The position numbers and the translations under genes were made by a program. Positions 1-62,516 of a DNA stretch of 62,516 nucleotides are shown one piece after another. How positions within the stretch are numbered: the first letter of the stretch is position 1; the number at the start of each line of letters is the position of its first letter. The stretch is from Syntrophomonadaceae bacterium (lineage in GTDB: Bacteria; Bacillota; Syntrophomonadia; Syntrophomonadales; Syntrophomonadaceae), in contig JAAYJK010000075.1 of NCBI GenBank assembly GCA_012522955.1, positions 1-62,516 on the forward strand, read 5' to 3'. A model generated the notes under the pieces. That model did no database searches. It saw nothing but the letters and a program-made list of their open reading frames with translations, and was not told the origin of the DNA.

Positions 1-23
1 TCGCCTTACCCTCCTTGCTCAAA

Positions 24-43
24 CAAAGCATAACACTCGTATG
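24..43. repeat. Dispersed repeat R1, copy 1
   Basis: This 20-base core, CAAAGCATAACACTCGTATG, occurs identically at 2954-2973 and 39119-39138. In copies 1 and 3 it follows a shared lead CGCCTTACCCTCCTTGCT and is followed by CTACCTGACCAACT. It directly precedes an array of 8-bp units. No open reading frame is associated with it. Function unknown. Confidence 0.85.
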
Positions 44-52
44 CAACTACCT

Positions 53-172
53 GACCAACTGACCAACTGACCAACTGACCAACTGACTAACTGACCAACT
101 GACCAACTGACCAACTGACTAACTGACTAACTGACCAACTGACCAACTGACCAACTAACCAACTGACCAACT
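53..172. repeat. Tandem array of 15 octamers (GACCAACT)
   Basis: Fifteen head-to-tail 8-bp units, mostly GACCAACT with three GACTAACT and one AACCAACT variant. Eight is not a multiple of three and no reading frame runs through, so it is non-coding. It lies downstream of the convergent end of the beta-propeller gene. Shorter, more degenerate versions occur at 2983-3011 and 39146-39185, and a reverse-complement form near 58854-58870. It is likely to vary in copy number between strains. Confidence 0.9.
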
Positions 173-201
173 CTCCATCTAACCCTGCTGCCGAGTTCGC
201 T

Positions 202-2430
202 TTAAATCGATATATGTTTTATCTCTCTAAGGGTGGTCTTGTCGTTTGCTTTGATTCCTCCTTCGGAAATGCTGTATATATTATCATCGATTACCAGGAC
301 GCGTCTTACCGTCTTGGTGCTGTCAGACCAGTAATCACCTGCTTTTAGGTAATCTTCTGAGCTTAGATGGGTGATGCGTCCCTGATAGTCCAATCCTTGT
401 TCAGACAGGGTGTAAATATAGGCTCCCTGAAATTCGAAGCTGCGATAGGAATCCATGGAACTATTCTCACTACTATTTCCGCTGTAGATCTCGGCGGGAA
501 AGGCAATTAAATTGTGGTGGAGCAAAAAGGCCCGGTGATTTTCGCAGGCTTCTGAATAACTACTGGCACCTCCGATAATGCTGGTATCTACTTCCCGGGG
601 CTTAGTTACATCCTGCACATCATAAAGGGAAAGCTTAAGGCCACCCAGTATGACGCCTCCGGATTTATTTAAGCTGGTGTCATAACCCAGGCCGATAACA
701 TAATGATCCCCATAGGGGTGCAGATAATTGCTAAAGCCGGGGATTTTTAATTGTCCCAATACTTTTGGGTTTTGGGGATTCAGGTCGATGACGAAGAAGG
801 GGTCTACCTGCCGGAAGGTAACCATATACAGGCGATCATGCAGGAAGCGGGTGGAATAGATTCTTTCCCCGGGGGCAATCCCGGTGATAGAATTGGTCAT
901 CTTGAGATCCGGGTCCAGTATATAAACAGAGTTCTGGGAATTGGTGCTGGACCACTCTTGGGCAGTGGTGGCGACACGAAAATAGCCTTCAGACTCATCC
1001 ATGGCAAACTGGTTGAGCACGGTGCCAGGAACCTGGCCTTTGGCTTGGTATTTGATGCCATCCTCCAAGCTGAATTTATATATCTGGGTAACTGACTCTT
1101 GGTAATAGTTGGTCCCATAAACTGGCTGGTATTCCAGCCCGGTCACATAGAGGTTTTCAGTGGAACAATAAATCTGACTGCCGGAACTGAGAAAGGTCTC
1201 CAGGGCAAATTCATTGCGGCCGCTTAAGTCTATTTGGGCTATATGCAGATAAGTATCGTGGATAAGGCCGGGGAAATAGCGAATTTCGCTATAAGGTTTT
1301 TCCAAAGGGGTTTGATTGATATAATAAACTGGTTTGTTGGGGGCATTTAGGTACTGGCTACTGATAACATATACCTGACTGCCTATCTTGCGGGAAGAGA
1401 TGTAGTTGCCTTCCATTTGGAAGCTATCTAGTTTCACCGGACTGCTTTTATCACTGATATCATAAGTTTCAATAATTATATGGTTCTTATAATCATAGGG
1501 AAGCATTTTAAGGTTTTCGGCTATGACACCCTGGCGGTAATGATTGGGGCGATCCCGGCTTATCACTAAGAGCCGTTCCTGATCGATAAATATATCCTGG
1601 GGATTTTGCTCCAGGGGTATACGGCTGACAACTGACAATTCTTCTGCCGGATAAGCCTTGACCACCAGGATTTCCTGATTGTTTACCCCGTACAGGTACT
1701 CACCATCGCTTTTTATAATATCTCCTTCGTCTACTCCTTCTACCTGCACATTGGTTCCAGAATAGTCGGAGGCTGCTTCCAGGGCATCAGCGGAAGCGCT
1801 TTTATCTAGCATCTGTTCCTGTTCTACTGCGGAACCCAACATTCTAAGTTTCTTATTATAGTTAGCGGACTGGTCCAAGAGTTGCTGCAGATTTTCCTGG
1901 GAATTGACTCGAGGCAGTTCCAATAAGGTGTGGCGAGCAATTTCTATTAATTCTTCTTGTTCCTGGGTTGTCTGCCCCTGGGTAAAAACATGAGCGATTC
2001 TGGAGGACTCATCCCAGCTAACCTGACAGTCCAAATAATTGCTGATATGGCGTAAGGGAACCAGCAAGCGGTTGTTTACCAGGGCGGCCACGCTATCCAT
2101 GCGCTCAATTCTATCGGGATAGATCAGAACTTCGGGTTCTCCTACCTTCAGGCGCATTGTTTTACCGGCAGTGCTGATCAGTACCTGTTCTTGCTCTGCC
2201 TCCCATTCAACAGAAGCTCCCAGAGCCTGAGTGAAGAATCTTACTGGCACCAGAGTGCGATTTTGCTGGTTAATGAAGGGCTGCTGATCGGGAAATAGCA
2301 ACTGCTCCCCATCCATAAAAATGCTTATGTCTTTCTCCATTACTAACTTGGCCTGCCCGGCCGGCCAATTCATGGCCAAAACACATAAGAATATTACCGC
2401 TAAAGCAATAAGGCGACGATATAACACCAT
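202..2430 (-). CDS. Secreted beta-propeller protein with copper-amine-oxidase N-like domain
   Basis: A 742-residue exported protein. Residues 1-27 form a signal peptide (basic start, hydrophobic core LIALAVIFLCVLAM, then AGQA). Residues about 33-150 carry two motifs of the type LVPVRFFTQALGA and LLVPLRHISNYL, typical of the copper amine oxidase N-terminal-like (stalk) domain of Firmicute surface proteins. Residues about 215-742 resemble the family of secreted proteins with a C-terminal beta-propeller (COG4880 type), with phrases such as NVQVEGVDEGDIIKSDGEYLY. Its function is not known; binding or scaffolding at the cell surface is likely. The start has AAGGATG just upstream. It is flanked by repeats on both sides and has no operon partner. 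Confidence 0.8.
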   Translation of the reverse strand: MVLYRRLIALAVIFLCVLAMNWPAGQAKLVMEKDISIFMDGEQLLFPDQQPFINQQNRTLVPVRFFTQALGASVEWEAEQEQVLISTAGKTMRLKVGEPEVLIYPDRIERMDSVAALVNNRLLVPLRHISNYLDCQVSWDESSRIAHVFTQGQTTQEQEELIEIARHTLLELPRVNSQENLQQLLDQSANYNKKLRMLGSAVEQEQMLDKSASADALEAASDYSGTNVQVEGVDEGDIIKSDGEYLYGVNNQEILVVKAYPAEELSVVSRIPLEQNPQDIFIDQERLLVISRDRPNHYRQGVIAENLKMLPYDYKNHIIIETYDISDKSSPVKLDSFQMEGNYISSRKIGSQVYVISSQYLNAPNKPVYYINQTPLEKPYSEIRYFPGLIHDTYLHIAQIDLSGRNEFALETFLSSGSQIYCSTENLYVTGLEYQPVYGTNYYQESVTQIYKFSLEDGIKYQAKGQVPGTVLNQFAMDESEGYFRVATTAQEWSSTNSQNSVYILDPDLKMTNSITGIAPGERIYSTRFLHDRLYMVTFRQVDPFFVIDLNPQNPKVLGQLKIPGFSNYLHPYGDHYVIGLGYDTSLNKSGGVILGGLKLSLYDVQDVTKPREVDTSIIGGASSYSEACENHRAFLLHHNLIAFPAEIYSGNSSENSSMDSYRSFEFQGAYIYTLSEQGLDYQGRITHLSSEDYLKAGDYWSDSTKTVRRVLVIDDNIYSISEGGIKANDKTTLREIKHISI

Positions 2431-2513
2431 ACCACATCCTTTTCTATCGGTTTATCCTTAATACACTTTATATAATAAATATCTTGCACTGGGGCTGGAA
2501 TATTTTTGTTATA

Positions 2514-2645
2514 GCATTATACTTGGTCCTACCGTTGCCCGGTCTCATCTTAGTGGCTTGAGTATGGGATTGCGTTCTAAGTCATTGTGGTTTGGAGCAT
2601 TATACTGTTTCCCGCCGTCGGCCGGTCTTATTCTGGGGTATTGAG
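2514..2645. repeat. Dispersed repeat R2, two adjacent copies
   Basis: Two imperfect copies begin with GCATTATACT at 2514 and 2597 and continue into a CCGTCG-CCGGTCTTATTCT block (diverged in the first copy). The second, including its lead GCGTTCTAAG and ATTGTGGTT, matches 38968-39040 closely. In both places R2 lies a few hundred bases before R1, so R1 and R2 seem to travel together as a composite intergenic element. Non-coding. Confidence 0.75.
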
Positions 2646-2710
2646 GAGGCTGGTAGGCAATTCATCCTAGCAATGGATACATGAGATAAATAGGCTTATT
2701 ATTAATAACT

Positions 2711-2732
2711 GGCGATCAAAGATCGCCCCTAC
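2711..2732. repeat. REP-like palindrome
   Basis: GGCGATCAAAGATCGCC followed by CCTAC. It belongs to the family of palindromes with the outer sequence GTAGGGG seen at 24048, 46395, 46464, 46624, 56945, 57014 and 58827. The arms GGCGATC and GATCGCC pair perfectly. Confidence 0.75.
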
Positions 2733-2822
2733 AATAGGTCATGAAATCGGCAATATATGCATAAAGTATGTAGGGCTAAAATCAAGTTTGCCCCTGAGGA
2801 CAACGAAACCGCCAATATGTGT

Positions 2823-2850
2823 CTGTAGGGGCAACCTGTGGTGGCCCGCC
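2823..2850. repeat. REP-like palindrome, degenerate
   Basis: CTGTAGGGGCAACCTGTGG followed by TGGCCCGCC, a partly decayed member of the GTAGGGGCGACC...GGTCGCCC family. It faces the 2711 copy, making an inverted pair about 90 bp apart; a further decayed copy lies near 2780. Confidence 0.65.
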
Positions 2851-2953
2851 TAGTACTCATGTATCCTTGGTAAGGATGCGTTTTGGCCTTACCCTTTATT
2901 AACTATCTGATCGTAAGCGAAGCGTGGCCCTATACAGCAGGGCTCCGAATGCC

Positions 2954-2973
2954 CAAAGCATAACACTCGTATG
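2954..2973. repeat. Dispersed repeat R1, copy 2
   Basis: Exact copy of the 20-base R1 core, followed by TAACTACTGTCCAACTACCC, a decayed version of the CCAACT array next to copy 1. Confidence 0.85.
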
Positions 2974-3198
2974 TAACTACTGTCCAACTACCCAACTTTC
3001 CACCTGTCCAACTAAAACCTGCTTCTAAAATAATAAAGATAAGTGGAAATTCAGGTAGTGCTTAGGGTATATTGAAGTTAATAAATAAGGAAGGTCAGAT
3101 TAATTTGGACTTAGGTTCTGATGCCCAGGGTTTGGTGAAGGAGATTTCCCTTCATTAGACCAATACTATTTATCAAATAAGGTAAGGAGGTAATCAGC

Positions 3199-4404
3199 TT
3201 GAACAACTTTACTTACTATAATCCTACTAAAATATATTTTGGCCGGGATACCATAAAGAACATAGGTCGGGAAATGAGGGAACGGGGGGTTAAGAAAGCT
3301 CTGCTGGTATGCGGCCGCCAATCAATTTTTTCTACCGGGGTATATGATCAGGTATCATCTTCCCTTATAGGCTGGTATGTGGATTTTATTCGCTTTAGCG
3401 GAGTGCAGCCCAACCCGCTGCTAAGCAAGGTGGAGGACGGCATCCGACTGGCCCGCCAGGAAGGGGTGGATGCCATTCTGGCCGTAGGTGGGGGAAGTGT
3501 TTTTGATTCGGCCAAGGTTATTGCGGCCGGGGTAGAGTATGAGGGACCGGTATGGGATTTATTCACGGGGCAGGCTCGGATTAAGTCGGCCCTGCCCTTA
3601 TTTGGGGTGCTAACCCTTTCAGCTACGGGTTCTGAAATGAACGGCAGTGCAGTTATTACTAAGGCGGATGAGAAAAAGAAGTGGGGCATTGTCTCCCGGC
3701 ACCTGTACCCCCGGGTATCTATTATCGACCCCAGTGTGCAAGCCTGGCTTACAAAGCGGGATACGGTAAATGGAGCGGTGGATATTCTCAGCCATGTGTT
3801 TGAACTATATTTTGATGGTAGTAAAAGTGGGGAATTGATGCAGGAGTATTCAGAGGCTATTATCAGAACTGTGATCAAGAACATAAAAATACTGCTGGAG
3901 AATCCGGCTGACTATGAAGCTAGAGCCCAGATGGCCTGGGCGGCTACCCTGGCCTTGAATAACTCCAACGCTGCTGGAAGGAGTGGCGGGGACTGGGCTA
4001 CCCACGATATAGAACACAGTATCAGTGCCTTCTACGATGTAGCCCATGGAGCTGGACTGGCAGTTATCACTCCGGCCTGGATGTGCTATGTATACCGGGA
4101 AGATCTGCATACCTTTGCCCGTTTTGCCCAAAAGATTTTCGGCATTAACAGCGGCACCGTTGAAGAACAGGCCCAGGAGGGGATTAGGCAGCTAAGGGAG
4201 TTTTTCCGGGAGATTGGAGCCCCCCTTAGCCTACAGGATTTAGGGGTGGAATACCAGGACCTGGAGAACATGGCTGAAAACGCGGTTCAGGCCAGAACTC
4301 TGGGTAGGCTCAAACCCTTGCAGAGAGATGATGTACTAGCCATTTACCAGCTAGCCTGGGATCAGCAAGGTTTGAACAAAAGGGAGTGTGACAGCTATGA
4401 TTAA
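3199..4404 (+). CDS. Iron-containing alcohol dehydrogenase (butanol dehydrogenase-like)
   Basis: A 401-residue group III alcohol dehydrogenase expected to interconvert aldehydes and alcohols with NAD(P)H in the cytoplasm. The nucleotide-binding loop GGGSVFDSAK is at residues 97-106. The metal ligands of the family appear in the right order and spacing: Asp195, His199, His269 and His283. The N-terminus (FTYYNPTKIYFG) resembles NADPH-dependent butanol dehydrogenases of the BdhA/YqhD branch. The start is TTG, chosen because TAAGGAGGTAA sits 6-7 bases upstream. Its 3' end overlaps the next small gene by 8 bases. In a fatty-acid oxidiser it could dispose of reducing equivalents as alcohol or oxidise alcohols to feed beta-oxidation; the substrate is not determined. 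Confidence 0.88.
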   Translation: MNNFTYYNPTKIYFGRDTIKNIGREMRERGVKKALLVCGRQSIFSTGVYDQVSSSLIGWYVDFIRFSGVQPNPLLSKVEDGIRLARQEGVDAILAVGGGSVFDSAKVIAAGVEYEGPVWDLFTGQARIKSALPLFGVLTLSATGSEMNGSAVITKADEKKKWGIVSRHLYPRVSIIDPSVQAWLTKRDTVNGAVDILSHVFELYFDGSKSGELMQEYSEAIIRTVIKNIKILLENPADYEARAQMAWAATLALNNSNAAGRSGGDWATHDIEHSISAFYDVAHGAGLAVITPAWMCYVYREDLHTFARFAQKIFGINSGTVEEQAQEGIRQLREFFREIGAPLSLQDLGVEYQDLENMAENAVQARTLGRLKPLQRDDVLAIYQLAWDQQGLNKRECDSYD

Positions 4405-4651
4405 TTATAGTTTTGAGATAGTGAAGGCCGAGCAGATTAAAGGGCACAAGATCGCCAAGACTAAGGATTACCAGGTTAAAGTGCTGGTGAAAAAGGATGA
4501 AAAGACCATCTTTGATGAAGTGGTTAATGTAAGAAAGAATGTACAGGGCATATTCCCGGAAATGGATTTAATCAATAAAAAGATAAAAGCAGCCTCCACT
4601 AAAAAGGAGCTCTTGGACCAAATTAAATCCTTTGTAAAAAAAGCTCGCTAA
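4397..4651 (+). CDS. Small conserved-looking hypothetical protein
   Basis: An 84-residue, lysine-rich protein with no recognised family. Predicted alternating beta strands (INYSFEIVKAEQI, YQVKVLVKKDE, FDEVVNV) are followed by a basic helix. There is no signal peptide and there are no cysteines. ATG at 4397 is preferred because GGGAG ends 11 bases before it; GTG at 4388 lies too close to that site. It overlaps the alcohol dehydrogenase stop by 8 bases, so the two are probably translationally coupled and functionally linked. Role unknown. Confidence 0.65.
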   Translation: MINYSFEIVKAEQIKGHKIAKTKDYQVKVLVKKDEKTIFDEVVNVRKNVQGIFPEMDLINKKIKAASTKKELLDQIKSFVKKAR

Positions 4652-4751
4652 AGCTTGGAATAATATGTTGTTCTGTTAGATGAAACCGAGTACTAAGACC
4701 GGCTGCTGAAAAGGCACTGAGGACTTTGAACAAGGGATCAGGAGAAGGGAT

Positions 4752-5597
4752 ATGAAAAATGAGCTGATAAGTGTGGAGACCGAGGATGGGATTGTTCTGC
4801 ATGGAGCTCTATATGAAGCCCCGGCAGCTAAAGAAACGGCAGTTATCATGCAGCATGGAGCAGCCATGAACTTCTATACCGGCATGGGACGGTTTCTGCC
4901 CGCCATTCTGGTTCAGGGAGGCTATAGCTGCTTTAGTGCCAACAACCGGGGACATGATTTCGGTACCGCACCGGATAATGATAAAAAACCGGTTATTGGA
5001 TTAATGCGGGATACCTTTAAGGAGTGTGTAAAGGACGCCCGGGCTTTAATTGCTTTAATGAAAGGGCGGGGCTATCAGCGCCTAGTCTTGCTAGGACACA
5101 GCCAGGCTATACCCAAGATAGTATATGCCCAGAACCTGGCTCAGTTTCCTGAAGTAGCGGGATTAATACTGATCAGTTCTCCCCCCTCGGTAACCCAGAT
5201 GATGAGATATCTGGCTACCGAAGATTTTTATGAACGGGGATTGTTTAAGGCCCGAGAATTAAGTGAACTGGGGATGGGGGATCAGTTGATTGTATTGAAG
5301 GGCCGAGGAACTATGCCTTGGATTTTTACTGCCCGAACCTTCCTGGACTTTTATGGTCCTGGAACCCCAGCGGATACGGAAGAATTAGTGCGGCAAGTAT
5401 ATTGTCCCATACTGTTAACCCGAGGGAGCCAGGATTTTCCCCCGGTTACCCGAGAACTCCTACAAAGGATTAAGATCAATTCTGCTCATCCGGATAAGAC
5501 CCAGGTAGTTGAAATAGCAGGAGCAGATCATTTTTATATTGGCTATGAGGATGAACTGGGGGAGAAGATTCTGGACTGGTTAAATGGGATGGTTTAG
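4752..5597 (+). CDS. Alpha/beta-hydrolase family protein
   Basis: A 281-residue alpha/beta-hydrolase, probably a cytoplasmic esterase or acyl-hydrolase. The oxyanion-side motif MQHGAAMN is near residue 35. The nucleophile elbow is LLGHSQA with Ser117, so the usual final Gly of GxSxG is Ala. The candidate acid is Asp in TRGSQDF and the catalytic His is in AGADHFY near the C-terminus. The N-terminal strand ISVETEDGIVLHGALYE is typical. The start has GGAGAAGGG just upstream. It lies 100 bp after the small hypothetical gene and may share its transcript. Substrate unknown. Confidence 0.8.
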   Translation: MKNELISVETEDGIVLHGALYEAPAAKETAVIMQHGAAMNFYTGMGRFLPAILVQGGYSCFSANNRGHDFGTAPDNDKKPVIGLMRDTFKECVKDARALIALMKGRGYQRLVLLGHSQAIPKIVYAQNLAQFPEVAGLILISSPPSVTQMMRYLATEDFYERGLFKARELSELGMGDQLIVLKGRGTMPWIFTARTFLDFYGPGTPADTEELVRQVYCPILLTRGSQDFPPVTRELLQRIKINSAHPDKTQVVEIAGADHFYIGYEDELGEKILDWLNGMV

Positions 5598-5694
5598 CAT
5601 ACCCTCCTAGCGATTGGAGCAATATTGATCTGAGCCTAAGCAAAAATAAATTGTGGTTCTGTACAGCAGGGCCAGTGAAGCTATAAAAAATTAT

Positions 5695-5728
5695 AAAATG
5701 TCTTTGGCAATATTGCCAAAGACATTTT
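5695..5728. promoter_or_regulatory. 34-bp perfect palindrome; candidate sigma-54 enhancer site 1 (or terminator)
   Basis: A perfect palindrome with the core CTTTGGC-AATATT-GCCAAAG (5702-5721). The same CTTTGGC-N6-GCCAAAG dyad recurs at 5778-5797. Both lie upstream of the -24/-12 element at 5860, with centres about 150 and 73 bp away, the usual distance for bacterial enhancer-binding-protein sites. The longer first copy ends in a run of T and could also terminate transcription from the hydrolase gene. The two roles are compatible. Confidence 0.6.
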
Positions 5729-5777
5729 TTTGTGCCAGCAGGGCTGATTCTGGAACCAAGCTCTTTCTTTCCCGGGG

Positions 5778-5797
5778 CTTTGGCGGTTTTGCCAAAG
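5778..5797. promoter_or_regulatory. Candidate sigma-54 enhancer site 2
   Basis: CTTTGGC-GGTTTT-GCCAAAG, with the same arms and the same 6-bp spacing as the centre of the palindrome at 5695-5728 but with no T-tract behind it. This argues that the arms are conserved as a protein-binding site and not as a terminator. The natural candidate to bind is the activator encoded at 11107-12504 at the end of this gene cluster. Confidence 0.6.
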
Positions 5798-5859
5798 ACT
5801 TGCCATCAAGATAAGAGGCGAAAAGGCTAAAAACCATGAACTATGATGCTTTTAAGCTC

Positions 5860-5875
5860 TGGCATAGAATTTGCT
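5860..5875 (+). promoter_or_regulatory. Sigma-54 (-24/-12) promoter of beta-oxidation cluster 1
   Basis: TGGCATAGAATTTGCT fits TGGCAYR-N4-TTGCW at every defined position, with GG and GC ten bases apart. The predicted transcript would start near 5886, run through the hbd relic, and reach crotonase at 6031. Two identical dyads lie upstream and a sigma-54 activator gene lies downstream in the cluster. Confidence 0.75.
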
Positions 5876-5945
5876 ACTCATATTGTGAAGGAAATAGTAA
5901 AGGGGGGAGAAAAGGGCTGGTTATATCAGCCAATGTGATGTGGTT

Positions 5946-6017
5946 TTGAAGTCCAAGTGTCGAGCCGGGCATCTGGGAATGAAAACCGGAAAAGGTTTTT
6001 ACGATTATACCAAATAA
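5946..6017 (+). pseudogene. 3' remnant of a 3-hydroxybutyryl-CoA dehydrogenase gene
   Basis: In one frame this reads [20 protein letters not shown] followed by YTK and a stop. The C-terminus of the intact enzyme at 47673-48527 reads [20 protein letters not shown] then YNK and a stop. Homology fades upstream of LK, and no start or Rossmann motif is present, so this is the tail of a deleted hbd copy. Its stop is 13 bases before crotonase. This mirrors the intact hbd-crotonase order in cluster 3. The sigma-54 promoter at 5860 probably once served the full gene. Confidence 0.8.
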
Positions 6018-6030
6018 AAGGGAGGTTTAT

Positions 6031-6810
6031 ATGGAATTTGCAACCCTTCTATTTACCAAAGAAGACGGACTGGGCATTATCACCTTAAATCGCCCCCGAG
6101 CCCTCAATGGTCTAAATGATGTACTCTTAGGGGAATTGTCCCATTTAATGGATCTCATTGCCAGTGATGAGGAGATAAAGGGAGTTATTCTGACTGGAGG
6201 GAGCAAGGTGTTTGCTGCTGGTGGAGATATAGCCTATATTGCTTCCCTGGATGCAGTAAGCGCGGAAGGCTTTGTGGCTTTAGCCCAAGAGGTGGTGGAT
6301 AAAATTGATAGGCTGGAGAAGCCGGTTATCGCTGCCATTAACGGGCTAGCTCTGGGCGGGGGCTGTGAATTGGCCCTGGCTGCAGATATCCGACTGGCAG
6401 CAGAAGGTGCGGTATTCGGTTTGCCGGAAATAAACCTAGGCATCATCCCTGGGGCCGGAGGTACACAGCGCTTGAGCAGGATTGTGGGTCCAGGCTGGGC
6501 TAAATACCTGATTTACACCGGTGATAACATAGATGGGGATTTGGCTCTGAAAATTGGATTAATAAATGGCTTGTTCCCCCGGGAACAACTTATGGAAGAA
6601 GCCCGGAAACTGGCTAAGAAGTTGGCAGCCAAGGCTCCGTTAGCTTTGAGATCTGCCAAGAAGTGTATTAATTATGGGACTGGGGTGGATTTGGCTTCGG
6701 GCCTGCAGTATGAGCAAAAGACCTGGGCTTTGCTCTTTGCCACCCAGGATCAGAAAGAGGGCTTTAATGCCTTTTTAGAAAAGAGAAAAGCAAAATTTAT
6801 TGGACGTTAG
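6031..6810 (+). CDS. Enoyl-CoA hydratase (crotonase)
   Basis: A 259-residue crotonase expected to hydrate crotonyl-CoA to 3-hydroxybutyryl-CoA. The oxyanion and substrate segments GGSKVFAAGGDI and NGLALGGGCELALAADIR are present. Both catalytic glutamates are retained: the Glu of GGGCE and the Glu of LPEINLGIIPGAGGTQRL. The start has AAGGGAGG about 5 bases upstream. It is the first intact gene behind the sigma-54 promoter at 5860 and is followed after 38 bp by acyl-CoA dehydrogenase. It is a paralogue of the crotonase at 46839-47624. Confidence 0.92.
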   Translation: MEFATLLFTKEDGLGIITLNRPRALNGLNDVLLGELSHLMDLIASDEEIKGVILTGGSKVFAAGGDIAYIASLDAVSAEGFVALAQEVVDKIDRLEKPVIAAINGLALGGGCELALAADIRLAAEGAVFGLPEINLGIIPGAGGTQRLSRIVGPGWAKYLIYTGDNIDGDLALKIGLINGLFPREQLMEEARKLAKKLAAKAPLALRSAKKCINYGTGVDLASGLQYEQKTWALLFATQDQKEGFNAFLEKRKAKFIGR

Positions 6811-6848
6811 CTGGATTTTAGCTTTCCAGCTCTAAAGGAGGAGTTTAA

Positions 6849-7988
6849 ATGGATTTTAGATTGACTGAAGAACAAGAGATGATTCGGAAAATGGCCCGTG
6901 ATTTTGCTGATAACGAGGTATTGCCTAATTGTCAACAATGGGATGAAGAACATATTTTTCCCTGGGATACGGTTAAAAAACTTCAGGAACTGGGATTGAT
7001 GACCTGCGGAGTGCCGGCAGAATATGGTGGACCTGGGATCGATCATTTGGGACAATGTATTATATCAGAGGAAATAAGTCGTGGTGATGGAGGACTAGCT
7101 ACTACTATGGCGGCCAGCACTTTATTGGGGCCGGATCCGGTGTATATTGCTGCTACGGATGAACAAAAGAAGTGGTGGTACGGACAGATGATGGAAGGTG
7201 CCATAACTGCTTTTTGCCTTACTGAACCGGGGGCCGGTTCTGATGCAGCAGGCTTGTCCACTCGATGTGTAAGAGACGGAGATGATTATATACTGAATGG
7301 AACCAAGCAATTCATTAGTAATGGAGGAGTGGCTGGGCTATACACGGTTTTTGCAACTATGGATAAAAAACTGGGGCACAAGGGTATGTGCAGTTTTATG
7401 GTGGATCGCAATACTCCGGGGATAAGTGTGAGCAACCCCGAGAACAAAATGGGCATAAGAAGCTCTAATACTACCCAGGTAATCTTCGAAGATGTTCGGG
7501 TACCGGCCCGCAATCTCTTGGGCAAGGAAGGAGATGGATTTAAGATAGCCATGAAGACTCTGGACATATCCCGGGCTGTGGTAGCAGCTATGGCAGTGGG
7601 AATAGCCCAGGGAGCCTTCGAGTGTGCCGTGCAATATGCCAAGGAAAGACAGCAATTTGGCAAACCCATTGCCAGTTTTCAGGCTATCCAGTTTATCCTG
7701 GCCGAAATGTCGGTTATGGTGGAAACCGCCCGTCTCTTGTACCAGAAGGCCGCCAACAATCAGGATATGGGTCTGCCCTATACCCGTGAAGCCTCCCTGG
7801 CTAAATACTGGGCCGGTGAGGCAGCTATGAAGGTGAGCTTAAATGCGGTACAGGTACATGGTGGTTATGGATATACCAAGGAATACATGGTAGAAAAATA
7901 CATGCGGGATGCCAAGATATTCCAGATATTTGAAGGGACTGCAGAGGTACAGCGCCTGGTAATCGCTGGCGACGTACTTCGGGGTTAA
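6849..7988 (+). CDS. Short-chain acyl-CoA dehydrogenase (butyryl-CoA dehydrogenase type)
   Basis: A 379-residue FAD enzyme, the usual length for the family, expected to oxidise butyryl-CoA to crotonyl-CoA and pass electrons to an electron-transfer flavoprotein not encoded in this window. Signatures: FCLTEPGAGSDAAGLSTR (about residues 124-141) and the C-terminal IFEGTAEVQRLVIAGDVLRG with catalytic base Glu362. The start has AAAGGAGGAG upstream. It follows crotonase in the same operon. In syntrophs this step needs reverse electron transfer; nothing in this stretch shows how that is done here. Confidence 0.92.
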   Translation: MDFRLTEEQEMIRKMARDFADNEVLPNCQQWDEEHIFPWDTVKKLQELGLMTCGVPAEYGGPGIDHLGQCIISEEISRGDGGLATTMAASTLLGPDPVYIAATDEQKKWWYGQMMEGAITAFCLTEPGAGSDAAGLSTRCVRDGDDYILNGTKQFISNGGVAGLYTVFATMDKKLGHKGMCSFMVDRNTPGISVSNPENKMGIRSSNTTQVIFEDVRVPARNLLGKEGDGFKIAMKTLDISRAVVAAMAVGIAQGAFECAVQYAKERQQFGKPIASFQAIQFILAEMSVMVETARLLYQKAANNQDMGLPYTREASLAKYWAGEAAMKVSLNAVQVHGGYGYTKEYMVEKYMRDAKIFQIFEGTAEVQRLVIAGDVLRG

Positions 7989-8038
7989 TATCAGACTGTG
8001 CTCCCCTTAACCGAAGCCTGAATTAGACCCCTTTAAAC

Positions 8039-8087
8039 CTGTATAACGGAAGGTGAGCGTACAGCCTTCCGTTATACAGAATTTCTT
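8039..8087 (+). terminator. Inverted repeat between dehydrogenase and CoA-transferase genes
   Basis: A perfect 15-bp stem, CTGTATAACGGAAGG with CCTTCCGTTATACAG, and an 11-base loop, followed by AATTTCTT. The T-tract is weak, so it may be a partial terminator, an mRNA-stability element at the end of the crotonase-dehydrogenase transcript, or an operator for the CoA-transferases. No clear promoter was found between it and 8150. Confidence 0.55.
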
Positions 8088-8149
8088 AGTCCTGCTGGTA
8101 AATAGCCTGACCTTACTTAATCAATTCCAATACTAGAGGAGGAATTTTA

Positions 8150-9496
8150 ATGTTTAATAGCGAGTATAAAGAAAAATTTCGTACCCCGGAGGAGGCAGTT
8201 AAGGTAGTCAAGTCTGGAGACTGGGTAGATTATATGTATTTTAATGGCTACCCCAAGGCTCTGGATAAGGCCCTAGCCCAAAGGAAAGATGAACTATATG
8301 GAGTTCATATCCGCAGTGGTATTTCTTTACCTCCATTTCCCGAGGTACCGGTGAGTGATCCAACTATGGAGCATTTCCAGTGGGACAGCTGGCACTATAG
8401 CGCATGGGATGCCAAATTGGCCGACCAGGGGATCTGCAGTTTCTCTCCATTGCTCTACCACGAAGTGCCTGGTTATTACCGTAATCGGGAGGTGGAAGTG
8501 GATGTGGCTATGCTCCGGGTATGTCCTATGGATAAATACGGCTATTTCAACCTGGGCATAAATGCCTCTCATTGTGAAGCAGTAGTTGAGAATGCTAAAA
8601 TAGCCATTGTGGAAGAAAACGAATCCATGCCTTACGTATATGGGGGCAATGGACACCAGCTACATATATCAGAGATAGATTATATCGTGCGGGGGGAAAA
8701 TGAGCCCATGGCCAATGCCGCAGTGCTGGAGGCTACTGAGGCGGAAAAGAGAATAGCTGATCACATAATGGAAGACATTCATGATGGATGCTGCATTCAA
8801 TTGGGAATTGGGGGACTGCCCAATTACCTGGGCAAGCAGATAGCTGCCGCCGGATTAAAAGATTTGAGTGCACATACGGAAATGATGGCTGATGCCTATG
8901 TGGAAATGTGGAAAAATGGCTGTATTACCGGGAAGAAAAAAGAAATTGACCGCAAACGAATAGTCTGTACCTTTGCTCTAGGCTCTCCTGAACTATATGA
9001 ATTTATGGATCGGAATCCCATGATTGCTTCTTATTCAGTGGACTACACCAATGATCCAAGCGTAATTGCCAGGATTTCCAATGTAATATCCATAAATGGC
9101 TGCTTGGAAGTAGACTTCTATGGACAGGTTGCTTCCGAAATGCAGGGTCCTCGACAGATTACCGGCACTGGTGGGCAATGGGATTTTGTGTTGGGGGCCT
9201 ATCATTCTCCGGGGGGCAAGAGCTTTTTATGCACTTCATCTACCTATAAGGATAGAGAAGGCCGGCTGCAATCAAAAATTAAACCCCTGTTGACTCCAGG
9301 AGCCGCCTGCACGGTTTCCCGGCAGCTTACCCACTATGTTGTAACCGAGTACGGTAAAGCTTTGCTCAAGTGCCAGTCTATTTGGGTACGGGCCGAGCGC
9401 TTGATTGAGATTGCTCATCCGGAATTTCGGGATGAACTGATTAAGGAAGCTGATAAGATGGGATTCTGGAAGAGAAGCAACAAGATTGAACCCTAA
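8150..9496 (+). CDS. Acetyl-CoA hydrolase/transferase family CoA-transferase, paralogue 1
   Basis: A 448-residue enzyme of the 4-hydroxybutyrate/butyryl-CoA:acetate CoA-transferase family. It most likely activates butyrate or a related acid with acetyl-CoA. The catalytic glutamate that forms the glutamyl-CoA thioester is Glu244 in [10 protein letters not shown]. Glycine-rich oxyanion segments [11 protein letters not shown] and [13 protein letters not shown] are present. The start has GAGGAGGA upstream. It is followed by a full-length paralogue. In a butyrate oxidiser this is the expected activation step; the exact acid substrate cannot be read from sequence. Confidence 0.85.
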
Positions 9497-9661
9497 GCCC
9501 GGCTTTGGTATTATGAGGTAGATATAATAAGGCAGATAAAAATAGCTCGTAGCAAGTGATGAGCTCATTACAGTTGCATACAGAACCGCTTGGCCACCAG
9601 CTTGATGGCAGTAAGGAAAAAATAATAGTAGAGGTTATTATATTTATAGGAGGAGATACAG

Positions 9662-11014
9662 GTGAGTTATGGGCAGGAATACCGTAGTAAATTAGTAAGG
9701 GCCGACCAAGCGGTGGAGGTTATTAAGTCGGGAGATTGGATTGACTATGGATCCATGAACGGTCAGGTGCTTAGTCTGGATAAGGCTCTAGCGGCCAGAA
9801 AAGAAGAACTAGAAGATATCAAGGTATGGAACCTTTTAAATAGTTTTCCGGCTCATATACTGGAAGTTGATCCCGCGGGGGAGGTCTTTACCTGGAATAG
9901 CTGGCATCTTTCCGGGCTGGACCGCAATCTAATGAAAAGTGGACGGCCAGTGTTTTATTCCTCTATCCGTTATTCTGAATTGCCTCGCTATGTAAGAGAG
10001 CATATTGAGCCTCTGGACGTAGCCATGATGCAGGTAGCCCCTATGGATCAGCATGGATTTTTCAATTTTGGCCCCCAGAGTTCCCATAGCCGAGCGGTCT
10101 GTGAACGAGCCCGGGTGGTTATAGTAGAAGTAAATCAGAATATGCCCCGTTGCCTGGGGGGATATGAAGAAGCAGTACATATTTCGGAAGTGGATTATAT
10201 TGTAGAAGGAGAGAATCCGCCCTTAGCCCAGCTGCCGGATACTGTATTCACCCTAGTGGACGAGAAAGCAGCCCAATATATTATAGAGGAAATGCAAGAC
10301 CAATGCTGTATACAGTTGGGAATCGGGGGAATGCCCAATGCGGTAGGGAAATTGATCGCTAACTCGGACTTGAAGGACCTGGGCTGCCACACGGAAATGT
10401 TGGTGGATGCCTATGTAGATATGTTCGAGGCAGGTCGGCTGACCAATGCTAAGAAGAATATTGATCCTGGCAAACTGGTATATACTTTTGCCGTGGGATC
10501 CCAAAAACTTTACGATTTTATTGATAATAACCCGCGCTGTGCCATGTATCCCGTCAATTATACCAATAATCCCAATTTGGCAGCCTTGAATGACAATCTG
10601 GTCAGTATTAATAATGCCATAGAAATCGATCTGTACGGGCAGGTGTGTGCGGAATCAGTGGGAACTCGGATAATCAGCGGTACTGGCGGGCAGCTGGATT
10701 TTGTCCTGGCCGGTTACCAATCCAAAGGAGGCAAATCCTTTGTCTGTTTGCCCTCCTGCAATATGGATAGCCAAGGGAATATAGACAGCAGAATAGTGCC
10801 GGTGTTAAAATCCGGAGCCATAGTCACTGATCCCCGCTCGGTGGCCCAATATATAGTGACTGAATACGGGAAACTGGACATGAAAGGCAAATCCGTTTGG
10901 CAAAGAGCGGAAGGCCTGATCAACCTGGCCCATCCTCAAGTCAGAGATGAATTGGTGAAGAAGGCTCAAGAACAGGGTATCTGGAGAAAGAGCAACCGCC
11001 ATCCCCTTTTATGA
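9662..11014 (+). CDS. Acetyl-CoA hydrolase/transferase family CoA-transferase, paralogue 2
   Basis: A 450-residue paralogue of the preceding CoA-transferase with the same architecture. Catalytic Glu245 lies in CHTEMLVDAY, and the [11 protein letters not shown] and GTGGQLDFVLAGY motifs are kept. Substrate-side segments differ: NGQVLSLDKAL here against [11 protein letters not shown] there, and GPQSSHSRAV against [10 protein letters not shown]. Different acid specificity is therefore plausible. The start is GTG with AGGAGGAG 6 bases upstream. The 165-bp gap before it contains only a weak -24/-12-like sequence at 9591. Confidence 0.85.
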   Translation: MSYGQEYRSKLVRADQAVEVIKSGDWIDYGSMNGQVLSLDKALAARKEELEDIKVWNLLNSFPAHILEVDPAGEVFTWNSWHLSGLDRNLMKSGRPVFYSSIRYSELPRYVREHIEPLDVAMMQVAPMDQHGFFNFGPQSSHSRAVCERARVVIVEVNQNMPRCLGGYEEAVHISEVDYIVEGENPPLAQLPDTVFTLVDEKAAQYIIEEMQDQCCIQLGIGGMPNAVGKLIANSDLKDLGCHTEMLVDAYVDMFEAGRLTNAKKNIDPGKLVYTFAVGSQKLYDFIDNNPRCAMYPVNYTNNPNLAALNDNLVSINNAIEIDLYGQVCAESVGTRIISGTGGQLDFVLAGYQSKGGKSFVCLPSCNMDSQGNIDSRIVPVLKSGAIVTDPRSVAQYIVTEYGKLDMKGKSVWQRAEGLINLAHPQVRDELVKKAQEQGIWRKSNRHPLL

Positions 11015-11106
11015 TATAATTTTCTTAATATAATAGAATATCCCAGTTAAAAGTACGGTCAGATGTAAACGCATTTTAATTCGTGGTTTTTAAAATGGGG
11101 GAAGCC

Positions 11107-12504
11107 ATGGAAAATTTCATGCTGTGGGGGGAGCAGAAATTGGAAATTGGACGGATACTGGAAGCTTTATTTACTGAAAACCAGTTTATGGCGGCTATGA
11201 TTGTGGACGATAAGGGGAGGATTGTCTCCATTAGTGAAACTTATTTGAAGGTATTGAATCTAAGCCGGGAAGAGGTGATTGGCCGACCGGCCAAGGAAAT
11301 TACCCCGCATACCCGGGTTATGAACGTGCTCAAAAACGGAAAAGCCGTAGTTGGTTATAATTGGCGAATTAATGACCATAATATGATAGCCTCCACCATA
11401 CCTATTATCCAGGAAGGCATGGTGGTAGGCGCTTTTGCCTACAGTGTATTTATGGATATTTGGAATGCCCAGGATACCATTGAGAATTTGATCACTGAGA
11501 TAAATATGTATAAAGACGAAGTGGATAATCTGTACAAGGCTAAGTACAGCTTTGACGATATTATTGGCAAGAATGAAGCCTTCCGCAAGGTCAAGAAATT
11601 TGCCCGTCAGGTGGCCCAGCATACTATTAGCACTGTACTCCTGTGCGGGGAAAGCGGTACTGGCAAAGAGCTCTTTGCCCAGGCCATTCATAATCAATCC
11701 AGCCGCAGCCGTTTTCCCTTTCTAAGGATTAATTGTGCTGCCATACCGGAAAATCTGTTGGAAGCAGAATTGTTCGGTTATGAAGAGGGAGCTTTTACGG
11801 GGGCCAAAAAGGGAGGCAAACCGGGTAAATTCGAATTGGCCAATGGGGGTACTATATTCCTGGATGAGATCGGCGAGATGACTTTGACCATGCAGAGCAA
11901 ATTGCTGGTTGCTCTGCAGGAACAGGAAATAGAGCGTCTGGGAGGCAGGCATCCGATCAAGGTTAATGTAAGGGTAATAGCAGCCAGTAACAAAAATCTG
12001 GAGAATATGATTGAAAGCGGTATATTTAGAGAGGATCTTTATTACCGGCTGAATGTGGTGCGCTTGGATCTGCCGCCCTTGAGAAAAAGAGCGGACGATA
12101 TTCCTTTGTTATGTCAGCATATTATCACCCACTTAAACTGCCGCCTCCATACTGGAACTAAAAAAATCTCCAGCTCCGCCCTGGAGATGCTGAGCACTTA
12201 TGCCTGGCCGGGCAATGTACGCGAGTTGGAAAATGTGCTGGAAAGGGCCATGATCCTGGCTGATATGGAAAAGACCCAGGTCCTGGATGAGCGGCATTTT
12301 ATGTTTATAAAAAAACAGTTGGATCTTTGCCGGGCCGCCCATGACCAGCAAAACCTGAAAAATGCAGTCCGGGAATTTGAGCGGGATCTGATTGAAAAGG
12401 CCTTGCAGGATGCAGATTATGACCGAGTAAAAGCTGCCGAACTGCTAGGAATAGATCTTTCCACCCTCTACCGTAAGCTGAAAAAATACGGCTACTCAGC
12501 TTAA
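11107..12504 (+). CDS. Sigma-54-dependent transcriptional activator with PAS domain (cluster 1)
   Basis: A bacterial enhancer-binding protein of about 465 residues. One PAS-type sensor domain occupies roughly residues 10-125 and is followed by a short coiled coil. The AAA+ domain has Walker A GESGTGKE, the sigma-54 contact loop GAFTGAKK and Walker [14 protein letters not shown] Fis-type helix-turn-helix ends the protein ([20 protein letters not shown]). ATG at 11107 is preferred because GGGGGA precedes it; GTG 11083 and ATG 11095 are in frame but lack a site. It lies directly after the CoA-transferases, making it the likely activator of the promoter at 5860 through the CTTTGGC-N6-GCCAAAG dyads. 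The ligand is unknown. Confidence 0.88.
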
Positions 12505-12604
12505 TAAGACATAGGGATGTTTCGCTTGTCTTAGTATTAATAGGTATATGATACAAGCCCTCTTTCATAATTCTTATAGTAGAGTACTTCCTGGAGGTAA
12601 GCAT

Positions 12605-13639
12605 ATGGGGGCGGATGGCTTGTTTAAGAAGCTGGGGATTATTCTGGTCATTATTATGATTAGCTTGGCCGTACCGGTGGCTTGTGTAGATAATGAGCCG
12701 GATAGACCCAAGAGGGCAGAACAGGTAAAGGTATGTGAACTGTTTCCTTCTGTATTGCATGCGCCGCAATATCTAGCTATGAATCAGGGCCTGTTTGCCG
12801 AAGAAGGCCTGGAAGTTGAAATAATTACCGTTGATAGCAAAGAAGAATTGATGCTGGCTTTGCAGGAGGAGGAAGCCGACATAGGCCTGGCCGGAGGGGA
12901 AATAAGCATTATGAACTATGGAGCCGGGCAGGAAGACTACCTGGTCAATTTTTCCCAGTTAACCCAGCGGGAGGGTTCCTTTCTACTGGGGCACCAGCCG
13001 GTAGATAGATTCCAGTGGGATAATTTAAGGGGTAAGAAAATAATAGTTGAGGCGGGGCGGGAGAGGCAGCAGATGCTGTTGGAGTACATTATATTGCAGC
13101 ACGGGTTGAAACCCGGAGAAGATGTGGAAGTGGTGGACGATCCGGATGCGGCCCAAGTATTTCTGGCGGGCAGGGGGGATTATGTGGCCCTGGGAGAACC
13201 TGGGGTTACTTGGTTGATGAAGGCTGGGGTGGGATACCCCCAGGCCTCCCTGGGCACCTATTCCGACTTTATAGCTGATACTGTTTTTATGGTCAGAAAA
13301 AGCGTATTAAGTAACAACTCTGAGATGGTTCAGAAGTTTAGTAATGCTATATACCAAGCCCAACAGTGGATGGATAGTCATTCGCCGGATGAAACTGCTC
13401 AGGTCATTGCTCCCTGTTTGCCATGGATTGAAGCCCATGATCTGGCTGAAGCAGTGGGACGATACCAGGTCCAGAACACCTGGCGGGTGACCACCGTGAT
13501 GGATGAGGGCTCATTTGATTTGCTGCAAGAGATCATGGTGGGCTCAGGAAGACTAGAGTCCAAAATAGAGTCCTCTTTGCTTATCAACAATTATTTCGCC
13601 CGCAAAGCGGTCCTGACCACCCAGGATCAACCATATTAA
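12605..13639 (+). CDS. ABC-transporter substrate-binding lipoprotein, NMT1/TauA-like (orphan)
   Basis: About 344 residues. The N-terminus has a hydrophobic segment ending PVAC, a plausible though not ideal lipobox. The mature part begins with VCELFPSVLHAPQYLAMNQG and LFAEEGLEVEI, typical of the NMT1/THI5-like binding proteins that serve sulfonate, nitrate or thiamine-precursor importers. The start at ATG 12605 has CTGGAGG upstream; the upstream in-frame ATG at 12548 has no site. No permease or ATPase is adjacent. The importer genes at 16375-18781 belong to the same family but lie beyond three unrelated genes. Its stop overlaps the stop of the convergent radical SAM gene. Confidence 0.75.
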   Translation: MGADGLFKKLGIILVIIMISLAVPVACVDNEPDRPKRAEQVKVCELFPSVLHAPQYLAMNQGLFAEEGLEVEIITVDSKEELMLALQEEEADIGLAGGEISIMNYGAGQEDYLVNFSQLTQREGSFLLGHQPVDRFQWDNLRGKKIIVEAGRERQQMLLEYIILQHGLKPGEDVEVVDDPDAAQVFLAGRGDYVALGEPGVTWLMKAGVGYPQASLGTYSDFIADTVFMVRKSVLSNNSEMVQKFSNAIYQAQQWMDSHSPDETAQVIAPCLPWIEAHDLAEAVGRYQVQNTWRVTTVMDEGSFDLLQEIMVGSGRLESKIESSLLINNYFARKAVLTTQDQPY

Positions 13640-14586
13640 CGCTTGTACTGGTCAAAGAGCTTGCGCATATAGAATTTATTATCTTCATAATCCAATTCTA
13701 TCAACTGTCCCTCCCTTATCAGCTTTTCGATTACGGTCCAATTCTGGCCTGCCTTGGCCAAGAGTTCCTGTACCGCATCTCTTCTCATGGGATGAACCGA
13801 GCTAGTGCTGAGCAGGTCTTTTTCCAGGTTGCCGGTATAGGCGAAATTGCTGCTATCGGCTCCGATCAGGTATTCTACCTGTTTCAGCTGACGGCCATAT
13901 ATCTGGTAGGCAGTATTGACCATGGCTTCGGATGGAGCTTTAACCCTTTTGTCTGCCGGAGGACGGGTAGGAATTAATATATAAGCAATATGAGGATTAA
14001 CTTGGGCAATGAAGCTGGCATTAGCGTTCAGGATCTCTTCCTTATCATTGATTCCCTCTACCAACATGGTCTCAGTACATAATTGGCCTTGAAAGTGGGA
14101 GGCAAATTCCAGTATGCCTTCCAGTATGCGGGGCAAAGAAAGTCCCCGGTGGGGATGATCAATCCGGCGCCAGGCTGCTTCCTCTACGCTGTCAATTTTT
14201 ACTGATACCCAGTCAGCTTTATACAGTGCCTCCCGTACTTCTGCCTGCCAAATTATGGAGGCATTGGTGATAATTGCTATTGGTATATGGAGGGGTTTCA
14301 ATAAATCTATCTCCTGGCCCAGATTAATATCCAGGGTTGGTTCTCCATCAGGTACAAAAGACAGATAATCGATGGGCTCACCTGCTGCCCGGGCCTGTTC
14401 AACTTGCTCTTGTACCGCAGCCAGAATGGCCTGGGGGTCATAAAAAGTCTGGCGCTCTATCTGTACTTTGCTGGAATAACCCTGCTGGCAGTAAGCACAG
14501 GAATAAGTACAGATTTTGGGCGGTATATGGTTGATTCCCAGGCTGCGACCCAGCCGGCGGGAAGGGATAGGACCAAATGTTAGCAT
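13636..14586 (-). CDS. Radical SAM protein (COG0731-like)
   Basis: A 316-residue radical S-adenosylmethionine enzyme. The iron-sulfur cluster motif is CTYSCAYC near residues 27-34, preceded by FGPIPSRRLGRSLGIN, which is characteristic of a small conserved family in anaerobes. FVPDGEPTLD corresponds to the GGEP region that binds SAM. The C-terminal 70 residues look like a winged-helix segment (MRRDAVQELLAKAGQNWTV). The reaction is not known. It converges on the binding-protein gene with a 4-base overlap of stop codons. Confidence 0.8.
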   Translation of the reverse strand: MLTFGPIPSRRLGRSLGINHIPPKICTYSCAYCQQGYSSKVQIERQTFYDPQAILAAVQEQVEQARAAGEPIDYLSFVPDGEPTLDINLGQEIDLLKPLHIPIAIITNASIIWQAEVREALYKADWVSVKIDSVEEAAWRRIDHPHRGLSLPRILEGILEFASHFQGQLCTETMLVEGINDKEEILNANASFIAQVNPHIAYILIPTRPPADKRVKAPSEAMVNTAYQIYGRQLKQVEYLIGADSSNFAYTGNLEKDLLSTSSVHPMRRDAVQELLAKAGQNWTVIEKLIREGQLIELDYEDNKFYMRKLFDQYKR

Positions 14587-14780
14587 ATTTATTCTCCTTT
14601 ACATTGACATTATAAACCGTATTGGTCATTGAAGTCCAAATCTGCTGTTAATTAAGCAAATAGCTAAGCCAGGCTAGGATTAGGGTATTGAAGACAGCAT
14701 CTTGGTTATTTATGCCCTGCTGGGCTACATAATAGATCCTGGTTGGCAGCCGGGAATTGAGGGTATAAAGAAATATTATC

Positions 14781-14796
14781 TGGCAGAAAAATTGCG
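14781..14796 (+). promoter_or_regulatory. Possible sigma-54 or sigma-A promoter of the LysE gene
   Basis: TGGCAGAAAAATTGCG has TGGCA and TTGC with GG and GC ten bases apart, and would start transcription about 45 bases before the gene. An overlapping sigma-A reading is also possible (TTGCGA, 17 bases, CATAAT). There are no obvious enhancer dyads and no adjacent activator gene, so the sigma-54 call is weaker than the three at 5860, 34940 and 48688. Confidence 0.35.
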
Positions 14797-14849
14797 AATG
14801 TGATAAAAGTAATACATAATCTCTATTTTAGCAATTCGAGGTGAGGTAC

Positions 14850-15503
14850 ATGACTATCAGTGCCCTTTTTATAACTGCTTTCTTTATTGGTTTGTCCGGA
14901 GCTATGATGCCTGGACCCTTATTGACCGTAACTATTGCTGAAAGCATGAAAAGGGGTTTTATAGCCGGACCTTTGATTATGCTGGGACATGCAGCATTGG
15001 AAATCAGCCTTATAATAGCTTTGGTAGCAGGGTTGTCAGCCTTCCTTAGCAGTGCTGCAGTGAGTAACAGTATTGCCCTGTTGGGAGGAGGATTTCTCCT
15101 CTACTTGGGCTTTTCCATGAGCAAAGATGCCATTAAAGGCCATATTTCACTGGCTGGAATGGAGGAAGCTCAGGCTGGTACAGAGAAAAATGGCCTGCAC
15201 CCGGTCCTGGCAGGAGCGGTAATTAGCCTGGCCAACCCATATTGGAGCATCTGGTGGGCTACTGTAGGTCTCACCTACTTGAGCCTGTCCATGGAAAGCG
15301 GCCGGATAGGATTGCTGTCCTTCTTTTCTGGTCATATTATGGCTGACCTGAGCTGGTATACAATGGTGGCTGCCCTGGTGGCTGGGGGAAGAAAATTTAT
15401 TAGCCCCCAGCTATATAAATATGTAATCGTAAGCTGTGGTTTATTTCTGCTGGTTTTGGGAGCCTATTTCATCTTTACTGGTGCCTCCAGTTATTTGGCA
15501 TAA
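14850..15503 (+). CDS. LysE/RhtB-family exporter
   Basis: An integral membrane protein of about 217 residues with five to six hydrophobic helices and the LysE-family N-terminal signature GAMMPGPLLTVTIAESMKRG. A second conserved segment is ISLANPYWSIWWATVG. Members export amino acids or related small molecules; the substrate here is unknown. ATG at 14850 is preferred because GAGGTGAGG lies 3 to 4 bases before it; GTG 14841 lies within that site. It converges with the MBL-fold gene and overlaps its end by 13 bases. Confidence 0.82.
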   Translation: MTISALFITAFFIGLSGAMMPGPLLTVTIAESMKRGFIAGPLIMLGHAALEISLIIALVAGLSAFLSSAAVSNSIALLGGGFLLYLGFSMSKDAIKGHISLAGMEEAQAGTEKNGLHPVLAGAVISLANPYWSIWWATVGLTYLSLSMESGRIGLLSFFSGHIMADLSWYTMVAALVAGGRKFISPQLYKYVIVSCGLFLLVLGAYFIFTGASSYLA

Positions 15504-16369
15504 TAATAATCATCTGTTTTTTCCACCATCCCTAATTTCATCAGGCGCTTAAGATGATTATACATAGCCATTTTTTCCCACATCTTGAAGAGCCGGAAAA
15601 ACTCCTTGATTTCTCCATGGTAAATCAGCAATTCAGTCAATTGACTTAGGGTCATGGGCTGTTGCTTGAGGCTGTTTAATACCTTTTCTTCCTTCTGGTA
15701 TATGATGTTGACATAATCCTGCAGACGTTTTTGAATCTTATCTTCAATTATCCCCCGGTGAGATGTAACAATCATGGAGGGATTGATTTCCTGACAGAGC
15801 TTTATGGAGGCTATGAAATCATCGATATCACTGCACCAATGACCGTACCAGGGGCCGAAGCTGCTCAGCTCAATATCGGCACTGAACAGTATATCATCTT
15901 CGAATAAAAAACAGCAGTGACCAGGAGTATGCCCTGGGGCGTGGATAACTTGAACCTTGGTTTTACCAAAGTCCAGTACTTGTCCCCCTTGTATTTCCTG
16001 GTGTACCAAGGAGGATTTGGCTCCGGTCCATTCATAGAATAGTCGGCCCAGCTTCTCTTGACCAAAATGATGAAAACCATAAAACTCTGAAAAATCTTCC
16101 TCCGATCTGATGGCAGGTGCATCTAGAGCATGAGCCCAGACTTGGGCTGAACTGAATTTATGGTTGTTCATAATATGATCCTCATGAAAATGAGAATTAA
16201 GGATAAGGTCCGGTGGATGATCCAAAAAATAATCAATACTTTCTGCACCACAGGCCGTATCTATCAATACCCGTATTTCATCATCGATGAACAGACTGTG
16301 GGCATAGGGAAAACGTGCTCGGTCGGGAGCCTCTATGAATTTGACCCGATTGCTGATTAGAGGAATCAT
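15491..16369 (-). CDS. Metallo-beta-lactamase-fold hydrolase
   Basis: A 292-residue cytoplasmic MBL-fold protein. The metal motif is NSHFHEDH near residues 57-64, with further ligands in APGHTPGHCCF, in FSADIEL and in TSHRG. The last 80 residues look like a helical winged-helix extension (LSQLTELLIYHGEIKEFF). Substrate unknown; glyoxalase II-like thioesterases and quinolone-type hydrolases share this layout. It sits 5 bases downstream of the ABC importer ATPase and may be the last gene of that operon (18781 down to 15491). Confidence 0.8.
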   Translation of the reverse strand: MIPLISNRVKFIEAPDRARFPYAHSLFIDDEIRVLIDTACGAESIDYFLDHPPDLILNSHFHEDHIMNNHKFSSAQVWAHALDAPAIRSEEDFSEFYGFHHFGQEKLGRLFYEWTGAKSSLVHQEIQGGQVLDFGKTKVQVIHAPGHTPGHCCFLFEDDILFSADIELSSFGPWYGHWCSDIDDFIASIKLCQEINPSMIVTSHRGIIEDKIQKRLQDYVNIIYQKEEKVLNSLKQQPMTLSQLTELLIYHGEIKEFFRLFKMWEKMAMYNHLKRLMKLGMVEKTDDYYYAK

Positions 16370-16374
16370 AACAC

Positions 16375-17076
16375 TTACACCTCCGATTGAAAACTACATA
16401 AAAGCTTTATAAGACTGGACTCCAATTGGAGTAATCCGGGGGAAGAAAAGCTGCGTTCAGGCCCCGGATCTACTTTTATATCCTGCATAACACGAGCTGG
16501 ACGCGGGGAAAGGATAATGATGCGATCCGCCATATAAAGAGCTTCTTTAAGGTCATGAGTCACCGCAATAATGGCAAAAGGGTTTTCCAGCCAAAGCTGA
16601 TTAATATCTTCCATTATACTAGATTTTACGCTAAGATCCAGGGAAGAAAAGGCTTCATCCAGAATCAACAGATCCGGTTTGCTCATCAAAGCCCGGGCTA
16701 AATTCACCCTTTGCCTCATACCGGCGCTTAATTGGGATGGCAAATAATCTTCAAATCCTGCCAAGCGCAGTCGAGATAAAATGCCGGCATAGTCGACCTT
16801 TGGATTTACGAATAAGAGGTTTTCTTTAACGCTGCGCCAGGGTATTAATCTGGGTTCCTGAAAAACAAAGCCAATTTTCGTGCAATAGTTGTCTATATGG
16901 CCGCAGCTGGGAGCTTCCAGACCGGACAGTATTCTAAGGAAAGTGGTTTTACCAGCTCCGGAAGACCCTAAGAGAACCAGGCGCTGGCCCCAACCCAGGC
17001 TCAGGTTCCAGTTATCCAGCACCGGAAGTGAATCATAGCTTTTGCTTAAGCCTTTTACCACTAGGCAATGGTCCAT
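16375..17076 (-). CDS. ABC importer ATPase (SsuB/TauB family)
   Basis: A 233-residue ATPase for the adjacent permease. Walker A is GSSGAGKTTF near residues 37-46, the Q-loop is FVFQEPRLIPW, the signature is LSAGMRQRVNLARAL and Walker B is LLILDEAFSSLD. The QEPRLIPW phrase is typical of ATPases serving nitrate, sulfonate and taurine importers. It overlaps the permease gene by 16 bases, showing tight coupling. The imported substrate cannot be inferred. Confidence 0.9.
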   Translation of the reverse strand: MDHCLVVKGLSKSYDSLPVLDNWNLSLGWGQRLVLLGSSGAGKTTFLRILSGLEAPSCGHIDNYCTKIGFVFQEPRLIPWRSVKENLLFVNPKVDYAGILSRLRLAGFEDYLPSQLSAGMRQRVNLARALMSKPDLLILDEAFSSLDLSVKSSIMEDINQLWLENPFAIIAVTHDLKEALYMADRIIILSPRPARVMQDIKVDPGPERSFSSPGLLQLESSLIKLLCSFQSEV

Positions 17077-17804
17077 TGATGAGACAACCTCCCCAAGAGC
17101 TTTTTAATCAGGCGTTCAGTTATTATACCCAGAAATACTGCTAAGAGGGTTAAAGCCCATACTCCAGGGAAATCGATGTTCATGCGCATGCGCAGTATTT
17201 CTACCCCCAGGCCGCTGCCGCCACTCAAGTATTCAGCTACCAATATTACTTTCCAGGCCTGACCGATACTGACGTCTACAATGGCTGCAATAAAGGGCAA
17301 GAGGGAGCCCAGGTAAATGTCTTTAATAACCCGACGGCCCGGAACCCGATATATGCGAGCCATTTCCAGCAGGTTATTATCCAGGTTACGAACCCCGGCT
17401 ACGGTAGTCAGGATAGATAAAGGCAAAAGGGATAGAAAGGCAATAAATACCGGACCTTTCCAGCCAATGCCCCAGGCGAAAATAACCAGGGACAACCAGG
17501 AAATTACCGGCACCGCTTGAATGACCATTATTATGGGACGAAACATACTATACACAGTTTTGGATAAACCCAGGCATAAACCCAGAGGCAAACCTATAAG
17601 CATAACCAGCAGTAGAGCCAGGAAGACCTTCCAGGCTGTTTGCCAGGCCGCCAGGAGTATGGGAGGAAAGATCAGCATTTCTGCCAACAGGCTGAGGGTC
17701 TCAGCCGGGGCCGGAACGATACTCTTATTAAGTATTAAAGCCAGCAGCTGCCAAACTGCTAATAATAAAATTATACCGATTAAAGCATGGAAAAAGGATT
17801 TCAT
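17061..17804 (-). CDS. ABC importer permease (SsuC/TauC family)
   Basis: A 247-residue membrane protein with about six helices and the inner-membrane permease loop SLLPLSILTTVAGVRNLDNN followed by EMARIYRVPGRRV, which docks the ATPase. It overlaps the binding-protein gene by 4 bases and the ATPase gene by 16 bases, in the order binding protein, permease, ATPase. Confidence 0.9.
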   Translation of the reverse strand: MKSFFHALIGIILLLAVWQLLALILNKSIVPAPAETLSLLAEMLIFPPILLAAWQTAWKVFLALLLVMLIGLPLGLCLGLSKTVYSMFRPIIMVIQAVPVISWLSLVIFAWGIGWKGPVFIAFLSLLPLSILTTVAGVRNLDNNLLEMARIYRVPGRRVIKDIYLGSLLPFIAAIVDVSIGQAWKVILVAEYLSGGSGLGVEILRMRMNIDFPGVWALTLLAVFLGIITERLIKKLLGRLSHQWTIA

Positions 17805-18781
17805 TGTTTTACAAAGAAGCCTGAATCAGGGATCTTTTTTACTCCTTCCGGATAGCTTTGCTGCATTATCTCCAGGAATCGTATGACCTCCCCTTCGCTT
17901 TCAGCAGCGGATATATAATCAAATTTTATCCGCTGCAGGGCCCCTTGCATTACCTCCGCAGGTAAGGGTAAAATCTTGGAACTAACCTCAACAGCCAGAT
18001 CCGGGTTCTCATTGGCCCATCTCGTGGACTCAGCCAATAAGGAGGCTACTCTTTGAGCTTCCTGGGGATGCTGGTCTAGGAAGTCTTTTTGTACAAAGAG
18101 CCCGGCAATAGGAATACCTAGCCGGGTGCCGCTTATCTGAGACCAATAGTCTTGATAATCCAGAACCACTTTGCCCTTTCCTGAGGCCAAGGCCAAGCTG
18201 ATAAAGGGTTCGGGCAAGGCGGCAAAATCGATTTTACCTTCTTTAAACAAGGCTACTATTTCCTGGGGCGGAGCATAGGCAAAACTCACATCTACATCGG
18301 GTTTAATATTATCCTGGCTCAAAGCGTATCGGGTGATTACATCAACGGTTTGCCCTCGGGCGGTAGGGGTATAGACGGTATGTCCTTTTAATGATTGCCA
18401 ATCCTGGAAATCGGTATTATCTGAAGCCAGCAGGTAAAATACCTTCCATTCGTGGACACCCAGCAAAACAATGTCTATGCCGCTGGCATAGATGTTTGCT
18501 CCGTTGCTTATTGGCAGTACCGCGAAGTGGGCTGCACCAGATGAGAGCAGGCCTATGGCTTCGTCAATGGTATTCCAATATTGGATACTGAGACCCAGGT
18601 CCTCCCCGCTAATAGTACCACTTTCGATACCAGCCACCGGTATAACTGCTGGACCCATAGGGTTTATCAGATTAAGCTCTTCTGTAACAGGCGAGTCTTG
18701 TTCCTGATCTGTTGCACATCCAGGCATTATTAATAAAAAGCAGATACTAATAATAAATAATAATCTATTCCTACTCATCAT
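17801..18781 (-). CDS. ABC importer substrate-binding lipoprotein (TauA/NMT1-like)
   Basis: 326 residues. A short hydrophobic signal ends with IMPGC, a lipobox placing Cys at about residue 22. The mature protein resembles periplasmic binding domains of nitrate/sulfonate/aromatic-acid importers (WQSLKGHTVYTPTARGQTVD; EIVALFKEGKIDFAALPEPF). First gene of a three- or four-gene operon. A GCGAAA...TTTCGC dyad lies 53-71 bases before the start and may be an operator. Substrate unknown. Confidence 0.82.
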   Translation of the reverse strand: MMSRNRLLFIISICFLLIMPGCATDQEQDSPVTEELNLINPMGPAVIPVAGIESGTISGEDLGLSIQYWNTIDEAIGLLSSGAAHFAVLPISNGANIYASGIDIVLLGVHEWKVFYLLASDNTDFQDWQSLKGHTVYTPTARGQTVDVITRYALSQDNIKPDVDVSFAYAPPQEIVALFKEGKIDFAALPEPFISLALASGKGKVVLDYQDYWSQISGTRLGIPIAGLFVQKDFLDQHPQEAQRVASLLAESTRWANENPDLAVEVSSKILPLPAEVMQGALQRIKFDYISAAESEGEVIRFLEIMQQSYPEGVKKIPDSGFFVKQ

Positions 18782-18833
18782 TACAACTTTCCTTCCCAGC
18801 CGAAATTAATATTTGATTCTCCTGCGAAAAACC

Positions 18834-18852
18834 GCGAAATATAACTTTTCGC
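18834..18852. promoter_or_regulatory. Possible operator dyad GCGAAA-N7-TTTCGC
   Basis: An inverted repeat upstream of the ABC importer operon. A related perfect dyad, GCGAAA-ATA-TTTCGC, occurs at 53812-53826 between polA and mutM. Two sites are too few to define a motif. Confidence 0.3.
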
Positions 18853-18931
18853 CAGGGTATCATATTTAGAATAACATAATTATGGTCGGGGAGAAAACTG
18901 ATGGTGGAAATCTGATCTATTTATGAGAAAA

Positions 18932-18960
18932 GTAAAAAGAGGTGTATATCTTACACCTCT
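18932..18960 (-). terminator. Rho-independent terminator of the coat-protein pair
   Basis: On the minus strand AGAGGTGT-AAGATAT-ACACCTCT is followed by TTTTTACTTTT. It lies 24 bases after the stop of the CotF-like gene. Confidence 0.85.
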
Positions 18961-18983
18961 CTTAGATCCAATCCTAAATATAT

Positions 18984-19241
18984 TTAACTACTGGTAAGTT
19001 GCTGTTTGACCTGGCTTATTTCCTGCTGGGTAGCGTCACTGGCCGGTTTGTACCAACCTTTTTGATCAGCCAGCTGATAGAGCTGATATTGGAATTGTTC
19101 ATCTCCATTGCGGATTTGCTGCAAAGTCTGTCTTAATTGCTGATTTGAGGTTTCCGTAATTACCTTGGCATAATTGGATATGCTGCTATTGGTTTGAGAT
19201 AGAATATCATTTACCATCTCTTTATCTTGAAGATTTCTCAA
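18984..19241 (-). CDS. Spore coat protein, CotF-like
   Basis: An 85-residue protein matching the Coat F domain pattern: a helical N-terminus (DKEMVNDILSQTNSSISNYA), a TSNQQLRQTLQQI segment, and a GWYKPASDATQQEI tail where family members usually have a similar GWY-P-A motif. Expected in the spore coat or made in the mother cell. The start is TTG with GGAGGGAG upstream. It follows a small helical gene after 14 bases and is closed by a terminator at 18932, so the two form a short operon. Confidence 0.75.
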   Translation of the reverse strand: MRNLQDKEMVNDILSQTNSSISNYAKVITETSNQQLRQTLQQIRNGDEQFQYQLYQLADQKGWYKPASDATQQEISQVKQQLTSS

Positions 19242-19255
19242 ATTAGACTCCCTCC

Positions 19256-19438
19256 TTATCCTAAGAATGTCATCAGTTTTTCGCTGGTCTGCTGGCAGGC
19301 CTTGGCAGACTGCTGGAACATCTGCTTACACTGCTGATCCTGCACTTCCGAAGCATAAAAATCAAATTTCTTTTGCATGGTTTGATGGGATCCAATTAAA
19401 TGCCTTAAATTTTGTAGTTCCAGATGATTCAAGGTCAT
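19256..19438 (-). CDS. Small helical protein paired with CotF-like protein
   Basis: 60 residues, mostly helical (LQNLRHLIGSHQTMQKKFDF), Gln-rich, with two cysteines. ATG at 19438 is chosen because AAAGGAGC lies 8 bases before it; the longer reading from 19495 has no site. Similar short proteins often precede CotF-family genes in Clostridia, so a spore-coat role is inferred from context. No family name can be given with certainty. Confidence 0.65.
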   Translation of the reverse strand: MTLNHLELQNLRHLIGSHQTMQKKFDFYASEVQDQQCKQMFQQSAKACQQTSEKLMTFLG

Positions 19439-19559
19439 TTCATATGCTCCTTTCTTATTTAACTTTTTTTTGGATAACGATAATAGTTTGTGCATTTTTA
19501 TTTTGAATATACCCCTGGATTAAATAAGTAGTAATGGCCTTAAAGCTAAAATTTGTCAT

Positions 19560-19590
19560 AAAAAAATCCTGGCCTTGTTAGACCAGGATT
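19560..19590 (-). terminator. Rho-independent terminator of the efflux operon
   Basis: On the minus strand AATCCTGG and CCAGGATT pair around a 10-base loop, followed by seven T. It lies just after the membrane-fusion gene ending at 19606. Confidence 0.88.
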
Positions 19591-19605
19591 CCATTTAGAA
19601 TTAGA

Positions 19606-20760
19606 CTATTTTACCTTGGTATTGGCCTTTAGTTCCAGACTGCCGTCTTGAACTATTAGATCGCCTTCGCTCAAGCCCTGCTTAATTTCTACCTTATCCC
19701 CGTCACTTAATCCGGTTACCACTTCCTTAAATACTATTCGTTGATCTTTGATAATCATCACCTGGCCTTTACCCTCCCCTTGGGGGCGAACGCTTTCAAT
19801 GGGAAGGGTAAGAACATTATCCAAGTGTTTGGTTTCTATAATCACTCTTACTTCGTAGCCGGGCTTGAGGTTGGCATTATCATTTAGATTGATAATTACC
19901 GGTACCCTTCTTTGGATAACCCCCAGAGCAGACATTTTCTCTTCCGCCCGTGGATATATTTTAACTACCTTTCCTGCTAAAATCTTATCTTCCAAAACCG
20001 GGGCCTTTATTGAGACTTTTTGGCCCACCTGCACCTGGGCTAGATCGTCGCTGAGAATATCGGCTTTGATTTCCAAATCCTGGCCGGCAGCCAAAGTGAA
20101 CAAAAGCAGACCGGGAGTCACCCATTGTCCTGTTTTAACTGGCAGTTCCATTACAACTCCCTTAATGGGACTGAATACCTGCAGCTCTTTGTCCATTTTC
20201 ATCAGCTTTTCTTGGGAGTCATTTAGACCTCTAAGCTGGGATTGCAATGTATTTAGATAGGATTTTTGTTCATTCCATGCTTGTCTGGCAGTGTTAAGGG
20301 TTAAAAGGGCCTGTTCGTATTCAGTGGCGCTGATAGCACCCTGATTGAATAATTTCTCGCTTCGGGCCAGGTTGGCAGCAGCATCTTGATGCTGCAGTTC
20401 CATCCGTTTAACTGCGGCTGAGGCCGCGTTGGCTGAGGCCTGGGTTTGAGCCAGCAGGGATTTGTTTTCGCTTAACTGCAGTTGTAATCCTGGATTGTCC
20501 AGTTCCATGAGCAGGTTTTTGGCCTCTACCTCCTGGCCTATTTCAACCTTAATGGTTTTTACCTGGGCATTTTGGGTGGCGTATAAATCATAATCCTGGG
20601 CTGCCTGTACCACTGCGGTATCTTCTACCGTAATGCTTACGGAGCCGCTTTGAGCCTCAATGCTGGATACCTCTATAGGGTTTCGACTTTGCCAAAATAA
20701 CCCTGCCAATGCTACTGCCACTATGAGTACCAAGATGTACAGCAGCTTTTTGCCCTTCAT
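19606..20760 (-). CDS. Efflux membrane-fusion protein (MacA/HlyD family)
   Basis: 384 residues. An N-terminal anchor (LLYILVLIVAVALAGLFW) is followed by a lipoyl-like half (VEIGQEVEAKNLLMELDNPG), a long coiled-coil hairpin (about residues 100-190) and the second barrel (FSPIKGVVMELPVKTGQWVTPG). It bridges the ABC exporter to the outside or the peptidoglycan. Last gene of an ATPase-permease-fusion operon running from 23865 to 19606, 16 bases after the permease. Substrate unknown; antimicrobial or peptide efflux is typical of MacAB-like sets. Confidence 0.85.
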   Translation of the reverse strand: MKGKKLLYILVLIVAVALAGLFWQSRNPIEVSSIEAQSGSVSITVEDTAVVQAAQDYDLYATQNAQVKTIKVEIGQEVEAKNLLMELDNPGLQLQLSENKSLLAQTQASANAASAAVKRMELQHQDAAANLARSEKLFNQGAISATEYEQALLTLNTARQAWNEQKSYLNTLQSQLRGLNDSQEKLMKMDKELQVFSPIKGVVMELPVKTGQWVTPGLLLFTLAAGQDLEIKADILSDDLAQVQVGQKVSIKAPVLEDKILAGKVVKIYPRAEEKMSALGVIQRRVPVIINLNDNANLKPGYEVRVIIETKHLDNVLTLPIESVRPQGEGKGQVMIIKDQRIVFKEVVTGLSDGDKVEIKQGLSEGDLIVQDGSLELKANTKVK

Positions 20761-20776
20761 GATTGTACCCCTCCTA

Positions 20777-23161
20777 TTAATCTGTATTCTTGGATAGTTC
20801 TATAATATCCAGCTTTTTAATACCCCGACTGGCCGCCCACTGCCCCAGGATCACAAAAACCAGTCCGCCCAGGGCGGCCAGAGCATAGCTCAGGGGGTAA
20901 ATAACTACTGGCATATACCACATATCAAACTGCACTGAACCGAAATACAACTCAGCCAAAAACTTGCCTAGAGGCAATCCCAGCAGTAGAGCGGGAAGGG
21001 CCTGTGGGATAGTTTCCTTCCACATAATCACTGCTACCTCCTGTCGGGTAAAGCCGATAGTGAGCAGTGAAGCAAGTTCTCTTTTACGTTCATTAAAACT
21101 CATAACAGCTGAATTGTAAACAATGACAAAGCCCAGGATTACTGAAAACATAATCATAACACTTACCATATAAATCATGCTGTCCATCATACTCATAATA
21201 TTATCCCGTTCTTTTTGCCGGCTTACTATGGAGTTAATGCCGGTCATATCAGATAATTCCTTTTCTATAATAGCAGCCTGCTTGGGGTCTACTTTCATCA
21301 GAGCTCCGTTAATGAGCTGTGATTCCTGTAGAATTCGGTTGGCCTGGGCCAGAGAAACATATGATTCGTTGCCGAATAGCTGGTAGTTAACAGCAACGAT
21401 TTTAAGTTGGGCATAGCGATTGGGGCCCAGACCCAAAAGGGTTTCCAGCTGCACCGTATCACCTACCTGCAGGCCCAGCCTTTCTGCGGCTCGACGGCTG
21501 ATAACCATTCCTTCCTGGGGAATAGGTATAAATGTCCCATCTTCCCGAGTGGGTTGTTTTAGAGTGCTGGAGGGATGGATGCCAACCAGTACGTCTTCAT
21601 CGCTACTGCCCTGGAGATGGACTCGAATGGGCAAGGTAAAATAGCCTTCAAGGAGCCCCACCCCTTCCAGGCGGGAGATGTCTAGCAGTTCCGATTCCTT
21701 AATAGGGTGATTAAAGCTAAGCATATAGTCATAATTGGACTCCCGGTTGAAGTGCTGATCCATTAAGTAATCCACCGCATCATTGGTAAACATGGATAAT
21801 ATTAATAGGGCTACGGCTGAACTTATGCCTAGGATGCTGACCAGCATGCGGAAACGGTTGCGACTGATGGTGCGGAAGGCCATTTTCCAGGAGGAAGAGA
21901 GTCCGGTCCAGAGCCAGTTCCAGTTCTCCACCAGGGAACGACTGCTGGAGGTCGGGGGCAGGGGACGCATGGATTCAGCCGGGTTGATGCTTAATACGGG
22001 CCGGGAAGCTGAGAAGCCAGCCAGAGCTCCTACTCCCAGGCTTAGCAAAATACTGTAAAGAATAACCTGGTAATTAACTCCGCCGATGGCTCGAGGTAGG
22101 TTGAAAAACATAGCGTATAAATCCGAGAAGTAAGAGGCCATTAATACCCCGGTTCCTATGCCAAATGCTGCCCCACCGGCACAGACCAGAATGGCATAAG
22201 AGCTGAAATGAACTATAATTTGTGCGTTATGGAAACCCAGGGCTTTCATAATACCAATTTGACTGCGCTGGGACTTTATCATTCGTCTCAGGATAACGAA
22301 TTGTATAGCCGCAGCTATGGATAAAAACACTAGGGGAAGAAAAGCGGATATGGCTTCCAGCCCCTCCAATTCCCCCTCTAAAGCGGCATGACTTAATTGA
22401 TCCTTACGGGGGAAGCTGGCCAGATTGCCATAAGGAGCCAGAATGTCTTTAATGGACTGCACCACAGCATCCTGATCCACACCCGGAGCAAATTGGACTA
22501 GGACCTGGTTGAATTGTCCCGGCAGGTGGAAGAGATGCTGAGCCTGGTTCAAAGGTAGCATCATAATGCCAAAGGTCTCATGGTCCGGCATCATATTGGC
22601 AGCATCTTTCATAATGTAGGTAAACTCAGGACCGGCAGCGGTTCCTACAATTTTAATTGGATATTTTCGATTATCGGCTACTATATCTATCGTATCGCCA
22701 AAAGCCAGGCCATTGGCTTCAAAATAAGCGGAATTAAGCATAGCTTCAATCCCACCTCCGGCCGGATAGGGGATAAAAAAGCGGCCCTGCATCAGCTCAA
22801 TACCATTTACCCCTTTTTCCAGGGGCAGGCCATAGGAGGTAAGACGAACCGTAGCTCGCTCCTGATTCTCTTTCAATACCGGTACATCCTTTTGAATGCG
22901 GCCGGAGGCCAGGCTTACCCCGGGCACTCTTTCTACCTGTTTAAGGATGGATTCCGGCGCTCTGACTACGTAAAAGTAATAGTCGGCAAAGTTATTGTCC
23001 TGGTAAAACCCCTGTTGAGATTGGCTGAGATTGAAGAAGGCGGTAGTTATTCCAATATATAAGGAAATCCCAACCGCAATGATTACTGCCATACCTAGAA
23101 ACTGACCTAGGCTGCCTCTAATGATGTGCTGTAATCTGCGATTGAGTATTTTCATTACCAT
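20777..23161 (-). CDS. ABC exporter permease, FtsX/MacB type
   Basis: 794 residues with two repeated FtsX-like units: one N-terminal helix, a large extracytoplasmic domain, three helices at about residues 270-400, a second domain, and a C-terminal helix set (IYMVSVMIMFSVILGFVIVY). The PESILKQVERVPGVSLASGR region is typical of the MacB periplasmic domain. Its start overlaps the ATPase stop by 7 bases. It works with the ATPase (23155-23865) and the fusion protein (19606-20760). Confidence 0.85.
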   Translation of the reverse strand: MVMKILNRRLQHIIRGSLGQFLGMAVIIAVGISLYIGITTAFFNLSQSQQGFYQDNNFADYYFYVVRAPESILKQVERVPGVSLASGRIQKDVPVLKENQERATVRLTSYGLPLEKGVNGIELMQGRFFIPYPAGGGIEAMLNSAYFEANGLAFGDTIDIVADNRKYPIKIVGTAAGPEFTYIMKDAANMMPDHETFGIMMLPLNQAQHLFHLPGQFNQVLVQFAPGVDQDAVVQSIKDILAPYGNLASFPRKDQLSHAALEGELEGLEAISAFLPLVFLSIAAAIQFVILRRMIKSQRSQIGIMKALGFHNAQIIVHFSSYAILVCAGGAAFGIGTGVLMASYFSDLYAMFFNLPRAIGGVNYQVILYSILLSLGVGALAGFSASRPVLSINPAESMRPLPPTSSSRSLVENWNWLWTGLSSSWKMAFRTISRNRFRMLVSILGISSAVALLILSMFTNDAVDYLMDQHFNRESNYDYMLSFNHPIKESELLDISRLEGVGLLEGYFTLPIRVHLQGSSDEDVLVGIHPSSTLKQPTREDGTFIPIPQEGMVISRRAAERLGLQVGDTVQLETLLGLGPNRYAQLKIVAVNYQLFGNESYVSLAQANRILQESQLINGALMKVDPKQAAIIEKELSDMTGINSIVSRQKERDNIMSMMDSMIYMVSVMIMFSVILGFVIVYNSAVMSFNERKRELASLLTIGFTRQEVAVIMWKETIPQALPALLLGLPLGKFLAELYFGSVQFDMWYMPVVIYPLSYALAALGGLVFVILGQWAASRGIKKLDIIELSKNTD

Positions 23162-23865
23162 TCAATCCTTTCTGGAGGCAGGGGAGAATCATTGACAATG
23201 ATTTCGGCAATGCTGCCGCTGCGCATTCGAACCAATCGATCGGCCATGGCCCCGATGGCAGTGTTGTGGGTTACTATTATAATTGTGCTGCCCATAGCCT
23301 CACGGGTTTGCTTGAGGAGCTGGAGAATAGTTATTCCGGTATGATAGTCCAGGGCTCCGGTAGGCTCGTCACATAATAAGAGGGTGGGGTTCTTTACCAT
23401 GGCCCGAGCGATGGAAACCCGCTGCTGCTCACCACCGCTGAGCTGAGAGGGGAAATGGTACTGGCGTGCCTCCAAGCCAACCTGGGCTAACACCCCCTGG
23501 GTTGGCAAAGGATTATTAACCAGGCCAGCGGCCAAAGCTACGTTTTCTCCGGCGGTTAGATCCGATATCAGGTTGTAAAACTGGAAAACGAAGCCAATTT
23601 CGTGGCGGCGAAACTGGGTTAGTTCCCGGTCACTAGCCTTGCTCAGGCTGCGGTCTTTAAAAATTATGTCTCCGCTGCTGGGCTTATCCATGCCTCCGAT
23701 CAGGTTCAATAGAGTGCTTTTACCTGATCCGCTGGGACCAAGGATGACCAAGATTTCTCCCTGGTATATATCCAGACTGCTTTCCTTTAGGGCTTCTACT
23801 TTGACTTCACCCATAAGGTAAGTTTTAGTAACTCTTTTTAATTGCATTAATAAGTCTTTATTCAT
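23155..23865 (-). CDS. ABC exporter ATPase (LolD/MacB-type)
   Basis: A 236-residue ATPase. Walker A is GPSGSGKST, the Q-loop is FVFQFYNLI, the signature is [15 protein letters not shown] and Walker B is [11 protein letters not shown]. The FYNLI and PTGALD phrases mark the LolD/MacB branch that powers mechanotransmission exporters. First gene of the operon; the start has GAGGAAG upstream. Confidence 0.92.
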
Positions 23866-24047
23866 AGGCAGCTTCCTCTATGGTATTAGTCGGCTAATCA
23901 ATATTTTGAGGAGCCAGGAGCCGTTTTTCACCGGTTTTGCCATAAACAATTAAGGATTGTTATTACTGCTAGAGTCTTTCGCCAAATTCGACTGCTTTTC
24001 CTGTAAGAGCTTATATGAATATTTTAGCTAGGGTTTTGTATAACTAT

Positions 24048-24070
24048 GCGGGCGAGGTCGCCCCTACAGG
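24048..24070. repeat. REP-like palindrome, single
   Basis: TGCGGGCGAGGTCGCCCCTACAGG region: the same GGGCG...CGCCCCTAC outer arms as the other REP-like copies but with a shortened centre. It lies just after the MFS transporter gene. Confidence 0.65.
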
Positions 24071-24083
24071 CCGTGCAACAGTC

Positions 24084-25292
24084 TCAAACAGAAGAGCTGA
24101 AACTATCCTGTCCCCCATGGGAATCCAAGGAGGGAATGAAACGAGCTACCACCAGGCTAAGGAGTCCTAGTAGACCAGCAGCGATAAATACTGCCTGATA
24201 GCCTAAGCTGGCCCATAATAATCCGCCCAGGAAGGGAACGGTCATGGATACTCCATGATCCAGAGTGATGCCCATTGAAATGCTGGGGGCCAGATCATCA
24301 GTAGAGTTCACAATGCGGTTTAAGTAGGTAACCCGAGCTATGGTGATGGCAAACAACACCTGGTCGGCTACAAAACAGGACATAATGATGATCAGGGCTA
24401 TGGAGTCTGCAAACAGCTGCTGGGCAAAGGCATAAAAGAGGCACAAGGAAGTTACCAAGAGAGCATCAATGGATAATACCTTCCGCTCTCCCCAGACATC
24501 GATGGCCCGACCCAAGAGAGGACGGAAAACCAGGCCAATAATGGTGGCTATGATGCCCAGCATGGCAAAAGTTTCTACTCCACAGTGAAAGATTTTGATT
24601 AGCACCCAGGGTGCAAAGGTTAAAAATACCTGCTTGCGGGCCCCGAAAATCATATTGATTAAATAAAAGAGACCGTATTGGCGTTTAAATATGAGCTTGG
24701 GCTTGGCTTTGGAAACTGGTTCCGGTTTTATAAGGTACAGCAAGAGGGCCGCTATAAAGGTAAAGGCTCCAGCCAGGCCAAATATGACTGGAAAAGAAAA
24801 GTTGCCATAGGATACCCCAAAGTATACCAGAGTCATGCCCAGCAAAAGCCCCAAGGCTTCCAAGGCCCCTAGATCTCCCATTAGCTTGCCTTCCCGGCCT
24901 TTGTCGGCCAGGCGTAAAGCTATAGAGGATTTTACTACCATGTATACATGAGCTCCGGTACTCCACGTCAGCATCCATAAGACTACCATGATCATATTGG
25001 GAGCCAAAAAACCCTGTCCCCACAGGGATAAGGCCAACAAGAGGGCCATAAGGGCAGCGATGCGGGTATCAGCCAGAAACATGAACAAGGAAAAAATAAA
25101 AGCACATAAGAACCCGGGCAGTTCCCGGGGAAATTCCAGGGCTCCTCGGGCTACTTCATCGATATTATGAACCTGGGCCAGGTAATTGTTAAAAGAAGGC
25201 TCGTAAAGGCCTGAGTACAGGCCAAATAAGCAGCTAGCAGCTGCAAAAAGAAACAGGGGACTTAATATTGGCCGTTGCTTAAGAGAGGACAT
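24084..25292 (-). CDS. Major facilitator superfamily transporter
   Basis: 402 residues with about twelve hydrophobic helices, the usual size for the family. A central cytoplasmic loop near residue 195 (KPEPVSKAKPKLIFKRQYG) separates two six-helix halves, and GLVFRPLLGRAIDVWGERKV contains the loop motif seen after helix 8. The start has AAGGAGC upstream. It stands alone between two repeat-containing gaps. Substrate unknown. Confidence 0.82.
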   Translation of the reverse strand: MSSLKQRPILSPLFLFAAASCLFGLYSGLYEPSFNNYLAQVHNIDEVARGALEFPRELPGFLCAFIFSLFMFLADTRIAALMALLLALSLWGQGFLAPNMIMVVLWMLTWSTGAHVYMVVKSSIALRLADKGREGKLMGDLGALEALGLLLGMTLVYFGVSYGNFSFPVIFGLAGAFTFIAALLLYLIKPEPVSKAKPKLIFKRQYGLFYLINMIFGARKQVFLTFAPWVLIKIFHCGVETFAMLGIIATIIGLVFRPLLGRAIDVWGERKVLSIDALLVTSLCLFYAFAQQLFADSIALIIIMSCFVADQVLFAITIARVTYLNRIVNSTDDLAPSISMGITLDHGVSMTVPFLGGLLWASLGYQAVFIAAGLLGLLSLVVARFIPSLDSHGGQDSFSSSV

Positions 25293-25569
25293 AACCGGAG
25301 CTCCTTTTTAGTATTGACCTAATCATTGTATACCCTGAAGTCAAAGCTGGAAAGCAAAAGATCTGAAAGAAGAGAAGATAGGAAATATCTTAGGTCAAAT
25401 TCCCCTGCTCCATCAAATGGCTGCTATATATTTATCCATTTATGCGGGGGCGCCGGAGAATCAAGTCATGGTTATTAACAGCATTAAGTATGTCAGCCGG
25501 TTTTATTCCGGCCGGCGCTCCTGCTTGAGAGTAGCAGTGTAAGAAAAGAACCGCTCACCTGTTAGAAAT

Positions 25570-26922
25570 TCAAACTCCGCCCATGACAGATCGGAACTGG
25601 TTGATAGCGATTACAACCGGATCGGTTAGGATACTAAAGGCAGGGGAGTAAGCCAGATCCAGGTCATATAAATCTTCGATTTTTGATCCGGTATGGAGGG
25701 CGGTGGCAATAGTGTCTATGCGTTTGCCGGCACCTGCATAGCCGACAATCTGTCCACCCAAGAGGCGGTGGCTGGTTTTTTCTACGATTAATTTAACATA
25801 AATACTACCAGAGTCAGGAAGATAAGGAGCTCGGGTGACGGACTTTATAGTCTGGCTTATGTACTCAATGCCTAGGATTTGGCATTCGTGCTCAGATAAG
25901 CCGGTACGGGCCACTTCCAGCTCCATTATTCTGCTTATGCCAGTCCCCAGTACTCCTTTTAAGGTGGTGTTGCCGCCAGCTGCATTTTCCCCTGCCACTC
26001 GGCCCTGCTTGTTGGCAGTGGTACCCATAGGGATATATACTTCCTGTCCCGAGACTAAATGTTTTACAGTGGCACAGTCACCAGCAGCATAAATATCCGG
26101 CTGACTGGTTTCCATTCGCTCATTGACTCGAATTGCCCCGCCTGCTCCCAGTGCGATGCCGGTCTGGGCCGCAATTCCGCTGTTAGGGAGCACACCCATG
26201 GCAAGTATTACTATATCAGCTGGGAAAATACCCTTCCCAGCTACCACTTCCTTAACCTGCTCAGGGCCTTTGAAGGCGGTAACGGATGAATCAGTTAAAA
26301 TTTCAATGCCTTTTGATTGCATGTAGCTGTGAACGTGATCTGCCAGGTCAGGATCCATATTGGGTAAAATATGGGGAGCTTTTTCGATTATCTTTACCTG
26401 ACATCCATACAGCAAGAGGTTTTCAACCATCTCCAGGCCGATATACCCGGCTCCCACTACTACTGCGTGCCGGGGCTGATAATTCTGGATATAGGCCTTT
26501 ATAGCCTGACTATGCTCAATGTTGCGGAGGGGGAAAATCCCTTTTAACCCCAGTCCTTCCACCGAAGGAAGCAAAGGTCGAGCCCCAGTAGCAATTATCA
26601 AACAGTCATATTCTTCGGTCCACAAATCCTGGCTGGACTGATTTTCAAATAGGATTTGTTTTTTCTGGCTATTGATCTCAACTGCTTTGCTCTGGGTTAT
26701 GATAGGAGTACCCTGCCGGGTAAAGTCCTCCGGGGTTCTTCTGATCAGCTTTTCATGTGATTTGATTATATCTCCGATATAATAGGGCAGGCCTCAGGCT
26801 GAATAGGAAATATATAAACCTTCGGTAAAGACCTTGATATCTAATTGAGGGTTTATCCGACGGGCCTTGGCCGCTGCACTCATTCCGGCTGCTACCCCAC
26901 CAATAATTCTCAAACGTTTCAA
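25570..26922 (-). CDS. CoA-disulfide reductase-like flavoprotein, probable selenoprotein (Sec43)
   Basis: A 450-residue reading frame of the pyridine-nucleotide-disulfide oxidoreductase family (CoA-disulfide reductase, NADH oxidase, polysulfide reductase branch), read through one in-frame TGA at 26796-26794. TTG at 26922 has GAGGAGG 7 bases upstream. From there the TGA is codon 43, within YSA-U-GLPYYIGD. The family has catalytic Cys43 here (ACGLPY). Either side is intact: FAD motif GGVAAGMSAAAKARR, NAD motif VVVGAGYIGLEM, AAGDCATV, and the C-terminal DLAYSPAFSILTDP. A hairpin with a GGA loop follows 18 bases after TGA, as expected for a bacterial SECIS. Automatic annotation would give a truncated gene starting near 26625. 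The enzyme probably reduces CoA disulfide, CoA persulfide or a polysulfide with NAD(P)H. Confidence 0.85.
26765..26783 (-). promoter_or_regulatory. SECIS-like hairpin in the selenoprotein mRNA
   Basis: On the minus strand ATTATATC-GGA-GATATAAT forms a perfect 8-bp stem with a 3-base loop whose first two bases are G. The loop begins 18 bases after the UGA. Bacterial SECIS elements bound by SelB lie immediately 3' of UGA with a small loop that has G in its first positions. Caution: the same bases encode YYIGDII, conserved in this family, so part of the pairing may be fortuitous. Confidence 0.75.
26794..26796 (-). other. In-frame UGA, proposed selenocysteine codon 43
   Basis: Codons read GCC TGA GGC, between YSA and GLPYYIG. 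It is the only stop in a 451-codon frame and replaces the catalytic cysteine exactly. Random decay would be unlikely to hit that codon alone while leaving the other 449 sense codons open. Confidence 0.85.
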
Positions 26923-27081
26923 TGTTCGTCCTCCTCACAAAGTATGCCACTGCTAAATATTGTTATTGATAGTAAATTTTCTGCATAAGATAGAATAAAT
27001 CCTATCCTGATTAAAAAAAAACCAAGTACCAATAGTATTCTAGTTGGAGTCGGGTATTTATGTACTCAATACGGCTAGTCC

Positions 27082-27110
27082 TTGTTAATATTTCCGAAAA
27101 ATAGTACAAT
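27082..27110 (+). promoter_or_regulatory. Sigma-A promoter of the DegV gene
   Basis: TTGTTA, 17 bases, then TACAAT. It lies about 60 bases before the TTG start at 27169 and faces away from the selenoprotein gene. Confidence 0.6.
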
Positions 27111-27168
27111 TCTCTATATTGTTAGGACATATCTTAGTTGGGGATTCTGGAGAGAGGAGGGACTTTAA

Positions 27169-28017
27169 TTGGCTAAGATTAAATTGTACGCAGATAATTG
27201 TTGCGATTTGGAGCAGGACTTATTGCAAAAACTTGGAATAAGCTCCTTGGCTTTGAAGGTTAATATAAACGGCAAGAGTTACCGAGACCGGGTGGATTTA
27301 TCTCCCAGCCAATTTTATGAACTGATTAAGGAACCTGGGATTATGCCTACTACTTCTCAAATCAATCCCGCTGAATTTGAGGCAGAATTTAGAAAGATTC
27401 TGGGAGAAGGAGATAATGAAATAATATATATAGCTTTTTCTTCCAGTTTAAGCGGGACCTACCAGTCGGCCTGTATGGCTAGGGATATGGTGGATGCGGA
27501 ACACATTACGGTCATTGACTCTCAAAGTGCATCATTGGGGTATGGCTTGACTTTGATTAGGGCGGCCCAGGCAGTAGCCCGGGGTTTGAACAAGGAGCAG
27601 GTTATACAGGAAATAATGGATAATATAAATAGGATGGAGCATGTTTTTATTGTAGGAGACTTTGAAATGCTGAAAAGAGGTGGCAGAGTAAGCGCTGCCT
27701 CAGCCTTTATCGGGTCCTTGTTAAATATAAAGGTTATCGCTGAAATAAAAGACGGTAAAATTAACCCAGTGGAGAAAGTCAAGGGGTTGAAAAAAGCCAA
27801 AAAGAGACTGCTGGAAATAATGGGCCAGCGGGGTGATCATTTGCCCCAGCAGTTAATGGGCATATCCCATTCCAATGATTATGAGGGAGCCCTGAAAGTT
27901 AAAGATATGATAGCCGAACAATTTGGCTGTGAGAACTTTATCATATCGGAAATCGGAGCCGTAATAGGAGCTCATGTTGGAGCTGGTACCTACTCGGTCT
28001 TTTTCCTGGGCCACTAG
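27169..28017 (+). CDS. DegV-family fatty-acid-binding protein
   Basis: A 282-residue DegV protein. It has the N-terminal IKLYADNCCDL in place of the common TDS motif, TTSQINPAEF, the lipid-carboxylate loop SSSLSGTYQSA, and EMLKRGGRVS. Family members bind long-chain fatty acids and include FakB, which presents fatty acids to the kinase FakA; no FakA partner is visible here. The start is TTG with GAGAGGAGGGA upstream and a sigma-A promoter at 27082. Confidence 0.88.
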   Translation: MAKIKLYADNCCDLEQDLLQKLGISSLALKVNINGKSYRDRVDLSPSQFYELIKEPGIMPTTSQINPAEFEAEFRKILGEGDNEIIYIAFSSSLSGTYQSACMARDMVDAEHITVIDSQSASLGYGLTLIRAAQAVARGLNKEQVIQEIMDNINRMEHVFIVGDFEMLKRGGRVSAASAFIGSLLNIKVIAEIKDGKINPVEKVKGLKKAKKRLLEIMGQRGDHLPQQLMGISHSNDYEGALKVKDMIAEQFGCENFIISEIGAVIGAHVGAGTYSVFFLGH

Positions 28018-28025
28018 ACAGATTT

Positions 28026-28071
28026 AAAGCGGGGATGCTTCTGAATGTTAACTCAGAACTGTCCCCGCTTT
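28026..28071. terminator. Shared hairpin between DegV and glycosyltransferase genes
   Basis: AAAGCGGGGA and TCCCCGCTTT form a 10-bp stem, with an inner TTCTGA/TCAGAA stem inside the 26-base loop. It begins 8 bases after the DegV stop and overlaps the end of the convergent glycosyltransferase gene. A-rich and T-rich flanks are modest. Confidence 0.6.
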
Positions 28072-29072
28072 ACTATTTCCTGGTAGAGTTGGATGTATTC
28101 CTCGATCATTCGCTCCCAGCTGAAGTTGTTTTCCACCCAGTGGCGGCAGTACTGGCGACTAAGGCCTGGCAGCAGGGGCAGAACCTGGCAGGCCTCTTCC
28201 ACTGAGTTTACCAAAAAGCCGCTTTTTCCTTCATCTATTACTTCTGGCATGGAACCCTTGTTAAAAGCTATAATTGGTGTTCCGCAGGCCATAGCTTCTA
28301 CCACACTTAGACCAAAGGGTTCATGAAAATGGATGGGATGAATGAGAGCCAGGGCCCCTCCCATTAGTTGGTTGCGCTGGGCAGGATTGGCTACTCCATA
28401 GTACACAATGTTTTTTCCATCGATATATGGTGCCACTTGCTTATTATAATAGTCTCGGTCTTGGATGATACCGGCTATGATGAGCTTAATCCCTGATTTT
28501 AAGGCGATTTCTATAGATTCGGCAGTTCCTTTGTCCTGGTGTATGCGGCCGAAATACAGCAGGTATTCTCCGACCTGGTCTACCAAATCAAATTGCTTTA
28601 AATCAATGCCGTGATAAATGGTTTTGGTATAATGTAATTCTTCACTTCGATCTGCATTGCTTATGGAAACATAATAATTATGCTGGTTGTATTCTCGATA
28701 TACCGGCACTATTTTCGGGGAAGAAAAGCCATGAATGGTGGTTACCATAGGTGTTTTTACCAGCCGGGTGAATACCAGGGGCAGAAAATCATAGTTGTTG
28801 TGAATTATATCAAATTGGTCTGCTTGCTCGAATAAATGTGCAATATGCAGAGCTTCCCATACCTTGGGGTCCATTTCCGGGTTTTCCTCGTAGGGGAGCG
28901 GACAGATGGAAGCCAAACCGGCCTGGGTGATAGAGTCACCGGTAGCGAATAGGGTTACCTTCAATCCTTTTTTGATTAGGCCTTCAGCCAGCAGAGATAC
29001 TACTAATTCCCAGGGTCCATAATTTCTGGGCGGGGTTCTCCAGGCGATGGGTGATAATAGTGCTATTTTCAT
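28053..29072 (-). CDS. Glycosyltransferase family 4 protein
   Basis: 339 residues with a GT-B fold. The N-terminal PRNYGPWELVVSLLAEGLIK loop binds acceptor, and the C-terminal HEPFGLSVVEAMACGTPIIA motif binds the sugar nucleotide (E-x7-E type). No membrane segment is present. A single gene with no polysaccharide neighbours, so the acceptor is unknown; cytosolic glycoside or envelope glycan synthesis are both possible. Confidence 0.85.
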   Translation of the reverse strand: MKIALLSPIAWRTPPRNYGPWELVVSLLAEGLIKKGLKVTLFATGDSITQAGLASICPLPYEENPEMDPKVWEALHIAHLFEQADQFDIIHNNYDFLPLVFTRLVKTPMVTTIHGFSSPKIVPVYREYNQHNYYVSISNADRSEELHYTKTIYHGIDLKQFDLVDQVGEYLLYFGRIHQDKGTAESIEIALKSGIKLIIAGIIQDRDYYNKQVAPYIDGKNIVYYGVANPAQRNQLMGGALALIHPIHFHEPFGLSVVEAMACGTPIIAFNKGSMPEVIDEGKSGFLVNSVEEACQVLPLLPGLSRQYCRHWVENNFSWERMIEEYIQLYQEIVKRGQF

Positions 29073-29208
29073 GGACTCGGCTCCTGTTGATGAATTTATT
29101 CTGTAGTATTAACTAATTAGGCCATAATATTACATTCGAAAAGCAGCCCCCTGTTTATCACTGTTTTGCTAAAATTTATGTTAAAATTAATCAAAAAGGG
29201 GTATCCAG

Positions 29209-31302
29209 ATGCGGATTAGAGTCAGTGAGTTGATGAACTCCAGCTTACTTTTCTTGCAATACGGACAAAGTGTGGCAGAAGCTGCCCGGCTTTTTGTGGA
29301 AAATGACAATATTTCTGCTCTGCCCGTTCTAGATGATAATCATCAACTGCTGGGGTTTTTAAGCAAAAAGCAATTGCTGGTTGCCCTGGCTGGGGGACTA
29401 TCTTCCCAGGATGGAATAGGCAGCCTGATTAACCGGCAATTCAACAGCATTTCTATCCAGGAGTTCTTGCCACTTATACTGGAAGACAAATTTGAATATA
29501 TGCCGGTTGTAAATGGAGATGAATTGGTGGGCATGCTCTACTATGAGGAAGTGTATCATGCTATCTCCGAACGACTATACGCCAAACATCTGGATATGGA
29601 AGCAAGTATTGATGCGGTATATAATCCGGTTATTTCAATAGATAATGACTACCAAATAGAGATATTTAATAGAGCAGCGGCTAAGCTAATGGGCATGTGG
29701 GCCCAGGCAGTTAGGGGTTCCGATGCCCGGGAAATACTCTGTGATACTGGAGTTTTGGAGCCGTTGCTTAGCGGCTCCCATGCTCCTTTGCCAGCCAATA
29801 AACTACTAATAGGGGGAAGAAGCTTTCTGCCCTATCGTACTGATATTATCAGGGATGAGCGGACTATTGGAGCCATACTGGTTTTACGGGAGATATCAGA
29901 GTTTGAAGAACTGGCCAAAGAATCCGAGTATACCAAAAAGCTTAACCGGGAGCTGGATGCCATAATAGAGTCTTCTTTTGATGGCTTATATGTTACCGAT
30001 GGACAGGCCAATACCCTAATGCTTAACCAGGGCTTTGAACGTATTACCGGGGTCATGGGATATGAGTGTATCGGTCGCAATATGGCGGACCTGGTCAAGG
30101 ACGGTATCTTTTCCCGTTCCGGCACCCTCTTGGCCCTGGAGAAAAGGAAGCGAGTTACTATAACCATTGTTCCCCGCAGCGGCAAGGAAGTTTTAATTAC
30201 CAGCAACCCCATCTTCGATGAACAGGACAATATTATTATGGTGGTCACCAATGTGCGCGATATTACGGAATTAAATGAATTGCAGCGGCGTCTGCAGCAG
30301 GTAGAGGGCTTGCGGCAGCTGTACAAAAGTGAATTACAGCAGCTTAAAATGCAGAATTCTCAGAAAATGGTGGTAAAATCAAGCAAAATGAAGGAATTGC
30401 TGAATCTGGTTACCAGAGTGGCGGGAGTAGACTCCACGGTTCTGATTCAGGGTGAGTCAGGGGTAGGAAAAGAGCTGATAGCGGAAATTATTCATCAGAG
30501 CAGTAAACGGAGGGAAGGCCCTTTTATAAAAGTTAACTGTGGTGCCATTCCTGAAAATCTGCTGGAATCGGAGCTCTTTGGCTATGAAGAAGGAGCTTTT
30601 ACCGGAGCCAGGAAAAGTGGGAAAATCGGCCTGTTTGAACTGGCTAATAATGGCATTCTGTTCCTGGATGAGATAGGGGAACTGCCTTTGGGCTTGCAGG
30701 TGAAACTCTTGCGGGTACTGCAAAACAAGGAGATAAGTAGGGTAGGTGGAAGTAAATCCTTTAAAGTGGATACCCGCATTATGGCTGGAACTAACCAGGA
30801 TTTGATGGAAATGATTAACCAGCAAAAATTCCGATTGGATTTATATTATCGCTTAAATGTTATTCCTATAACAGTGCCCCCCTTAAGGGAAAGGATGGAA
30901 GACACACCGGTATTGGCCAATCACTTTTTGGAAATCTTCAATCAGAAGTACGGAATGAACAAACGTTTTCACAAAAATGTAATAGATTGCTTTATGGAAT
31001 ACCATTGGCCGGGAAATGTGCGGGAATTGCAAAATCTTACCGAACGTTTGATGGTAACCAGCAATGATCGCATTATCAAAACCGCCGATCTGCCTGGGGC
31101 TATAAATAGGCTTTGGTTAAAAAACGATCCCGACCATGGCTTATGCTCATTGCGCCAGACAGTGGAAAATGCGGAGCGACAGCTGCTAGAAAAAGCCTTT
31201 AAACGCTACAAGACTACCTATCAAATTGCTCAAGCCCTGGGGATAAACCAGTCGACGGTGGTTAGAAAAGCGGCCAAATATGGGATTAAAACCCGAAATT
31301 AA
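29209..31302 (+). CDS. Sigma-54 activator with CBS pair and two PAS domains (cluster 2)
   Basis: 697 residues. Two CBS domains (about residues 1-125; VSELMNSSLLFLQYGQSVAE and LPLILEDKFEYMPVVNGDEL) suggest binding of an adenosine nucleotide or derivative. Two PAS domains follow (about 130-235 and 250-355), then a short coiled coil. The AAA+ domain has [16 protein letters not shown] and GILFLDEIGEL. The Fis-type HTH at the end is TYQIAQALGINQSTVVRKA. The start has AAAGGGG upstream. It faces the acyl-CoA dehydrogenase-thiolase operon and is the obvious candidate to act at the promoter 34940-34955. The CBS input may report energy charge or CoA-adenylate state; this is inference. Confidence 0.9.
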   Translation: MRIRVSELMNSSLLFLQYGQSVAEAARLFVENDNISALPVLDDNHQLLGFLSKKQLLVALAGGLSSQDGIGSLINRQFNSISIQEFLPLILEDKFEYMPVVNGDELVGMLYYEEVYHAISERLYAKHLDMEASIDAVYNPVISIDNDYQIEIFNRAAAKLMGMWAQAVRGSDAREILCDTGVLEPLLSGSHAPLPANKLLIGGRSFLPYRTDIIRDERTIGAILVLREISEFEELAKESEYTKKLNRELDAIIESSFDGLYVTDGQANTLMLNQGFERITGVMGYECIGRNMADLVKDGIFSRSGTLLALEKRKRVTITIVPRSGKEVLITSNPIFDEQDNIIMVVTNVRDITELNELQRRLQQVEGLRQLYKSELQQLKMQNSQKMVVKSSKMKELLNLVTRVAGVDSTVLIQGESGVGKELIAEIIHQSSKRREGPFIKVNCGAIPENLLESELFGYEEGAFTGARKSGKIGLFELANNGILFLDEIGELPLGLQVKLLRVLQNKEISRVGGSKSFKVDTRIMAGTNQDLMEMINQQKFRLDLYYRLNVIPITVPPLRERMEDTPVLANHFLEIFNQKYGMNKRFHKNVIDCFMEYHWPGNVRELQNLTERLMVTSNDRIIKTADLPGAINRLWLKNDPDHGLCSLRQTVENAERQLLEKAFKRYKTTYQIAQALGINQSTVVRKAAKYGIKTRN

Positions 31303-31303
31303 A

Positions 31304-31338
31304 AAAGATTGACGGCAGGCAGGGGATGCCTGCCGTCA
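31304..31338 (-). terminator. Terminator of the thiolase/acyl-CoA dehydrogenase operon
   Basis: TGACGGCAGGCA-N5-TGCCTGCCGTCA forms a perfect 12-bp stem. On the minus strand it is followed by ATCTTTTTT. It lies 130 bases past the dehydrogenase stop and immediately after the convergent activator gene, so it may serve both. Confidence 0.85.
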
Positions 31339-31468
31339 GGGGGAATAATATTCTTAGCTTCCAGCCGGGGCCACCTGCAAGAGTGGTGTGCTATGTTGAA
31401 CCGCCTGGAAAATATTTTTTCTACTAGTTAAAGATTTCAACTATTCGTTATAACCAGGATTATGGCTT

Positions 31469-33301
31469 TTACATAAAAGCATCTTCCTGTATATCGATGG
31501 CACTTCTATCCCCGGCCTTCATGGCCTTATGATATCCTAAGATTTCAGGAACATGGTTCATAATATAGAACCTGGCGGTGGCGATTTTACCCTTATAGAA
31601 AGTTGCATCGAAGTGGTCTTCGCCCAGTTCGGCCAGCTTCTTGGCCGCCAATAAGGCCTGAGAGAGCATGAGCTTGCCGCAGTAGACTCTGGCCCCTGCA
31701 TGCATGGTGCGAGTAGTGAAGAGTTGTTTCATCTGCCTATCTCCTTTGGTCCAGGCATCATTCATTTCAACAATCTCTTTGAAAGCACTCATGCACTCTG
31801 CCATCATGTCAAATTCAGCTGCGAATTGCTCAGTCCTCTGACCGGAGATGAAGTCGTCGATTTCAGCCACCCACTTTTTGAATGGTTCGCCGCCCTTCAT
31901 GGTGAACTTTCTGCCGGTATAGTCCTGGGCCTGGATAAAGTTGGTGCCTTCCCAGATGCCATAGATCACTACGTCCCGGTATAGTTCAGCTCCGGCATAC
32001 TCTTCCATGAAGCCGTAGCCGCCGTGACACTGTATGGCTTCACCGGTGGTAATTCTGGCCATGTCGGAGGTGTACGCCTTGCACAAGGGGTTATTGATCA
32101 TGAACATGTCATGATAGTATTCTCTTTCTTCCGGTGTAGGAGCGTCTTTGGATAGGTCCACATAGAGATAGGATTGGTAAATCAAGGCCCGGGTGGCTTC
32201 CAAGACGGATTTCTGTAACAATAGCATGCGGCGGACGTCTTCGTGCTCAATGATCCGGACGCTGGGGCCCTTGGGATTGGTGGAATGCCTGCTCTGAACC
32301 CGTACTTTCGTGTAATCCAAAGCGGCATAGTATGCTGAGCCCATGCAACCCAGGGCAAATAAGCCGGTGTTCAGACGCTCTTCGTTCATAAAGGTGAACA
32401 TCTGGGACATACCTATGCCGCGGCCGTCTACCACTTCTACTTCACCTAGCATCCAGCCGTAACAATTGTCGTTTTCGCCCATGGCCAGGGTTAGGGTCGA
32501 AGAACCATGAATACCCATCTTGTGCTCAATACCCACGGAGGTTACGTCGTTCCATGCGCCCAGGGAACCATCATCATTGACCCAGAATTTGGGCACTATA
32601 AACAGAGATATACCGGCGGTACCTGCTTTGGATCCCGGAGTTTTGGCCAACATTAAGTGGATAATGTTTTCCGCCAAGTCATGGTCACCGGAGGTGATAA
32701 AGCATTTAGTCCCTTTCATCTTATAGATGTGGGGTTTATCGGTGGGGGTGGCCCGGCTTTGAAGGGCGCCTACGTCAGATCCTGCACCGGGTTCGGTCAG
32801 GCCCATGGTGCCGCACCATTCACCACTATACATCTTGGGAAGGAACAATTCCTTTTGCTTTTCGGTGCCATATTCCTGGAACACGGTGGTAGCACCCTGA
32901 GTCAGACACCAGAACATGACTATGGACGGGGAGGCAGCGGATTGCATTTCCAGAATGGGAGAGTACCAGGCCAGGGGTATCTTGCCTTCGCCCCGGAATC
33001 CAAACTGGGGCCCTAACTCGGCATCCATAATGGTTTTGTAGACAGTCTTGAAAGATTCAGGAGTTACCACGGCATGTTCCTCGCCGCCCACAAAGGTAGC
33101 GCCGGGGTCATCGGCATCTTTGTTGGCCGGGCACATAACGTCACGACATACTTTAAAGTTAAGGTCCAGGAAATTATCCACGTCATCGATGGCGTAGTAA
33201 TCTTTGTAAGCATCCAGGGATAATAGAGTGTCCATGTCCAGCCATTCTTTAATCTGGAACTTAATGTCCCTCATCTGATACAACCAATTATAATGTGCCA
33301 T
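31469..33301 (-). CDS. Large acyl-CoA dehydrogenase with C-terminal extension
   Basis: 610 residues, about 200 longer than classical acyl-CoA dehydrogenases. The core has GTMGLTEPGAGSDVGALQSR (about 163-182), CHGGYGFMEEYAGAELYRDV and the catalytic IWEGTNFIQAQDYTGRK (Glu retained). The remaining 130 residues form the helical C-terminal domain of the branch that includes 3-methylmercaptopropionyl-CoA dehydrogenase (DmdC). The true substrate is unknown and could be a short- or branched-chain acyl-CoA. The start has GGAGGAG 7 bases upstream. It lies 142 bp after thiolase and is likely co-transcribed from the sigma-54 promoter at 34940. Confidence 0.88.
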   Translation of the reverse strand: MAHYNWLYQMRDIKFQIKEWLDMDTLLSLDAYKDYYAIDDVDNFLDLNFKVCRDVMCPANKDADDPGATFVGGEEHAVVTPESFKTVYKTIMDAELGPQFGFRGEGKIPLAWYSPILEMQSAASPSIVMFWCLTQGATTVFQEYGTEKQKELFLPKMYSGEWCGTMGLTEPGAGSDVGALQSRATPTDKPHIYKMKGTKCFITSGDHDLAENIIHLMLAKTPGSKAGTAGISLFIVPKFWVNDDGSLGAWNDVTSVGIEHKMGIHGSSTLTLAMGENDNCYGWMLGEVEVVDGRGIGMSQMFTFMNEERLNTGLFALGCMGSAYYAALDYTKVRVQSRHSTNPKGPSVRIIEHEDVRRMLLLQKSVLEATRALIYQSYLYVDLSKDAPTPEEREYYHDMFMINNPLCKAYTSDMARITTGEAIQCHGGYGFMEEYAGAELYRDVVIYGIWEGTNFIQAQDYTGRKFTMKGGEPFKKWVAEIDDFISGQRTEQFAAEFDMMAECMSAFKEIVEMNDAWTKGDRQMKQLFTTRTMHAGARVYCGKLMLSQALLAAKKLAELGEDHFDATFYKGKIATARFYIMNHVPEILGYHKAMKAGDRSAIDIQEDAFM

Positions 33302-33443
33302 TATTAGACTCCTCCTATTTTTTATTCTAGTTTGTAAGCAGGCACTGTATTGGCCGAAAGGATTGGCCTAGGCCACCGATCCATTCGGCTATCTATTATA
33401 CAGCAAGAACCAAGCTTATCACTTTGCAGGTTGCTTACCTGCT

Positions 33444-34634
33444 TTAAAGCATTTCGAATACCGTAGTACAGCCCATGCCACCTCCGATACAGAGTGTAGC
33501 CAGACCAGTCTTCAGATTACGCTTTTGCATTTCATAAAGTAATGTGACAATAATCCGGGCTCCAGAACAGCCGATAGGATGGCCTAGAGCGATAGCGCCT
33601 CCATTAACATTGACTTTATCCATCTTATCAGACCAGCCACAGTCCCTAGCTACAGCTATGGATTGGGCGGCAAAGGCTTCATTGGCTTCAATCAGGTCAA
33701 TATCGTCTATGGTCATGCCCGCCTTGGCAAGGGCTTTCTTGGTGGCAGGAATGGGACCCAGGCCCATTACTGATGGATCTACTCCACCGGAGGCATAGCT
33801 GACGATTCTGGCTACCGCTTTGATTCCCAGCTCATCTGCCTTTTCTTTAGACATTACGATCATAGCTGCTGCACCATCATTTATCCCGGAGGAACTACCT
33901 GCAGTTACGGTTCCGCCTTTTTTAAAGGATGGCGCCAGCTTGGCCATCTGTTCCCGGGTTGCCATCCGGGGATGTTCATCGGTATCAAATACCTTTTCGC
34001 CTTTTTTAGTTTTAATGACAACCGGAACTATTTCATCTTTAAACTTGCCGCCTGCAATAGCTTCAGCAGTTCTAACCTGACTAACATACCCAAAATCATC
34101 CAGTTCTTCACGGGTTATGCCATATTGATCCACCACATTTTCAGCGGTAATTCCCATATGGTAGCCGTTGAAAATTTCCCACAAGCCGTCATAAACCATG
34201 CCATCTATCAGGTCCCCCTTGAACATGTTCATTCTATAACCCCAACGAGCATTAGGCAGGTAATAGGGATGAGCACTCATATTCTCCATGCCACCGGCCA
34301 GAATAATATCTGCATCCCCGGCTTTAATTATCTGAGCGGCTAGCTGGACTGACCTCATCCCAGAAGCGCATACTTTGTTAATGGTAAAAGCGGTGGTTTC
34401 CTTAGGAATTCCAGCATGTATCATCGCCTGGCGGGCTACGTTTTGGCCTTGTCCGCCCTGTAATACACAGCCAAAGATTACTTCTTCCACCTGCTCCGGC
34501 TGGATTCCGGCCCTTTTGATTGCTTCTTCCATGACAATTCTGCCCAGTTCTATGGTTTTGGTGTCTTTAAGCGTACCCCCGAAGGTTCCTATGGCTGTAC
34601 GGCACAGACCGACAACAACGACTTCTTTTGACAC
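33444..34634 (-). CDS. Acetyl-CoA acetyltransferase (thiolase)
   Basis: 396 residues, normal for a degradative or biosynthetic thiolase II. It cleaves acetoacetyl-CoA to two acetyl-CoA in this context. Nucleophile Cys89 is in [12 protein letters not shown], His is in [17 protein letters not shown] and the second Cys is in [16 protein letters not shown]. The start at GTG 34634 is chosen because GGAGAGGTGG lies 6 bases before it; longer readings to 34742 add a sequence unlike any thiolase. First gene behind the sigma-54 promoter at 34940, leaving a 5' leader of about 300 bases. Confidence 0.93.
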
Positions 34635-34939
34635 TATTGTCCACCTCTCCTTCATATAAATAATAAATACATAATCCCAAACCCCAAGTCTCAATGATGA
34701 ATAATGATTTTGAATGGCATCATCGCAGTTGATAAAAAGCATTATCCCCCCTTTAGCATTATTTAAATTAATACAAAAACTAACTACTCCCGGAGAAGTA
34801 GAAAGGCAAGACCATTAGCATTAAGTAGAACTGCGGCTCAAGCTACCATGAAGACCGTATTAGCAATCAAGCTATATACGAAATTAAATGATATGAGTAT
34901 AAAATCAGAAGTAGTTATCTCTATCTCTAAAAAGAAATA

Positions 34940-34955
34940 TGCAATATGTATGCCA
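34940..34955 (-). promoter_or_regulatory. Sigma-54 promoter of beta-oxidation cluster 2
   Basis: On the minus strand TGGCATACATATTGCA, a full match to TGGCAYR-N4-TTGCW. It faces thiolase. Three identical dyads lie 79, 102 and 181 bp upstream (centre to -24), and a CBS-PAS activator gene lies at the other end of the cluster. Confidence 0.78.
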
Positions 34956-35024
34956 AATCATGGCAATAAAAGCGGCTGTAAAAATGGGGCTTAGAGCAGC
35001 TTGCTGCTTGAAGCTAAAAAGAAT

Positions 35025-35142
35025 AATGCATGAAAGCATTAAAATAAAATGCGGAATTGCATTACCCGAAAAAATGTACTTGCTTCGACCATGCTAGATT
35101 AAATTATTACAAAAAAAGCAAGTGTAAATGCATACTTGCATT
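35025..35142 (-). promoter_or_regulatory. Three enhancer dyads AATGC-N6-GCATT
   Basis: Exact AATGC-N6-GCATT dyads at 35025-35040, 35048-35063 and 35127-35142, with different 6-base centres (ATGAAA, GGAATT, ATACTT). Conserved arms with variable centres of constant length are what a dimeric HTH activator would select. The set lies upstream of the sigma-54 promoter at 34940. The rest of the gap up to 35383 is AT-rich and shows only minor palindromes. Confidence 0.72.
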
Positions 35143-35383
35143 AATATCATCGGGTCGTATACTGTTTCTATTATAAATGATATTTGCTGGTAATAATACA
35201 GTAAATTACCAAAAAATCCTCTTTTAAGAGGAAAAAGGCAAAGGCTTTTATTTCTCTTCGATTTGAGGTACTCTGATATTACTGACTCAACTGTTGGTAA
35301 TGTGGCAGCAATGTTTACCGAATCACCCCTTTAGCTGAACCGGAAAGCAGGAGTCGTTAATTTGTATTAAGGAGCTAAATAAT

Positions 35384-36046
35384 TTGTTTCCACTTCGCGA
35401 TAGTACCCCTAGTGAATCTTTTCCCATGGTTACAGTGCTTTTGATATTAATCAACTTGGCCGTGTTTATTCTGGAGATAATGGCAGGACCTGAGCTGCTA
35501 AATCAACTGGTTTATGTATTCGGTCTGGTACCAGCTTATCTGAATGAACCGGGGACCTTGATTTCTTATTATCCACTTTTGACCTCCATCTTTTTGCATG
35601 GAGGCTGGATGCATCTTATTGGCAATATGTGGATTTTATGGCTGTTTGGCGACAACATTGAAGATCATATGGGTTCCGGTCGATTTTTATTATTTTATCT
35701 AGTATGCGGGCTGGCCGCCGGAATGGCTCATTATTATATTAATCCCCAATCCAGTATTCCGGTAGTAGGAGCTTCCGGGGCAGTAGCCGGAGTTATGGGT
35801 GCTTACTTTTTAATGTTCAGACATGCCCGGATACTGACTTTTGTACCTCCCTTTTTCCTTTTTACCTTACCGGCCTGGGTCTATTTGGGCTTTTGGGTTT
35901 TAAGCCAGTTGTATTGTGGAACCGCAGATGTGATTGCGGCTAATTCCTGTGGTTCCATTGCTTTTTGGGCCCATATCGGAGGTTTTGGCGCCGGCATGCT
36001 TTTGCACCGGATCTTTCTAATCAAGGAACCTCACTCCCTCCCATAA
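35384..36046 (+). CDS. Rhomboid-family intramembrane serine protease
   Basis: 220 residues with six hydrophobic helices. The family L1-loop element is HGGWMHLIGNMWILWLFGDN. Catalytic Ser is in VVGASGAVAGVMGAYF and catalytic His in FWAHIGGFGAGML, so the enzyme should be active. The start is TTG with AAGGAG 9 bases upstream. A stand-alone gene; substrate unknown. Confidence 0.9.
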   Translation: MFPLRDSTPSESFPMVTVLLILINLAVFILEIMAGPELLNQLVYVFGLVPAYLNEPGTLISYYPLLTSIFLHGGWMHLIGNMWILWLFGDNIEDHMGSGRFLLFYLVCGLAAGMAHYYINPQSSIPVVGASGAVAGVMGAYFLMFRHARILTFVPPFFLFTLPAWVYLGFWVLSQLYCGTADVIAANSCGSIAFWAHIGGFGAGMLLHRIFLIKEPHSLP

Positions 36047-36131
36047 TGTAATAGGAGCAAGGTTCTCTTGTTCCGTGCAGTAATTCCATAGGTAAAATCC
36101 TTGGTCAAGCCATTACTATCATAAGACTGGA

Positions 36132-37325
36132 CTAAACCCTTATGGACTCAGCCGAACGATCATTGATTTTCTTTAGCAAGCGTTCGATGTGGTCCTGGGC
36201 CAGGCGGCTCTTATCATCACTATTCTGCAGGAAGTAAATGGTGTTTTCTATTCTCTCCTGGCTGGCTTTGATTTCGTCCCAGTGACGTTCTTCTTCATAG
36301 AGGTTCATGCAGTCTTGCAGGTCATTAGCTCGGCCGGTTTCCAGATAATGCTTAAATACACTTAAGGTATTAATATCTTGATAATCGGCATGAACCAGGG
36401 ATTTACTGATGATATTGTTATATATTCTCAAATTTTTTTGGGCATTTTTCAGTTTGGATTCGGTAATCTCTATGTCCACATAACAGCGTTCCAGAAAGTC
36501 AGAGCTGTAGTCCTGCCATTGTTCCAAAACCTCCTTATAACGGTCACAGGCTTTTTCATATTCGCGATATTGCATTAGATATATTTTCATCTGCTGATTA
36601 AAGCTGTTGTGTTCCTCTTCATGGCTCTTTCTTTTCCGACGTGCTTTCAAAGAAGCAAATGGGATTAAATTACTGCCGGGAGAGGGGGAAGCTTCTTCTT
36701 TTTTAGGCTTGGTGGGCAGAATATCTGGCTCCTGAGGCCATAGATTTTCAATGTTGACTATTCCATTACGCAGCTCCAGCAATTTGTTTAAATAATTTAT
36801 ATGCTTGTTTACCTTCTCGGTATCGTGCAGGGAGATAATACACATGTTAATATCTTTGATTAATTCCTCCTTGTTCTTATGATTCTTTTTGGAGCTCTTG
36901 CGGCCCTTGTGATACTCCAGCATTTCTTTATTGATGGGCTCCAGGAATTCCAGGGCCATAATAGCGCCGAAATCCCCGGAGCTTATCTGCTGGATGTCCG
37001 GCGGAGTATTTTTGCTGAAGTAAAAGCGAGTATTGCTGAAAGGGTAATAGTAAGGACCCACAATATGGATATATTCGTTGTTGAGCAGGGTGTCCAGGTC
37101 CTTGTTCAGCCCCAGTTCATCTTCCAGCAGTTCCATCCACTGACAGCAAGGAGCCAGGGCATCTTCCTCCGATTGGGTTTCTGCTTTGAGCTGTTGATAA
37201 GTCTGCAGGCTGATGCTAAGGTGAGAATTATAATAATAAAACAGTACTTCTTCAGGGGTGTATTGGAGCAAAAGGGACAGATCTGGATAGTGAGCCTTAT
37301 CCTTATTCAAAAATGTAAAAAACAT
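36132..37325 (-). CDS. Hypothetical protein with long charged coiled-coil C-terminus
   Basis: About 397 residues, no family recognised. The first 130 residues are mixed alpha/beta (YTPEEVLFYYYNSHLSISLQ; YIHIVGPYYYPFSNTRFYF). A basic low-complexity linker follows around 145-250 (SSKKNHKNKEE; PTKPKKEEASPSPG; KARRKRKSHEEE). The remainder is strongly helical and charged, likely coiled coil. No signal peptide or membrane helix. ATG 37325 is preferred because AAGGAGG lies 5 to 6 bases upstream. It could be a structural or nucleic-acid-binding protein; this is a guess from composition only. Confidence 0.7.
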   Translation of the reverse strand: MFFTFLNKDKAHYPDLSLLLQYTPEEVLFYYYNSHLSISLQTYQQLKAETQSEEDALAPCCQWMELLEDELGLNKDLDTLLNNEYIHIVGPYYYPFSNTRFYFSKNTPPDIQQISSGDFGAIMALEFLEPINKEMLEYHKGRKSSKKNHKNKEELIKDINMCIISLHDTEKVNKHINYLNKLLELRNGIVNIENLWPQEPDILPTKPKKEEASPSPGSNLIPFASLKARRKRKSHEEEHNSFNQQMKIYLMQYREYEKACDRYKEVLEQWQDYSSDFLERCYVDIEITESKLKNAQKNLRIYNNIISKSLVHADYQDINTLSVFKHYLETGRANDLQDCMNLYEEERHWDEIKASQERIENTIYFLQNSDDKSRLAQDHIERLLKKINDRSAESIRV

Positions 37326-37540
37326 AAACAACCTCCTTAAGATTAAGATATGTTAGCATTATTTAATTTCTATATATTTCCAATAATTCCTTCTTTTGAT
37401 AAAATTATTTTTCTACTCCTTTTACTGCCTTTAATTCTGGCTGTATTTTGCATTATAATAATAATTGATTCTCCTGCGCGAAGTTATATATCGCAGGTCT
37501 GGACCATAAAGCTTAAAAATAGCCTTCAGGAGGTATTGAA

Positions 37541-37840
37541 ATGGAAATTAAATTACCTTGGTTTGTAGAGGAATTAAGGGAGAAAGACCCTGATTTATTC
37601 CCGGTGGTTAAGGCAGTGGTAGAATCAGCTTTAAAGACTCGGGCTTTGGACCTAAAAACTACCTACTTGGTGGTACTAGCTTTGGATGCCGCCAAAAATG
37701 CGGAACAGGGAGTCAAGGTGCTGGCAGCGCAAGCTCGAGCGGCTGGAGCCTCGGAAGAGGAAATCAAGGAAGTATTGAGATTGGTCTATTATGTAAGCGG
37801 AATGGATGTTATAAAAACTTCGCTAAAAGCATTTGAATAA
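37541..37840 (+). CDS. Carboxymuconolactone decarboxylase-like small protein
   Basis: 99 residues of all-helical CMD/AhpD-like character (TTYLVVLALDAAKNAEQGVK followed by AAQARAAGASEEEIKEVLRL). It lacks the CxxC pair of AhpD peroxidase-reductases, so a redox role is not supported. The start has CAGGAGG 7 bases upstream. It is followed after 29 bp by the HAD hydrolase and probably shares its transcript. Confidence 0.75.
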   Translation: MEIKLPWFVEELREKDPDLFPVVKAVVESALKTRALDLKTTYLVVLALDAAKNAEQGVKVLAAQARAAGASEEEIKEVLRLVYYVSGMDVIKTSLKAFE

Positions 37841-37869
37841 AAAGAAAGTGAAGAGAAGGAGTATAGTTG

Positions 37870-38577
37870 ATGTTTGAAGCTCTATTATTTGATCTGGATG
37901 GTACTTTGCTCAATATAGATATGGATTATTTTTTGCCCCGATATTTTTCCAGTATGCAGGCCATGGCTTATAGTATGGGCTATAAAGAAGCGGAGCGCCT
38001 GGTGCAAAAAATATGGTTTTCTACTGAAAAAATGATAGCTAATACCGATGCGGAAAAAACCAATGAAGAAGTATTTTATGAGGAATTTTTCCAGGATTGG
38101 CCTTATCCGGCGGAAGAATTCTTGTCTTTTTTTGATACTTTTTATGAAGAGGAGTTTCCCCGTTTAAGCAAATATTGTCAACCCTTTCCAGGTGTGCCAC
38201 AAATGATGGAAAACTTGTTCGGGCGGGATTTAAAAATTGTGATCGCCACCAATTCGGTATTTCCCTTAACTGCTATTGAAAAGCGATTGGAATGGGCAGG
38301 AGTTGGGCATTTTGATTATGACTTGATAACTGCTTATGAGAATATGCACTATTGTAAACCTCAGCCTGCTTATTATGAGGAGATCTGTGATCAGATAGGG
38401 GTTAAGCCTCATAACTGTCTGATGGTGGGAAACGATACCGGCGAGGACCTGATAGCTGGCCAGGTGGGGCTTAAAACATTTCTGGTCAAAAATATGCTGA
38501 TTGATAAAGGAGCCCCCCTTAAGCCCGATTGGCAGGGAGAATTAGAGCACTTGTTTAAGTTTCTTAAAAAAATTTAG
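37870..38577 (+). CDS. HAD-superfamily hydrolase
   Basis: 235 residues. Motif I is LLFDLDGTLLN with nucleophile Asp; motif II is IATNSVF; the motif III Lys is in YCKPQPAYY; motif IV is MVGNDTGEDLIAG. The helical cap between residues 15 and 85 places it with phosphatases of the phosphoglycolate/beta-phosphoglucomutase group. Substrate unknown. ATG 37870 is preferred over TTG 37867 because of the spacing to AAGGAG. Confidence 0.82.
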   Translation: MFEALLFDLDGTLLNIDMDYFLPRYFSSMQAMAYSMGYKEAERLVQKIWFSTEKMIANTDAEKTNEEVFYEEFFQDWPYPAEEFLSFFDTFYEEEFPRLSKYCQPFPGVPQMMENLFGRDLKIVIATNSVFPLTAIEKRLEWAGVGHFDYDLITAYENMHYCKPQPAYYEEICDQIGVKPHNCLMVGNDTGEDLIAGQVGLKTFLVKNMLIDKGAPLKPDWQGELEHLFKFLKKI

Positions 38578-38637
38578 AATAAAGCGGTACACCTCCGGGG
38601 GAAATTACTATTAGAAATTCTACTCGGTGGGGTGATT

Positions 38638-38829
38638 ATGAAAAATAAAAGCAAAAAGAAAAAGCTCTTGACGGAAAAAGACCTAATGAAGATGGAGATT
38701 GCCCGGGAGCTAGGCGTATGGGAGCAGATTGAGCAACATGGATGGGAATCTCTCAGCAATGCCGCCTGTGGACGCATAGGAGGCATTATGAGCAAGCGGC
38801 TGAGGGAAAGGCAGCAAGCAGGACAATAA
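38638..38829 (+). CDS. Small acid-soluble spore protein, alpha/beta type
   Basis: 63 residues. It carries the two SASP hallmarks: a MEIARELG segment, the site cut by germination protease in this family, and the DNA-binding segment GWESLSNAACGRIGGIMSKR. Such proteins coat and protect spore DNA, and this is direct evidence that the organism forms endospores. ATG 38638 follows GGTGGGGTG closely. Expression is probably forespore-specific; no sigma-G promoter was confirmed. Confidence 0.85.
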   Translation: MKNKSKKKKLLTEKDLMKMEIARELGVWEQIEQHGWESLSNAACGRIGGIMSKRLRERQQAGQ

Positions 38830-38967
38830 ACGCTATTGATACCCCGGCTATGTTTGAGCATGACCGGGGTTGCTTATTTTTCTGGCTCAACCCAGGGATG
38901 TTTTTGAGCCAGTTCGGGTAGTACCTGTTAAGCTATTGGAGTTACGTGCTCGCTGGCCTAGGAGTAG

Positions 38968-39185
38968 CGTTCTAAGCTATTGTGGTTACGAGCATTATAC
39001 TTTGTCCCGCCGTCGCCCGGTCTTATTCTCGGGCCTTGAGAAAACTGGTTGGGATTAAGTAATCCTGGCAGTGGGAGTAATTAAATCATTGTAAGTCGCC
39101 TTACCCTCCTTGCTAAAGCAAAGCATAACACTCGTATGTACTACCTGACCAACTAACCAACCAACCAACCAACTGACTGACCAAC
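38968..39185. repeat. Composite repeat R2 + R1 + CCAACT stretch
   Basis: R2 (38968-39040; GCGTTCTAAG, GCATTATACT, CCGGTCTTATTCT) is followed by the R1 core at 39119-39138 and a decayed array of ACCAAC units to about 39185. The order R2-R1-array matches 2514-3011. The surrounding gap, 38830-39300, holds no gene I can support. Confidence 0.8.
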
Positions 39186-39300
39186 TTTCCCCTTTCCCCG
39201 GTTTAACCTTTACCTGTCTAACTTCTTTTCTACTTAAGGCCCTGATTGGTTTATAATTAACTCATAGTAAAAAATGTATCAATGGCGGGTGAAAACAAAG

Positions 39301-39777
39301 ATGAAGGAAATTGAAAGAGTAAGGTCGTTTTTACAGGCTAAGAATCCGGCCATTCGGATTATTGAATTTGAACAGGATACCAGCACATCCTTCCTGGCAG
39401 CTCAGGCTCTGGGAACGGAAGTGGGGCAAATAGCCAAATCCATGCTTTTTAAGAGTAAAAAGGATGATTACATAATGGTGGTATCTACTGGTGATGTGAA
39501 AATCGATGCTAAAGCGGTGAAGGATCTGGTAGGGGCCAGGGTGCGCATGGCCAATGAAGGGGAAGTACTAGATGTAACCGGCTTCCCAGTAGGTGGTGTA
39601 TGCCCCTTTGCTTTAAAATCCCCGGTTCCGGTATATCTGGATGAAAGCCTGAAAAGGTATGAGGTGGTATATGCGGCGGCGGGTACGGCCAATACAGCTG
39701 TTCCGATTACTTATCAGCAGTTGATGGAAATAACTGGAGGCAGGGCCTGCCAGGTATCAATTGGGACTCTGGCGTAG
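39301..39777 (+). CDS. YbaK/ProX-type aminoacyl-tRNA deacylase
   Basis: About 158 residues of the YbaK/EbsC/ProX family, which hydrolyses mischarged tRNAs in trans. Signatures are EVGQIAKSMLFKSKKDDYIMV and KDLVGARVRMANEGEVLDVTGF, followed by the GGVCPFAL loop. ATG 39301 is chosen because the protein then begins MKEIERVRSFL as in relatives, with a weak GGCGGG site upstream; ATG 39274 has no site. It ends 14 bp before dnaE. Confidence 0.82.
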   Translation: MKEIERVRSFLQAKNPAIRIIEFEQDTSTSFLAAQALGTEVGQIAKSMLFKSKKDDYIMVVSTGDVKIDAKAVKDLVGARVRMANEGEVLDVTGFPVGGVCPFALKSPVPVYLDESLKRYEVVYAAAGTANTAVPITYQQLMEITGGRACQVSIGTLA

Positions 39778-39791
39778 ATGAGGAGGATCTT

Positions 39792-42700
39792 ATGAAACCT
39801 GGTTTTGTTCATTTACATAATCATACTGAGTTCAGCCTCCTGGATGGGGCCTGCCGCATAAAGGATATAGTTGCCCGGACTGCCCAGCTGGGGATGCCGG
39901 CCTGTGCAATTACTGACCATGGGGTATTGTACGGGGCTATGGATTTTTACCGGGCGGCCAAAAAACAAGGAATAAAACCCATTATTGGCTGTGAGGTATA
40001 TGTGGCTCCCCGCAGCCGGCTGGATAAGGAAGCTAGGATCGATGACAATATGTATCATCTGGTTCTCTTGTGCCAAAATGAGGTGGGTTACAGAAACCTG
40101 CTGCAATTGGTGAGCAGGTCATATCTAGAAGGCTTTTACTATAAACCACGGGTGGACAAGGAACTGTTGTCCTTATATAGTGAGGGTCTCATTGCCCTTT
40201 CGGCATGTATTGCCGGGGAGGTGCCCCAGGCTGCTTTAGCCGGCGACTATAGTAAGGCCCGGGACCTGGCCCTGGAATATGAGCAGATATTTGGCCGGGA
40301 TAATTTCTATCTGGAACTCCAGAAACACGGGATGCCGGAGGAAGAGCGGGCTTGTGAAGCTTTGATCCGGATCAGCGATGAGACGGGGATACCTTTGGTA
40401 GCCAGCAATGATGTGCATTATATCAATCAGAATGATGCGGCTCATCACGATGTTCTGTTATGTATACAAACGGGGACCGTAATCAGCGATGAAGATCGTA
40501 TGCGTTTTCCCCCCGGTGCTGCTTTCTATATGAAGAGTCCGGAAGAAATGTATGATCTGTTTTCCCAGAGGCCGGAGGCTATTAGCAATACCCTGCTAAT
40601 AGCGGGAAAATGTGAGCTGGAATTTGAGTTTGGTTCTTTTCACTTGCCCCAATTTGAGCTGGAAGCGGGAGATACCCCAGAGGAGTATCTTAGCCAATTG
40701 GTGTGGGAAAAAACCCGGGAGGTATTTGTTCAGCCTGATTCGCTCATAGATGAACGAATTGCTTTCGAACTGCAGGTTATTAATACCATGGGCTTTGCTG
40801 CCTATTTTTTAATTGTACAGGATCTAATCAACTGGGCTCGCCGCAATAATATTGCAGTGGGACCGGGCCGGGGCTCCGCAGCGGGCAGCCTGGTTTCCTA
40901 CGTGCTGGGGATTACTACTATTAACCCCCTGCAGTATGGCTTGCTCTTTGAACGTTTTCTAAATCCGGAAAGAGTCAGTATGCCGGATATAGATATTGAC
41001 TTTTGCTTTGATAAAAGAGATAGGGTGATCGAGTATATCATTCAAAAGTATGGTGCCGACCGGGTGGCCCAGATAATTACTTTCGGTACCATGGCAGCTA
41101 GAGCCGCTATAAGAGATGTGGGACGAGCTCTGGACATTCCTTATGGAGAAGTGGATAAGATAGCTAAAATGGTTCCAACTGAACTGGGAGTTACCTTGGA
41201 CCGGGCTTTAAGTATGGCTCCTGACTTGATGGAGCTATACAGCAGGGATTATACGGCCCGAAAACTGATCGATACAGCTCGGGCTTTGGAGGGAATGCCC
41301 AGGCATGCTTCGGTGCATGCGGCGGGAGTAGTAATTGGAAAAGACAGCCTAAGCCGCCTGCTACCATTGCAGCGTACCGGCGATGGCCATGTAATTACCC
41401 AATTTGCCAAGGAAACGGTGGAAGATATAGGCCTGTTGAAAATGGATATCCTGGGCTTGCGGACCCTGACCGTTATCTATCGGGCGGTGGAAATCATAGA
41501 AAAAACCCAGGGAAAAACCATTGATATAGATAAGATTGATCTGAGGGATGGAAAGGTGTATGATCTGCTTTCTCAGGGTGACACTATCGGGGTGTTTCAA
41601 CTGGAGAGCAACGGCTTGCGGCGGATATTAAAGGAAATGGTTCCCAGTCGATTTGAGGATCTGATTGCCATCATTGCCCTGTATCGGCCTGGCCCTTTGG
41701 GCAGTGGTATGGTGGAGGATTTTATCAACTGTAAGCATAGGCGCCAGGAAATAGAATATATTCATCCTATGTTGCAGGATATACTGCAGGAAACTTATGG
41801 GGTAGTTCTGTACCAGGAGCAGGTAATGCAGGTAGCCAGTATTTGTGCCAATTTCACCATGGGTGAGGCAGACATACTTCGCCGGGCCATGGGAAAGAAA
41901 AAGCCGGAGGAGATCATGGCCCTGAGGCAGAAGTTTATTCAAGGAGCAGCCCAGAATAATATAGATGAGGCTACTGCAACCCGGCTCTTTGATATTATGG
42001 AGAGTTTCGCCGGTTATGGATTTAATAAGAGCCATTCTGCCGCTTATGCCTTGATTACTTACCAGACCGCCTGGTTAAAAACTTACTATCCGGTGGAATA
42101 CATGTGTGCTTTTCTAAGCAGTGTAATAGATAACCAGGAAAAAGTTGTGTTCTATTTAAGGGAGTGCCAGGGGATGGGAATCAAAGTACTGCCACCTGAC
42201 ATCAATGAGAGTTTTGAAAATTTCACCGTTAGTGGCAAGTCTATCCGCTTTGGCCTGGGGGCCATAAAGAATGTTGGCCTGGGCGCGGTGAAAAGTATTG
42301 TAAATACCAGAAAAGAAGGAAAATTTGTATCATTATTTGATTTTAGCCAGCGGGTTGATCTGGGACAGATCAATAAGAGAATGCTGGAAAATTTGATTAT
42401 GGCTGGCTGTTTTGATACTTTAGGCATAAGCCGCAAAGAGGCCTTGTCCATTATAGAAGAATGCGTAGAATTATCGGCCAAGATTAAACAATGCCAGTCC
42501 AGTAGCCAGATGTCATTGTTTGGAGAAGTAATGGATATGGTGGAAGAGCCTCAGCCTCGCTTGAAGGGTGAGTTTCCCTCGGCCGAGAAGCTGAAAAGGG
42601 AAAAAGAGGTTCTGGGCTTTTACGTATCAGCCAACCCTATGGAAGAATATCAGGAAATACTGCCCCTGTTGAGCGGGCAAAAAATCAGCGATTTGGACTC

Positions 42701-43184
42701 AGCCCATGATGAGACTTATGTTAGGCTAAGCGGTATGGTAGTGGATTTAAACCGACGAGTGAGCAGGAAGGGTGATGCTTATGCTCGATTTTATCTGGAA
42801 GACGGCAGTGGTAGAATCGAAGTGATGGTCTTTCCACGAGCCTTAAAAAAGAATTTGGATTATTTGCAGGCCAATGAAGCGGTTCTAATTGAAGGCTTTT
42901 ATGATATGCGGGATGAAGAACCCAAAATTTCCTTGCAGCAAGCCCGACCCATACCTGAGGTCCTCAAAGAACTTCATATTAGAATTCCGGAGGAGGTTCA
43001 AAATGAGCTTCGCCCTCAACTCTTATACCTTCTGCAGCAGTATCCGGGTTCAGTGGAGGTTTTTTTACACCTGCCCGGTCGGCGCACCGTGCTTTTACAG
43101 GAAAAATATTATGTCAAGGCCCATGTCCAGCTGAAATCAAAGATTACGGAGCTTTGTGGGTTTAATAATGTATGGTTTACTTAA
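39792..43184 (+). CDS. dnaE: DNA polymerase III alpha subunit
   Basis: 1130 residues, full length for DnaE. The PHP domain opens the protein (FVHLHNHTEFSLLDGACRI). The polymerase core has GPGRGSAAGSLVSYVLGI and the catalytic acidic motif MPDIDIDFC. FEDLIAIIALYRPGPLGSG and GYGFNKSHSAAYALITYQTA follow, and a C-terminal OB domain (VRLSGMVVDLNRRVSRKGDA). It replicates the chromosome; Firmicutes usually also have PolC, not seen here. The start has GAGGAGG upstream. The dnaE-pfkA-pyk order is typical of the phylum. Confidence 0.96.
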   Translation: MKPGFVHLHNHTEFSLLDGACRIKDIVARTAQLGMPACAITDHGVLYGAMDFYRAAKKQGIKPIIGCEVYVAPRSRLDKEARIDDNMYHLVLLCQNEVGYRNLLQLVSRSYLEGFYYKPRVDKELLSLYSEGLIALSACIAGEVPQAALAGDYSKARDLALEYEQIFGRDNFYLELQKHGMPEEERACEALIRISDETGIPLVASNDVHYINQNDAAHHDVLLCIQTGTVISDEDRMRFPPGAAFYMKSPEEMYDLFSQRPEAISNTLLIAGKCELEFEFGSFHLPQFELEAGDTPEEYLSQLVWEKTREVFVQPDSLIDERIAFELQVINTMGFAAYFLIVQDLINWARRNNIAVGPGRGSAAGSLVSYVLGITTINPLQYGLLFERFLNPERVSMPDIDIDFCFDKRDRVIEYIIQKYGADRVAQIITFGTMAARAAIRDVGRALDIPYGEVDKIAKMVPTELGVTLDRALSMAPDLMELYSRDYTARKLIDTARALEGMPRHASVHAAGVVIGKDSLSRLLPLQRTGDGHVITQFAKETVEDIGLLKMDILGLRTLTVIYRAVEIIEKTQGKTIDIDKIDLRDGKVYDLLSQGDTIGVFQLESNGLRRILKEMVPSRFEDLIAIIALYRPGPLGSGMVEDFINCKHRRQEIEYIHPMLQDILQETYGVVLYQEQVMQVASICANFTMGEADILRRAMGKKKPEEIMALRQKFIQGAAQNNIDEATATRLFDIMESFAGYGFNKSHSAAYALITYQTAWLKTYYPVEYMCAFLSSVIDNQEKVVFYLRECQGMGIKVLPPDINESFENFTVSGKSIRFGLGAIKNVGLGAVKSIVNTRKEGKFVSLFDFSQRVDLGQINKRMLENLIMAGCFDTLGISRKEALSIIEECVELSAKIKQCQSSSQMSLFGEVMDMVEEPQPRLKGEFPSAEKLKREKEVLGFYVSANPMEEYQEILPLLSGQKISDLDSAHDETYVRLSGMVVDLNRRVSRKGDAYARFYLEDGSGRIEVMVFPRALKKNLDYLQANEAVLIEGFYDMRDEEPKISLQQARPIPEVLKELHIRIPEEVQNELRPQLLYLLQQYPGSVEVFLHLPGRRTVLLQEKYYVKAHVQLKSKITELCGFNNVWFT

Positions 43185-43275
43185 GCTGTATAGGTCCTTA
43201 ACCATAGCAATATCTGCTGGACTCAGGCATCAGAAAGCCCCAGAGTGGTATACAGACAGACAGGAGGATTAATGC

Positions 43276-43524
43276 ATGAATGACGATTATTTCGGACAAG
43301 ACTATATTGTGGTCAAAGCCCTGGAAAATGGAGTAACGATAATTGGTTTGACCAGAGGAAGAGACACCAAACTTCATCATACGGAAAAATTAGATAAAGG
43401 GGAAATAATGTTTCTTCAATTCACCGAACAAACGTCGGCTATAAAAATTAGGGGATATGCAGAAATATCGCATCGGTATGGAACCAGCACCAGCGGAAAT
43501 GAAAGCAGCAAGAATAAGGCCTGA
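43276..43524 (+). CDS. mtrB: trp RNA-binding attenuation protein (TRAP)
   Basis: An 82-residue TRAP subunit. The protein forms an 11-mer ring that, with bound tryptophan, wraps GAG/UAG repeats in trp leader RNA and causes termination or blocks translation. Lys38, Lys57 and Arg59 match the RNA-contacting KKR residues of B. subtilis TRAP (Lys37, Lys56, Arg58). The tryptophan pocket segments [20 protein letters not shown] and [12 protein letters not shown] are near identical. The 15-residue tail is polar and variable. The start has CAGGAGG upstream. Unusually, it sits between dnaE and pfkA; no trp genes are in the window. Confidence 0.93.
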
Positions 43525-43607
43525 GTTGCTCTGAATGGGCAAGCTGCTCGCCTAAGGAGCAGTTGCGACCGGCATCCAGGCAGCTAGGAGAAAAAGGAGG
43601 TAAATCT

Positions 43608-44564
43608 TTGCAAAAGCTTGCAGTGCTAACCAGTGGTGGAGATGCGTCGGGAATGAATGCAGCCATACGAGCGGTGGTCAGGTCGGCTATATACTTGAAA
43701 ATGCAGGTATATGGTGTCTACCAGGGCTTCGAGGGCTTAATAGCCGGTAATCTAAAAGAAATGACCCTGGGCTCAGTAGCTGATATAATACATCGGGGCG
43801 GAACCATACTGCAAACCTCCCGCTCTGAATCGTTTAGGCAAGAAAAGGGCATAGAACAGGCCAAGAAAAACCTGCTTGAGCAGGGGATTGAGAACCTGGT
43901 GGTCATTGGTGGAAATGGGAGTCTGAGAGGAGGCTATGAGATTTCCCGCTTGGGGATAAATGTTATAGGAATCCCGGCCACTATTGATAATGATGTAGTC
44001 TATACTAGGTCCATTGGTTATGATACGGCGGTAAATACGGTATTAGATGCTATTAATCACATTCGGGATACCGCCAGCAGTCATGGCCGGGTATTTATTA
44101 TCGAGGTTATGGGACGTGATTGCGGAGAGATTGCCCTGGCAGCAGGGGTGGCAGGTGGTGCGGAGTCCATACTGATCCCGGAAATAGAAACTGATTTGGA
44201 ACAGCTGATTACCAAGATTCAGGCTGGCATGGATAGGGGGAAATTGCATAGTATTATTATTGTAGCCGAGGGGGTTTATCCGGTTATGGACCTGCAGAAT
44301 TATATCTTGGAAAAAACGGGACAAGATACCCGCATTACTATTCTGGGTCATATCCAACGGGGAGGGACTCCTACGGCTGCAGACCGAATCCTGGCCTCCC
44401 AGATGGGAAAGATGGCGGTAGATTGTATAGCCAATGGACAGAAGAACGTTATGATTGCAGTCCGGGAAGAGCGTCTTTTGACTATACCCCTGAGAGAAGT
44501 TGTTAACGGAAGCAAAACTCCAGAGTTGGAAATGTTTGAATTGGCCCGTATTTTATCCATATGA
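43608..44564 (+). CDS. pfkA: 6-phosphofructokinase
   Basis: 318 residues. TSGGDASGMNAAIRAVVR binds ATP phosphates and PATIDNDVVYTRSIGYDTA holds the catalytic Asp. ILGHIQRGGTPTAADR closes the active site. The usual GGDGS loop reads GGNGSLRG, so the Asp that coordinates magnesium in the E. coli enzyme is Asn; some phosphofructokinase subgroups share this. TTG 43608 is chosen because AAGGAGG lies 7 bases before it, which removes 15 non-homologous residues from the longer frame. It lies 40 bp before pyk. Confidence 0.93.
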   Translation: MQKLAVLTSGGDASGMNAAIRAVVRSAIYLKMQVYGVYQGFEGLIAGNLKEMTLGSVADIIHRGGTILQTSRSESFRQEKGIEQAKKNLLEQGIENLVVIGGNGSLRGGYEISRLGINVIGIPATIDNDVVYTRSIGYDTAVNTVLDAINHIRDTASSHGRVFIIEVMGRDCGEIALAAGVAGGAESILIPEIETDLEQLITKIQAGMDRGKLHSIIIVAEGVYPVMDLQNYILEKTGQDTRITILGHIQRGGTPTAADRILASQMGKMAVDCIANGQKNVMIAVREERLLTIPLREVVNGSKTPELEMFELARILSI

Positions 44565-44604
44565 AAAAGGTATTATTAATATCTTGGTTAGGAGGTGAGG
44601 CGGT

Positions 44605-46353
44605 TTGAGAAAAACCAAAATTATATGTACTATAGGACCGGCGAGTGAAGAGATAGGTGTACTGACCCGTTTAATCGAGAATGGCATGAATGTAGCTCGC
44701 ATCAATTTTTCTCATGGTCGGCATGAGGAACATCAAAAGAGAATTGAAAACATAAGGCAAGCAGCGTCCATTACCGGTACTCCCATAGCTATTATGCTGG
44801 ATACCAAAGGACCGGAGATCAGAACCGGAACTCTGGCCCAGGGGAAAATCATACTGCAGGGAGGACAGGATTTTATACTTACCAACCGGGAGGTGCCCGG
44901 GGATGAAAAGGCGGTGCAGATTACTTATAAGGCTCTGCCTCAGGAAGTTGAACCGGGAGATTCCATACTTCTGGCCGATGGCTTAATAAATCTCCAGGTT
45001 AAAGAGTGTAGCGAGACCGATATTCGGTGTCAGGTGATTAATGGTGGAGAACTAGGGGAAAGAAAAGGGGTAAATGTGCCTGGGGTAAGAATACAATTGC
45101 CCTTTTTAAGTGAGAAGGACCGACTGGACATAGGTTTTGGCATTGAACAGCAGGTGGATATTATAGCGGCCTCTTTCGTGCGCAAGGCCGAAGATATACT
45201 GGAAATTAGACGGATACTGGAGGAAAATAACGCGGACCCCTTCATAATAGCTAAAATCGAGAGCCAGGAAGGGGTAGACAACCTGGAAGACATAATAAAA
45301 GTGACGGACGGAGTGATGGTAGCCCGGGGAGATCTGGGAGTGGAAATACCTGCGGAAGAAGTGCCTCTGGTGCAAAAGTCTATAATTGAGAAATGCGCCC
45401 AGACCGGTAAAGTAGTTATTATTGCCACCCAGATGCTGGATTCCATGATAGTAAATCCCCGTCCCACCCGAGCAGAAGTCTCCGATGTGGCCAATGCCAT
45501 ATTTGATGGAGCCGATGCCATTATGCTGTCTGGAGAGACCGCTGCCGGCAAATATCCGGTGGAAGTGGTGGAAACTATGGCCCGGATCGCTCAAAGGACG
45601 GAAGATGCTCTGCCTTACCAGGAACTGCTGAGAAAGAAGCGCTTTCAGGGTAGTCTGACGGTCACTGACGCCATCAGTTATGCCACCTGTGCTACGGCTA
45701 TGAATTTAGGAGCTTCCGCTATTCTGACCGCTACTCGTAGCGGATATACAGCACGTATGGTGGCCAAATATCGACCCCAAGCTCAAATTGTAGCAGCTAC
45801 TCCCAGTGAAGACGTCTTAAAGCAGATGGCTCTGGTGTGGGGAGTGTATCCGGTGCTGATTAGGGATATCGAAGGCACCGATGCATTATTGGATGAATCC
45901 ATCAATGCAGCACTGGAAAAGGGGTGCATTAAAAAGGGCGACCTGATTGTACTGACGGCTGGAGTGCCGACGGGACTGAGCGGGGAAACTAATCTACTGA
46001 AGGTTCACATTGTCGGGGATATACTGGTTCAAGGAATGGGCATAGGCAGTACTGCACCCAGCGGAAAAGCCAAGATAGTTCTGTCCATAGCCGATCTGGA
46101 CAAAATTGAAGAGGGGGATATAGTGGTTACCAGCAATGCGGATAGTTATATGGCACCTCTATTGGGACGGATTAAAGCCCTGGTAGCCGAAGAAGGTGGA
46201 CTTACATCCAATGCGGCCATAATGGGGTTGAACGCCAATATACCGGTGATTGTGGGAGCCAAAGATGCCAGTACCATAATCAAGGATGGGATGCTGGTTA
46301 CTATTGATACTCCCCGGGGCAAGGTATATAAAGGCTTAACCAAGGTCCTTTAA
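44605..46353 (+). CDS. pyk: Pyruvate kinase with C-terminal PEP-utiliser-like domain
   Basis: 582 residues, the long form found in Bacillales and Clostridia. The N-terminus KTKIICTIGPASE, the catalytic segment IIAKIESQEGVDNL and MVARGDLGVEIP are intact. The extra C-terminal domain (about residues 475-582) resembles the phosphohistidine domain of PEP-utilising enzymes, but the motif GGLTSHA reads GGLTSNAAIMG, so the phosphorylatable His is Asn. The domain is probably structural or regulatory here. The start is TTG with TAGGAGGTGA upstream. Confidence 0.94.
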   Translation: MRKTKIICTIGPASEEIGVLTRLIENGMNVARINFSHGRHEEHQKRIENIRQAASITGTPIAIMLDTKGPEIRTGTLAQGKIILQGGQDFILTNREVPGDEKAVQITYKALPQEVEPGDSILLADGLINLQVKECSETDIRCQVINGGELGERKGVNVPGVRIQLPFLSEKDRLDIGFGIEQQVDIIAASFVRKAEDILEIRRILEENNADPFIIAKIESQEGVDNLEDIIKVTDGVMVARGDLGVEIPAEEVPLVQKSIIEKCAQTGKVVIIATQMLDSMIVNPRPTRAEVSDVANAIFDGADAIMLSGETAAGKYPVEVVETMARIAQRTEDALPYQELLRKKRFQGSLTVTDAISYATCATAMNLGASAILTATRSGYTARMVAKYRPQAQIVAATPSEDVLKQMALVWGVYPVLIRDIEGTDALLDESINAALEKGCIKKGDLIVLTAGVPTGLSGETNLLKVHIVGDILVQGMGIGSTAPSGKAKIVLSIADLDKIEEGDIVVTSNADSYMAPLLGRIKALVAEEGGLTSNAAIMGLNANIPVIVGAKDASTIIKDGMLVTIDTPRGKVYKGLTKVL

Positions 46354-46394
46354 TTATATGTAAGTATAGCACATACTAGGACCTGCAAATAATT

Positions 46395-46417
46395 GTAGGG
46401 GCGGTCTTTGACCGCCC
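46395..46417 (+). repeat. REP-like palindrome (inverted pair, left)
   Basis: GTAGGGGCGGTCTTTGACCG followed by CCC. Stem GGGCGGTC/GACCGCCC with a short loop. It pairs with the oppositely oriented copy at 46464-46487, 46 bp away, as in BIME arrangements of REP elements. Confidence 0.85.
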
Positions 46418-46463
46418 GTTTGTTTGCGTTATAGTGCAAAATTATCGGTTTTATACCATAGGG

Positions 46464-46487
46464 CGGGCGACCACAGGTCGCCCCTAC
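46464..46487 (-). repeat. REP-like palindrome (inverted pair, right)
   Basis: CGGGCGACCACAGGTCGCCC followed by CTAC: the opposite orientation of the family at 56945-56969. Confidence 0.85.
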
Positions 46488-46623
46488 ACCGCTACAGGAC
46501 GACCTTTACATATACAGCGGACAACTTTATGCACAAATATTGTTGCACATAAAATAAATCAACGTCACTACCATGCGATCTGTAATCCCCCCAAGATAAG
46601 GTAGGTAAATGGGTACACGGCCT

Positions 46624-46647
46624 GTAGGGGCGGTATTTGACCGCCCG
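46624..46647 (+). repeat. REP-like palindrome
   Basis: GTAGGGGCGGTATTTGACCG followed by CCCGC. Third copy in the 485-bp gap between pyk and the crotonase gene; that gap holds no gene, only these palindromes and the terminator at 46684. Confidence 0.8.
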
Positions 46648-46683
46648 CATCTTATTCGGTAAGGATATGTTTACTAAGCCATA

Positions 46684-46718
46684 CAACAAAAAGAAGGAGG
46701 CAATTTTTGCCTCCTTCT
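46684..46718 (-). terminator. Terminator of the hbd-crotonase operon
   Basis: On the minus strand AGAAGGAGGCAA-AAA-TTGCCTCCTTCT is followed by TTTTGTTG. A 12-bp perfect stem about 120 bases after the crotonase stop. Confidence 0.85.
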
Positions 46719-46838
46719 AAAATTTTAAATGCTGTCGGCAAGCTCCTTTAGCTGTAACATGGTAGCATGAGTTTTGAGTGGTATCAGGCTGGCTGTTACT
46801 TGCCTAAAAGCTTTACCGGCATTGTTTGCAAAATTATT

Positions 46839-47624
46839 CTATTTGTTTTTCCAGCTGGGTTTCCGCTTTTCGATGAAAGCTCCCATACCTTCGGATTTAT
46901 CTTCGGTGGCACAACTGTTACCAAACATATCCGACTCAATAGCCATAGCGGTATCCAGGTCGCACTGCATACCAACGGTAATGGCATGTTTGGAATATGC
47001 TACTGCCAGAGGAGCCTGCTTGATAATCTTTTTAGCCAGTTTCTTGGCTTCTTCCATTAATTGATCAGCAGGATACACATGGTTTACCAGTCCTATCCGA
47101 TAAGCTTCATCGGCTTTAATGTTATTGGCGGTATAGGTAAGTTCTTTGGCCCGGCCTTCACCAATCAGCCGAGGCAGTCTCTGGGTGCCGCCGAATCCAG
47201 GTATAATGCCCAGGCCTACTTCGGGTTGTCCAAATAGGGCGACTTCTGAAGCCAGTCGAATATCACAGGCCATGGCCAGTTCACAGCCGCCTCCCAAGGC
47301 AAATCCATTAACGGCAGCTATTACCGGTTTCTCCATGCGTTCCAGCTTGCGGAAAACATATTCCCCATAAGCTGAGAACTTGCGGCAGCCAGGTTGATCC
47401 ATTTCATACATCCATACTATGTCAGCTCCGGCTACAAAGGATTTTTCTCCGGCGCCAGTAATGATCAGTACTCTAACTTCATTATCGTCATCCAATACAT
47501 CAATAGCTTGAGCCATTTCTTTTAGAACATCGGCATTGAGCGCATTCAATGCTTTGGGACGATTGATATACATCAGGGCTATGCCGTCTTCTTTTTCAAT
47601 AATCAGATTTTGGTAAGTCAACAC
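46839..47624 (-). CDS. crt: Enoyl-CoA hydratase (crotonase), cluster 3
   Basis: 261 residues. Oxyanion segments are AGEKSFVAGADI and NGFALGGGCELAMACDIR. Both catalytic glutamates are present (GGGCE and QPEVGLGIIPGFGGTQRL). The start is GTG with GAGGGGG about 4 to 5 bases upstream. It lies 48 bp after 3-hydroxybutyryl-CoA dehydrogenase in one operon. A close paralogue, at 6031-6810, sits behind an hbd relic, so the hbd-crotonase pair seems to have been duplicated. Confidence 0.92.
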   Translation of the reverse strand: MLTYQNLIIEKEDGIALMYINRPKALNALNADVLKEMAQAIDVLDDDNEVRVLIITGAGEKSFVAGADIVWMYEMDQPGCRKFSAYGEYVFRKLERMEKPVIAAVNGFALGGGCELAMACDIRLASEVALFGQPEVGLGIIPGFGGTQRLPRLIGEGRAKELTYTANNIKADEAYRIGLVNHVYPADQLMEEAKKLAKKIIKQAPLAVAYSKHAITVGMQCDLDTAMAIESDMFGNSCATEDKSEGMGAFIEKRKPSWKNK

Positions 47625-47672
47625 TTTTCCCCCTCTTCAGGTTTTTCCTTCCCAATCAGATTACAGCCGGGT

Positions 47673-48527
47673 CTACTTATTGTAGTCGTAGAAGCCCTTA
47701 CCGGTCTTCATTCCCAGCCATCCAGCCCTTACCAACTGCTTCAGTGGAGGAGCGGGACGATATTTAGGATCGCCAGTTTCCTCGTATAGAGTCTTGCATA
47801 CGGCCAGGGCGATATCTACTCCTACCAAGTCGCAAAGGGTCAGTGGACCCATGGGCCAACCAGCCCCTAGTTTCATAGCGGTATCAATATCTTCAGTGCT
47901 AGCCAGTCCTTCATATTGGATAAATGCCGCTTCGTTCATTCCAGGTAGGAGAATACGGTTGACGACAAAGCCGGGACCTTCTTTTACTTTAATCGGAGTC
48001 TTTTTAATTTCTTTGGAAAATTCCATAACTGCATTCAGTGTATCCTCGGAAGTCTGTACCGCCGGAATAACCTCAATAAGTTTCATGATATTGGCCGGGT
48101 TGAAGAAATGTACGCCAATTACCTTGTCAGCACGCTTGGTGATAGCAGCAATTTCAGTAATGGACAAAGATGAAGTGTTGGTAGCCAGTATTACATCAGG
48201 AGCCATTAAGGCATCCAATTTGGTATAGATCTCTTTTTTGAGGTTCATGTTTTCAGGAACCACTTCAATAATGAATTCAGCATCTTTCAAATCGTCGAAG
48301 TTCACTGTGCCTTTGATTTTACCCAGAACGGCATCGGCGGTTCCGGGAGCAGCTTTACCTTTTTCTTCTGATTTTAGTATCTGTTTTTTAATGCGACCCA
48401 AGGCATTATCTATAAATTTCTGGTCTATATCATAGAGTATAACCTCTTTGCCTGCAGCTGCAGTAGCCCAGGCAATACCCAAACCCATAGTACCAGCACC
48501 TAATAAACCTACTTTATTAAATCCCAT
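47673..48527 (-). CDS. hbd: 3-hydroxybutyryl-CoA dehydrogenase
   Basis: 284 residues, the normal length for the short monofunctional enzyme. It oxidises 3-hydroxybutyryl-CoA to acetoacetyl-CoA with NAD. Rossmann motif [15 protein letters not shown]; catalytic His in [17 protein letters not shown]; substrate Asn/Arg segment [15 protein letters not shown]-terminus [19 protein letters not shown] 48527 is chosen because GGGGG lies about 7 bases upstream and relatives start there. First gene behind the sigma-54 promoter at 48688. Confidence 0.93.
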
Positions 48528-48687
48528 TAATAAATACCCCCTCAAGTATTTTTCTATGTTGTTTTAAAAAATGCATACTAAAAAAACGGCAATAAGCCAC
48601 CCCATACCCCCTTTCATTAAAATGTAACCCCTTTTAATTGAATACCCCTATTGATGGTTAATTGAAAATCCACTCCCTCCCTTTTTA

Positions 48688-48703
48688 TGCAATAAATGTA
48701 CCA
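48688..48703 (-). promoter_or_regulatory. Sigma-54 promoter of beta-oxidation cluster 3
   Basis: On the minus strand TGGTACATTTATTGCA: one mismatch (C to T) from TGGCAYR-N4-TTGCW, with GG and GC ten bases apart. It faces hbd, giving a leader of about 150 bases. An inverted repeat lies 160 bp upstream and the activator gene directly behind that. Confidence 0.7.
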
Positions 48704-48840
48704 GTTGTAGGTAAAATGCTTGTATATTGCATTCCTACGCAGTTTGACGGGTAGAACAGCTTTTACTTGAAAGGTTGGAAAATGTCCCCAATTAATACAG
48801 CGTGGGAGCTCGAATACCCAATATAATCCTACATAGAGAC

Positions 48841-48882
48841 AAGTGTCCTGTTTTGGGACGTTTGTCGCAAAACAGGACACTT
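48841..48882. promoter_or_regulatory. 15-bp inverted repeat; candidate enhancer for the hbd promoter
   Basis: Perfect arms AAGTGTCCTGTTTTG and CAAAACAGGACACTT around a 12-base spacer. Read as two inverted near-copies, it contains TGTCGCAAAACAGGACA and CGTCCCAAAACAGGACA (15 of 17 identical). It is centred about 160 bp upstream of the -24 element and overlaps the stop codon of the activator gene. A terminator role is less likely because TTGTCTC, not a T-run, follows on the minus strand. Confidence 0.6.
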
Positions 48883-50536
48883 ATAAATCGATATTGTATT
48901 TGAGCATTTTTCGGTACAAGGCGGAGCGGTGTATCTTGAGAGATTTGGCCGCTTTACTTTTATTGCCGGAGGCTTTTTCCAGAGCCCTAACGATGGCCTC
49001 TTTTTCTCGTTCCTGAAGGTGCTTTTCCAACGAGTTGGGAGATGCCACTTCCCAGCCCTCCCGGGCGGAAACTAGTATGGACGGGGGGATGTGTTCCTGG
49101 GTAATAGTATCGTGTTCGCAAAAATTAATGGCTCGTTCCAGAGTATTTTCCAGTTCTCGTACATTGCCCGGCCAATGGTAGGTTTGAAAACAGGATAGGA
49201 CCTCGGGTCGGATTAGGTTCACCTTGGTTCCCAGCTGTTCATTTAAACGGCGTAACAGTACCCCGCAGAGTATTGGTATATCTTCTTTTCTTTCCCGTAA
49301 GGGCGGCAAGTTAAGTATCACTACATTTAAGCGGTAATAGAGGTCTTCCCGAAACTTGCGTTCTTTTACCAGTCCAAACAGATTTTTATTGGTAGCCGCA
49401 ATTACTCTGACGTTTATGCGGGTAGAACTAATACCGCCTATCCGCTCCAATTCTCTTTCCTGTAAAACCCGTAATAGCTTAGCCTGCATAGCCATGGACA
49501 TATCAGCCACTTCGTCCAAAAAAATGGTTCCGTTATCGGCCAACTCAAATTTCCCGGGCTTCCCTTCTTTCCTGGCTCCGGTAAAGGCCCCTTCTGCATA
49601 ACCGAATAATTCGGATTCCAGCAGGGTTTCCGGTACCGCTGCACAATTTACTTTAACAAAAGGACCTTTGCGTCGAGAGCTGAGATTGTGGATAGCATGA
49701 GCGAACACTTCCTTGCCGGTTCCGCTCTCTCCGGCTATCAAGACCGTGGAAGTAGTGCGAGCGGCTTTTATGGCTAATTTCTTTTGCTTGACTAATTCTT
49801 TATTATTGCCAGCTATATCCTCCAAAGAGTATCTGGCGCTGCCATGTTCTGGTTCTCTAGGTATTTGTGAGGGCGCCGGATAGCTGGGGGAAAAAGTACT
49901 TTTGACTATAACGCCAATGGTGCGATTGCTTCTTGTAATAGGCAAATACACCAGGTTCAAAGTCCTTCCGCTATTTGCGATAGTTCGTCCAAACAAGGGC
50001 CGGCCTTCTTCTATGGAATGACGCAAGGTGGAAGGAGGGATAAGAGCAGCCAGGTTCTCCTTTACATCCTCTTTGGAACGGCATTTGAAGTATTTATAGC
50101 AAACCTCGTTGGCCCACAGTAAACGGACGTGCTCGTCAAAAACCGCTATTCCTTCATAAGGGTTTTGCAATAAGGAATTTAGCTGATCATCTTCGAAACT
50201 GTCAATTACTCGAAAGATAGCATAACACACAAAAGCATTAGGGCTTACTTCTAAAAGTCCTTTGCGAATAATTACTTCATTGCCCTTTATGAATGCCTTT
50301 TCCTGCACATAGAGTTCCCGCTGGCTAATCATGCTGTGAAACTGCAGTCCAGGTTTCAAGAGATCCACATGTTTGCCCATAATGGAGGAGGCATCTATGT
50401 TAAAAATCTTTTCAGCACTTTCATTCATAAAAATAAGGTTTTGGAAGGTATCGGTAATAAGTATACCCTCATTAACGTTGTGCAGTATAGGGTTCATTAT
50501 TAGGTCCAGCACATGCATATCTTCATTATATGACAT
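48881..50536 (-). CDS. Sigma-54-dependent activator with two PAS domains (cluster 3)
   Basis: 551 residues. Two PAS domains (about 10-110: [20 protein letters not shown]; and 120-225: [20 protein letters not shown]) precede an AAA+ domain with [16 protein letters not shown] and [11 protein letters not shown]. It ends in a Fis-type HTH ([20 protein letters not shown]). The start has CTGGAGGG upstream. It lies immediately upstream of the hbd-crotonase operon, separated only by the inverted repeat and the sigma-54 promoter, so it very probably controls that operon. The PAS ligand is unknown. Confidence 0.9.
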
Positions 50537-50880
50537 TATACACCCTCCAGTAATTCAAATTTTATCATATAAGCCGGTATTATGTTGAGTGCAAATTTGT
50601 TTCCTGGAGATAATGGCAACCAAACCACTTGGATTCAGACTTAAAGGAGCAGAGCCGAGAAGTGGACCAGAGCTCAGTAGGAATTGAGGATTTAATAAAT
50701 CTGAGCCGGGATAATAAAGGAGAATAAGGCGAGACATAAAGCCAAGCTTACCTTCTTTCGAGACTATTAATAATTATACTGCTGTAGAAAGAACATAGTT
50801 AAGTGGGATAAAGAAAATGTCCGAGATTCTATAATAAAGGCTAACATAAGGTTAATTGTTGTGGTAGTATCATAGTTCCA
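50537..50880. other. Intergenic region without recognised features
   Basis: About 340 AT-rich bases between the start of the cluster 3 activator and the tRNA terminator. No gene, no consensus promoter and no repeat family member was seen. The activator's own promoter must lie here but could not be identified. Confidence 0.6.
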
Positions 50881-50883
50881 GAA

Positions 50884-50910
50884 ACCAAAACAAGGGGCTT
50901 TAAAGCCCCT
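50884..50910 (-). terminator. Terminator of the tRNA-Leu gene
   Basis: On the minus strand AGGGGCTTTAAAGCCCCT (stem AGGGGC/GCCCCT or longer) is followed by TGTTTTGGTTTC, 10 bases past the tRNA CCA end. Confidence 0.8.
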
Positions 50911-50920
50911 ATTTTCCTGA

Positions 50921-51005
50921 TGGTGCCAGAGGTGGGACTCGAACCCACACGCCTCGCGGCACACGATTTTGAGTCGCGCTCGTCTGCCAATTCCGACACT
51001 CTGGC
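50921..51005 (-). tRNA. tRNA-Leu(CAA)
   Basis: An 85-base class II tRNA. The acceptor stem GCCAGAG pairs with CTCTGGC, with an encoded CCA end. The anticodon loop CTCAAAA, between CGCGA and TCGTG, gives anticodon CAA. The T arm has GGTTCGAGTCC, and a long variable arm is present, as expected for leucine. It has its own consensus promoter and terminator and diverges from polA. Confidence 0.95.
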
Positions 51006-51035
51006 TGGATATTATTTTTTTTGAACGCAAACTTT

Positions 51036-51064
51036 ATTATAGTTATCCCGCCCCGGCTTGTCAA
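51036..51064 (-). promoter_or_regulatory. Consensus sigma-A promoter of tRNA-Leu
   Basis: On the minus strand TTGACA, 17 bases, TATAAT: a perfect consensus with optimal spacing. Transcription should begin about 20 to 25 bases before the tRNA 5' end. Confidence 0.93.
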
Positions 51065-51176
51065 GAGTAGCTTTTGGGGCTGGCTCTATTTAAGGTGCAG
51101 AGAGGTTTATTCTGGGGCTGGAATTGTTATAATGAAATATGACTTGAGTATTTTAAAGGAAAACGAGGATATAAGT

Positions 51177-53798
51177 ATGAATCAGAAAATCATGCTGGTA
51201 GATGGCAATAGCCTGCTTTATCGAGCCTTTTATGCATTGCCCCTGCTACAGACCAGCCAGGGTATTTTTACTAATGGGGTTTATGGCTTTTTCACCATGT
51301 TTAACCGGGTATTGGCGGAAGAGAATCCATCTCATGTGGTGGTGGCTTTTGATAAGAGCCGGGATACTTTTAGACAGGAATTGTATAAGGAATATAAAGC
51401 CAAGCGTTTGGCTCCGCCGGATGAGTTGAAAGGGCAGTTCGGGCTGCTGCGGGAAGTATTAAAGGCTCGCAATATTTGCTATCTGGAATTGGAAGGTTAC
51501 GAAGCTGATGACATAATCGGCACCCTTTGTCGGCAGGCCAGGGAAAATAAGCTGGAGACGGTAGTCGTAACAGGTGATAGTGATACCCTGCAGCTGGTAA
51601 GGGACGAGGTTACCGTAATTATGACTCGCAAAGGGATCAGTGATACCCAGAAATATGACCCGGCCAAGGTAAAAGAGATATGGGAAGTTGAACCGGAGCA
51701 GATGAAAGACATTAAAGGTCTAATGGGAGATGCTTCTGATAATATACCGGGAGTGCCGGGGGTAGGAGCCAAAACTGCCATCAGGCTGATCAAAGAGTTC
51801 GGAGGATTGGAAGGACTATATGATCAACTGGACCAGGTCAAGGGCAAGAAACTGGTGGAAAAGCTGGTAGAGTACCGGGAGCAGGCTTTTTTGAGCCGCC
51901 ATCTGGGTACTATAGTAACAGATTTGGACTTAGGCTCTGATATGGAGTTTTATAGGCTTAAAGAGGCTGATTACGAAAGCTTGAAGAAGATGTACAAGGA
52001 CTTGGAATTCAATGGTTTCATGAAAGAATTGGAAGAGAAGCTGTCAGAGCAATCCCTATCCACGGTAGTGGAAGAATTGGAGCTGGAGGAAATCAAGGAT
52101 AGTGGTCTGGCAGCAAGCCTGCTTAAGGAAGCCGAAGAGGAAGGCATCGGGCTTATAGTGCAGAGTGATGGTCAGCATCCAATGTGGGCCAGCTTGCAAG
52201 GTCTATATCTGGCTAGCAGGGGTCAGATTTATTATCTGGACCTGCAGAAGCAAGGTCAGGCTGGATTGGAGTGGATCAAGCCGGTATTGGAAAGCGGCAG
52301 AATCAAGAAGTATATGCATAACGCAAAGTTTGCCCAGGTGATCTTGCTCAGGCATGGGATTAAGCTACAAGGGGTAGCGGGAGATACTATGCTGATGGCC
52401 TATGTTATTGACCCCGCCTTTAATGGAACTGAGTTATCTATTACTATTTATCGCTATCTCAGCTTGAATGTGGATCGTAACAATTATACGATCCTGGTTA
52501 GCCGCTTAAAAGAATTGTTCGAGCACTTGGAGCAACAGACTGAAGAAGAGCTGAAATCCTTGTATTACCAGGTAGAGTTGCCCCTGTCCCAGGTGTTAGG
52601 AGATATGGAATATGCGGGCATTAAGGTGGAAAGGGATATCCTGCTGAATATATCTCGGGAATTGTCAGAACGAATTGCTCAGGATGAGGATAAGATTTAC
52701 GGGCTGGCGGGCAGTGAGTTTAATATCAACTCACCCAAGCAGTTGGGTAAAATCCTGTTTGAGGATTTGCAGTTGCGGGTGATTAAAAAGACCAAAACTG
52801 GATATGCCACCGGGGCGGAAATACTGGAAGAGCTTTATGAAGAGCATGATATTATACCTCTTATACTGGAATACCGGCAGTTAAGCAAATTAAAATCCAC
52901 TTATACCGATGCACTGTCCGGATGTATCCATCCGGACAGTGGTCGGGTCCATACTATATTCAAGCAGGCCCAGACCGTTACCGGGCGCCTTTCCAGTATA
53001 GAGCCCAATCTACAGAATATTCCCATTCGGATGGAGGAAGGCCGCAGGATAAGGCGGGCTTTCACCGCTAAGGATGAAGAGCACCTGATTTTATCCGCCG
53101 ATTATTCCCAGATAGACTTGCGTTCTTTAGCTCATATTAGCGGAGATGAAAATCTTATTAATACATTTATCCAGGGTATTGATATTCACACTCGTACCGC
53201 AGCTGAAATCTTCCATGTGCCTCTGGATGAGGTCAGCCCAGAATTGCGCTACCGGGCCAAGGCGGTAAATTTTGGTATTATTTATGGCATCAGCGATTTT
53301 GGTCTGGCCCGTGATACCGGGGTCAGTCGCAAAGAAGCCCGGAGCTATATAGATAACTATCTGAACAGCTATCCGGGAGTAAAAAGATATATGGAAGAAA
53401 TTGTGCAGTTTGGCCAGGAACATGGTTATGTGGAGACTATACTTAAGCGGCGCCGTTACTTGCCGGATCTTAATGCCAGCAATAAAATGCGGCAGTCATT
53501 TGCCCGCCGTATGGCTTTGAATACTCCCATACAGGGAACCTCAGCGGACATTATCAAACTGGCTATGATTGAGGTGGAACGAGAGCTCCATTCGCGGGGT
53601 TTAAAAAGCCGTTTGCTCTTGCAGGTGCATGATGATTTGATCTTGGAGGTACCCAGGTCCGAAATGGAAGAGGTAGCTATTCTGCTCAGCAATTGCATGG
53701 AAAATGCTTATCAACTTAGAGTTCCCCTGGTGGTATCGCTGAAAGCGGGAAGCAACTGGTATGAGATGAGGGAAATAGCTTTGCCCAATTCTATTTAG
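51177..53798 (+). CDS. polA: DNA polymerase I
   Basis: 873 residues. The N-terminal 5'-nuclease domain has LVDGNSLLYRAFYA and the EGYEADDIIG and VTGDSDTLQLV metal motifs. The central 3'-5' exonuclease-like domain (about 300-470) lacks the catalytic D-x-E pair (GLIVQSDGQHPMW), so it is probably proofreading-inactive like the Bacillus enzyme. The polymerase domain is intact (LSADYSQIDLRSLAHISGDE, KAVNFGIIYGIS, LLQVHDDLILEVP). ATG 51177 with GAGG upstream is preferred over longer readings back to 51021. It heads polA-mutM-ytaF-coaE. Confidence 0.95.
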   Translation: MNQKIMLVDGNSLLYRAFYALPLLQTSQGIFTNGVYGFFTMFNRVLAEENPSHVVVAFDKSRDTFRQELYKEYKAKRLAPPDELKGQFGLLREVLKARNICYLELEGYEADDIIGTLCRQARENKLETVVVTGDSDTLQLVRDEVTVIMTRKGISDTQKYDPAKVKEIWEVEPEQMKDIKGLMGDASDNIPGVPGVGAKTAIRLIKEFGGLEGLYDQLDQVKGKKLVEKLVEYREQAFLSRHLGTIVTDLDLGSDMEFYRLKEADYESLKKMYKDLEFNGFMKELEEKLSEQSLSTVVEELELEEIKDSGLAASLLKEAEEEGIGLIVQSDGQHPMWASLQGLYLASRGQIYYLDLQKQGQAGLEWIKPVLESGRIKKYMHNAKFAQVILLRHGIKLQGVAGDTMLMAYVIDPAFNGTELSITIYRYLSLNVDRNNYTILVSRLKELFEHLEQQTEEELKSLYYQVELPLSQVLGDMEYAGIKVERDILLNISRELSERIAQDEDKIYGLAGSEFNINSPKQLGKILFEDLQLRVIKKTKTGYATGAEILEELYEEHDIIPLILEYRQLSKLKSTYTDALSGCIHPDSGRVHTIFKQAQTVTGRLSSIEPNLQNIPIRMEEGRRIRRAFTAKDEEHLILSADYSQIDLRSLAHISGDENLINTFIQGIDIHTRTAAEIFHVPLDEVSPELRYRAKAVNFGIIYGISDFGLARDTGVSRKEARSYIDNYLNSYPGVKRYMEEIVQFGQEHGYVETILKRRRYLPDLNASNKMRQSFARRMALNTPIQGTSADIIKLAMIEVERELHSRGLKSRLLLQVHDDLILEVPRSEMEEVAILLSNCMENAYQLRVPLVVSLKAGSNWYEMREIALPNSI

Positions 53799-53811
53799 TT
53801 TTTATTCCTTT

Positions 53812-53826
53812 GCGAAAATATTTCGC
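53812..53826. promoter_or_regulatory. Perfect dyad GCGAAA-ATA-TTTCGC
   Basis: A small palindrome in the polA-mutM gap (14 bases after the polA stop), related to the dyad at 18834-18852. It may be a weak terminator or an operator. Not assigned. Confidence 0.3.
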
Positions 53827-53974
53827 GGGATTGGATACATAAATATCCGTCTCCGATTTTGCACGGTCCATCTGCTAACTGAGACAGGGGGACAGGTGCG
53901 TCGTGAGGCTTCACAGGAGATTATTGAGGACGGAAATATGGCAGTAGTTGTTTTTAGTGGCAAAGGAGGCTAGT

Positions 53975-54784
53975 ATGCCTGAATTACCGGAAGTGGAAAC
54001 TATAAAAAGATCCCTGGCCGTTAACCAGGGGGCCAGTATGATTAGAGTTGAACTGATTCGAGAGGATATAATCAGGAAGCGAGAATTTGAGCCGGAAGCA
54101 GTACACGGAGCCCTTATCCAAAAGGTGGCACGACGAGGGAAATATCTGATTATATCAATGGCCGGGGGCCATCATCATATACTGATTCATCTAGGCATGA
54201 GCGGACGCTTTTATATGTTAAATGAGGAAGAGGAGCTGCAGGAAAAGCATGTGCATTTAATACTGCACTTGAATAATGGCAAAAAGCTGGTGTTCCAGGA
54301 TCCTCGGCGCTTTGGCGGGGTGTGGCTGGTGAGCAGTCCGGAAGATATAACGGGGAAGCTGGGGAAGGAACCTCTACAGAGGGATTTCAGTTCTGCTTAC
54401 TTACATTCCATTACTCAAGGCCGGCGAACAGCCATTAAAAACCTGATCCTGGACCAGAATTTGATAGCCGGTATAGGAAATATCTATGCTGATGAGGCCT
54501 TGTTTTTGGCCCACATCAGGCCAGATCGAGCGGCGGCTTCCCTGAGCCAGCAAGAAAGCCTTCGATTGAGCCGGGCTATAAAACGAGTGCTTCGGCAGGG
54601 CATTGAAAACAGAGGCACTACTTTTAGAGATTACCGAGATGGAAACAATGCCCGGGGTGGATTCCAGGAACACTTACAGGCCTACGGAAGGGAAGGAGAA
54701 CCCTGTTTAGTATGCGGCAGCCTTATTGTTCGGCAAAAAATTGGCGGGCGCAGCAGTCACTATTGCCAGTTATGCCAGAAGTAG
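53975..54784 (+). CDS. mutM: Formamidopyrimidine-DNA glycosylase
   Basis: 269 residues, a bifunctional glycosylase/AP lyase for 8-oxoguanine and formamidopyrimidines. The catalytic N-terminal proline follows Met (MPELPEVETI). The Lys-containing loop is HLGMSGRFYM, and DPRRFGGVWLV and AGIGNIYADEALF (the H2TH element) follow. A four-cysteine zinc finger ends the protein (CLVCG...CQLC). ATG 53975 is fixed by homology and by AAGGAGG 5 bases upstream. Confidence 0.96.
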   Translation: MPELPEVETIKRSLAVNQGASMIRVELIREDIIRKREFEPEAVHGALIQKVARRGKYLIISMAGGHHHILIHLGMSGRFYMLNEEEELQEKHVHLILHLNNGKKLVFQDPRRFGGVWLVSSPEDITGKLGKEPLQRDFSSAYLHSITQGRRTAIKNLILDQNLIAGIGNIYADEALFLAHIRPDRAAASLSQQESLRLSRAIKRVLRQGIENRGTTFRDYRDGNNARGGFQEHLQAYGREGEPCLVCGSLIVRQKIGGRSSHYCQLCQK

Positions 54785-54851
54785 AGGGCTAAGGTAACAC
54801 TTTAATACTTTTATCCATATAGTAGAGATATATCTTGCTTAGGGGATAGGA

Positions 54852-55496
54852 GTGGCTCCCTTGGAGTTAATCAGCTCAATTCTGTTTGGTCTGGCTGTCA
54901 GTGCTGATGGGTTCGCGGCCGGTATGGCTTATGGGGTCAAGAAGATCAAAATCCCCATCTTTTCTTTGCTGGTTATTTCATTGGCCTCAGCCCTGGCGGT
55001 TACCATTTCTATGCTGTGCGGCAAGGGACTGGCCATGAGTTTAAGCCCTGAACTGGCTTCCCGGCTAGGTGCCTCGATTATCCTGGTTTTAGGCTGTTAT
55101 TTTATCTTGCAGGCTGGGGAAGAAAAGATCAGCAGTATAGAGGCAGAGACAGACCAGCCTATAATAAGCGTTTGCATCAAACCCCTGGGAATAATTGTCC
55201 AAATACTGAAGGAACCGGCCCGGGCTGATTTTGACCGTTCAGGAATTATTAGTGCCCGAGAGGCATTTTTTTTGGGGTTGGCTCTGGCCTTGGATGCCAT
55301 GGGGGCGGGTATTGGTGTAGCCATGACCGGCTTAAATATTTTTTATACTGTCCTGGCGGTGGGTGTGTTAAAATTTATAATGGTGAATCTGGGATTACTT
55401 ATTGGGGCTTTTTTTGAGCAGACTTGCTTAAAAAGCTTTTCAGCAGTAATATCTGGTCTTATTTTTATCATAATAGGTATAAGTGAGTTTATTTGA
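54852..55496 (+). CDS. ytaF: Sporulation membrane protein YtaF (MntP-like)
   Basis: 214 residues with six hydrophobic segments and a conserved small-residue start (SSILFGLAVSADGFAAGMAY). The second half (FFLGLALALDAMGAGIGVAM) repeats this pattern, as in MntP/YtaF cation-exporter-like proteins. The position between mutM and coaE is the same as in B. subtilis, where YtaF is linked to sporulation. The start is GTG with GGGGATAGG upstream. Confidence 0.85.
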   Translation: MAPLELISSILFGLAVSADGFAAGMAYGVKKIKIPIFSLLVISLASALAVTISMLCGKGLAMSLSPELASRLGASIILVLGCYFILQAGEEKISSIEAETDQPIISVCIKPLGIIVQILKEPARADFDRSGIISAREAFFLGLALALDAMGAGIGVAMTGLNIFYTVLAVGVLKFIMVNLGLLIGAFFEQTCLKSFSAVISGLIFIIIGISEFI

Positions 55497-55509
55497 AGTT
55501 GGTGATAGG

Positions 55510-56151
55510 ATGAGGATTATAGGCCTTACGGGAGGCATAGCCAGTGGCAAAAGCACGGCAGCTCGTACCCTGAAGGAATTGGGAGCCATAATAATTGACG
55601 CTGATGAAGTGGCTAGATATGCGGTGGAACCTAGGCAGCCGGCCTGGTATGATATTGTGGAATTCTTCGGCCAGGATATTTTAAATCCTGATAATACCAT
55701 TAACCGGGAAAAGCTGGGCTTTCAAGTGTTCAGCCAGCCCGAATACCTAAAAAAGCTTAACCAAATGACTCATCCCCGTATTATGGAAGAGATTATAAGA
55801 AGATTAAAGGCAGCTGCCCAGGAACAAGCTGACGGGTTTTTGATATTAGAAGTACCCCTTTTATATGAAACCAATATGGAACGCCTTTGCGATTTGGTAT
55901 GGGTGGTATGGGTAGACTCGGATACCCAGATCCGGCGTCTGATGAATAGAGATGGAATCAGTCGGACAGATGCCCTGAGAAGAATCGAATCCCAGATGCC
56001 CCTGGATGAAAAAGCCAGGCGAGCAGACCTGGTTATTAATAATAACGGCAGTCCTGAGCAAATGAGACAATTTATCATAGATAATTATCATCTTATAGCC
56101 CAGAGCAGTGGGGCAACTATTAGTGGCCATCCAGCTTCATTTAAAGTATAA
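55510..56151 (+). CDS. coaE: Dephospho-CoA kinase
   Basis: 213 residues. It catalyses the last step of CoA synthesis, phosphorylating the ribose 3'-hydroxyl of dephospho-CoA. P-loop IIGLTGGIASGKST; IDADEVARYAV; the lid region RLMNRDGISRTDALRRI; and the end motif ADLVINNNG. ATG 55510 is supported by GGTGATAGG and by homology; the upstream in-frame start at 55483 would overlap ytaF. Confidence 0.95.
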   Translation: MRIIGLTGGIASGKSTAARTLKELGAIIIDADEVARYAVEPRQPAWYDIVEFFGQDILNPDNTINREKLGFQVFSQPEYLKKLNQMTHPRIMEEIIRRLKAAAQEQADGFLILEVPLLYETNMERLCDLVWVVWVDSDTQIRRLMNRDGISRTDALRRIESQMPLDEKARRADLVINNNGSPEQMRQFIIDNYHLIAQSSGATISGHPASFKV

Positions 56152-56211
56152 GAGTAGGAGAAGCGGAGGAACTATTCCTATCCTAAAATACCGGAGTCAG
56201 GAGAATAATGC

Positions 56212-56793
56212 TTGAAAAGAAAAGCAAGAAACAAATATTCTGTGATATTGTGGCTATTTATATTGTTATTCTTAGCCGTAGTTATTACCTTTCCCAAGTG
56301 GATAATCATATTTTATCCTGAACCCCATCGGGATATTGTTTTTAGTTCTGCTTATGAGTACGGAGTAGATCCCTATCTGGTTTTTGCCATTATCAGAGCC
56401 GAGAGCAAATTTGAGTCATCAGCCGAGTCACCAGTAGGAGCTAGAGGTCTAATGCAGATTATGCCCGATACCGCCCGTTGGATTGCCCTTCAGCATGGTA
56501 TAGAGAACTTTGATACAGCTGAATTGCATCAGCCCCAGATTAATATCGACTTTGGCTGTTGGTATTTGGCTAAGCTTAACCAGGAGTTTGACCATGAGCT
56601 GCCTCTGGTTATTGCGGCCTACAATGCTGGGGAGGGTAATGTCGGGCAGTGGAAGGAAAGTGGTGAGTGGGACGGGAACCCGAAAAATTTAGACAATATA
56701 CCCTTTGCCGAAACCCGAAAGTATGTTAAAAACGTTCTGCAAAACTATGAAGCGTATCTAGCTATTTATACCCGACATTATAAGCAAGAATAA
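56212..56793 (+). CDS. Membrane-anchored lytic transglycosylase (SLT family)
   Basis: 193 residues. An N-terminal anchor (VILWLFILLFLAVVITF) precedes a goose-lysozyme-like SLT domain. The catalytic Glu is in IIRAESKFESSAESPVGARG, followed by LMQIMPDTA and AAYNAGEGNV, all diagnostic. It cleaves peptidoglycan outside the membrane. The start is TTG with CAGGAG 8 bases upstream; the ATG at 56208 is out of frame. It follows coaE, as in many Firmicutes. Confidence 0.9.
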   Translation: MKRKARNKYSVILWLFILLFLAVVITFPKWIIIFYPEPHRDIVFSSAYEYGVDPYLVFAIIRAESKFESSAESPVGARGLMQIMPDTARWIALQHGIENFDTAELHQPQINIDFGCWYLAKLNQEFDHELPLVIAAYNAGEGNVGQWKESGEWDGNPKNLDNIPFAETRKYVKNVLQNYEAYLAIYTRHYKQE

Positions 56794-56820
56794 TCATTAA
56801 ACAAAAAAATAAGTAAAATA

Positions 56821-56863
56821 GCAGGAGCTGTGTCCAAACCCCAAGTTTGGACACAGCTCCTGC
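56821..56863 (+). terminator. Strong hairpin after the transglycosylase gene
   Basis: A perfect 19-bp stem, GCAGGAGCTGTGTCCAAAC and its complement, around CCCAA. Followed by TTGTAG, so no good T-run; preceded on the left by A-rich sequence, so it may terminate in either direction or simply block decay. Confidence 0.65.
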
Positions 56864-56944
56864 TTGTAGTATATAGCATAACTATTCAGGCATCTAAGCT
56901 ACCACTCGGCGTCAGTATGGCTTGCTTTACAAGGATGCTGGCAT

Positions 56945-57036
56945 GTAGGGGCGACCTGTGGTCGCCCGCATTTAAGGTTTTTCAGTGCTTATTCTTGATA
57001 TATATGCAATGGTGGGCGGTCAAAGACCGCCCCTAC
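56945..57036. repeat. Inverted pair of REP-like palindromes
   Basis: GTAGGGGCGACCTGTGGTCG followed by CCC at 56945-56967 faces GGGCGGTCAAAGACCGCCCC followed by TAC at 57014-57036. The arrangement matches the pair at 46395/46487. The 56794-57146 gap otherwise holds only the hairpin at 56821 and the leader of the binding-protein gene. Confidence 0.85.
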
Positions 57037-57146
57037 CTTTGTACTTTTTGTTTGATCTAATAAGGCAGATAAAGTTAAAAAAGGAATAAACAGGGTGATT
57101 GTCTAATATAATTCTTTCAGGACTATTAAGAGAGGAGAATTCAGAT

Positions 57147-58790
57147 TTGAATATCAAGCAACGAAGAGCTGTAGTTGTTATCACAGTACTAGGATGTTTA
57201 TTTATTAGCATCTTAGTATTTCTGGATAAGCGAACTACTTACACTGCCAACCTGGATCAGCGGACTTTTAATCTAGCCCTGGTAGGAACCATAGATTCCC
57301 TGGAACCGGCTTTGCTGGACAGTCACCCGGAAAAACTGCTGGCAGCTGCCATCTATGAAGGGCTGGTTTATTACGATGATGAGAGTAAAAGCATAAAACC
57401 CTTGCTGGTCAGTGACTGGAAATACTCTTCGGACGGCAAGAGCCTTACCCTTAACCTGAAGCGAAAAATAAGCTTTCATAATGGAAAGAGAATTGAGGCC
57501 GCAGATGTAAAAAGAGCATGGGAAAACAGCTTTTCTACTACCAAGGAATGGTCCAACATAAGTTTGTTTTTATCTATACAGGGTAGCCAGGAACGCTTGG
57601 ATGGAAAAAGTGCAGAAATAAGTGGTATTCAGGTTATTAATCCCGGCACCATAAAAATGCAGTTTGAGCAGCCTAATGCCGCCTTTATATTCATGCTTAC
57701 CAATCCTGTTTTCTGGGTATACGATACCCAGGACAAGGTGGAGCCGGCTCCGGGCAGTGGGCCCTACAAGATTAAGGAAATAAGAGATAAGCAGCAATAT
57801 CTCTTAGAAAGAAATGAAAAATATCATCGGGGTATGCCAGCCCTGGGAGGTATTAAAGCCCAGGTTTATGCCGCCGGCTCTGAAGCTCTAGCCGCTTATC
57901 AGGCTGGAGGCGTAGATTACCTGGATTCTCTGCCCTTGAACCAGTTAAATGCCTTTAAGGAAAATCCCCAGTACAAAAAATTATTAATTACCAAACCTTT
58001 ATACAATATTTATTTTCTGGGCTTCAATGTTAACCGGGAGCCCTTTGCCGGCAATTATCTGCTGCGCCGAGCCTTGAATTATGGGGTGGATAAAGATTTG
58101 ATTATTGATGAAGTAATGGGAGGTTCTTACCGAGCTGCTAATAGCATTATTCCACTGGGAATGGCGGGATATCAACATGATATGACAGGGTATTCCTACG
58201 ATCCCGAGAAGGCTCAGGAACTGTTGGAAGAAGCCGGATTCCCCTTGGGTGAAGGTTTGCCTCCCCTCTTGTTGACTTATAACCAGGACCCTGGTCATCA
58301 AATGGTAGTGGAGTCAATTGTTGCTCAACTGGCCGAGTTGGGGATCAAGGTGAAATTGCAGCCATTGGAATGGAATTATTACAAGAAACAGATGGATGAA
58401 ATGAATTTAGTTTTCTTCCGCCTGGAATGGAAAGCTGATTATCCTGATCCGGACAGTTTACTGTATAGCATGTTTCATAGCAGTAAAGTGGGAATGGGCA
58501 ATTATTTTAATTACCATAACTCCCAGGTAGACAAGATCCTGGATGCCTCCCGGGAAGAAGTGATAAGCCAGCAAGAAAGAATAAAACTATTAAACCGGGC
58601 CGAACAGATCATTATAGATGATGCTCCGGCTTTGCTCTTGTTCCAAAGCAGCGCCGCGGTCCTGGCTGGGCAGAATACCGCCAAAATTAAGTTGGATGGT
58701 ATGCAGATGATAGATTGGTATGAGGTAGAATTACTGAAACCAGCAATGGAAAAGGATGCTGAGGGTAGCAAGGAACAGGAAAAGGTTTAG
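57147..58790 (+). CDS. Oligopeptide-type substrate-binding protein (SBP family 5)
   Basis: About 547 residues. An N-terminal hydrophobic anchor (AVVVITVLGCLFISILVFL) is followed by the SBP_bac_5 fold: LVGTIDSLEPALLDSHPEKL, the LKRKISFHNGKRIEAADVKR signature and RRALNYGVDKDLI. Related proteins bind peptides or nickel for DppBCDF-type importers, but no permease lies in the window. TTG 57147 is preferred because AGAGGAG lies about 10 bases upstream; the frame is open to 57099. The cysteine in LGC lies inside the hydrophobic stretch, so lipidation is uncertain. Confidence 0.8.
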   Translation: MNIKQRRAVVVITVLGCLFISILVFLDKRTTYTANLDQRTFNLALVGTIDSLEPALLDSHPEKLLAAAIYEGLVYYDDESKSIKPLLVSDWKYSSDGKSLTLNLKRKISFHNGKRIEAADVKRAWENSFSTTKEWSNISLFLSIQGSQERLDGKSAEISGIQVINPGTIKMQFEQPNAAFIFMLTNPVFWVYDTQDKVEPAPGSGPYKIKEIRDKQQYLLERNEKYHRGMPALGGIKAQVYAAGSEALAAYQAGGVDYLDSLPLNQLNAFKENPQYKKLLITKPLYNIYFLGFNVNREPFAGNYLLRRALNYGVDKDLIIDEVMGGSYRAANSIIPLGMAGYQHDMTGYSYDPEKAQELLEEAGFPLGEGLPPLLLTYNQDPGHQMVVESIVAQLAELGIKVKLQPLEWNYYKKQMDEMNLVFFRLEWKADYPDPDSLLYSMFHSSKVGMGNYFNYHNSQVDKILDASREEVISQQERIKLLNRAEQIIIDDAPALLLFQSSAAVLAGQNTAKIKLDGMQMIDWYEVELLKPAMEKDAEGSKEQEKV

Positions 58791-58826
58791 AGGGCAGGTG
58801 GAAAGTTGGAAAGTGGTAGAAGGTAT

Positions 58827-58870
58827 AGGGCGGTCTTTGACCGCCAGTTTTTAAGTTGGTTAGTTGGATA
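58827..58870. repeat. REP-like half with inverted CCAAC-type sequence
   Basis: GGGCGGTCTTTGACCGCC (58827-58845) is followed by AGTTGGTTAGTTGGA, the reverse complement of the CCAACTAACCAAC type seen in the arrays at 53 and 39146. The two repeat families meet here. Confidence 0.65.
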
Positions 58871-58961
58871 TTAGAAAATCTTAATTTGAAAATATATACC
58901 CCGGTCAGCGCATATAATTCAATAGGGGTTTAAAGGAGGATGTTTTAACAGGGGGGATAAA

Positions 58962-59312
58962 ATGGATAAAAAGGATGATTCCCAACTCAAGGTATTGGCC
59001 AGTCAACTGGAGGGGCAAGTATGTAAGGAACTGCGGCCAGTGAAAAAATACTATCAATTGATGGTCTTTGCCGGAGTATTCAGTGCTGAAGCCAGGATAA
59101 ACCGATACCCGGTCCCCGATCCCAAAACCGCCCTGATAATTATTGATATTATCCTTTCCGAATTCAGGCAGATGGGTAATGATGACTGTCTCTTTTCTTT
59201 GCAATACAAAGATGATCTGGATGAAGACTGGAAAGACTGGCAGGGCAAAGGGGGGCACAGCATCTGTGAATATGAAATAAACGAAAATTTTATTATGATT
59301 CCCCCGATATAA
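58962..59312 (+). CDS. Hypothetical protein
   Basis: 116 residues, no family recognised. Residues 1-40 are helical (LKVLASQLEGQVCKELRPVK), the middle is hydrophobic (LMVFAGVFSAEARI and TALIIIDIILSEF), and the end is acidic with aromatic residues (DDLDEDWKDWQGKGG). No signal peptide. The start has AGGGGGG upstream. It is convergent with the histidine kinase, 8 bases apart. Confidence 0.65.
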   Translation: MDKKDDSQLKVLASQLEGQVCKELRPVKKYYQLMVFAGVFSAEARINRYPVPDPKTALIIIDIILSEFRQMGNDDCLFSLQYKDDLDEDWKDWQGKGGHSICEYEINENFIMIPPI

Positions 59313-59320
59313 ACCTGCTA

Positions 59321-62300
59321 TCAGAGGGCTGAATTATCATTAATTATTTCCTGATTACATTTATTGTCCGTTGCTGGAGAGGGTAGAGGAAACTTAATAT
59401 AGAAAACGGTACCATCATGGTAAGTTTCCACCTCCAATCGTGCCCCATGTCGTTCTACTATGCTATAACAAACAGCCAGGCCCAGTCCGGTGCCTTTTTC
59501 CTTGGTTGTAACAAATGGTTTACCCAGCTTTTCCAGTATGGAGGCATCAATACCGCTTCCCTGATCTTGAATGGACAATAAGATACTATCGTCTTCTTTA
59601 TAGGTAGCAATAGTCATGGTGCCAGGTTCGGACATGGCTTCCAATCCATTTCGGACCAAGTTGAATATCAGCTGCCTTATCTGTTTAAAATCCAGGGGGA
59701 TAACCGGGACTTCCTCTAAATCCAGCCTTATACAGTGATCATGCTTCTTAGCCTCGGCCGAGAGAATCAAGAACGAATTTTCAATTATGGTGTTCAGGTT
59801 TTCTGGTCTCAACTCCGTATGCAGGCCTTTCCCCAAGGATAGAAAGTCGGTAATGATGGAGTTGGCCCGATCGATTTCCTCGATCATCAAATCAAAATAT
59901 TCCTTATTGTCGCTAATGCCATCATTTTCGTTTAAAAGCTGCAGGAACCCTCGCACCGTGGTCATAGGATTTCTCACCTCATGGCCTATGGCAGCGGCCA
60001 TTTCGCCAATTATCCGGTATTGATCCAGCCGGGCCATAGTTTTTTGCATTTCCCGGTGTTCAGTGAGATCAGTTAAGGCCCCCAGGATACCTATGGGACT
60101 ACCTTCATTATCATATACAATGGTCTTATTAATTAAGAGATCAACCTGGTGGCCATCGGCAAATTCGATTATGCTGCTATAGCTTAAACTGTTGTTTTCG
60201 CTATTCAGCAGATCCTGGTCGGAGGCATGCAAAGCTTCAATTTGCTCCTTGCTGTACATATTGCGATGGTGCTTGCCAATAAGATCTTCTTTGGCTCTGC
60301 CCATGAGTTCTGCAAATGCGCGATTACATTCAATAAGAATCCCTTCCAGGCTCCGATAGTAGACGGGGTTAGGAATTGTTTCAATGAGCGTTTCCAAGAA
60401 GGTGACCTGTTCCAAAAGCATAGTTTCTGCATTGCGTTGGGCAGTAATGTCCAAGATAACTCCAGCCAGACCATCCGGTACTCCTTCTGTATTGTGATAT
60501 ACTGTTCGGTTAATTATCACATAGCGGATACTGCCGTCGGCATGGTGAAATCTGATAATGGGTTGATTATGGGAACTTTGGGTTAAACCTTTTTCGTCTA
60601 AATCCCCAGAAAGAAAGTGATGCCACAGGTCCACACATTCCGGCAGCTCGTCTGCTCTTTGACCAATAATCTCTTCCCGTTTTTTCCCGATATAGTCCTC
60701 AAAGGCTTGGTTGCACTTGAAGTAATGACCTCTGGTATCCAGGAAAAATATGGGGGCTGGAATTATATCGGTTAGAAACTGCTGAAAGTGAAGTTGGGTT
60801 TGCAGTTGCCGCTGCATTTCTCTTTTCTCGGAAATATTAGTTAATACTGCTACAATACCCGCAAAGTTACCTTCCTTATCAAAGAAGGGAGCCCGGTTTA
60901 TCATCAGATCCAGAGTATAACCATCAGCATGTTTGAAACTATATTCGTGATAAACAGGACGGGGATTGTTAACCAAGTTCTGATCCAGTTTAAGTATTTG
61001 CTCCAAATCGAAAGGCTCCATGTAGGGTGATAAAATGCCAATATCTCTATTGATTATATGCTCCCGGCTGTGTCCCACGTACATTTCAAAAGCCTTGTTG
61101 CAATTTATAAAGCGCCCGGCCTGGTTTTTGAAGAATATGGGATTGGGAATGGTATCAATCAGGGTTTGCATAAAGTCCAATTGATTGAATAGTTCCTCCC
61201 GGGTATCAATTATTTCAGTAATATCTTCAAAGAAGGCGGCAAATTCTCCTAGTGCAGGAGAAAACAGTGTGAATTCCAGTATTTGCTGGCGAGGATGATA
61301 ATAGTATTGAAAACGTTCCTGCTGACCCGGCTTAAGTCTCTGGCAGCTTTTATCCCAATTGTCAGCAATATTGGGAAACAAGAGATGCACCGATTGGCTG
61401 CGCAAATCCAGTTTGGTTTTACTAAGCATTTTTTCTACTGCCGCATTGTGATCGATAAGAATATAATCCAGCTTGCCCTGGGAATCCAGAGTTTGGCGAC
61501 AGAGAATAAGTCCAGCCTGGGTACTTGAAAATAAGGAACGATAACGCTGTTCACTATCTTGCAACGCCAGCTCTGTTTCTTTTTTATCAGTTCTATCAAT
61601 GCCCACTAAAACATATTTCCAATCTTCAATATTGGAGAGATTGCCAATATCCAAACAGGATATCCATTTTTCATTGGCGTTTTTGCATTTGATACGGGCA
61701 ATCCATTCTATCATGGGGGAGCTGTTTTTTATTTGGTCATAGTATTCTTCCCGTATTGTTGGATCTGGGAACAGGTCCGTAAAAATATTCTTATTGTTCA
61801 GAACTTCCTGGCTGGAAAAACCAATCAGTTTTTCTGCCATCAGGTTCCAGAAGACAATATTAAATTCTTCATCCAAAGCCCAAACCATGAAGGGCAGGTT
61901 GTTGAAGATTGCCTTATTGCTAATTCCTTCGTCAGTAGGCTGGTGATTGAGAACAGAATATGATTGGGGCATGGCAGCATCAGGTTCTGGTTGCTTCGTT
62001 ACCCGCTCCTGATTTGCTACCTCAGTAAAATCTCGGGCTGAAGCCTGAATCAGTGACGGACTAAGATAATGGCATATCCAGTGTAATTGCCGGGTTTCTC
62101 CGGATTCATTATCATGTCGAGTTTGAAAACTGACTTGTTTTTCCCCTTTTTGCAAACTATTTAATTGGGCTTTCAGTTCCTCCCACTGGGATGGGGGAAT
62201 ATAATCGCTGAATAACGGGAGGGGTTGGCTTTCATCTATTGGAAAATAATTCTCAAAGGCAGCATTCCTGAATTGGACAACTAAATCAGCCTGAAAAAGG

Positions 62301-62428
62301 CAGATTAAATCCATTTGCATATCCAAGCAGTGTATATAGGCCTCTGGAATATGGTGCTCAGTTTGGCTATGATTAGAGTTGTAGTATATTAATGAATCTT
62401 GGGATATATTACTGGCTGCCTTTCCCAC
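59321..62428 (-). CDS. Soluble six-PAS sensor histidine kinase
   Basis: About 1035 residues with no membrane helix. Six PAS units occupy roughly residues 30-790. The last three are near-repeats, each opening with a form of TLIDTIPNPIFFKN and carrying CNKAFE-type hydrophobic cores. The kinase core follows: H-box GEMAAAIGHEVRNPMTTVRG, N-box NLVRNGLEAM, G1 DQGSGID, G2 GTGLGLAVCYSIVERHG. GTG 62428 is preferred because AGGAGGG lies 6 bases before it; ATG 62461 is also in frame. No partner response regulator is adjacent. The layout resembles the cytosolic kinases that feed Spo0A in spore formers, but this is inference. Confidence 0.85.
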   Translation of the reverse strand: MGKAASNISQDSLIYYNSNHSQTEHHIPEAYIHCLDMQMDLICLFQADLVVQFRNAAFENYFPIDESQPLPLFSDYIPPSQWEELKAQLNSLQKGEKQVSFQTRHDNESGETRQLHWICHYLSPSLIQASARDFTEVANQERVTKQPEPDAAMPQSYSVLNHQPTDEGISNKAIFNNLPFMVWALDEEFNIVFWNLMAEKLIGFSSQEVLNNKNIFTDLFPDPTIREEYYDQIKNSSPMIEWIARIKCKNANEKWISCLDIGNLSNIEDWKYVLVGIDRTDKKETELALQDSEQRYRSLFSSTQAGLILCRQTLDSQGKLDYILIDHNAAVEKMLSKTKLDLRSQSVHLLFPNIADNWDKSCQRLKPGQQERFQYYYHPRQQILEFTLFSPALGEFAAFFEDITEIIDTREELFNQLDFMQTLIDTIPNPIFFKNQAGRFINCNKAFEMYVGHSREHIINRDIGILSPYMEPFDLEQILKLDQNLVNNPRPVYHEYSFKHADGYTLDLMINRAPFFDKEGNFAGIVAVLTNISEKREMQRQLQTQLHFQQFLTDIIPAPIFFLDTRGHYFKCNQAFEDYIGKKREEIIGQRADELPECVDLWHHFLSGDLDEKGLTQSSHNQPIIRFHHADGSIRYVIINRTVYHNTEGVPDGLAGVILDITAQRNAETMLLEQVTFLETLIETIPNPVYYRSLEGILIECNRAFAELMGRAKEDLIGKHHRNMYSKEQIEALHASDQDLLNSENNSLSYSSIIEFADGHQVDLLINKTIVYDNEGSPIGILGALTDLTEHREMQKTMARLDQYRIIGEMAAAIGHEVRNPMTTVRGFLQLLNENDGISDNKEYFDLMIEEIDRANSIITDFLSLGKGLHTELRPENLNTIIENSFLILSAEAKKHDHCIRLDLEEVPVIPLDFKQIRQLIFNLVRNGLEAMSEPGTMTIATYKEDDSILLSIQDQGSGIDASILEKLGKPFVTTKEKGTGLGLAVCYSIVERHGARLEVETYHDGTVFYIKFPLPSPATDNKCNQEIINDNSAL

Positions 62429-62516
62429 TAATAACCCTCCTGGAAATGGATTTAAACACATTTAGTACTGCGTACACTTTCAAAATCTATCACTATTATC
62501 TTACTCGTAACTACAA

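Follow-up and report, generated by a model that had tools for sequence, protein, structure and literature searches.

The region upstream of the crotonase operon in the 62,516-nt stretch of DNA analysed here (the window), part of a 2.53-Mb Syntrophomonas-like genome (G000), most likely carries a crotonate/butyrate-responsive pair of sigma-54 enhancers, the distal member of which would be an unusual terminator/enhancer composite. We assign a probability of about 0.77 to this explanation as a whole, namely a sigma-54 operon with paired upstream activator sites (UAS), one of them built into a terminator. Comparison between genomes reveals a dyad pair conserved at nearly fixed spacing, a sigma-54 box, a linked activator and a covarying outer stem in the distal palindrome (features in Table 1).

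The sigma-54 box TGGCATAGAATTTGCT agrees with TGGCAYRNNNNTTGCW at every defined position, with the −24 GG and −12 GC elements at their fixed spacing, which bears out the full consensus fit that an earlier note on this DNA had claimed. The pattern TGGCAYRNNNNTTGCW occurs 27 times in the genome, with ~2.4 occurrences naively expected and none for the reversed-pattern control, and the genome encodes rpoN (PF04552 at C91, E = 7e-65). Two dyads with the same arms and the same 6-bp centre lie upstream of this box, their centres 149 and 73 bp from the −24 GG (~150 and 73 bp in the earlier note) and 76 bp from each other. Exact CTTTGGC-N6-GCCAAAG was found in only two places in the 2.53-Mb genome, at these two dyads of the window, compared with 0.007 expected and 0 in the control. 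The distal dyad extends to a perfect 34-bp palindrome that runs into a T7 tract, as had been described, and its RNA is predicted to fold at −20.2 kcal/mol (z = −7.75) with a 15-pair stem, a stable hairpin directly followed by a T-tract as in intrinsic terminators. The proximal dyad, which the note had described as free of a T-tract, indeed has none, and its stretch folds no better than shuffled sequences (z = −0.94). A terminator scan reported the distal hairpin for the − strand alone; on the + strand it was missed because some of the tail is taken up by A:T pairing.

Table 1. Features of the operon and its upstream region (window coordinates)
Feature	Position	Strand	Remarks
alpha/beta hydrolase gene	4752..5597	+	codirectional, upstream of the hairpin, which would terminate its transcript; ortholog in the same place in G004
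perfect 34-bp palindrome AAAATGTCTTTGGCAATATTGCCAAAGACATTTT	5695..5728		resembles a terminator hairpin, the distal UAS core forming its apex
distal dyad (UAS-1) CTTTGGCAATATTGCCAAAG	5702..5721		candidate activator site
T7 tract	5725..5731	+	3′ side of the hairpin
proximal dyad (UAS-2) CTTTGGCGGTTTTGCCAAAG	5778..5797		no T-tract
sigma-54 −24/−12 promoter TGGCATAGAATTTGCT	5860..5875	+	start expected near 5886, ~12 bp past the −12 GC (5873-5874); L110 has the same box, and relatives have conserved ones
hbd 3′-end remnant, 25 protein letters	5940..6017	+	88% identity to the intact homolog (its residues 260-284)
crotonase / short-chain enoyl-CoA hydratase	6031..6810	+	now the first gene of the operon
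acyl-CoA dehydrogenase	6849..7988	+	
butyryl-CoA:acetate CoA-transferase-like protein 1	8150..9496	+	
butyryl-CoA:acetate CoA-transferase-like protein 2	9662..11014	+	
sigma-54 enhancer-binding protein, PAS/AAA+ with GAFTGA/Fis-type HTH	11083..12504	+	start at GTG 11083 or ATG 11107

The dyad pair precedes this operon in eight genomes, with the two centres 70-79 bp apart; in all but one of them, 73-87 bp separate the proximal dyad from the GG. In G009, the exception, the distance is 208 bp, which puts the pair ~125-135 bp farther upstream of the box than in the other genomes, apparently owing to an insertion. Seven aligned upstream regions shared mostly 37-58% pairwise identity (67% for the closest pair), and the dyads and the −24/−12 element were the conserved blocks that stood out in them. 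Of 63 genomes searched in the order, 7 matched strict dyad plus sigma-54 patterns and none matched the reversed control; the matches lay six times before the hbd/crt operon (G000, G001 and G003, together with G062, G069 and S. wolfei, where the match precedes hbd) and once before an acyl-CoA dehydrogenase gene (G040). Every orthologous cluster that was read through contained the activator gene. At this operon, the dyad pair, the box and the PAS/AAA+/Fis activator recur together in at least eight Syntrophomonadaceae genomes with flanks only ~45% alike; a repeated inverted repeat upstream of the box is conserved with orthologs of the activator, as is typical of paired UAS. This conservation strongly supports a sigma-54 promoter whose paired upstream sites would be bound by the product of the linked activator gene.

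The activator itself carries PF00158, PF02954 and PAS domains by Pfam search and a GAFTGA motif read in its sequence, the features of an enhancer-binding protein, and its gene closes the cluster, as the earlier note had it. In the same genus, the operon runs in the order hbd-crt-acd-cat-cat-activator, from which the window lacks hbd, the gene for 3-hydroxybutyryl-CoA dehydrogenase; only its last 25 codons and the stop survive between promoter and crotonase, a remnant absent from the earlier account of this stretch. An ordinary 5′ leader before crotonase was considered for the interval and given up in favour of the remnant. In G003 and G001 (L005/L164 and L004/L165), the corresponding sigma-54 box is followed by an intact hbd and then crotonase, and in G004 hbd is also missing at the operon, with a shorter scrap kept. 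Five other hbd-like genes elsewhere in the window genome are only 46-54% identical to the operon hbd. Judged from these relatives, the promoter is one that originally preceded hbd, not crotonase; the earlier description of a promoter before crotonase holds only for this species and G004, as most relatives have hbd in first position.

Contact with a protein should preserve the letters themselves, and an RNA stem their pairing, so that the two constraints can be separated within the distal palindrome. Its core, TTTGGCA-N4-TGCCAAA, is kept between genomes, while the flanking bases vary yet stay complementary, the outer arms being ATGTC/GACAT in the window, CGACT/AGTCG in G003 and GAGCC/GGCTC in G029 and G009. 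We examined covariation in five hairpins that aligned without internal gaps, four from the operon sites and one from a further locus of the window genome, L119. All pairs form in this set, five of the six outer pairs have changed on both sides (none of 500 shuffles scored as high) and four of the six core pairs never vary, so that the stem is kept by compensatory change in relatives, as in a terminator, although five sequences are a small sample and relatedness can inflate covariation counts. In addition, outer complementarity at the distal dyad reached 43 of 64 compared with 26.4 in shuffled sequences (P = 0.00025); at the proximal dyad, it was not clearly above the shuffles (P = 0.09). In most genomes, the distal hairpin runs into a T-rich tail, with an interrupted tract in G029 and G009; the proximal dyad has no such tail in the window's group. 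Given the conserved core, the covarying outer arms and the usual T-tract, the distal dyad probably doubles as terminator and binding site. The earlier note had set these two against each other in favour of a binding site, and it is the opposition, not the binding site, that the comparative data speak against.

In the mechanism we propose, the two dyads would be paired UAS, with the core TTTGGCA-N4-TGCCAAA, for the PAS/AAA+/Fis activator encoded at the operon end. Activator dimers on both UAS would oligomerise and loop to sigma-54 RNA polymerase at the −24/−12 box, thereby driving the operon for butyrate/crotonate breakdown, and the PAS domain would sense a crotonate- or butyrate-related signal, such that the activator switches on its own operon. 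The distal UAS would form part of the intrinsic terminator stem that follows the preceding gene, serving as an enhancer in DNA and as a terminator hairpin in RNA. We infer that the activator binds, that transcripts end at the hairpin and that crotonate, or one of its CoA derivatives, is what induces the operon. Whether the distal enhancer is a true composite, in which binding of the activator and termination could influence one another (a bound activator might act as a roadblock, or read-through might clear the enhancer), is a more tentative proposition that we hold at slightly less than even odds.

The dyads and the sigma-54 promoter could be real and the distal hairpin a mere DNA palindrome without a role in termination, its longer arms perhaps extending the protein site or reflecting local duplication. 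Long perfect palindromes without clear T-tracts do lie upstream of other sigma-54 boxes (36 bp at L130 and 44 bp at L131), and in the S. wolfei group the T-tracts are weak, with a distal dyad that lacks one and long arms on the proximal dyad instead. However, outer arms that vary in sequence but stay complementary are not expected from protein contact, and the T-rich tails, present after the distal site in most genomes, are missing from the proximal one in the window's group, so we regard this explanation as rather unlikely. The reverse simplification would make the distal dyad a plain terminator for the hydrolase gene and the proximal dyad its decayed copy, with no activator bound at either. 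It draws on the strong hairpin and T7 tract at the right place, but does not account for a proximal dyad that lacks a T-tract and is retained at almost constant spacing across eight genomes. Moreover, the core persists although the upstream neighbour changes, from the hydrolase gene shared by the window and G004 to a gene for an iron-sulphur membrane protein in G003 and G001. We rejected the first dyad as a terminator only, on the conservation of the second, and consider this explanation highly improbable.

The dyads might instead be used by a paralogous sigma-54 activator. The genome encodes ~19 full-length activators, and paralogs at 51-55% identity adjoin acyl-CoA dehydrogenase genes whose sigma-54 boxes carry TGGCA-N4-TGCCA dyads, for which reason the dyad core appears to be a motif of the activator subfamily. 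The linked activator, however, is the one that tracks the operon across genomes, which makes use of the dyads by a paralog in its place quite improbable. Least of all do we expect a vegetative sigma-A promoter upstream of 6031 to drive the operon with the sigma-54 box idle, as a sigma-70-type scan of 5500-6100 returned no site on the + strand, the −24/−12 box is conserved across genomes and nothing emerged in favour of such a promoter. We therefore retain the paired sigma-54 enhancers under the linked activator. The observations in the earlier note hold at every point, and its interpretation was mostly right and is partly supported here; to it we add that the distal site is probably composite and that a scrap of hbd survives.

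Other sigma-54 boxes of the genome offer related arrangements. L119 (G000:C1 near 9794, − strand) has a sigma-54 box before CoA-transferase-like genes, with the hairpin AAGACATTTTGGCATTATTGCTAAAATGTCTT at −167, and is likely a second target of the same motif. At L136 (G000:C107 near 100021), three TGCAATATTGCA cores lie upstream of a sigma-54 box, two of them with extended complementary arms. Similar overlaps of enhancer and terminator may exist at other Syntrophomonas sigma-54 promoters, with L119 and L136 as examples. Paired identical dyads with perfect arms were found in two cases among 88 sigma-54 boxes, the one before the crotonase operon and L136, and in none of the Markov controls, too few to establish enhancers inside terminators as a general rule. 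The window also contains a second perfect sigma-54 box at 34940-34955 (− strand), before a thiolase gene (33444-34742, −) and an acyl-CoA dehydrogenase gene (31469-33301, −). Three dyads of a different type, AATGC-N6-GCATT, lie beside it at 34956-35160, and a large sigma-54 activator gene is located nearby (29209-31302, +).

Among known systems, CrbR of Clostridium resembles the window in its predicted enhancer-binding-protein control of a crotonase/hbd operon with a sigma-54 promoter and several UAS (Nie et al. 2019, PMC6615313). By contrast, the CrbR UAS is TGT-N10-12-ACA, whereas the dyads before the crotonase operon have the form TTTGGCA-N4-TGCCAAA; dyad 1 has TGT and ACA at a distance of 20 bp, and neither is present in dyad 2. 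Operon content differs as well, the window operon having CoA-transferases and an activator at its end, as does the lineage, and the text of the CrbR paper mentions neither Syntrophomonas nor terminators. Since CrbR is predicted to act through TGT-N10-12-ACA sites, the window system, compared by UAS motif, is parallel to CrbR rather than an established member of its group. AdhR of Clostridium beijerinckii, likewise an HTH activator with several UAS upstream of a sigma-54 promoter, has had its UAS binding established by UAS mutation and gel shift, an experimental template for work on multiple UAS, but differs in its GAF rather than PAS sensor domain, its three UAS and its alcohol dehydrogenase targets (PMC7017808); the portion of that paper's text searched does not mention a terminator. 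A sequence recognised as DNA that also forms intrinsic terminator hairpins is known from the uptake-signal terminators of Neisseria and Pasteurellaceae, although the uptake-signal word is genome-wide with hundreds of copies (PMC1852404), whereas the window holds the putative enhancer of an activator at one operon. Titles and abstracts, which give weak evidence of absence, held no precedent for enhancers inside terminators other than these uptake-signal terminators.

A cultured counterpart is provided by S. wolfei. The operon at L147 encodes the peptides of Swol_0435 (LVEVIPGAETSEAVSSAIVELCKK) and Swol_0436 (SKIVPTLKPGAIVTDPR) published in PMC9676460, by which genome G025 was matched to S. wolfei. 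This operon is orthologous to that of the window and shares its dyad pair, its sigma-54 box and its linked activator (L147 11249-12640), but differs from it in keeping a shortened hbd, in lacking crt and acd at this place and in carrying the long arms on the proximal dyad. Swol_0435 (L147 8863-9486) is a C-terminally shortened hbd of 207 codons, though reported among the most abundant proteins on crotonate. Swol_0435 and Swol_0436 were prominent spots unique to crotonate-grown cells (PMC3582634), and Swol_0435 reached 0.026 NSAF on crotonate alone compared with 0.002 and 0.006 in co-cultures (PMC4324140); one study, however, describes Swol_0436 as relatively stable between butyrate and crotonate growth (PMC9676460), which counts against a crotonate response. 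The consulted parts of these three papers contain no regulatory mechanism for the Swol_0435-0436 operon.

Little is known of how the many paralogous beta-oxidation genes of syntrophic butyrate oxidisers are regulated. The present analysis yields a candidate activator, a defined putative binding motif and a cultured test case in the Swol_0435-0436 operon of S. wolfei. It also provides a clear example of how sequence comparison can separate a protein-binding core from an RNA stem within one palindrome, and cautions that a site scored as a terminator may double as an enhancer.

Follow-up and report, generated by a model that had tools for sequence, protein, structure and literature searches.

Does the single in-frame TGA of a flavoenzyme gene in this Syntrophomonadaceae bacterium encode selenocysteine (Sec), and by what route did selenium come to stand where the relatives of the enzyme carry cysteine? 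The gene lies on the minus strand at 25570–26922 of the window, by which we mean the whole stretch of DNA analysed (62,516 nt); these coordinates had been given correctly, without a strand, in a preliminary description. We consider it highly probable, from the gene, its genome and its relatives together, that this is a functional selenoprotein gene of the CoA-disulfide reductase (CoADR)/NADH oxidase family of FAD enzymes, in which UGA43 would be read as selenocysteine by SelB and tRNA-Sec under the direction of a downstream hairpin.

Reading frame and catalytic codon

Translated with TGA as U (Sec), the frame starts at a TTG codon, runs from 26922 to 25570 and terminates with TGA at 25572–25570. 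It contains only one internal TGA, at codon 43 (26796–26794, minus strand), which is followed by 407 sense codons. The preliminary description had located this TGA correctly within a frame of 451 codons, but codon 451 is the stop, so that the protein comprises 450 residues including Sec. The strong Shine-Dalgarno sequence that had been described, GAGGAGG (26930–26936, minus strand), is found 7 nt upstream of TTG, and GAGGAGG also precedes the orthologue in the four other species of the genus (L033–L036). At this locus, an ordinary ORF finder starts at an internal TTG and calls no more than 351 aa, so that the full enzyme is easily overlooked in this organism.

Profile searches matched the read-through protein to TIGR03385 (E = 1.3e-130) and PRK09564 (E = 1.9e-132) over residues 3–441, spanning the TGA, and detected the FAD/NAD domains Pyr_redox_2, Pyr_redox and Pyr_redox_dim, in agreement with the earlier claim of a frame that is intact on both sides and retains its FAD and NAD motifs. 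Alignment to chains of known structure (CoADR, CoA-persulfide reductase and NADH oxidase) puts the TGA at the position of their only catalytic cysteine (SYSA-U-GLPYYIG vs C-GLPYYIG), where the preliminary description had placed it, and the gene reads U-G-L-P in the U-G-x-P motif. As far as sequence comparison goes, alignment to solved CoADRs thus already fixes the position of residue 43. The cysteine-dependent CoA-disulfide, persulfide and polysulfide reductases 3icr, 3cgb, 4fx9/5l1n and 8a56 are homologous over their full length and differ by carrying, in the alignments obtained, Cys at the Sec position. Several of them are fused to a rhodanese domain; at 450 aa, the window protein is too short to hold such a domain. 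Its residues Tyr366 and Tyr425 are matched in the alignment by Tyr403 and Tyr461 of 3cgb, which we take to be Tyr367 and Tyr425 of B. anthracis CoADR, with a catalytic role. The same genome encodes a further CoADR relative without an internal stop (L002, G000:C136:141466-142773), 37% identical, whose open frame of 569 codons leaves room for a domain fused at the C-terminus, for instance rhodanese.

The equivalog sense of CoA-disulfide reductase (EC 1.8.1.14) calls for a score above the TIGR03385 or PRK09564 cut-off. The scores obtained here lie below both curated cut-offs (436 vs 578.8 for TIGR03385, 442 vs 458 for PRK09564), and the activity name is therefore provisional, with the substrate left unfixed by homology. 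The enzyme group consists of single-cysteine FAD reductases that use tightly bound CoA, and substrate preference among them follows the shape of a channel, which is hard to read from sequence (PMC6026696). Selenium is very probably built into the reactive site of this CoA-disulfide-reductase-like enzyme. The product would be an FAD-dependent pyridine nucleotide reductase with a single redox-active residue, Sec replacing Cys. If its cycle resembles that of the Cys enzymes, NADH or NADPH would reduce FAD, and FAD would in turn reduce a selenosulfide formed by Sec43 with tightly bound CoA; the selenolate and CoA thiolate released in this step would together reduce CoA disulfide, CoA persulfide or polysulfide. 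A putative gain in reactivity toward CoA-disulfide or persulfide through selenium is plausible.

Downstream hairpin and selenocysteine machinery

A SECIS-type hairpin (26783–26765, minus strand) begins 10 nt after UGA and overlaps the YYIGDII codons. It has the form ATTATATC-GGA-GATATAAT, in which the 5′ arm (26783–26776) and the 3′ arm (26772–26765) form 8 uninterrupted pairs around the apical loop GGA (26775–26773); stem length, loop and distance from UGA had been noticed beforehand. The bacterial SECIS (bSECIS) model specifies a loop of 3–9 nt with G within the first two positions, a stem of 4–16 bp, a distance of 16–37 nt between UGA and loop and a minimum free energy (MFE) of −7.5 kcal/mol or lower (PMC13188914). 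The GGA loop, the 8-bp stem and the UGA-to-loop distance of 18 nt all lie within these ranges, but the MFE amounts to only −3.8 kcal/mol in 42 nt and reaches −9.8 only when the folded stretch is extended to 80 nt. The bacterial SECIS form attributed to the hairpin therefore holds for stem, loop and spacing, but not for the energy threshold. The hairpin of the window is A/T-rich and weak; the corresponding region in a second species of the genus (L033 in genome G019) has an MFE of −7.8. An Rfam search at the locus gave no match.

Since the YYIGDII codons are predisposed to pair, with ~7% of the synonymous codings of the same peptide forming the hairpin, the hairpin alone is weak evidence; and because one Cys gene (L077) forms it as well, we ruled it out as stand-alone proof. 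Comparison between genes is more informative. Among genes encoding PYYIGD[IV][IV], all 8 pairs are formed in 11 of 11 TGA genes vs 1 of 21 non-TGA genes (Fisher p = 9e-8, an index rather than a probability, as the rows are related). Two pairs change on both sides among the TGA genes, in which 100% of cells are paired vs 15–66% in slid controls. The pairing probability amounts to 0.94 and 0.98 in the two TGA-bearing species of the genus and to 0.0 in three congeners with TGC. It is this comparative evidence, not the hairpin alone, that makes the case strong.

The genes selA, selB, selC and selD, which the Sec family requires of a host genome, are all present, so that an objection from their absence, raised in the preliminary description, fails. 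The adjacent selA and selB, tRNA-Sec and selD are located on one contig of the same genome. We detected selB with 377 bits in a profile search and tRNA-Sec with 71 bits (gathering score 47), and recognised selA beside selB from its own sequence. The selD gene itself carries an in-frame TGA (Sec-type), as do two formate dehydrogenase genes that score over their family cut-off, and selB was found in all five genomes of the genus. That UGA is instead read as Trp or Cys, through a suppressor or an altered genetic code, is compatible with the sequence of the gene taken by itself, but such a reading would have to operate in a gene whose own terminal stop is UGA and in a genome that holds tRNA-Sec, selA, selB and Sec-type selD and fdhA; we regard it as very improbable. 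A scan of the window for other Sec genes yielded ORFs extended through TGA. At the contig end (positions 50–120 of the window) lies a short tandem repeat based on 'tgaccaac'.

Sec and Cys forms at one locus

The gene is flanked by a divergent gene for a DegV family protein (27169–28017, plus strand; TIGR00762) and downstream by an ORF for an MFS-type membrane protein (24084–25292, minus strand), a type judged from its sequence, without an NCBIfam name; both served as syntenic markers. All five species of the genus share the order DegV – CoADR gene – MFS, and Syntrophomonas wolfei (L040/L041/L059) has it too. The second species, G019, carries the same TGA and hairpin in an otherwise uninterrupted frame with 75% identity. 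The three further congeners have TGC at codon 43 and lack the hairpin. The S. wolfei orthologue occupies the same locus with 56% identity to the window gene, but has TGT at the catalytic codon and an incomplete hairpin. The common neighbours, including those in S. wolfei, indicate that different lineages have Cys or Sec at one and the same locus. The motif with TGA occurs in 2 of the 398 genomes searched in the phylum, both in this genus, and a reversed control pattern gave 0 matches. L045 (G051), a relative that is otherwise intact, has TCG (Ser) at the codon for residue 43; this enzyme may lack activity or act in another way, or the codon may be an error.

Purifying selection acts on both sides of the TGA, as the pN/pS between the two TGA-bearing species is 0.17 before and 0.26 after it. 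This bears on the possibility that the gene is a pseudogene or has lost its function at codon 43, with translation perhaps resuming further on to give a shorter protein, a view that the 351-aa ORF reported by the ORF finder would favour. Besides the low pN/pS, (i) the internal stop is single in 450 codons and falls on the sole residue where Sec makes sense, (ii) the strong Shine-Dalgarno sequence is placed at the full-length start and (iii) a restart at 26625 would lose the N-terminal FAD-binding segment together with the catalytic residue. Nor does any relative in the genus show decay at other positions, a check that had been suggested in advance. Inactivation can accordingly be given very little credence. 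An error of sequencing or assembly would need to alter a single base (TGC to TGA), and the window is a contig from a draft of 137. This possibility is already close to refuted by G019, a separate genome that has TGA at the same codon despite 25% protein divergence, with the TGA-associated hairpin in both TGA genomes and in none of the TGC congeners; we attach next to no probability to it, and the corresponding check named in the preliminary description thus came out in favour of the TGA.

Known selenoprotein family and separate origins

The preliminary description had regarded the gene as a probable new selenoprotein. This claim is wrong, as Sec-containing CoADR is already present in published selenoprotein lists: a Sec 'NADH oxidase'/CoA-disulfide reductase of Geobacter metallireducens in the list of Zhang 2006 (PMC1794560), the CoA-disulfide reductase/NADH oxidase family (PRK09564) in the GOS survey of 2008 (PMC2398784), the same family in a 2022 review (PMC9312934), and the family with motif UGxP, TIGR03385 and WP_011365774.1 in a 2026 review (PMC13188914). 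Both reviews credit the family to Kryukov & Gladyshev 2004, which is reference 12 of the 2022 review. Compared by its published description, the type member WP_011365774.1 belongs to the same family (TIGR03385/PRK09564) and has Sec at the same catalytic residue within UGxP, but the window gene comes from another lineage, the Syntrophomonadaceae. We found no biochemical study of the Sec form of CoADR in the literature, so the description 'uncharacterised at the bench' may still hold; and among open-licence full texts on selenoproteins and Syntrophomonas, no title or abstract names the gene in Syntrophomonadaceae. What is new is the Syntrophomonadaceae member, of separate origin by tree and AU test, with its hairpin in the YYIGDII codons as in a distant Sec clade. 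The family was thus known before, and the genus appears, from sequence comparisons, to have undergone a recent and independent switch from sulfur to selenium.

Of 395 genomes searched in the phylum around the deltaproteobacterial locus L078, 24 contain the TGA pattern. The query could be aligned to each of these 24 loci; for L093 and L099, the alignment covers only parts outside the TGA region. The Sec genes of this phylum form two groups, a UG[IM]P/UAMP clade and a UPxP clade. In the UG[IM]P clade around L078, the hairpin after UGA is in a different register from that of the window gene. The UPxP clade (U-P-x-P-Y-Y-I-G-D: L091, L102–L108 and L114) shares with the window gene the same catalytic TGA and an 8-bp hairpin with a GGN loop in the same codons, but has UP rather than UG after Sec, is only 34–39% identical and branches distantly. 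Because the two clades are distant, the common hairpin points to convergence on the YYIGD codons and not to recent descent.

In the tree, the two Sec genes of the genus form a starred pair nested in a clade of the genus that bears Cys and is starred too, and no fewer than three switches between Cys and Sec are needed. AU tests rejected a single clade of all Sec genes (p-AU = 5.5e-5) as well as a topology that joins the Sec genes of Syntrophomonadaceae to the UG[IM]P clade (p-AU = 6.8e-5). Sec may have been gained at the base of the genus and then lost twice. Most likely, the Sec form in the genus arose once, from the resident Cys gene; TGC or TGT would have changed to TGA, and codon changes within YYIGDII, synonymous as well as conservative, would have built the hairpin. 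The simplest reading comprises one gain in the ancestor of G000 (the genome of the window) and G019, a separate history of the other Sec clades and one reversal in Syntrophaceae/Smithella.

The Cys genes of Syntrophaceae/Smithella (L073, L074, L076, L079 and L081) are nested in the Sec clade that contains L091, with one to three hairpin pairs broken. On the sequences, this branch is likely to represent one Sec-to-Cys reversal, after which the hairpin decayed. The metagenome-assembled genome HGW-Deltaproteobacteria-13 carries the gene in both forms, with Sec (L078/L091) and with Cys (L081). In prokaryotes, the documented cases of Sec replaced by Cys concern mainly FdhA and SelD (PMC13188914, 2026 review), beside which the Syntrophaceae/Smithella branch would make a third family. 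As a whole, we consider it probable that CoADR was recently converted in place from Cys to Sec in one genus, with a SECIS hairpin derived from YYIGD[IV][IV] codons in convergence with a distant Sec clade, and that Sec reverted to Cys with hairpin decay in Syntrophaceae/Smithella. It is this evolutionary comparison, more than the class of enzyme, that makes the gene interesting: with Sec or Cys at one locus across five genomes of the genus, the gain and loss of SECIS and Sec can be followed in a clean natural experiment. In three loci (L105, L109 and L110), the frame is open for ~170–340 codons before TGA vs ~45 expected, possibly through N-terminal fusions.

Follow-up and report, generated by a model that had tools for sequence, protein, structure and literature searches.

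TyrR controls aromatic amino acid genes together with sigma-70. Its boxes, TGTAAA-N6-TTTACA, need a G-N14-C pair (PMC4374768). In the Clostridiales, the main text of one study describes sigma-54 regulons in which CrbR, AhcR and XcaA control crt-hbd-thl, atoE-hbd or thl (Nie et al., 2019; PMC6615313). The regulation of metabolism in syntrophic consortia is little known; in Syntrophomonas wolfei, Swol_2051-2052 are beta-oxidation genes (PMC4324140).

We analysed a stretch of 62,516 nucleotides of DNA from a Syntrophomonadaceae bacterium, referred to below as the window. It contains a thiolase operon preceded by three AATGC-N6-GCATT dyads. Comparison with related genomes makes it very probable that this region is a sigma-54 enhancer-promoter, in which the dyads are the UAS of the activator encoded at 29209-31302 and this activator switches on the thiolase operon, mainly via Tyr671 and Gln681. 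The region would then represent a new sigma-54 enhancer, conserved in a group of probable syntrophic fatty-acid oxidisers.

Promoter, operon and dyads

The promoter element contains GG-N10-GC, fits TGGCAY-N5-TTGCW and was rated perfect (Table 1). On the minus strand, it is identical to the clostridial sigma-54 consensus TTGGCATNNNNNTTGCT, as given in the main text of the Clostridiales study (PMC6615313), except for the final base, which is A for T. A single rpoN gene was identified in the genome (PF04552, E 7e-65, contig C91). An earlier note on this DNA, which had described an ideal -24/-12 element facing the thiolase/acyl-CoA dehydrogenase operon and had made this reading depend on the presence of rpoN, is therefore borne out in both respects, and the element is also conserved in the genus.

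Table 1. Coordinates in the window of the features of the thiolase locus, with the evidence for each
Feature	Position	Strand	Evidence
Sigma-54 -24/-12 element TGGCATACATATTGCA	34940..34955	-	Consensus match; near-invariance in five species; rpoN present
Predicted UAS dyad 1 (promoter-proximal) AATGCATGAAAGCATT	35025..35040		Exact; invariant arms but variable centre in five species
Predicted UAS dyad 2 AATGCGGAATTGCATT	35048..35063		Exact; 23 bp centre-to-centre from dyad 1
Predicted UAS dyad 3 (distal) AATGCATACTTGCATT	35127..35142		Exact; counterpart in five species of the genus
Predicted 5' leader, ~295 nt	34635..34929	-	Predicted start to conserved GTG; conserved blocks
Thiolase, first gene of controlled operon	33444..34634	-	Pfam Thiolase_N/C; GTG start conserved
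Acyl-CoA dehydrogenase, 610 aa, second gene	31469..33301	-	Pfam; thiolase precedes it in orthologous loci
Sigma-54 activator (bEBP), 697 aa, P0001	29209..31302	+	CBS, PAS, AAA+ with GAFTGA, TyrR-type HTH_50 (Pfam)
Tyr671 codon, proposed reader of outermost arm base (A)	31219..31221	+	Tyr-A/Arg-G covariation
Gln681 codon (in NQST), proposed reader of second arm base (A)	31249..31251	+	Gln-A/Ala-T covariation

At every orthologous locus of the genus, and also in G008, G009, G012 and G025, the acyl-CoA dehydrogenase gene comes directly after the thiolase gene in the operon order. GTG 34634 is the most likely start codon of the thiolase. The mechanically assigned ATG at 34742 was dropped because the GTG, together with the ribosome site AAGGAGAGG, is conserved in five species. 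With transcription predicted from the -24/-12 element to start at about 34929, this start codon would leave the leader listed in Table 1. A terminator-like hairpin (34801-34784) lies in this leader, as do two blocks of conserved sequence, AAGGGGGGRTAAT and GGGGTTTGGGATTATGT. Comparison of the leader with Rfam identified no family, only one weak snoRNA match far under its cut-off, and the fold signal was weak (z-score -1.0). For these reasons, we do not claim the leader as a riboswitch.

The dyads were likewise as the earlier note had reported, with constant arms and variable centres: all three are exact and in place. Measured from the -24 edge, their centres are 77, 100 and 179 bp upstream, which is within the usual range; the values of 79, 102 and 181 bp given earlier differ only in the reference point. 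The note had also raised the question of further copies in the genome. Exact AATGC-N6-GCATT occurs three times in the 2,534,859 bases, every time in this array (2.8 copies per genome are expected from base composition), and the reversed pattern, used as a control over the whole genome, gave 0 matches. The tandem pair is unique as well, since a whole-genome search allowing up to three mismatches found no second place for it, and a single target operon is therefore predicted. The dyads often extend to TAATGC-N6-GCATTA. A search of the literature for the literal motif strings found none, which is weak evidence because such strings are rarely written in this way, and a 2025 survey of sigma-54 regulons mentions neither Syntrophomonas nor such a motif (PMC12316311).

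The window also contains other elements of this kind. A second perfect sigma-54 promoter at 5860-5875, with two TTGGC-N6-GCCAA dyads about 150 bp upstream, faces genes for an enoyl-CoA hydratase, an acyl-CoA dehydrogenase and two CoA-transferases, together with the gene of a Fis-type activator at 11083-12504. These dyads and the Fis-type activator are a different enhancer-activator pair. Genes for an enoyl-CoA hydratase, a 3-hydroxyacyl-CoA dehydrogenase and a third activator (48881-50536) are found at 46839-50536, and a near-consensus sigma-54 element lies beside this activator at 48688. On the far side of the array, a 399-aa protein without a Pfam match (36132-37331) adjoins a rhomboid gene in all species of the genus that were examined and in G025, G032, G038 and G045.

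Conservation of the array

Gene order, promoter and array are the same in four further species of the genus. In an alignment of the five species, the arms of the dyads and the -24/-12 element are invariant, apart from one spacer base of the promoter and one arm base of the distal dyad in G004, and the centres of the dyads vary. This is the pattern expected for a dimeric protein that reads the arms. The five species all have a distal dyad, placed between -175 and -179, with the one mismatch in G004.

A scan of genome contigs for related loci identified only one close relative (L135), and whole-genome searches were therefore used instead. The tandem pair with a spacing of 22-23 bp was present in 12 of the 63 genomes of the order, and the control pattern in none. 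A related activator, the same array and beta-oxidation genes occur together in G001-G004, G007, G008, G009, G012, G057, G032, G025, G038, G045 and G030. Outside the genus, the downstream genes encode, for example, hydroxyacyl-CoA dehydrogenase, thiolase and acyl-CoA dehydrogenase, and in G007 two such operons are preceded by the array. The array adjoins the activator in G039, where the operon genes carry no labels; it lies on a 6-kb contig without an activator in G031, and on a separate contig from the activator in G014. Altogether, the array, the promoter and a neighbouring CBS-PAS activator recur across two families of the order, one of them the Syntrophomonadaceae; in unrelated families, array and promoter recur with other activators. 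The array is old and conserved.

Helix type and dyad sequence

The activator has an AAA+ domain with the GAFTGA loop and an HTH domain homologous to that of TyrR (HTH_50, E 1.2e-12; 1g2h, E 0.004, phmmer). Its orthologues are 79-90% identical in the genus, 62% in G009 and G025 (62.6% in the latter) and 56% in G007, and adjoin the same array wherever the contigs allow.

In an initial comparison, HTH domains were set against the dyads upstream of intergenic sigma-54 promoters, with the arm sequence left free. In this comparison, helix types differing in the residue after [ST][ST] (Tyr or Arg) and in the residue within [ND]xST (Gln or Ala) each went with dyad arms of their own. We then curated 49 sigma-54 promoters by hand and grouped them by the type of DNA-binding helix in the closest TyrR-type activator. 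Some loci had been picked by the dyad pattern (G032, G292, G075, G285), others by HTH or activator similarity (G025, G038, G045, G030, G039 and all Arg types), or by activator or thiolase homology (G007, G008, G009, G012, G057). Exact AATGC dyads were present at 20 of the 20 promoters with Tyr/Gln types and at 0 of the 29 others. Dyads of the same geometry with other arms, which emerged once promoters were grouped by helix and one mismatch in the promoter was tolerated, were GATGC for Arg/Gln types (6/6 promoters; 0/43 others) and GTTGC for Arg/Ala types (9/14; 0/35 others). In the curated set there were 47 exact sites, against 0.005 in shuffles. The helix classes are clustered in the activator tree, in which about five label changes suffice, so that only a few evolutionary events underlie the association, and a Fisher P from independent counting is too small. 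The uncurated tally agrees with the curated one, with a dyad at 20 of the 23 promoters nearest a Tyr/NQST activator, and two of the three exceptions were distant promoters in the window that lie beside other activators. In G013, G014:C146, G042, G047, G035 and G053, Tyr/NQST activators had no dyads within reach, most of the contigs ending before the promoter of the operon.

In other families, G292, G075, G141 and G285 were found via the dyad pair only, and a Tyr/NQST activator was present near each pair. In G075, G141 and G285 the activators carry sensor domains that resemble hydrogenases and/or ferredoxins. Among the neighbouring genes, those tested code for an FeFe hydrogenase in G075 and a bifurcating-type hydrogenase in G141. 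In these distant families helix and dyad are the same, and sensor and genes differ. AATGC dyads by Tyr/NQST activators of distant families were recorded at L177 (9777-9880), L178 (9684-9787), L179 (9574-9700) and L180 (9242-9464); at L177 and L178 they are placed between divergent sigma-54 promoters.

The dyads by themselves name no protein. The genome encodes 19 full-length sigma-54 activators, two of them in the window in addition to P0001, and one of the others, or an unrelated regulator, could be the protein that binds at this promoter. We consider such a different binder quite unlikely, because P0001 has the only Tyr/NQST helix among the activators of the genome with a C-terminus that was read (the C6 activator runs off its contig), and because the promoters of the other activators are without AATGC dyads. 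Furthermore, from one genus to another the sequence of the site changes with the helix, and it is seen again with sensor domains that are unrelated. The helix types hold within this genome too: the promoter of the C50 activator (Arg, NAST) carries GTTGC dyads. At the other perfect promoters of the genome, repeated dyads with identical arms were limited to a TATTT/AAATA pair (L204). The CBS-PAS activator, which had been proposed as the binder from proximity, can now be assigned to the dyads with good support from synteny, from the covariation of dyad and helix, and from its being the sole Tyr/Gln HTH read in the genome.

It is less likely still that the target of the dyads is not the thiolase but the rhomboid gene, which diverges from it on the plus strand at 35384. 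Although the array lies between two divergent genes and the rhomboid is adjacent to it throughout the genus, no -24/-12 element within one mismatch faces this gene, and the spacing of the dyads is fixed relative to the promoter on the thiolase side. The rhomboid gene is split from the array by another gene in G032 and by about 2 kb in G025, and was not found nearby in G007, G008, G012 and G057. We rejected it as the target on account of the missing facing element and of this separation or absence in relatives. The idea that the dyads are chance or purely structural inverted repeats with no binder deserves hardly any credence: with up to two mismatches the motif is indeed no commoner in the window than expected (49 vs 44), for which reason the analysis was restricted to exact or promoter-linked sites, but three exact copies within 118 bp are expected only 4.5e-8 times per genome, and conservation of the array extends to the arms, which are retained across genera, whereas the centres vary.

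If the dyads are the sites of the CBS-PAS activator, as we propose, a dimer of its TyrR-type HTH would occupy each of them, and three dimers on three dyads could form the active hexamer. This last suggestion follows from the number of dyads per promoter, which is usually two to four and most often three. DNA looping would allow the activator to touch sigma-54 RNA polymerase at the -24/-12 element, and the thiolase and acyl-CoA dehydrogenase would be turned on when the CBS and PAS domains detect a signal in the cytoplasm. Two HTH residues would account for most of the specificity: in each arm, Tyr671 would read the outer A, and Gln681 the A that follows it.

The dyads of the three helix types suggest a two-position code, with Tyr-A or Arg-G at the outer position and Gln-A or Ala-T at the next. 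It is likely that TyrR-type sigma-54 activators use such a code in modular form: the start of helix 2 would determine the outer base and [N/D]xST of the recognition helix the next one, with N6 fixed and tandem pairing at about 20-23 bp common. Arg-G and Gln-A are standard residue-base contacts. The TyrR HTH (1g2h) has an Arg at the position of Tyr671, which, together with the essential G-N14-C at the outer arm position of TyrR boxes, provides independent, experimental support for Arg-G. The code is incomplete, since a class with SQPT (C63 of the window's genome) breaks the simple Tyr/Gln rule: it has the Tyr and a helix Gln, yet a looser dyad, TRATNCA..TGNATYA. Activators of the SQPT class are about 820-1060 aa long (L203, G000:C63, ~5300-5580; relatives L181-L184 and L186), and their dyads are conserved as a tandem pair with a 23-bp spacing, upstream of a further thiolase operon. 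If the code is true, the enhancer specificity of many TyrR-type activators could be read from sequence. It would permit the prediction of enhancers and targets for a large group of activators, and exact residue-swap experiments would become possible.

Comparison with known systems

The locus of G025 has the thiolase, the acyl-CoA dehydrogenase, the activator and the dyads arranged as in the window, and differs by a single mismatch in each of two dyads out of three. We take the position of this locus to fit that of Swol_2051-2052 in S. wolfei.

With the regulons described in the main text of the Clostridiales study (PMC6615313), the thiolase locus shares a one-component activator of the PAS type, several UAS that precede a -24/-12 element by 100-250 bp, an activator gene beside its target, and, by prediction, control of thiolase and acyl-CoA metabolism. 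The difference lies in the site. For CrbR, AhcR and 13 other groups in that text the UAS is TGT-N10-12-ACA, an inverted repeat that the dyads, with AATGC-N6-GCATT, do not contain. Syntrophomonas is absent from the main text (PMC6615313), and a group with its own motif in that study might resemble the dyads.

The resemblance to TyrR concerns the HTH family, the arms six bases apart, and the outer position, where the G-N14-C of TyrR corresponds to the G of the Arg-type relatives. Here, in contrast, the protein is a sigma-54 activator whose sensors are CBS and PAS domains, with Tyr for Arg, and the site has A-N14-T for G-N14-C; the outer pair was A-N14-T in 47 of 47 exact sites, with the geometry the same. 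The dyad would work like a TyrR box but is none. The pairing of a sigma-54 enhancer with its activator is of an already known kind, and the novel part is the proposed helix-to-base code.
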